From Desulfatitalea sp. (GTDB lineage: Bacteria > Desulfobacterota > Desulfobacteria > Desulfobacterales > Desulfosarcinaceae), in the NCBI GenBank assembly GCA_013041835.1, contig JABDRH010000062.1:1-13777 (forward strand): a DNA stretch of 13,777 nt. The letters run 5' to 3'. Shown here piece after piece: positions 1-13,777 of the stretch; within the stretch, counting starts at the first letter, position 1, and every line of letters starts with the position of its first letter. The translations under genes and the position numbers were made by a program. The notes below the pieces were generated by a model that saw only the letters and a program-made list of their open reading frames with translations, ran no database searches and was not told the DNA's origin.

Positions 1-659
1 CCCTTTACCATCACAGCAGCGAACGCCTGCGCCACTGGTTGACCATTTGCCCCCGCCGGCAAATCACCACGTTGGATACGCATGACGGGCTTGGCGTCGT
101 GGATGCGCAGGACCTGCTGTCCTCCGAACAGATTGCGCAGACCCTCAATGGTCTGGATGAAAAAGGCGCCAATACACGCAAGATTTATTCCGGCTCCGAG
201 TACCGGAATCTTGACATCTACCAGGTGAACTGCACCTACTACGCCGCCCTGGAACATAATGACGATTCCTACCTGGCCGCCCGGACCATTCAATTTTTTG
301 CACCCGGCATCCCGCAAGTCTATTATGTGGGATTGCTGGCCGGAAAGAATGATTTCGATCTGGTCGAACGAACCAAGAACGGCCGGGATATCAACCGGCA
401 TAACTACACCCTGGATGAAATCGACGAACATATCCGCAAGCCGGTGGTTCAGCGCCTGTTGAGCCTGATGGCGTTTCGCAGCATCTATCCGGCCTTCAAG
501 GGAGAATTCACCATAGGAAACGCACCGGACGACGAGTTGAAACTGACGTGGTCCCTGCCCCCCTACCGGGCCACGGCTCATGTGGATTTAATTACCTACC
601 GCAGCAGTATTCATTACTACGACGGCCGCAGCCGGAAAATGAAAAATTTTGTCGTCTGA
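1..659 (+). CDS. Sucrose-phosphorylase-type GH13 enzyme, C-terminal part (5' end outside window)
   Basis: The reading frame is open from base 3, so this is the last 218 residues of a protein that normally has about 480-560. It matches the C-terminal half of GH13 subfamily 18 phosphorylases, which cleave sucrose or a related glucoside with phosphate to give glucose 1-phosphate in the cytoplasm. Visible landmarks are LDTHDGLGV near the start (its Asp after His is the transition-state stabiliser of the family), NLDIYQVNCTYY, the strongly conserved PGIPQVYYVGLLAGKND, and NGRDINRH. The two upstream catalytic acids (nucleophile Asp and acid/base Glu) lie outside the window. The same subfamily contains glucosylglycerate, glucosylglycerol and sucrose 6'-phosphate phosphorylases, and the visible half does not settle which substrate is used. 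Downstream genes are on the opposite strand, and a large hairpin follows 17 bases after the stop. Confidence 0.9.
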   Translation, partial: LYHHSSERLRHWLTICPRRQITTLDTHDGLGVVDAQDLLSSEQIAQTLNGLDEKGANTRKIYSGSEYRNLDIYQVNCTYYAALEHNDDSYLAARTIQFFAPGIPQVYYVGLLAGKNDFDLVERTKNGRDINRHNYTLDEIDEHIRKPVVQRLLSLMAFRSIYPAFKGEFTIGNAPDDELKLTWSLPPYRATAHVDLITYRSSIHYYDGRSRKMKNFVV

Positions 660-676
660 ACTGCTGTCGCGAATAG

Positions 677-782
677 CGCAAAAGCCGGAGGGCGCCAGAG
701 TCAAGGCGCCAAGGGTGAAGCCGTAGCCAAGGCTACTGCGAACTCTTGGCAACGCCGGATCTGGCGCCCTCCGGCTTTTGCG
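677..782. repeat. 106-nt imperfect inverted repeat (long hairpin) at a convergent gene junction
   Basis: Bases 677-699 and 760-782 are perfect 23-bp reverse complements. Inside, GGCG+CCAAG (705-713) can pair with CTTGG+CGCC (745-749, 753-756) around a small bulge, and the centre GTAGCC-AA-GGCTAC (723-736) is a perfect 6-bp hairpin. The whole can fold into one long cruciform or stem. The right arm lies inside the 3' end of the minus-strand gene at 733-1566 and supplies its last codons and stop. It sits between two converging genes, so it could act as a bidirectional transcription or mRNA 3'-end element, although the T-run is only four bases. The modular palindromic build resembles dispersed REP/MITE-like elements, but only one copy is visible here. 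Confidence 0.85.
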
Positions 783-1566
783 TGAGGGCTATCTGCTTTA
801 GGGTGGCAAAAACAGCCCCACCTTCCAGGTCTGCTGCAGCGTCCGGCTTGGCCATCTGTTCGAATTGCCGCATGGCGGCTTTATCGTCGCTCTTAATGGG
901 CCGGTGCAGCATTGTCAAGCGATCGTGCATCAGGTTATACAGCACGGCTGGGCCCATCCGGGTCAAACCGGGTTGGGGCTGGGATACATCACCCCATATG
1001 TGGTGATGCGCCAGTTGGAACATCCTTGGCGCCTTGCGCCAGCCCAGCACTTCGGCAAAAAGCGTCAACGTCTCAACGATCCCCTCGCGATAAGAATGAT
1101 TCAGGGCTTGGACACCGTCGGCCGCCAGCGCGTCGATATCCGCCGCAGTGTAATTCAGGTCCAGGCCCTCGACCAGGCGGTTGCGGACCCGCTGCAATGT
1201 GTCGGCCCCCTTGCTGACCACCACGTCCGTGTCATTGAGGATTTTAACGGCGTTGCGAATGCTGATCATCTCCTTGATGGTGGGGCTCTTGCGCAATGCC
1301 ACGTCCGCAACGGTCGTATGGTAAACCTTCAGTTCGCTGTCCAGTACAAGGATGAGACGCTTGTCGTCCTCTCCGGGCTGGCAAAACAGATCAAGGTCGC
1401 GCTCGCGAAGGTGCTCATAATCCCCCATGTCCAGCAAGCGACGCATGGTTTCCCGGTCCACCCGGGAGGAGCTGCCCCCCGACTTGGCCGGTTGCAGGGA
1501 GCGGCCCACTTGATGCGTCAGCCGATCCATCTCTAGTTTTTTGAGCAGGTTTTCTTTAAAGCCCAT
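733..1566 (-). CDS. Conserved-looking hypothetical protein, 277 aa
   Basis: I do not recognise this family. The protein is soluble-looking, with no signal peptide or membrane segment, and rich in Leu, Arg and Asp. An N-terminal basic amphipathic stretch (MGFKENLLKKLEMDRL) is followed by a Gly/Ser linker near residues 29-34 and then a mostly helical body with many charged residues. A His-rich patch (LAHHHIWGD) lies near residue 190. The ATG start has an AAGGG Shine-Dalgarno about 10 bases upstream. The gene lies 59 bases downstream of the MDR oxidoreductase on the same strand, so the two are probably co-transcribed. Its final residues (KPEGARSGVAKSSQ) are encoded by the right arm of the 106-nt inverted repeat, which suggests that the natural C-terminus was replaced or extended by that element. 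Coding status is well supported by length, ribosome binding site and context; function is unknown. Confidence 0.8.
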   Translation of the reverse strand: MGFKENLLKKLEMDRLTHQVGRSLQPAKSGGSSSRVDRETMRRLLDMGDYEHLRERDLDLFCQPGEDDKRLILVLDSELKVYHTTVADVALRKSPTIKEMISIRNAVKILNDTDVVVSKGADTLQRVRNRLVEGLDLNYTAADIDALAADGVQALNHSYREGIVETLTLFAEVLGWRKAPRMFQLAHHHIWGDVSQPQPGLTRMGPAVLYNLMHDRLTMLHRPIKSDDKAAMRQFEQMAKPDAAADLEGGAVFATLKQIALTQKPEGARSGVAKSSQ

Positions 1567-1625
1567 ATCGACTGCACCCTTTCTCTTGAAGCTACCCGCA
1601 AGGAAATGGAACGTCTGATAGCCTC

Positions 1626-2618
1626 CTATGGGACCAGCACGATCTTGCCACGCGTTTGCCGCGCTTGGAGTGCGCGGTGCGCGCCCGCCGCATCGGCCAG
1701 CGCAAACCGGCTGAGCTCGACCCGGAGCCGCCCGGCCACATAAAAGTCCATGAGTTTAAGCATGACCTCGCGGATCAGCTCCGGGCGTTTAAGATTATAC
1801 AGGTTCGTGAAGCCCTGGATAGAGAGAAGCCCGATTCCGATCGCTCGCCAGGTCTCGGGGGTGAAGACCGGCGGGCTGCCCGAGTTCGAGCCGTACAAGA
1901 CCACTTTCCCGCCCATCGCCAGCGCCGCCACGCTTCCGGCGGCGGTTTCGCCCGCTACGGAATCGAAAACCGCATCCACGCCACGGCCTCCTGTGAGCTC
2001 CCGCACGCGGGTTGGCCAGTCGTTTTGCCCATAGTCGATCGATTCGGCGCCCAGCTCACGGACCAACGCCCGCTTGTCCTTATTGCTTGCCGTCCCGAAC
2101 ACACGCGCGGCCCCGAGAATGTGGGCAAGCTGCACCGCCTGGGACCCCGTGCCGCCCGCGGCGGCGTGGATCAGCACCGTGCGGCCTTGGATCTCAGGTA
2201 TCTGATGCAGGAGGAACCAAGCCGTGACGCCGGGTATGATCAGCCCGAGCGCCTCAGCGGCGTCCACCCCATCCGGCAGCCGCACAGTGCGGGATGGGTC
2301 GGCGATGGCGGTGGCGGCATAGCCACCGCCCCTTATGCTTCCATCGCGGCCGAGGAGAGAGGCCGCCACACGATCTCCGATCGAGAAACCCTCAACCTCC
2401 GGTCCCACGGCCGAGACAACGCCGGCTGCATCATTGCCGAGAATGGTGTTCTGAAGAGCGAGGGGATGGTGGCCCTTGCGCATCATGATCTCGCCGAAAT
2501 TTACCCCGGCGGCTTCGACCGCTATAGCGATCTCGTCAGGGCCAGGCGAAGGATCTGGAACCTCCCGCTCCACAAGGACATCCGGCCCGCCGAACTTTTC
2601 CGTTACGATCGCGCGCAT
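1626..2618 (-). CDS. NAD(P)H:quinone oxidoreductase-like zinc-free MDR enzyme
   Basis: This 330-residue protein matches the medium-chain dehydrogenase/reductase superfamily, quinone-reductase branch. These cytoplasmic enzymes use NADPH to reduce quinones or alpha,beta-unsaturated carbonyls. The N-terminal GroES-like fold carries GVNFGEIMMRKG and LGNDAAGVV. The nucleotide-binding half has HAAAGGTGSQAVQLA around residues 150-165, followed by FGTASNKDKR, where family members contact the cofactor phosphate, and GGRGVDAVFDSVAG. The C-terminus ends ARQTRGKIVLVP, also typical. The catalytic and structural zinc ligands of alcohol dehydrogenases are absent, which supports the zinc-free class. A strong AGGAG Shine-Dalgarno lies 7-8 bases before the ATG. 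The gene diverges from gltA and is followed by the 277-aa hypothetical gene. By eye it looks richer in G+C than gltA or the kinase gene, but I did not measure this. Exact substrate cannot be told from sequence. Confidence 0.93.
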   Translation of the reverse strand: MRAIVTEKFGGPDVLVEREVPDPSPGPDEIAIAVEAAGVNFGEIMMRKGHHPLALQNTILGNDAAGVVSAVGPEVEGFSIGDRVAASLLGRDGSIRGGGYAATAIADPSRTVRLPDGVDAAEALGLIIPGVTAWFLLHQIPEIQGRTVLIHAAAGGTGSQAVQLAHILGAARVFGTASNKDKRALVRELGAESIDYGQNDWPTRVRELTGGRGVDAVFDSVAGETAAGSVAALAMGGKVVLYGSNSGSPPVFTPETWRAIGIGLLSIQGFTNLYNLKRPELIREVMLKLMDFYVAGRLRVELSRFALADAAGAHRALQARQTRGKIVLVP

Positions 2619-2653
2619 GCTGTGCTCCTTTCAAAGTCTGATCCTATTTTTCG

Positions 2654-2666
2654 TTCATCCAATGAA
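2654..2666. promoter_or_regulatory. Short palindrome upstream of MDR gene, possible operator
   Basis: TTCAT-CCA-ATGAA is a 13-bp palindrome with 5-bp arms, 36 bases upstream of the MDR start codon. The position fits an operator for the minus-strand gene. I found no convincing -35/-10 pair for that gene, so the assignment is weak. Confidence 0.25.
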
Positions 2667-2715
2667 TCGTCATGAAAAGCCAAATGCCCATGCAACGGAT
2701 ACCTACGTGGCCATA

Positions 2716-2744
2716 TTGACCCCGTCCCGACAATCTTGTATATG
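2716..2744 (+). promoter_or_regulatory. Candidate sigma-70 promoter for gltA
   Basis: TTGACC (2716-2721, 5 of 6 to consensus) is separated by 17 bases from TATATG (2739-2744, 4 of 6). Transcription would start near 2751, leaving a leader of about 93 bases before the gltA ATG at 2844. A 12-bp palindrome, ACTTG-TT-CAAGT (2750-2761), lies right at the predicted start point and could be an operator. Confidence 0.5.
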
Positions 2745-2749
2745 ATTCA

Positions 2750-2761
2750 ACTTGTTCAAGT
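2750..2761. promoter_or_regulatory. Palindrome at the predicted gltA transcription start, possible operator
   Basis: ACTTG-TT-CAAGT has 5-bp arms and sits just downstream of the candidate -10 hexamer. A regulator bound here would block initiation. No family can be assigned from so short a site. Confidence 0.25.
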
Positions 2762-2843
2762 CTATCGTTTTTACAATCAGCGACCTTCATCCTGGGCAAG
2801 GTGATGGGATGAGCTGGCGCGCAACCCATTAAAAGGTGAATGC

Positions 2844-4127
2844 ATGCAAGATTATGTAACGTTGACGTATAGGGGTGAATCTTTTCAGTTGCCGGTGATC
2901 GTCGGCAGTGAAAATGAGCGCGCCATCGATATTCTGCGCCTCAGAAAAGAGACCGGCTTCATTACCTATGACCCGGGATACGCCAATTCCGGCGCGTGCA
3001 TGAGCAGCATTACCTATATGAATGGCGAGCAGGGCATATTGCGGTATCGGGGGATACCGGTGGAGGAACTGGCGGAAAAATCGACTTTCAAGGAGACTGC
3101 CTACCTGTTGATTAACGGGCAGTTGCCCAAGGCGGATGAACTGCGCAACTTTTCCATCATGCTCAATGATCACTCCCTGGTCCACGAGGACATGAAGGCC
3201 TTTTACCAGAACTTTCCCAGGGCCTCCCATCCCATGGGGATTCTATCGGCCATGGTCAATGCCTTGCGCAGTTTTTACCCGGAGTTGCAGACCACCGAGG
3301 AGGAGATCAATTTCACGGTCACGCGGCTTCTGGCCAAGGTGCGCACCATGGCGGCCATGTCGTACAAGATTTCCCGCGGCCATACTTTGGTTTATCCCAG
3401 GCCCGACCTGGCCTATTGCGAGAATTTTCTCAACATGATGTTCGATACGCCGGTCAGGCCCTACCAACTGACCAAGGAGGTGGTCCGGGCCCTGGAGGTG
3501 TTCTGGATTCTGCACGCCGATCATGAACAGAACTGCTCGACGACCGCGGTGCGCGTGGTGGGCAGCGGCCGGGTGAACCTATATGCGGCCATTTCCGCCG
3601 GCATGTCGGCCCTGTGGGGGCCGCTTCACGGCGGCGCCAACCAGGCCGTTGTGGAGATGCTTACCGCCATTCACCAGGACGGCGGCAACTTCCGCGGCGC
3701 CGTGGCGCGCGCCAAGGATCGTAACGATCCCTTCCGACTGATGGGTTTCGGCCACCGCGTCTATAAAACGTATGATCCGCGCGCCCGAATCATGAAGCGC
3801 GTCTGCGATGATCTGTTGGCCGCGTTGAACCTAAAGGACCCGCTGCTGGACATTGCCAAGGAACTGGAAGAGGTGGCGCTGAAGGATCCGTATTTCATCG
3901 ATCACAACTTGTATCCCAACGTGGATTTTTACAGTGGCATCGTGTTGCGCGCCATTGGCATTCCCACCAATATGTTTACCGTGATGTTCGCCATCGGCCG
4001 TCTGCCCGGCTGGATTTCGCAGTGGAAGGAGAGTATGGATGATCCCCATTGGCGCATCAGCAGGCCGCGTCAGATTTATACCGGCCCCAATGAGACGCAC
4101 TATGTGCCGATGCAGGATCGCACCTGA
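2844..4127 (+). CDS. gltA: Citrate synthase (Si-type)
   Basis: GltA condenses oxaloacetate with acetyl-CoA to citrate in the cytoplasm, the entry step to the TCA cycle and to glutamate synthesis. The 427-residue length is that of the bacterial hexameric (type II) enzyme. The active-site elements are all present: His227 region in HADHEQNCSTTAVR, His262 in GPLHGGANQAVVEML, His304 in MGFGHRVYKTYDPRA, and Asp361 in PNVDFYSG. The N-terminal DPGYANSGACMSSITY and GILRYRGIPVEEL segments are also diagnostic. Translation starts at the ATG preceded by AAGGTG. The gene stands alone between a divergent oxidoreductase and a convergent small gene. Many sulfate reducers use the unrelated Re-citrate synthase, so a Si-type enzyme here is worth recording, but it does not by itself say which way the cycle runs. 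Confidence 0.97.
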   Translation: MQDYVTLTYRGESFQLPVIVGSENERAIDILRLRKETGFITYDPGYANSGACMSSITYMNGEQGILRYRGIPVEELAEKSTFKETAYLLINGQLPKADELRNFSIMLNDHSLVHEDMKAFYQNFPRASHPMGILSAMVNALRSFYPELQTTEEEINFTVTRLLAKVRTMAAMSYKISRGHTLVYPRPDLAYCENFLNMMFDTPVRPYQLTKEVVRALEVFWILHADHEQNCSTTAVRVVGSGRVNLYAAISAGMSALWGPLHGGANQAVVEMLTAIHQDGGNFRGAVARAKDRNDPFRLMGFGHRVYKTYDPRARIMKRVCDDLLAALNLKDPLLDIAKELEEVALKDPYFIDHNLYPNVDFYSGIVLRAIGIPTNMFTVMFAIGRLPGWISQWKESMDDPHWRISRPRQIYTGPNETHYVPMQDRT

Positions 4128-4146
4128 TCCATTTTATCTTTTTTTT
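4115..4146 (+). terminator. Weak possible terminator of gltA
   Basis: GGATC (4115-4119) and GATCC (4126-4130) form a 5-bp stem with a 6-base loop, overlapping the gltA stop. A T-rich run ending in eight consecutive T (4139-4146) follows after about eight bases. The stem is short and the spacing long, so intrinsic termination is possible but not convincing. Confidence 0.3.
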
Positions 4147-4155
4147 GCCGCGACG

Positions 4156-4461
4156 CTAGTCGAAATCGCCAAGGGGCCGGGTGAAGGTGAAAGCGGCCGG
4201 ATAGACCACCAGATTGTTCCAGGTCTCGCCGGCATTGCCGCCCAACAGCGCGAAGGGTGAGGCGATGATGAACAGGCCGAAACCGGCCACCGTAGCGACG
4301 ATACCGATGGGGCGTGCGATCAGGGTGTCCCCCACCATGTACCCGACATTGAGTTGGGGATCTTCAAACTCATCCTCCAATTGGGCCAAGGCACGAAAGG
4401 GGGTGAGCAGGAATGCCGCTGCCACCAGAACAACCAGATATCGTATGACGGTTCGTTTCAT
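4156..4461 (-). CDS. Small exported/membrane protein of unknown function, 101 aa
   Basis: I start this gene at the ATG at 4461 because AGGAGA lies five bases upstream; an ATG six codons earlier has no such site. The protein opens with a classic signal peptide, MKRTVIRYLVVLVAAAFLL then TPFRALA, with likely cleavage before QLEDEF. A short acidic stretch (LEDEFEDPQ) follows, then a hydrophobic segment around residues 54-74 (IGIVATVAGFGLFIIASPFA) that looks like a transmembrane helix. It ends FTRPLGDFD. No Cys follows the signal sequence, so it is not a lipoprotein. The product is probably anchored in the inner membrane with most of its mass outside the cytoplasm. It is convergent with gltA and divergent from priA. 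No family function is known to me. Confidence 0.75.
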   Translation of the reverse strand: MKRTVIRYLVVLVAAAFLLTPFRALAQLEDEFEDPQLNVGYMVGDTLIARPIGIVATVAGFGLFIIASPFALLGGNAGETWNNLVVYPAAFTFTRPLGDFD

Positions 4462-4633
4462 TGGGTCTCCTGTATCCATTGCAGGTTATGCTTTTACCAT
4501 GTGATGATGCATGGGGTGTGTTTCGTTTGCACCGATTGTTTCTTTGCCCTTTGCAGTAGAGCGGATCGGTTGAAATCATACCAACTCTTTGGGGCGCCTG
4601 CAATCTTTTCATCACTGCGTGCGATAGGGGTAG

Positions 4634-7084
4634 ATGCCAAATAGCCTCTCCCAGCCAACAGACCTGATCGAAGTCGCCGTGCCTCTGCCGGTTCACGACA
4701 TCTTCACCTATCGCGTGCCCCAGGCTTTCACGGGGCGTATCGCGGTGGGCATACGGGTGCTGGTGCCTTTCGGCCGCCGCCGCATCACCGGCTATGTCGT
4801 CGGCATCGGCGCACCGCCGCCGGAGGCCACACTCAAATCGATCCTGGATGTCATGGATGATATGCCCCTGTTTCCGGGGTGCATGTTGCCTTTCTTTCAA
4901 TGGGTGGCCGACTATTACATCCATCCCCTGGGCGAGGTGATACAAACGGCCCTGCCGTCTGGTATCAACTTGGCTGAACGGGTCTATTTCAGTCTCAGCA
5001 ATACGGGTCGGCACGCCCTGTCCCAGGCCGAGCTGAACGAACCGGCCTTAAGGATTCGGCAGCGGCTTGAACAGGGGCCTTGCACCAAGGCCGCCATTCA
5101 ACGACGGGTTGGCAAGACCTTTCTCAATACAAGTTTCGCGGAATGGGAACGAAGGGCCTGGGTGATCAAACAACACCTTATGAGCGGCGGGCGGACGCGG
5201 CCAAAGACCCTGCCGTTTGTTCATTTGGGTCAGCCGCTGGATGATGACTGCCGGCTTTCCGCGTCGCGTCGGAAAATACTGGATACGCTCACCCAACAGG
5301 GGCCCATGAGCGTTGCGGAGCTGAAATCGGTGGTGCCGACCGCGGCCAATCTTGTGCGCGCCATGGCCGCCGCGGGCCAAGTGGAGATCAAACCGCGTCA
5401 GGTCTATCGTGATCCATTCGGCGAACCCATTGTCCCCGATCAGGCGCCGTCACTAAGTTCTGAGCAGGTGCAGGCCGTGGTCCGCATGGCACCGGTTTTG
5501 GGACAGGGGTATCACACCTTTTTGCTCTTTGGGGTCACCGGCTCGGGTAAGACCGAGATTTATCTGCATATGGCGCACCGGTCCATTGCCATGGGGCTGC
5601 CGGTGATTGTCTTGGTGCCTGAAATAGCTCTGATCTCTCAAACCGAGCGGGCTTTTCGGGCGCGCTTCGGCGATTGCGTGGCGTTGCTGCACAGCGGCTT
5701 GTCCGATGGCGAGCGGTTGGACCAGTGGCGGCGTATCCAGCGTGGAGAGGTCCTCATCGCCATTGGTGCCCGTTCGGCGGTGTTTGCCCCCTTTGAAGCC
5801 ATTGGGCTGATCGTCGTGGATGAAGAGCATGACGACGCCTATAAACAGGAGGGCGCTTTGCGCTACAATGCCCGCGACTTGGCCGTGCTGCGGGCCCAGC
5901 AGCAGGGGGCCGTGGCCCTGCTCGGCTCGGCCACCCCTTCGCTGCAATCGGCGTATAATGCGCAAATGGGCAAATTTGAAAAAATCAGCCTGTACGAGCG
6001 GGTGGATCGTCAAATGTTACCGCAGATCCAGGTCGAGGATTTGACCACGATGCATGAAGTGCGTGCCGCGGACCGCTTCTTGACCGCCACGTTGATTCAG
6101 TCCGTGCAGGAGACCTTGTCACGGAAAGAACAGGTGCTGATCTTTTTGAACCGTCGTGGATTTGCCAATACTCTGGTTTGCGCCGCCTGTGGTCAGTCCG
6201 TCAAATGTGCTCACTGTGATGTCGGCCTGACCTTCCACCAGGGCATCAACGCTTTTCAGTGTCATTACTGCGGTTTCAGCCGGGCGGCGGCGGCGCGTTG
6301 CACCCGCTGTGGTTCAGCGCGAATCAACCGTCTGGGCATCGGGACCGAGCGTCTTACCGACCAGCTCAAGGCGCGTTTTCCCGCGGCCTGTGTGGCCCGC
6401 ATGGATCGTGACACCACCCGCCGAAAGGGTGCGCTGCTCAAAATTCTCAAAGCGTTGCGGGATCGTCGCATCGATATTCTCGTGGGCACGCAGATGGTGG
6501 CCAAAGGCCATGATTATCCCCATATCACCCTGGTGGGGATCATCTGTGCCGATATGTCCCTTAATCTTCCTGATTTCAGGGCTGGCGAACGAACCTTTCA
6601 GATACTGGCCCAAGTGGCCGGCCGCGCCGGACGGGGCCAGTCACCCGGCCGCGTGATTTTGCAGACCTACAATCCCCGGCATTTCAGTATTGTCGCCGCG
6701 CGTGATCAGGATTTCGAGGCCTTTTACCGGCAGGAGATGCAATTTCGCCGAGCGCTTGGCTATCCGCCGGTCACCCGCATGATTCAACTGCGTATCAGCG
6801 GTCGCAATAAAGGGCGAACGGCCGATTACGCCCGCCGGATGGGGGATTTCGGGGTCCGTTTACAGCGGCAAACCGCCGGCTTTGGGGATTTGACGTTGCT
6901 TGGGCCTATTGAAGCGCCGTTGCACCGAATCGCCGACCGCTACCGGTGGCAACTGCTGGTCAAGGGCGGGCAGGTTCGCACGCTGCACCAATACGTACGT
7001 TCGTTGCTGTTTGGGCCCGAAGGCATGGCCGGTACGGGTGATATCGCCGTGGCGGTGGATGTGGACCCGGTCTATTTGATGTAG
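4634..7084 (+). CDS. priA: Primosomal protein N' (replication restart helicase PriA)
   Basis: PriA recognises stalled forks and D-loops, unwinds the lagging-strand arm 3' to 5', and reloads the replicative helicase. At 816 residues this is full length. The N-terminal DNA-binding domain contains the typical VAVPLPVHDIFTYRVP and PFGRRRITGYVVG. The helicase core has Walker A GVTGSGKT at residues 300-307, DEEH at 396-399, QEGALRYNARDLAVLRA and LLGSATPSLQS. Eight Cys in CxxC pairs from residue 516 form the zinc-binding insertion (CAAC, CAHC, CHYC, CTRC). Motifs GTQMVAKGHDYP, CADMSLNLPDFRAGER and QVAGRAGRG complete the C-terminal helicase lobe. The start ATG is preceded by GATAGGGG. It is a single gene with its own upstream region and no visible operon partner; the next gene has its own promoter-like sequence. 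Confidence 0.97.
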   Translation: MPNSLSQPTDLIEVAVPLPVHDIFTYRVPQAFTGRIAVGIRVLVPFGRRRITGYVVGIGAPPPEATLKSILDVMDDMPLFPGCMLPFFQWVADYYIHPLGEVIQTALPSGINLAERVYFSLSNTGRHALSQAELNEPALRIRQRLEQGPCTKAAIQRRVGKTFLNTSFAEWERRAWVIKQHLMSGGRTRPKTLPFVHLGQPLDDDCRLSASRRKILDTLTQQGPMSVAELKSVVPTAANLVRAMAAAGQVEIKPRQVYRDPFGEPIVPDQAPSLSSEQVQAVVRMAPVLGQGYHTFLLFGVTGSGKTEIYLHMAHRSIAMGLPVIVLVPEIALISQTERAFRARFGDCVALLHSGLSDGERLDQWRRIQRGEVLIAIGARSAVFAPFEAIGLIVVDEEHDDAYKQEGALRYNARDLAVLRAQQQGAVALLGSATPSLQSAYNAQMGKFEKISLYERVDRQMLPQIQVEDLTTMHEVRAADRFLTATLIQSVQETLSRKEQVLIFLNRRGFANTLVCAACGQSVKCAHCDVGLTFHQGINAFQCHYCGFSRAAAARCTRCGSARINRLGIGTERLTDQLKARFPAACVARMDRDTTRRKGALLKILKALRDRRIDILVGTQMVAKGHDYPHITLVGIICADMSLNLPDFRAGERTFQILAQVAGRAGRGQSPGRVILQTYNPRHFSIVAARDQDFEAFYRQEMQFRRALGYPPVTRMIQLRISGRNKGRTADYARRMGDFGVRLQRQTAGFGDLTLLGPIEAPLHRIADRYRWQLLVKGGQVRTLHQYVRSLLFGPEGMAGTGDIAVAVDVDPVYLM

Positions 7085-7089
7085 TCATC

Positions 7090-7119
7090 TTGACATCCTC
7101 AGGTACCGGCTTGTAAACT
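7090..7119 (+). promoter_or_regulatory. Candidate sigma-70 promoter for the DUF1573/HAD unit
   Basis: A perfect -35 hexamer TTGACA (7090-7095) is followed after 18 bases by TAAACT (7114-7119, 4 of 6). A start near 7126 would give a leader of about 38 bases containing the AGGAG ribosome binding site at 7151-7155, eight bases before the ATG at 7164. The site lies just after the priA stop, so the downstream pair can be transcribed on its own. Confidence 0.5.
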
Positions 7120-7163
7120 ATCATGTTTAGGTCGAATGCTTGCGACATAAAGGAGATTGCTCC

Positions 7164-7958
7164 ATGCTAACTTTTCAAAAATGGGCCTTTAGACGGTTGA
7201 GCATTGCCGTTGTATTGCTCTTCGGTCTTTGCGCGGTGTTCGCTTGGCTTGTGAGTGTCCCCCCAGCCGCGGCCGATGATACCGTCCCGGCCGCGTCTAA
7301 ACAGCCCGAAGCCGTCTTTCCCGAAATGACTTATAATTTTGGTACGGTCATGGCGGGCACGACGGTTAAGCACGAATTCGTCATTGAAAACAAGGGAAAG
7401 ACCACGCTGACGATCAAGAACGTGCGAACCGACTGAGGCTGCTCGGTGGCCTCTAATCCGGGGCAGGTCCCTGCCGGTGGCAGGGATAAAATCAGCGTGG
7501 TGGTCCATACCGCGAATCGTGGCGGGCAGCATCTGACCAAACGGGTACGGGTATTCACCGATGATCCCAAAAGACCCGACGTGGCTCTCATCGTGACCGG
7601 TAAAGTCGAAGCATATGTCACGGTGACACCCAGCCGCGTTCGTCTCATCGGCCGCACGGAAGAAGAACTGGTTCAGCAGGTGCGCATTACACCAGGCAAT
7701 GGCAAAAAAGTGACCATCACGGATGTCAAGGCCAGGGGGGGGGAGCATATCCGGCTGGACCTGAAACCCCTGGGAAAGGACGCTTCCGCGGAAGGCTATC
7801 TTCTGACGGTAACCGTTACCAAAAAAGAGGCGGGCAATTTCGGTGATTTTATCGAGTTGAAGACGGACCTGAAGGAGCAGCCCACCATCGGCATACCGGT
7901 GAGCGGACGTTTGATGGCCGTACCAAAGAAACCGGTTGAAGGTCATCCCGGTGAATAA
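7164..7958 (+). CDS. Exported DUF1573 protein with in-frame UGA: predicted selenoprotein (Sec91)
   Basis: Read with TGA at 7434-7436 as selenocysteine, this gives one 264-residue protein. A signal peptide (residues 1 to about 37, ending VPPAAA) sends it to the periplasm or leaves it membrane-anchored. Residues 53-120 form a DUF1573 Ig-like beta domain: FGTVMAGTTVKHEFVIENKG, TIKNVRTD, then U-GCSVAS, VPAGGRDKISVVV and VRVFTDDP. Family members have Ser-Cys-Gly-Cys-Thr at this point, so the TGA replaces the first Cys and creates U-x-C, a redox-like motif. A second beta-rich domain (about 130-255) follows. Both halves share one frame with no other stop. The ATG has AGGAG eight bases upstream; the GTG at 7446, which would start a separate ORF, has no ribosome site and lies mid-domain. 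A SECIS-like hairpin follows the TGA. Alternatives are a nonsense mutation or sequencing error; the exact Cys position makes these less likely. Confidence 0.85.
7458..7477 (+). promoter_or_regulatory. Candidate bacterial SECIS stem-loop downstream of the UGA codon
   Basis: GGCAG (7462-7466) pairs with CUGCC (7471-7475) around the loop GUCC. CC (7458-7459) can pair with GG (7476-7477) if two G are bulged. The apical loop begins 30 bases after the UGA, within the 16-37 range I recall for bacterial SECIS elements, and the first loop bases are G and U. The apical sequence GCAGGUC is identical to the apical part of the E. coli fdhF SECIS as I remember it. A competing stem, 7467-7475 with 7479-7487 and loop GGU, is longer but its loop starts 39 bases after the UGA. 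SelB would recognise the first to insert selenocysteine. Confidence 0.6.
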
Positions 7959-8568
7959 GATTAGCGTGGTGGCCTTTGACTGCGACGGCGTCCTGTTTGA
8001 CTCCGCTGAAGCCAACCGGGCCTACTATAACCAGATTCTGAGGCATTTTGACCTGCCGGACATGACGGACGCGCAATTCGCCCATGCCCACATGCACACG
8101 GTCGATGAAGCCCTGTCCAATCTCATCCAAGACCCTATCCTGCTGGACCAAGTCAACTCTTTCCGCAGCGGACAGAGCTATGTTCCCTTCATCCGTTTCA
8201 TGCGGATGGAGCCTGATTTGCGCTCATTGCTGGAACGGCTGCGCCCCGTCTTCAAGACGGCCATCGCCACCAACCGAACCGATACGATGATGCGTGTTTT
8301 GCAGGACCACGGGCTGGAGGGGGACTTTGATAAGGTTGTCACCGCGGCGGATGTGCGCTATCCGAAACCTCACCCCGACCTGTTGCTGCAACTATTGGAC
8401 TATTTCAGGATTACGGCGGATCGAATGATCTATATCGGGGATTCCCAGGTGGACGAAGTCGCTGCTCACGAGGCGCTGGTACCGTTTGTGGCCTACGGCA
8501 ACCCCCGTCTCAACGCCGATTATCACATCGACCATCTCGGTCAATTGGACGACCTGCTCTTGGGCTGA
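7951..8568 (+). CDS. HAD-superfamily hydrolase (phosphoglycolate-phosphatase-like)
   Basis: This 205-residue cytoplasmic protein has all four HAD motifs: motif I FDCDGVLFDS with nucleophile Asp10 and Asp12, motif II Thr/Asn in AIATNRTD, motif III Lys in YPKPHPD, and motif IV acidic residues in IGDSQVDE. A helical cap (about residues 18-85) lies between motifs I and II, as in the C1 phosphoglycolate-phosphatase group. It should remove phosphate from a small metabolite; the substrate cannot be named. I choose the GTG at 7951, which overlaps the DUF1573 gene by eight bases and has GAAGG about eight bases upstream. A TTG five codons earlier is possible but less likely. The overlap implies translational coupling with the selenoprotein gene. 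Its last 59 bases overlap the 3' end of the kinase gene on the other strand. Confidence 0.9.
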   Translation: MNKISVVAFDCDGVLFDSAEANRAYYNQILRHFDLPDMTDAQFAHAHMHTVDEALSNLIQDPILLDQVNSFRSGQSYVPFIRFMRMEPDLRSLLERLRPVFKTAIATNRTDTMMRVLQDHGLEGDFDKVVTAADVRYPKPHPDLLLQLLDYFRITADRMIYIGDSQVDEVAAHEALVPFVAYGNPRLNADYHIDHLGQLDDLLLG

Positions 8569-10348
8569 ATTCAATCGTGGTGGATGCATTGACGTCGCCC
8601 TGGGTGGCGTTCGCGTCGATGCCGGGCAGGCGTATCGTTACACGGGTACCGTGATTGGGTTTCGATGTGACGGTGACAATACCGTCGTGGTTGTTCACGA
8701 TGCCGAATGCGGCTGCCATACCCAGCCCCCGGCCGAAGAACTTGGTGGTGAAAAAGGGTTCGAAGATGCGCGCGCAGGTTTGCTCATCCATACCGATGCC
8801 AGTGTCGCATATTTCGATGACCGTGTATGCGCCGGGGCGCGGGTCGACATGGGCCATGTCCACGGGTTTTGTGATGGTCTGAGAGCTGGTCGAGATGGTG
8901 ATGCATCCCCGGCTTTGAATCGACTCCGATGCGTTGGTGAGAATCGCCTCCAAAACCATCCGGATTTGGGTGATATCGCCTTCGACCTGCAACAGCTCGG
9001 GGTCCAATTCACTGATGATTTCAATTTCCGATGCCCGCGCATACTTGAACGACCCGAGGACATCGCCGATCAGGTCATTGACCGAAAAGCGCCGGGGTTG
9101 ATACTTGCCGCCCTGGGCATAGGCTATCAGTTGACCCGTTAGCTGGCTCATATGCTCGGCGGAGCTGTTCAGGGGTTTGAGAAAATCGCCAAGCAGGCTG
9201 AATTGTTGAGATTTTAGTTCGAGAAGATCCAAAACGCCGTAGATGACGGCCAAGGCGTTATTAAACTGGTGGGCGATGCCGCCGGCCAGTGTCGCCACTG
9301 CTTCAAGCTGCCGGCCGTTTTGAAAGCGCTGTTCAACCCGCTGGCGCTCTTGTTCCAAGGCGCACCGTTCGGTGATGTCATAAATTGTGGTAAAGATCCG
9401 ATTCCATGAGGTTTCGTATCCGGCCGGAACCTTGGTGCTGACGAGCAGGTGAAGGGGATGGCCGTCAAGGCGCCTGGCGTTTAGTTCGACCTTGATGTGT
9501 CCGGTTTGAAAAAACAATATGGATCGTTCCACCATATAATCAAAGGATTCGAGCGGCGGCAGGATTTGAAAGAGTTTGTCCTTCAGGGTTTCAAAAGTGT
9601 CCACTCCGAAAAGCGACAGTGTCGCACGATTGACTGCAATCACATCCGTTTTTCCGATGCATTCGAGCAAAGCTTGCGGATGACTGCGAAAGTAACCGTC
9701 CAGATCGTCGGTGATCTCATCGCGCAGCCGGTCAAGGTAGGCCTTTAGGTCAGAGCCGTCTATTTCCCAAAGTGAGACGGCCGCATCTTCGAACAGCGCC
9801 CGATATCGAATTTCACTCTGGATCAGGGCATCCTGCGATTGGGTGCGCAGCTCGATTTCCCGTTTCAACTCCAAATTGGCTCCACTTTGACGTCTTTGAG
9901 CATCTTTATAACCATTTTGGACATCCACAAGCGTTTCCTGGATCCGCATTTTTACCTTTTCGGATGCGAATACGATGGCTACCAGGAACATGACGGACAG
10001 GATGCTGTTTTCAAAGATCTGTCCACTGCTCAGGCTGGCGATAAAAGATGTCGCCAGAAGGCCCAAGGCAATGGACGCGCTTATCTGCTTGAGCCGCAAC
10101 CTTCGGGGCGATTTTCTGAATCTAAAATCGATTAGCAAAAAGATCAGGGCATCGGCTGACAACAATACATGGAGGAGGGCCTGTAATCGGCTACCGGCGT
10201 GGTAGAAATATACTGAAAATATAACAAAAAACAGCATTGCCACGAGAGCGAACCACTGATTCATGGTGTTGTGATAGCCGATGGCGGCCAAGCATTTTTG
10301 ACTGAAAGTCTCCTGTGGTTGTTGGTTATAGGCAGCTTTGGTTTCCAT
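8510..10348 (-). CDS. Membrane PAS sensor histidine kinase (HPK4 type)
   Basis: From the ATG at 10348 the product has 612 residues; AAGAGG lies nine bases upstream, while the ATG 11 codons earlier has no ribosome site. Four membrane helices lie at about 32-50, 55-75, 90-106 and 114-129 with little periplasmic sequence. A coiled coil (about 134-179) leads to a PAS domain (about 178-335; SLWEIDGSDLKAYLDRLRD, VNRATLSLFGV). The dimerisation domain carries phospho-acceptor His360 in GGIAHQFNNALAVI. The ATPase has ILTNASESI (N box), CDTGIGM (G1), FEPFFTTKF (F box) and GRGLGMAAAFGIV (G2). It should autophosphorylate and pass phosphate to the adjacent sigma-54 activator. The final ~25 residues are low-complexity and lie antisense to the HAD gene. 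The signal is unknown; the compact membrane part suggests a membrane-borne or intracellular cue. Confidence 0.93.
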   Translation of the reverse strand: METKAAYNQQPQETFSQKCLAAIGYHNTMNQWFALVAMLFFVIFSVYFYHAGSRLQALLHVLLSADALIFLLIDFRFRKSPRRLRLKQISASIALGLLATSFIASLSSGQIFENSILSVMFLVAIVFASEKVKMRIQETLVDVQNGYKDAQRRQSGANLELKREIELRTQSQDALIQSEIRYRALFEDAAVSLWEIDGSDLKAYLDRLRDEITDDLDGYFRSHPQALLECIGKTDVIAVNRATLSLFGVDTFETLKDKLFQILPPLESFDYMVERSILFFQTGHIKVELNARRLDGHPLHLLVSTKVPAGYETSWNRIFTTIYDITERCALEQERQRVEQRFQNGRQLEAVATLAGGIAHQFNNALAVIYGVLDLLELKSQQFSLLGDFLKPLNSSAEHMSQLTGQLIAYAQGGKYQPRRFSVNDLIGDVLGSFKYARASEIEIISELDPELLQVEGDITQIRMVLEAILTNASESIQSRGCITISTSSQTITKPVDMAHVDPRPGAYTVIEICDTGIGMDEQTCARIFEPFFTTKFFGRGLGMAAAFGIVNNHDGIVTVTSKPNHGTRVTIRLPGIDANATQGDVNASTTIEFSPRAGRPIDRDGRCDNRR

Positions 10349-10450
10349 TCGATGATGCCTCTTGCCGGAATATGAGCACATGCCATTGGGTCAATAGCGG
10401 TGCGTGCATCCTTGAAATGCTGTTCAACAGGTTTTCTTCACAGACTAAAA

Positions 10451-10464
10451 GCAATTTTCGTACC
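10451..10464 (-). promoter_or_regulatory. Candidate sigma-54 (-24/-12) promoter for the histidine kinase gene
   Basis: Read on the minus strand the site is GGTACGAAAATTGC, followed by TT. It has GG and GC exactly ten bases apart and differs from the GGCACG-N4-TTGC consensus at one position. It lies in the 171-base gap between the response regulator stop and the kinase start, and transcription would begin near 10438, about 90 bases before the kinase ATG. The adjacent regulator has the GAFTGA sigma-54 contact motif, so autoregulation is the natural reading. Confidence 0.55.
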
Positions 10465-10519
10465 GTTTGCTTTAGAAATCCGTGTCCGGCAGCCGTTCCG
10501 GGTCAAGTGTAATGGTGTG

Positions 10520-11959
10520 CTACTTCAACGATGGGACGATGGGGCCTCGGCCGTTGTGGGGTTTGGCCAAATTATGTTTTTTCAGCAACTCGAATAGCCG
10601 GGTGCGTGAAAGACCCGATATATGGCAGGCTTCTTTTCGGTTGCCGTGGGTGAGCTGCATCAGGCGCCCCAGGTAGCGTCGATCGGTCATCTCGCGAAAG
10701 TCATTGATCTTGATGAATGAGGCCTTGTCCATGGTGGCAAGGTTATTCAGCAGAGGTGGCGCTTGTGATGTGGTGGAGGCTTTTACGGACATGCGCGTTA
10801 GCAGGGCGCGCAAGTGGATGGGCAAATGGTGGGGGTAAAGGGTTGACTCGGAACCGGCTATGGCGATGGCCGCTTCCAGTGTGTGAAACAGTTCCCGGAC
10901 ATTGCCCGGCCATTGGTACTGTTGTAAAGCCTCCAGAAAATCTCCCGAAAATCCCTTATTTTCTGATCCGTAGATATGGCATAGACGGCTGATATGATAG
11001 TCGGCCAGACTTCTGATATCTTCGGGCCGCCGTCGCAAAGCGGGTGCCTCCACAGGGAACGAGCGCAGGCGAAACAGCAAATCGTTGCGAAACAGCCCCT
11101 TGTGAACCATCTCGTCCAGGTTCCGGTGGGTGGCCGCGATGAGCCTGAAATCGACCGCAACCTCCTCTCGACCGCCTACCGGACGGAAGCGCTTTTCTTG
11201 TATGACACGTAAAAACGCCTTTTGTACGGACAGGGGAAGCTCGCCCACCTCATCTAGAAACAGCGAACCCCCATCGGCCTGGCGGACCAACCCTTCGCGG
11301 TTCTTTTCGGCGCCTGTGAAGGCGCCTTTGCTATGGCCGAACAGAACACTTTCCACCAGGGTGTCAGGCAGGGCGGCGCAGTCCACTGTGACGAAACGTT
11401 TTTTCGCACGAGCGCTGTTGTCGTGAATCGCCCGGGCAAATAGCTCCTTGCCCGTGCCGGTTTCGCCGCAAATGAGCACATTGGCATCCACCGCCGCAGC
11501 CTGTGCCACACGTTCCAGCACGGCGTTCAGGTCGGTGCTGACGCCTACGATGTCGTCCCGTTTGAGGACCTTGGGGGCTGGTGCGGTGCACTTTTCATGG
11601 CGATAAGCCAGAGCCCGCTGGATAGTCAGTTGGACGTTGCCGGTCGAAGTCGGCTTGAGCAGATAGTCCCATGCCCCGTTTTTGATAGCCATCTCGGCGG
11701 CGTCGGGATCACCATTGGCGGTAATAATGATCACCTCCGGCGCATCGGGGTGTTGCCGTATCTGGGACAGGATCTGAAGCCCATTACCGTCCGGCAGGTT
11801 GACATCGAGCAATACCACATCAAAATTGCGTTGGTGGGCGGCGGCCAAACCGGCTTCGGCCGTCAGAGCGCCATGCGCGTTGCATCCCATACGTTTCACC
11901 ACGGCGGACAGGAACTCATTGATCCCTGGGTCATCATCGATAATCAGGATTTCCGGCAT
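10520..11959 (-). CDS. NtrC-family sigma-54-dependent response regulator
   Basis: From the ATG at 11959, which begins the receiver domain (MPEILIIDDDPG), the protein has 479 residues. The open frame runs 43 codons further upstream but that part is unlike the family. The receiver has phospho-acceptor Asp52 (LLDVNLPDGNG), the switch Thr in IIITANGD and Lys in YLLKPTS. The AAA+ domain has Walker A GETGTGKE at 165-172, GAFTGA at 212-217 (sigma-54 contact), Walker B GGSLFLDEVGELP, an arginine-rich FRPVGGREEVAVDFRLIAATHR, and WPGNVRELFHTLE. A C-terminal Fis-type helix-turn-helix (GNRKEACHISGLSRTRLFELLKKH) binds enhancer DNA. All elements needed for open-complex formation are intact. The gene lies directly upstream of the histidine kinase gene, its expected partner. 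Its own promoter would fall in the 181 bases before it, where I saw no clear site. Confidence 0.95.
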   Translation of the reverse strand: MPEILIIDDDPGINEFLSAVVKRMGCNAHGALTAEAGLAAAHQRNFDVVLLDVNLPDGNGLQILSQIRQHPDAPEVIIITANGDPDAAEMAIKNGAWDYLLKPTSTGNVQLTIQRALAYRHEKCTAPAPKVLKRDDIVGVSTDLNAVLERVAQAAAVDANVLICGETGTGKELFARAIHDNSARAKKRFVTVDCAALPDTLVESVLFGHSKGAFTGAEKNREGLVRQADGGSLFLDEVGELPLSVQKAFLRVIQEKRFRPVGGREEVAVDFRLIAATHRNLDEMVHKGLFRNDLLFRLRSFPVEAPALRRRPEDIRSLADYHISRLCHIYGSENKGFSGDFLEALQQYQWPGNVRELFHTLEAAIAIAGSESTLYPHHLPIHLRALLTRMSVKASTTSQAPPLLNNLATMDKASFIKINDFREMTDRRYLGRLMQLTHGNRKEACHISGLSRTRLFELLKKHNLAKPHNGRGPIVPSLK

Positions 11960-12140
11960 GCGCGCGAACTTTCGATAGTGGTTTGCTTCAGCGCGGCGGA
12001 TCGATGGTCCTTGAGTCAAAGCTATCGGTCGATGGCTTAGAATCTTGAGCAAGGATGAAAAAAGAGAAGGCCGGGATGAAGGGTGCAAGGGTTGAAAAGC
12101 GAGTTGCTCCAGTGGATTATTTGTTTGCGGCCGGTGTCCG

Positions 12141-12851
12141 TCACTTTTTTATGAAATAGAGGACAATGCTCTTGCCCATTAGCGGATTGAGCCGGCGGTC
12201 CAGCATCCGTGTGATGCGTGGGCGTTGCATGATGTCCCAGGTAAGGAAACGGTGATAGAGGCGTACCGGCCACAGGTTATCCCGTCTGCAGCCCACAAGG
12301 CATTTAAGCCACCAGTAGGGGCTGTGCAGGCTGTGGGCAAAATGGGTGCCTTGGTGGTGCAGCCCCCGGCAAAGCAGGCGTCGCACGAGCCGGTGGGCGT
12401 TATAGATGCGCAGATGGCCTCCCTGGTCCCGGCGGTAGGCAGGCGACAGGGCCCAGCAGATGGCTTCGGGCCATTCGCGGGGCACGCTGACCACCAGGTG
12501 CCGTTCCGGCTTGAGGACGCGTACGATTTCGTCCATGGCTTGGGCGTCATCGCGAATATGTTCGAGTACTTCCGAACAGATCACCAGGTCAAAGCATGCC
12601 GCGGGATAGGGCAGGCGGGTGATATCGGCAACATTGAGACACCAGCGGCCATTGCCGTGCAGTTCCGCCGCGTCATGCACCTTGAGGCGCGACCGGGCCG
12701 CCACCAGATTCTGGAAATCGGCATCGGCGCCGATGACCTGTGCACGGTCCAAAGCGTAGGCGGCGGCCGTATGACGTCCGGAACCGCATCCGATGTCCAG
12801 CACGCGGCAGCCTGGCCAAAGCGGCAATCGGTTAAAGTCGACGGTAATCAT
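12141..12851 (-). CDS. Class I SAM-dependent methyltransferase, 236 aa
   Basis: This is a Rossmann-fold methyltransferase of the Methyltransf_11 type. Motif I is VLDIGCGSGRHT at about residues 17-28, which binds S-adenosylmethionine. VIGADADFQNL supplies the acidic residue for the ribose, and DITRLPYPAACFDLVICSEVLEHI covers motifs II-III. The later VLKPERHLVVSVP is also typical. The C-terminal third (from about residue 150) is rich in Arg, His and Trp and probably sets the acceptor; I cannot name it. The gene starts inside the end of the glycosyltransferase gene (20-base overlap) without a strong ribosome site, so the two are translationally coupled. Together they suggest methylation of a surface glycan, lipid or its precursor, although a quinone or small-molecule acceptor cannot be excluded. 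Confidence 0.9.
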   Translation of the reverse strand: MITVDFNRLPLWPGCRVLDIGCGSGRHTAAAYALDRAQVIGADADFQNLVAARSRLKVHDAAELHGNGRWCLNVADITRLPYPAACFDLVICSEVLEHIRDDAQAMDEIVRVLKPERHLVVSVPREWPEAICWALSPAYRRDQGGHLRIYNAHRLVRRLLCRGLHHQGTHFAHSLHSPYWWLKCLVGCRRDNLWPVRLYHRFLTWDIMQRPRITRMLDRRLNPLMGKSIVLYFIKK

Positions 12852-13777
12852 CGATGGTGCGCAGGTAGGCCGTGACGGTTTTTTGAGCGGCCTGCTCCCA
12901 GGTGAAGTGGGTCACGACCCTGGTGTAACCGGCATGGCCCAGTGCGGCGGCCAATCGGGGATTGCTGCAAATCTGGTCGATGGCGTCGGCCAGGGCCAAA
13001 TGATCGCCGGGGGGCACCAGTAGGCCGGCGTTGCCAATGACTTCGGGCAGTGCGCCTCCGGTGGTGCTGATCACGGGCACACCGCAGGCCATGGCTTCTC
13101 CGGCCGGCAGCCCGAAGCCTTCATACAGGGAAGGGACTACGGCGCACCAGGCCCGTGCGTATTGCCGATTAAACTCGGCTTGATCGATGCGCCCGGTGAA
13201 GCGTACCTGCCGGCCCAGATCCAACTCTCGGATCAATTTTCGGACGGGGCTTTCTTTTTGGGGCATGCCGACGACGACCAGGTGCAGTTGCGGCAGGCTG
13301 GGCGTCAAATGGGCTATGGCATGCAACAACACGTGCAGCCCTTTGAGCGCGGTGTCGGCGCTGTTGGTCACCATGAGGCGATACGGTTCGCGCACCACGC
13401 CGGGCAGGGGATGGAACCGCGCTGTGTCGATACCGTTGGGCACGACGCTGAAGCGCTCGGGAGAGATGCGAAACTTACGGCCGATGTCCGTGCGGGTGGT
13501 TTCGGAAACGGTGATAATCCGTTTGAAATGGGGTGCCACCCGTTTTTGCATCCCGATAAAGCTGTACCAGCGCAGGTGTTTGGCCTTTTTGAGCGGGTGG
13601 GTTTCGGACTGTACCGCCAGGTCGCGGTCGACGGTAATGGGGTGGTGGATGGTGACCACCGTGGGGATGCGGCGGGCCAGGGCCCAGATGCCATAAGAAA
13701 GGCATTGATTGTCGTGCAGGATGTCATAGTGCTTGCAGGACTGCAGGCGACGGTAGGCTCGCAAGCCAAAGGTCAAT
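12832..13777 (-). CDS. GT4-family glycosyltransferase, N-terminus outside window
   Basis: The open frame runs off the right edge; 314 residues are visible and about 60-90 N-terminal residues are missing compared with the usual 370-400. The product fits retaining GT-B glycosyltransferases of family 4, which move a sugar from a nucleotide sugar to a glycan or lipid acceptor at the cytoplasmic face of the membrane. Visible marks are HDNQCLSYG and THHPITVDRD in the N-terminal lobe, FSVVPNGIDTARF at the inter-domain link, VRFTGRIDQAEF, and the donor-site EGFGLPAGE (the E-x7-E motif) followed by ACGVPVISTTGGALPEVIG and GLLVPPGD. The final codons overlap the methyltransferase start by 20 bases. The pair looks like part of a surface polysaccharide or glycolipid cluster extending past the window. 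Donor and acceptor are not determinable. Confidence 0.92.
   Translation of the reverse strand, partial: LTFGLRAYRRLQSCKHYDILHDNQCLSYGIWALARRIPTVVTIHHPITVDRDLAVQSETHPLKKAKHLRWYSFIGMQKRVAPHFKRIITVSETTRTDIGRKFRISPERFSVVPNGIDTARFHPLPGVVREPYRLMVTNSADTALKGLHVLLHAIAHLTPSLPQLHLVVVGMPQKESPVRKLIRELDLGRQVRFTGRIDQAEFNRQYARAWCAVVPSLYEGFGLPAGEAMACGVPVISTTGGALPEVIGNAGLLVPPGDHLALADAIDQICSNPRLAAALGHAGYTRVVTHFTWEQAAQKTVTAYLRTIDDYRRL

Follow-up and report, generated by a model that had tools for sequence, protein, structure and literature searches.

A family of DUF1573 proteins is already on record as selenoproteins, under the name OS_HP2, and the idea that it contains selenocysteine (Sec) is not new. A table published in 2008 (PMC2398784) lists OS_HP2 with pfam07610, the motif UxC and 2 sequences, while tables of 2022 (PMC9312934) and 2026 (PMC13188914) list DUF1573 with pfam07610 and the motif UGC, both citing Zhang and Gladyshev 2007; PMC10434189 names DUF1573 once. 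The passages that hold these tables make no mention of the HAD/priA gene order, the candidate two-hairpin RNA element, the two predicted Ig/ASH-like domains or the redox gene clusters of Sec paralogues described below. NCBIfam holds a model, NF041425, named “OS_HP2 family (seleno)protein”. The initial annotation of the present locus, made from the sequence alone, had known of no described Sec-containing DUF1573 protein, a possible novelty that the NCBIfam entry and the 2008, 2022 and 2026 tables rule against. Literature searches under either name, DUF1573 or OS_HP2, returned no functional or biochemical study, which was counted against the redox reading proposed below; among the titles listed by searches on MauE/rhodanese/selenoprotein and on MauE/MauD/disulfide, none was on an OS_HP2 protein. 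The study of 2007 reportedly concerned the delta symbiont of Olavius algarvensis.

The gene analyzed here is a genuine member of this known selenoprotein family that is mis-annotated. It lies on the plus strand of the window (the whole stretch of 13,777 nucleotides that was analyzed) and occupies positions 7164-7958, from an ATG at 7164 to a TAA at 7956-7958, preceded by AAGGAG (7150-7155), which by eye resembles a ribosome-binding site. Two stretches, 7164-7433 and 7437-7955, share one frame in both sequence and translation and are separated by a single TGA (7434-7436). The initial annotation had read them as one DUF1573 protein, with coordinates that proved exact, and the Pfam DUF1573 match (PF07610, residues 52-148; 67.7 bits against a gathering cut-off of 26.1) spans the TGA. 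The OS_HP2 product has 264 residues, with Sec at position 91, and matches NF041425 over residues 53-149 (120 bits, curated cut-off 100). Residues 1-37 (7164-7274) form a likely signal peptide, as had also been proposed from the sequence, judging from the translation by eye and from a helix at residues 2-29 in the AlphaFold2 (AF2) model, with probable cleavage after AAA, placed by eye. The triplets TGA-GGC-TGC (7434-7442) encode the Sec-Gly-Cys (UGC) pair, of which Cys93 is specified by 7440-7442; in the translated mature protein U91 and C93 are the only residues of their kind.

The TGA at 7434-7436 is almost certainly a selenocysteine codon. The next two codons specify Gly-Cys, and in alignment with two full-length Cys homologues, P0003 and P0006 (45% and 49% identity to the window protein, respectively), it stands opposite the initial Cys of the CGC motif, as had been claimed in the initial annotation. 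The suggested check of homologues at position 91 bore this out, since column 91 (U or C) and Cys93 were invariant among 53 aligned proteins. At the codon level, 67 distinct loci, one of them the window, were compared at column 91: TGA stands there in 52, and TGC or TGT in the other 15. This ratio is no estimate of frequency, because the model behind the search was built on Sec proteins (loci L021-L050 are its 30 best matches) and the Cys loci were chosen, being the rows marked “none” in the same match list plus three places in the genus. Left out of the count were L058 (the window itself), L059 (identical downstream of the TGA to L062, from another genome), L101-L103 (the same places as L035, L048 and L023) and L065-L078 (which coincide with L001 and L051-L064). 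The TGA loci include six other distinct genes of the window type within the genus. Beyond this set, an in-frame TGA-Gly-Cys was found by pattern in 19 of 20 further loci of the phylum, L117 being the exception. A stretch of 173 open codons arose in 134 of 20,000 first-order Markov sequences; the conservation of TGA at a single column in 52 of 67 loci is a far stronger argument against chance than this control.

Exchanges between Sec and Cys have occurred repeatedly. On a tree of 91 rows at least 8 changes of the Sec/Cys label were counted, 5 of them forced by starred branches, with a bootstrap that is not fully settled. In genome G250 the Cys copy L060 is sister to the Sec copy L064 (support 100/99), and both are of the window type; L060 carries CNC in place of CGC. 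Natural Sec/Cys pairs of this kind, one of them within a single genome, would allow a direct test of what Sec contributes. The window's own genome also encodes a second DUF1573 protein (contig C388; L001:1192-1923, minus strand), which carries CGC, not UGC, and whose gene is flanked by reading frames that by eye are formate-dehydrogenase-like and HdrA-like.

Downstream of the UGA, positions 7449-7486 contain a two-hairpin element that is likely a SECIS, as far as comparison of sequences can tell, with the spacing and loop features of the published bacterial rule divided between the two hairpins. The proximal hairpin A (7449-7464), identified by conservation of its pairs, starts 17 nt after the UGA and comprises 5 bp and a 6-nt loop; the distal hairpin B (7468-7486) starts 39 nt after the UGA and comprises 8 unbulged bp and a GGU loop, with −14.6 kcal/mol in the window gene. 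The rule (as given in PMC13188914, where some bacterial elements are said to depart from it) calls for a loop of 3-9 nt, a stem of 4-16 bp, a G at loop position 1 or 2, a distance of 16-37 nt from the UGA and a minimum free energy (MFE) of at most −7.5. The spacing of 17, stem of 5 and loop of 6 of hairpin A fit, while its UA loop start and MFE of −6.3 fall outside (a G within the first two loop positions occurs in 17 of 52 TGA genes). Conversely, hairpin B fits in its GGU loop, stem of 8 and MFE of −14.6, and falls outside in its spacing of 39. Neither hairpin complies on its own with the whole rule, which was weighed against the preferred reading.

The case for the element rests on comparison, since the stretch folds weakly on its own (z of −0.59, −2.12 and −1.39 at three lengths). 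An Rfam scan of the window at the gathering threshold gave no match. Hairpin A (columns 16-20 × 27-31, counted from the T of the TGA) formed completely in 45 of 52 TGA genes, and none of the 15 Cys genes had all five of its pairs; 96.2% of its cells were paired in the TGA set and 46.7% in the Cys set. When codons were redrawn synonymously from each gene's own usage, the TGA set fell from 4.81 observed pairs of 5 to 2.83, and the Cys set from 2.33 to 1.87. A Cys gene at a priA-HAD site (L095), whose peptide is nearly that of Sec genes such as L037, formed 2 of the 5 pairs. Within the TGA set, 3 of the 5 pairs showed changes on both sides, for one pair in just one sequence. These both-side changes and the loss of hairpin A in Cys genes support the element. 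Of the 7 pairs of the family register, hairpin B (columns 36-53) formed 5 or more in all 52 TGA genes and in 7 of 15 Cys genes; this hairpin is in part protein-driven, since its GG loop is kept in 14 of the 15 Cys genes too. For the two-helix structure as a whole, none of 500 shuffles attained the observed values for percentage paired, cells with changes on both sides and covariation score, a result that relatedness alone can cause, while the number of both-side-changed pairs was reached by 82 and that of further pair types by 389 of the 500, both of which count against the element.

The genome encodes most of the selenocysteine machinery whose presence the initial annotation had asked to be verified. 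The selA gene is split over contigs C246 and C6, selB is represented by its 5′ part (243 residues, up to a contig end), and selD lies on contig C491 with an in-frame TGA of its own, within Cys-Gly-TGA. The remaining gene, selC, was not found by family and pattern searches of the assembly (86.9% complete, 693 contigs), where the sub-threshold matches were tRNA-Leu, -Ser and -Arg according to ARAGORN. Among the 11 genomes of the genus, 8 gave a selC match over the cut-off, and the other two genomes that lack it are 73% and 64% complete; its absence from the window's genome is read as an assembly gap. Throughout the genus, the selD matches over the cut-off contained one TGA (12 of 12), its exact place being seen in the window's own genome and in L146. 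Genes for MauE and rhodanese directly adjoin the TGA-containing selD in two genomes, the window's own (L019:2521-3575, minus strand) and G250 (L146); as a general neighbourhood of selD this arrangement was rejected, since just 2 of the 12 selD loci in the genus show it.

OS_HP2 is common in the order, where family matches were found in 261 of 291 genomes (247 over the cut-off), yet it is split by gene callers. Within the genus a match was present in all 11 genomes, with TGA at 12 of 15 places, and of the 395 genomes sampled from the phylum 161 matched, 45 over the cut-off. Among the 150 matches listed for the order, 138 contained exactly one TGA and 12 none, as counted by eye, a proportion biased by a family model built on Sec proteins. 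Searches against plasmids (tblastn) gave no match, and a scan of the contig database (genome_contigs) matched only 2 loci. The split annotation foreseen for this gene also seems borne out by the protein database: of 39 matches to the window protein, 30 are 147-184 aa long, lack a Pfam domain and cover 53-64% of the query, and look like downstream fragments split off by gene callers. One of these 30, P0002, is the window's own 170-aa downstream piece.

The OS_HP2 gene is preceded by priA (4634-7084, plus strand; NCBIfam TIGR00595, 595.4 bits against a cut-off of 230.35) and followed by a gene for a HAD-family hydrolase (7951-8568, plus strand; Pfam HAD_2, 92.4 bits). The latter probably starts at a GTG at 7951, judged by eye, and would overlap the end of the selenoprotein gene by 8 nt, although its reading frame is listed from a TTG at 7936; its product passes two general HAD-IA models and none of the equivalog cut-offs shown. 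A HAD gene lies downstream in 48 of 52 TGA loci (in 46 of these 48 the match begins no more than about 200 nt from the stop), and priA lies upstream in 33 of 52; among the 19 TGA loci without priA, 4 are cluster paralogues described below and 2 have less than 1.1 kb of upstream DNA. At the Cys loci, a HAD gene adjoined in 2 of 15 and priA in 1 of 15. Further upstream, a 107-residue protein encoded at 4156-4479 (minus strand) matches nothing in NCBIfam and no Pfam family over the cut-off, and its homologues are repeatedly divergent and upstream of priA in relatives. Similarly, a 277-residue protein at 733-1566 (minus strand) has no NCBIfam match, and its homologues adjoin citrate synthase in relatives from the genus and the family.

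None of 14 queries for redox partner genes matched at the window locus, which offers only priA and the HAD hydrolase, and this was counted against the redox reading. A different context was found for some Sec paralogues. At seven cluster loci (L065-L068, L124, L126 and L130), grouped after their neighbours had been viewed, genes for MauE and rhodanese each occurred in five, thioredoxin in four and DsbD_TM in three; L065, on a 4.5-kb contig, had none of the four. In comparison, of the 22 HAD-type Sec stretches (L101-L103 counted) none contained MauE and two contained rhodanese, and the 15 Cys stretches contained neither. Of the other 17 loci of the phylum, none gave a match for MauE or thioredoxin and three gave one for rhodanese, which was likewise counted against the redox reading. 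Since the neighbour queries were taken from L066, L067, L124, L116 and L118, and thus partly from the same loci, the cluster is confirmed independently by L068, L126 and L130 only. Genes that by eye appear ArsR-like, or that match ArsP_1 or SBF, lie near L065-L067, L124 and L126, with a cation-efflux domain in L124. As a hint, the surroundings of certain Sec paralogues point towards redox. In a different lineage within the phylum (L116, L118, L121, L131 and L132), the Sec-DUF1573 gene adjoins an S41-protease-like gene (named by eye), and at three of these five loci (L116, L118 and L131) a rhodanese gene is near.

The mature protein is predicted to consist of two Ig/ASH-like beta-sandwich domains. 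The AF2 model, made with Cys in place of Sec (pLDDT 91.8), is all-beta after the N-terminal helix except for a 4-residue helix at 207-210, and the alpha/beta thioredoxin fold is absent from it. In structure comparison the modelled fold resembles ASH/HYDIN/PapD domains. A PDB search with the protein sequence alone returned three ribosomal S12 chains only (E 0.21-0.53). With the alignment, 16 chains were found up to E 1, of which only 2qsv (E 2e-4) fell below 0.001; it has no CGC at the aligned place.

We consider it probable, with some reservation, that OS_HP2 is a periplasmic selenol/thiol redox protein. The Sec codon and the RNA element are backed by computation, as are the predicted fold and the gene order; export, redox cycling and the electron donor we infer. 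In the proposed mechanism, the two-hairpin element at 7449-7486 would direct insertion of Sec91 at the UGA, and the protein would be exported and mature into two Ig/ASH-like domains, with the Sec91-Gly-Cys93 pair placed between two strands of the first. Sec91 and Cys93 would cycle between the selenol/thiol and the selenenylsulfide forms and pass electrons on to oxidised periplasmic substrates; an exported beta-sandwich with a single Sec/Cys pair would be suited to such exchange. The reductant would probably be a membrane electron carrier of the MauE/DsbD type, as the genes clustered with some Sec paralogues suggest. The thioredoxin, DsbD_TM and MauE genes of these clusters are presumably thiol electron carriers. 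Tentatively, OS_HP2 may be a MauE/DsbD-fed periplasmic Sec-Gly-Cys carrier with an Ig/ASH rather than a thioredoxin fold, recoded through two hairpins and encoded in an order-wide OS_HP2-HAD arrangement that often includes priA. If the redox reading is true, a non-thioredoxin scaffold would be added to periplasmic thiol/selenol chemistry.

The main rival is suggested by the ArsP_1/SBF and ArsR-like genes of the paralogue clusters: the protein may contain Sec but use its UGC pair mainly as a periplasmic binding site for a soft metal(loid) (Cu, As or Hg). CXC pairs are soft-metal ligands, and the regulator or transporter genes near L065-L067, L124 and L126, together with the cation-efflux domain of L124, would fit such a role. 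We nevertheless hold it unlikely, in view of the thioredoxin, DsbD_TM and MauE genes in the same clusters and of the window-type locus, which is without these transporter or regulator genes. The likeness of the predicted fold to ASH/HYDIN/PapD domains would also accord with a purely structural role of the pair, as a selenenylsulfide clip within an Ig-like scaffold or an adhesin domain. Sec should bring little advantage to a bond of that kind, however, and TGA was present in 138 of the 150 best matches listed (with the bias of the Sec-built model), so that this alternative is quite improbable.

The remaining alternatives concern the TGA itself. Of the 12 window genes checked, 5 end in TGA as an ordinary stop, and the assembly yielded no selC, as would be expected if the codon were a true stop, whether through sequencing error, in a pseudogene or between two separate proteins; yet 52 of the 67 distinct loci have a TGA in this column, six other window-type genes of the genus among them, the cut would fall within one domain, and complete hairpin A occurs only where the TGA is present, leaving this explanation highly improbable. 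An altered code that assigns TGA to Cys or Trp is less probable still. Cys at this column in 15 of 67 loci would agree with it, but the genetic code is not globally altered, since TGA ends those 5 genes and lies in frame inside the OS_HP2 gene alone; moreover, selA, selB and selD genes are present and a specific hairpin follows the TGA. Selenocysteine insertion, with probable service in periplasmic redox exchange, is the reading we prefer.

Compared with the described systems, the window protein shares both the domain and the UGC motif of the OS_HP2 family (NF041425), and no difference at the protein level was found. Cys-containing DUF1573 proteins (PF07610; P0003, P0006 and the genome's own copy on C388) have the same domain and a CGC pair at the same columns, and differ in Cys for Sec; across the 15 tested Cys loci, a set to which P0003 and P0006 do not belong, hairpin A was never complete and a HAD gene adjoined in two. 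The ASH (PapD-like) domains of HYDIN and CEP192 are eukaryotic, and we know of no redox pair in them. With the thioredoxin-fold selenoproteins of the UxC/UxxC type the window protein has in common a Sec near a resolving Cys; in contrast to these, its model is all-beta and of two domains. The gene order, the candidate RNA element and the predicted fold provide useful new context for a known selenoprotein family.
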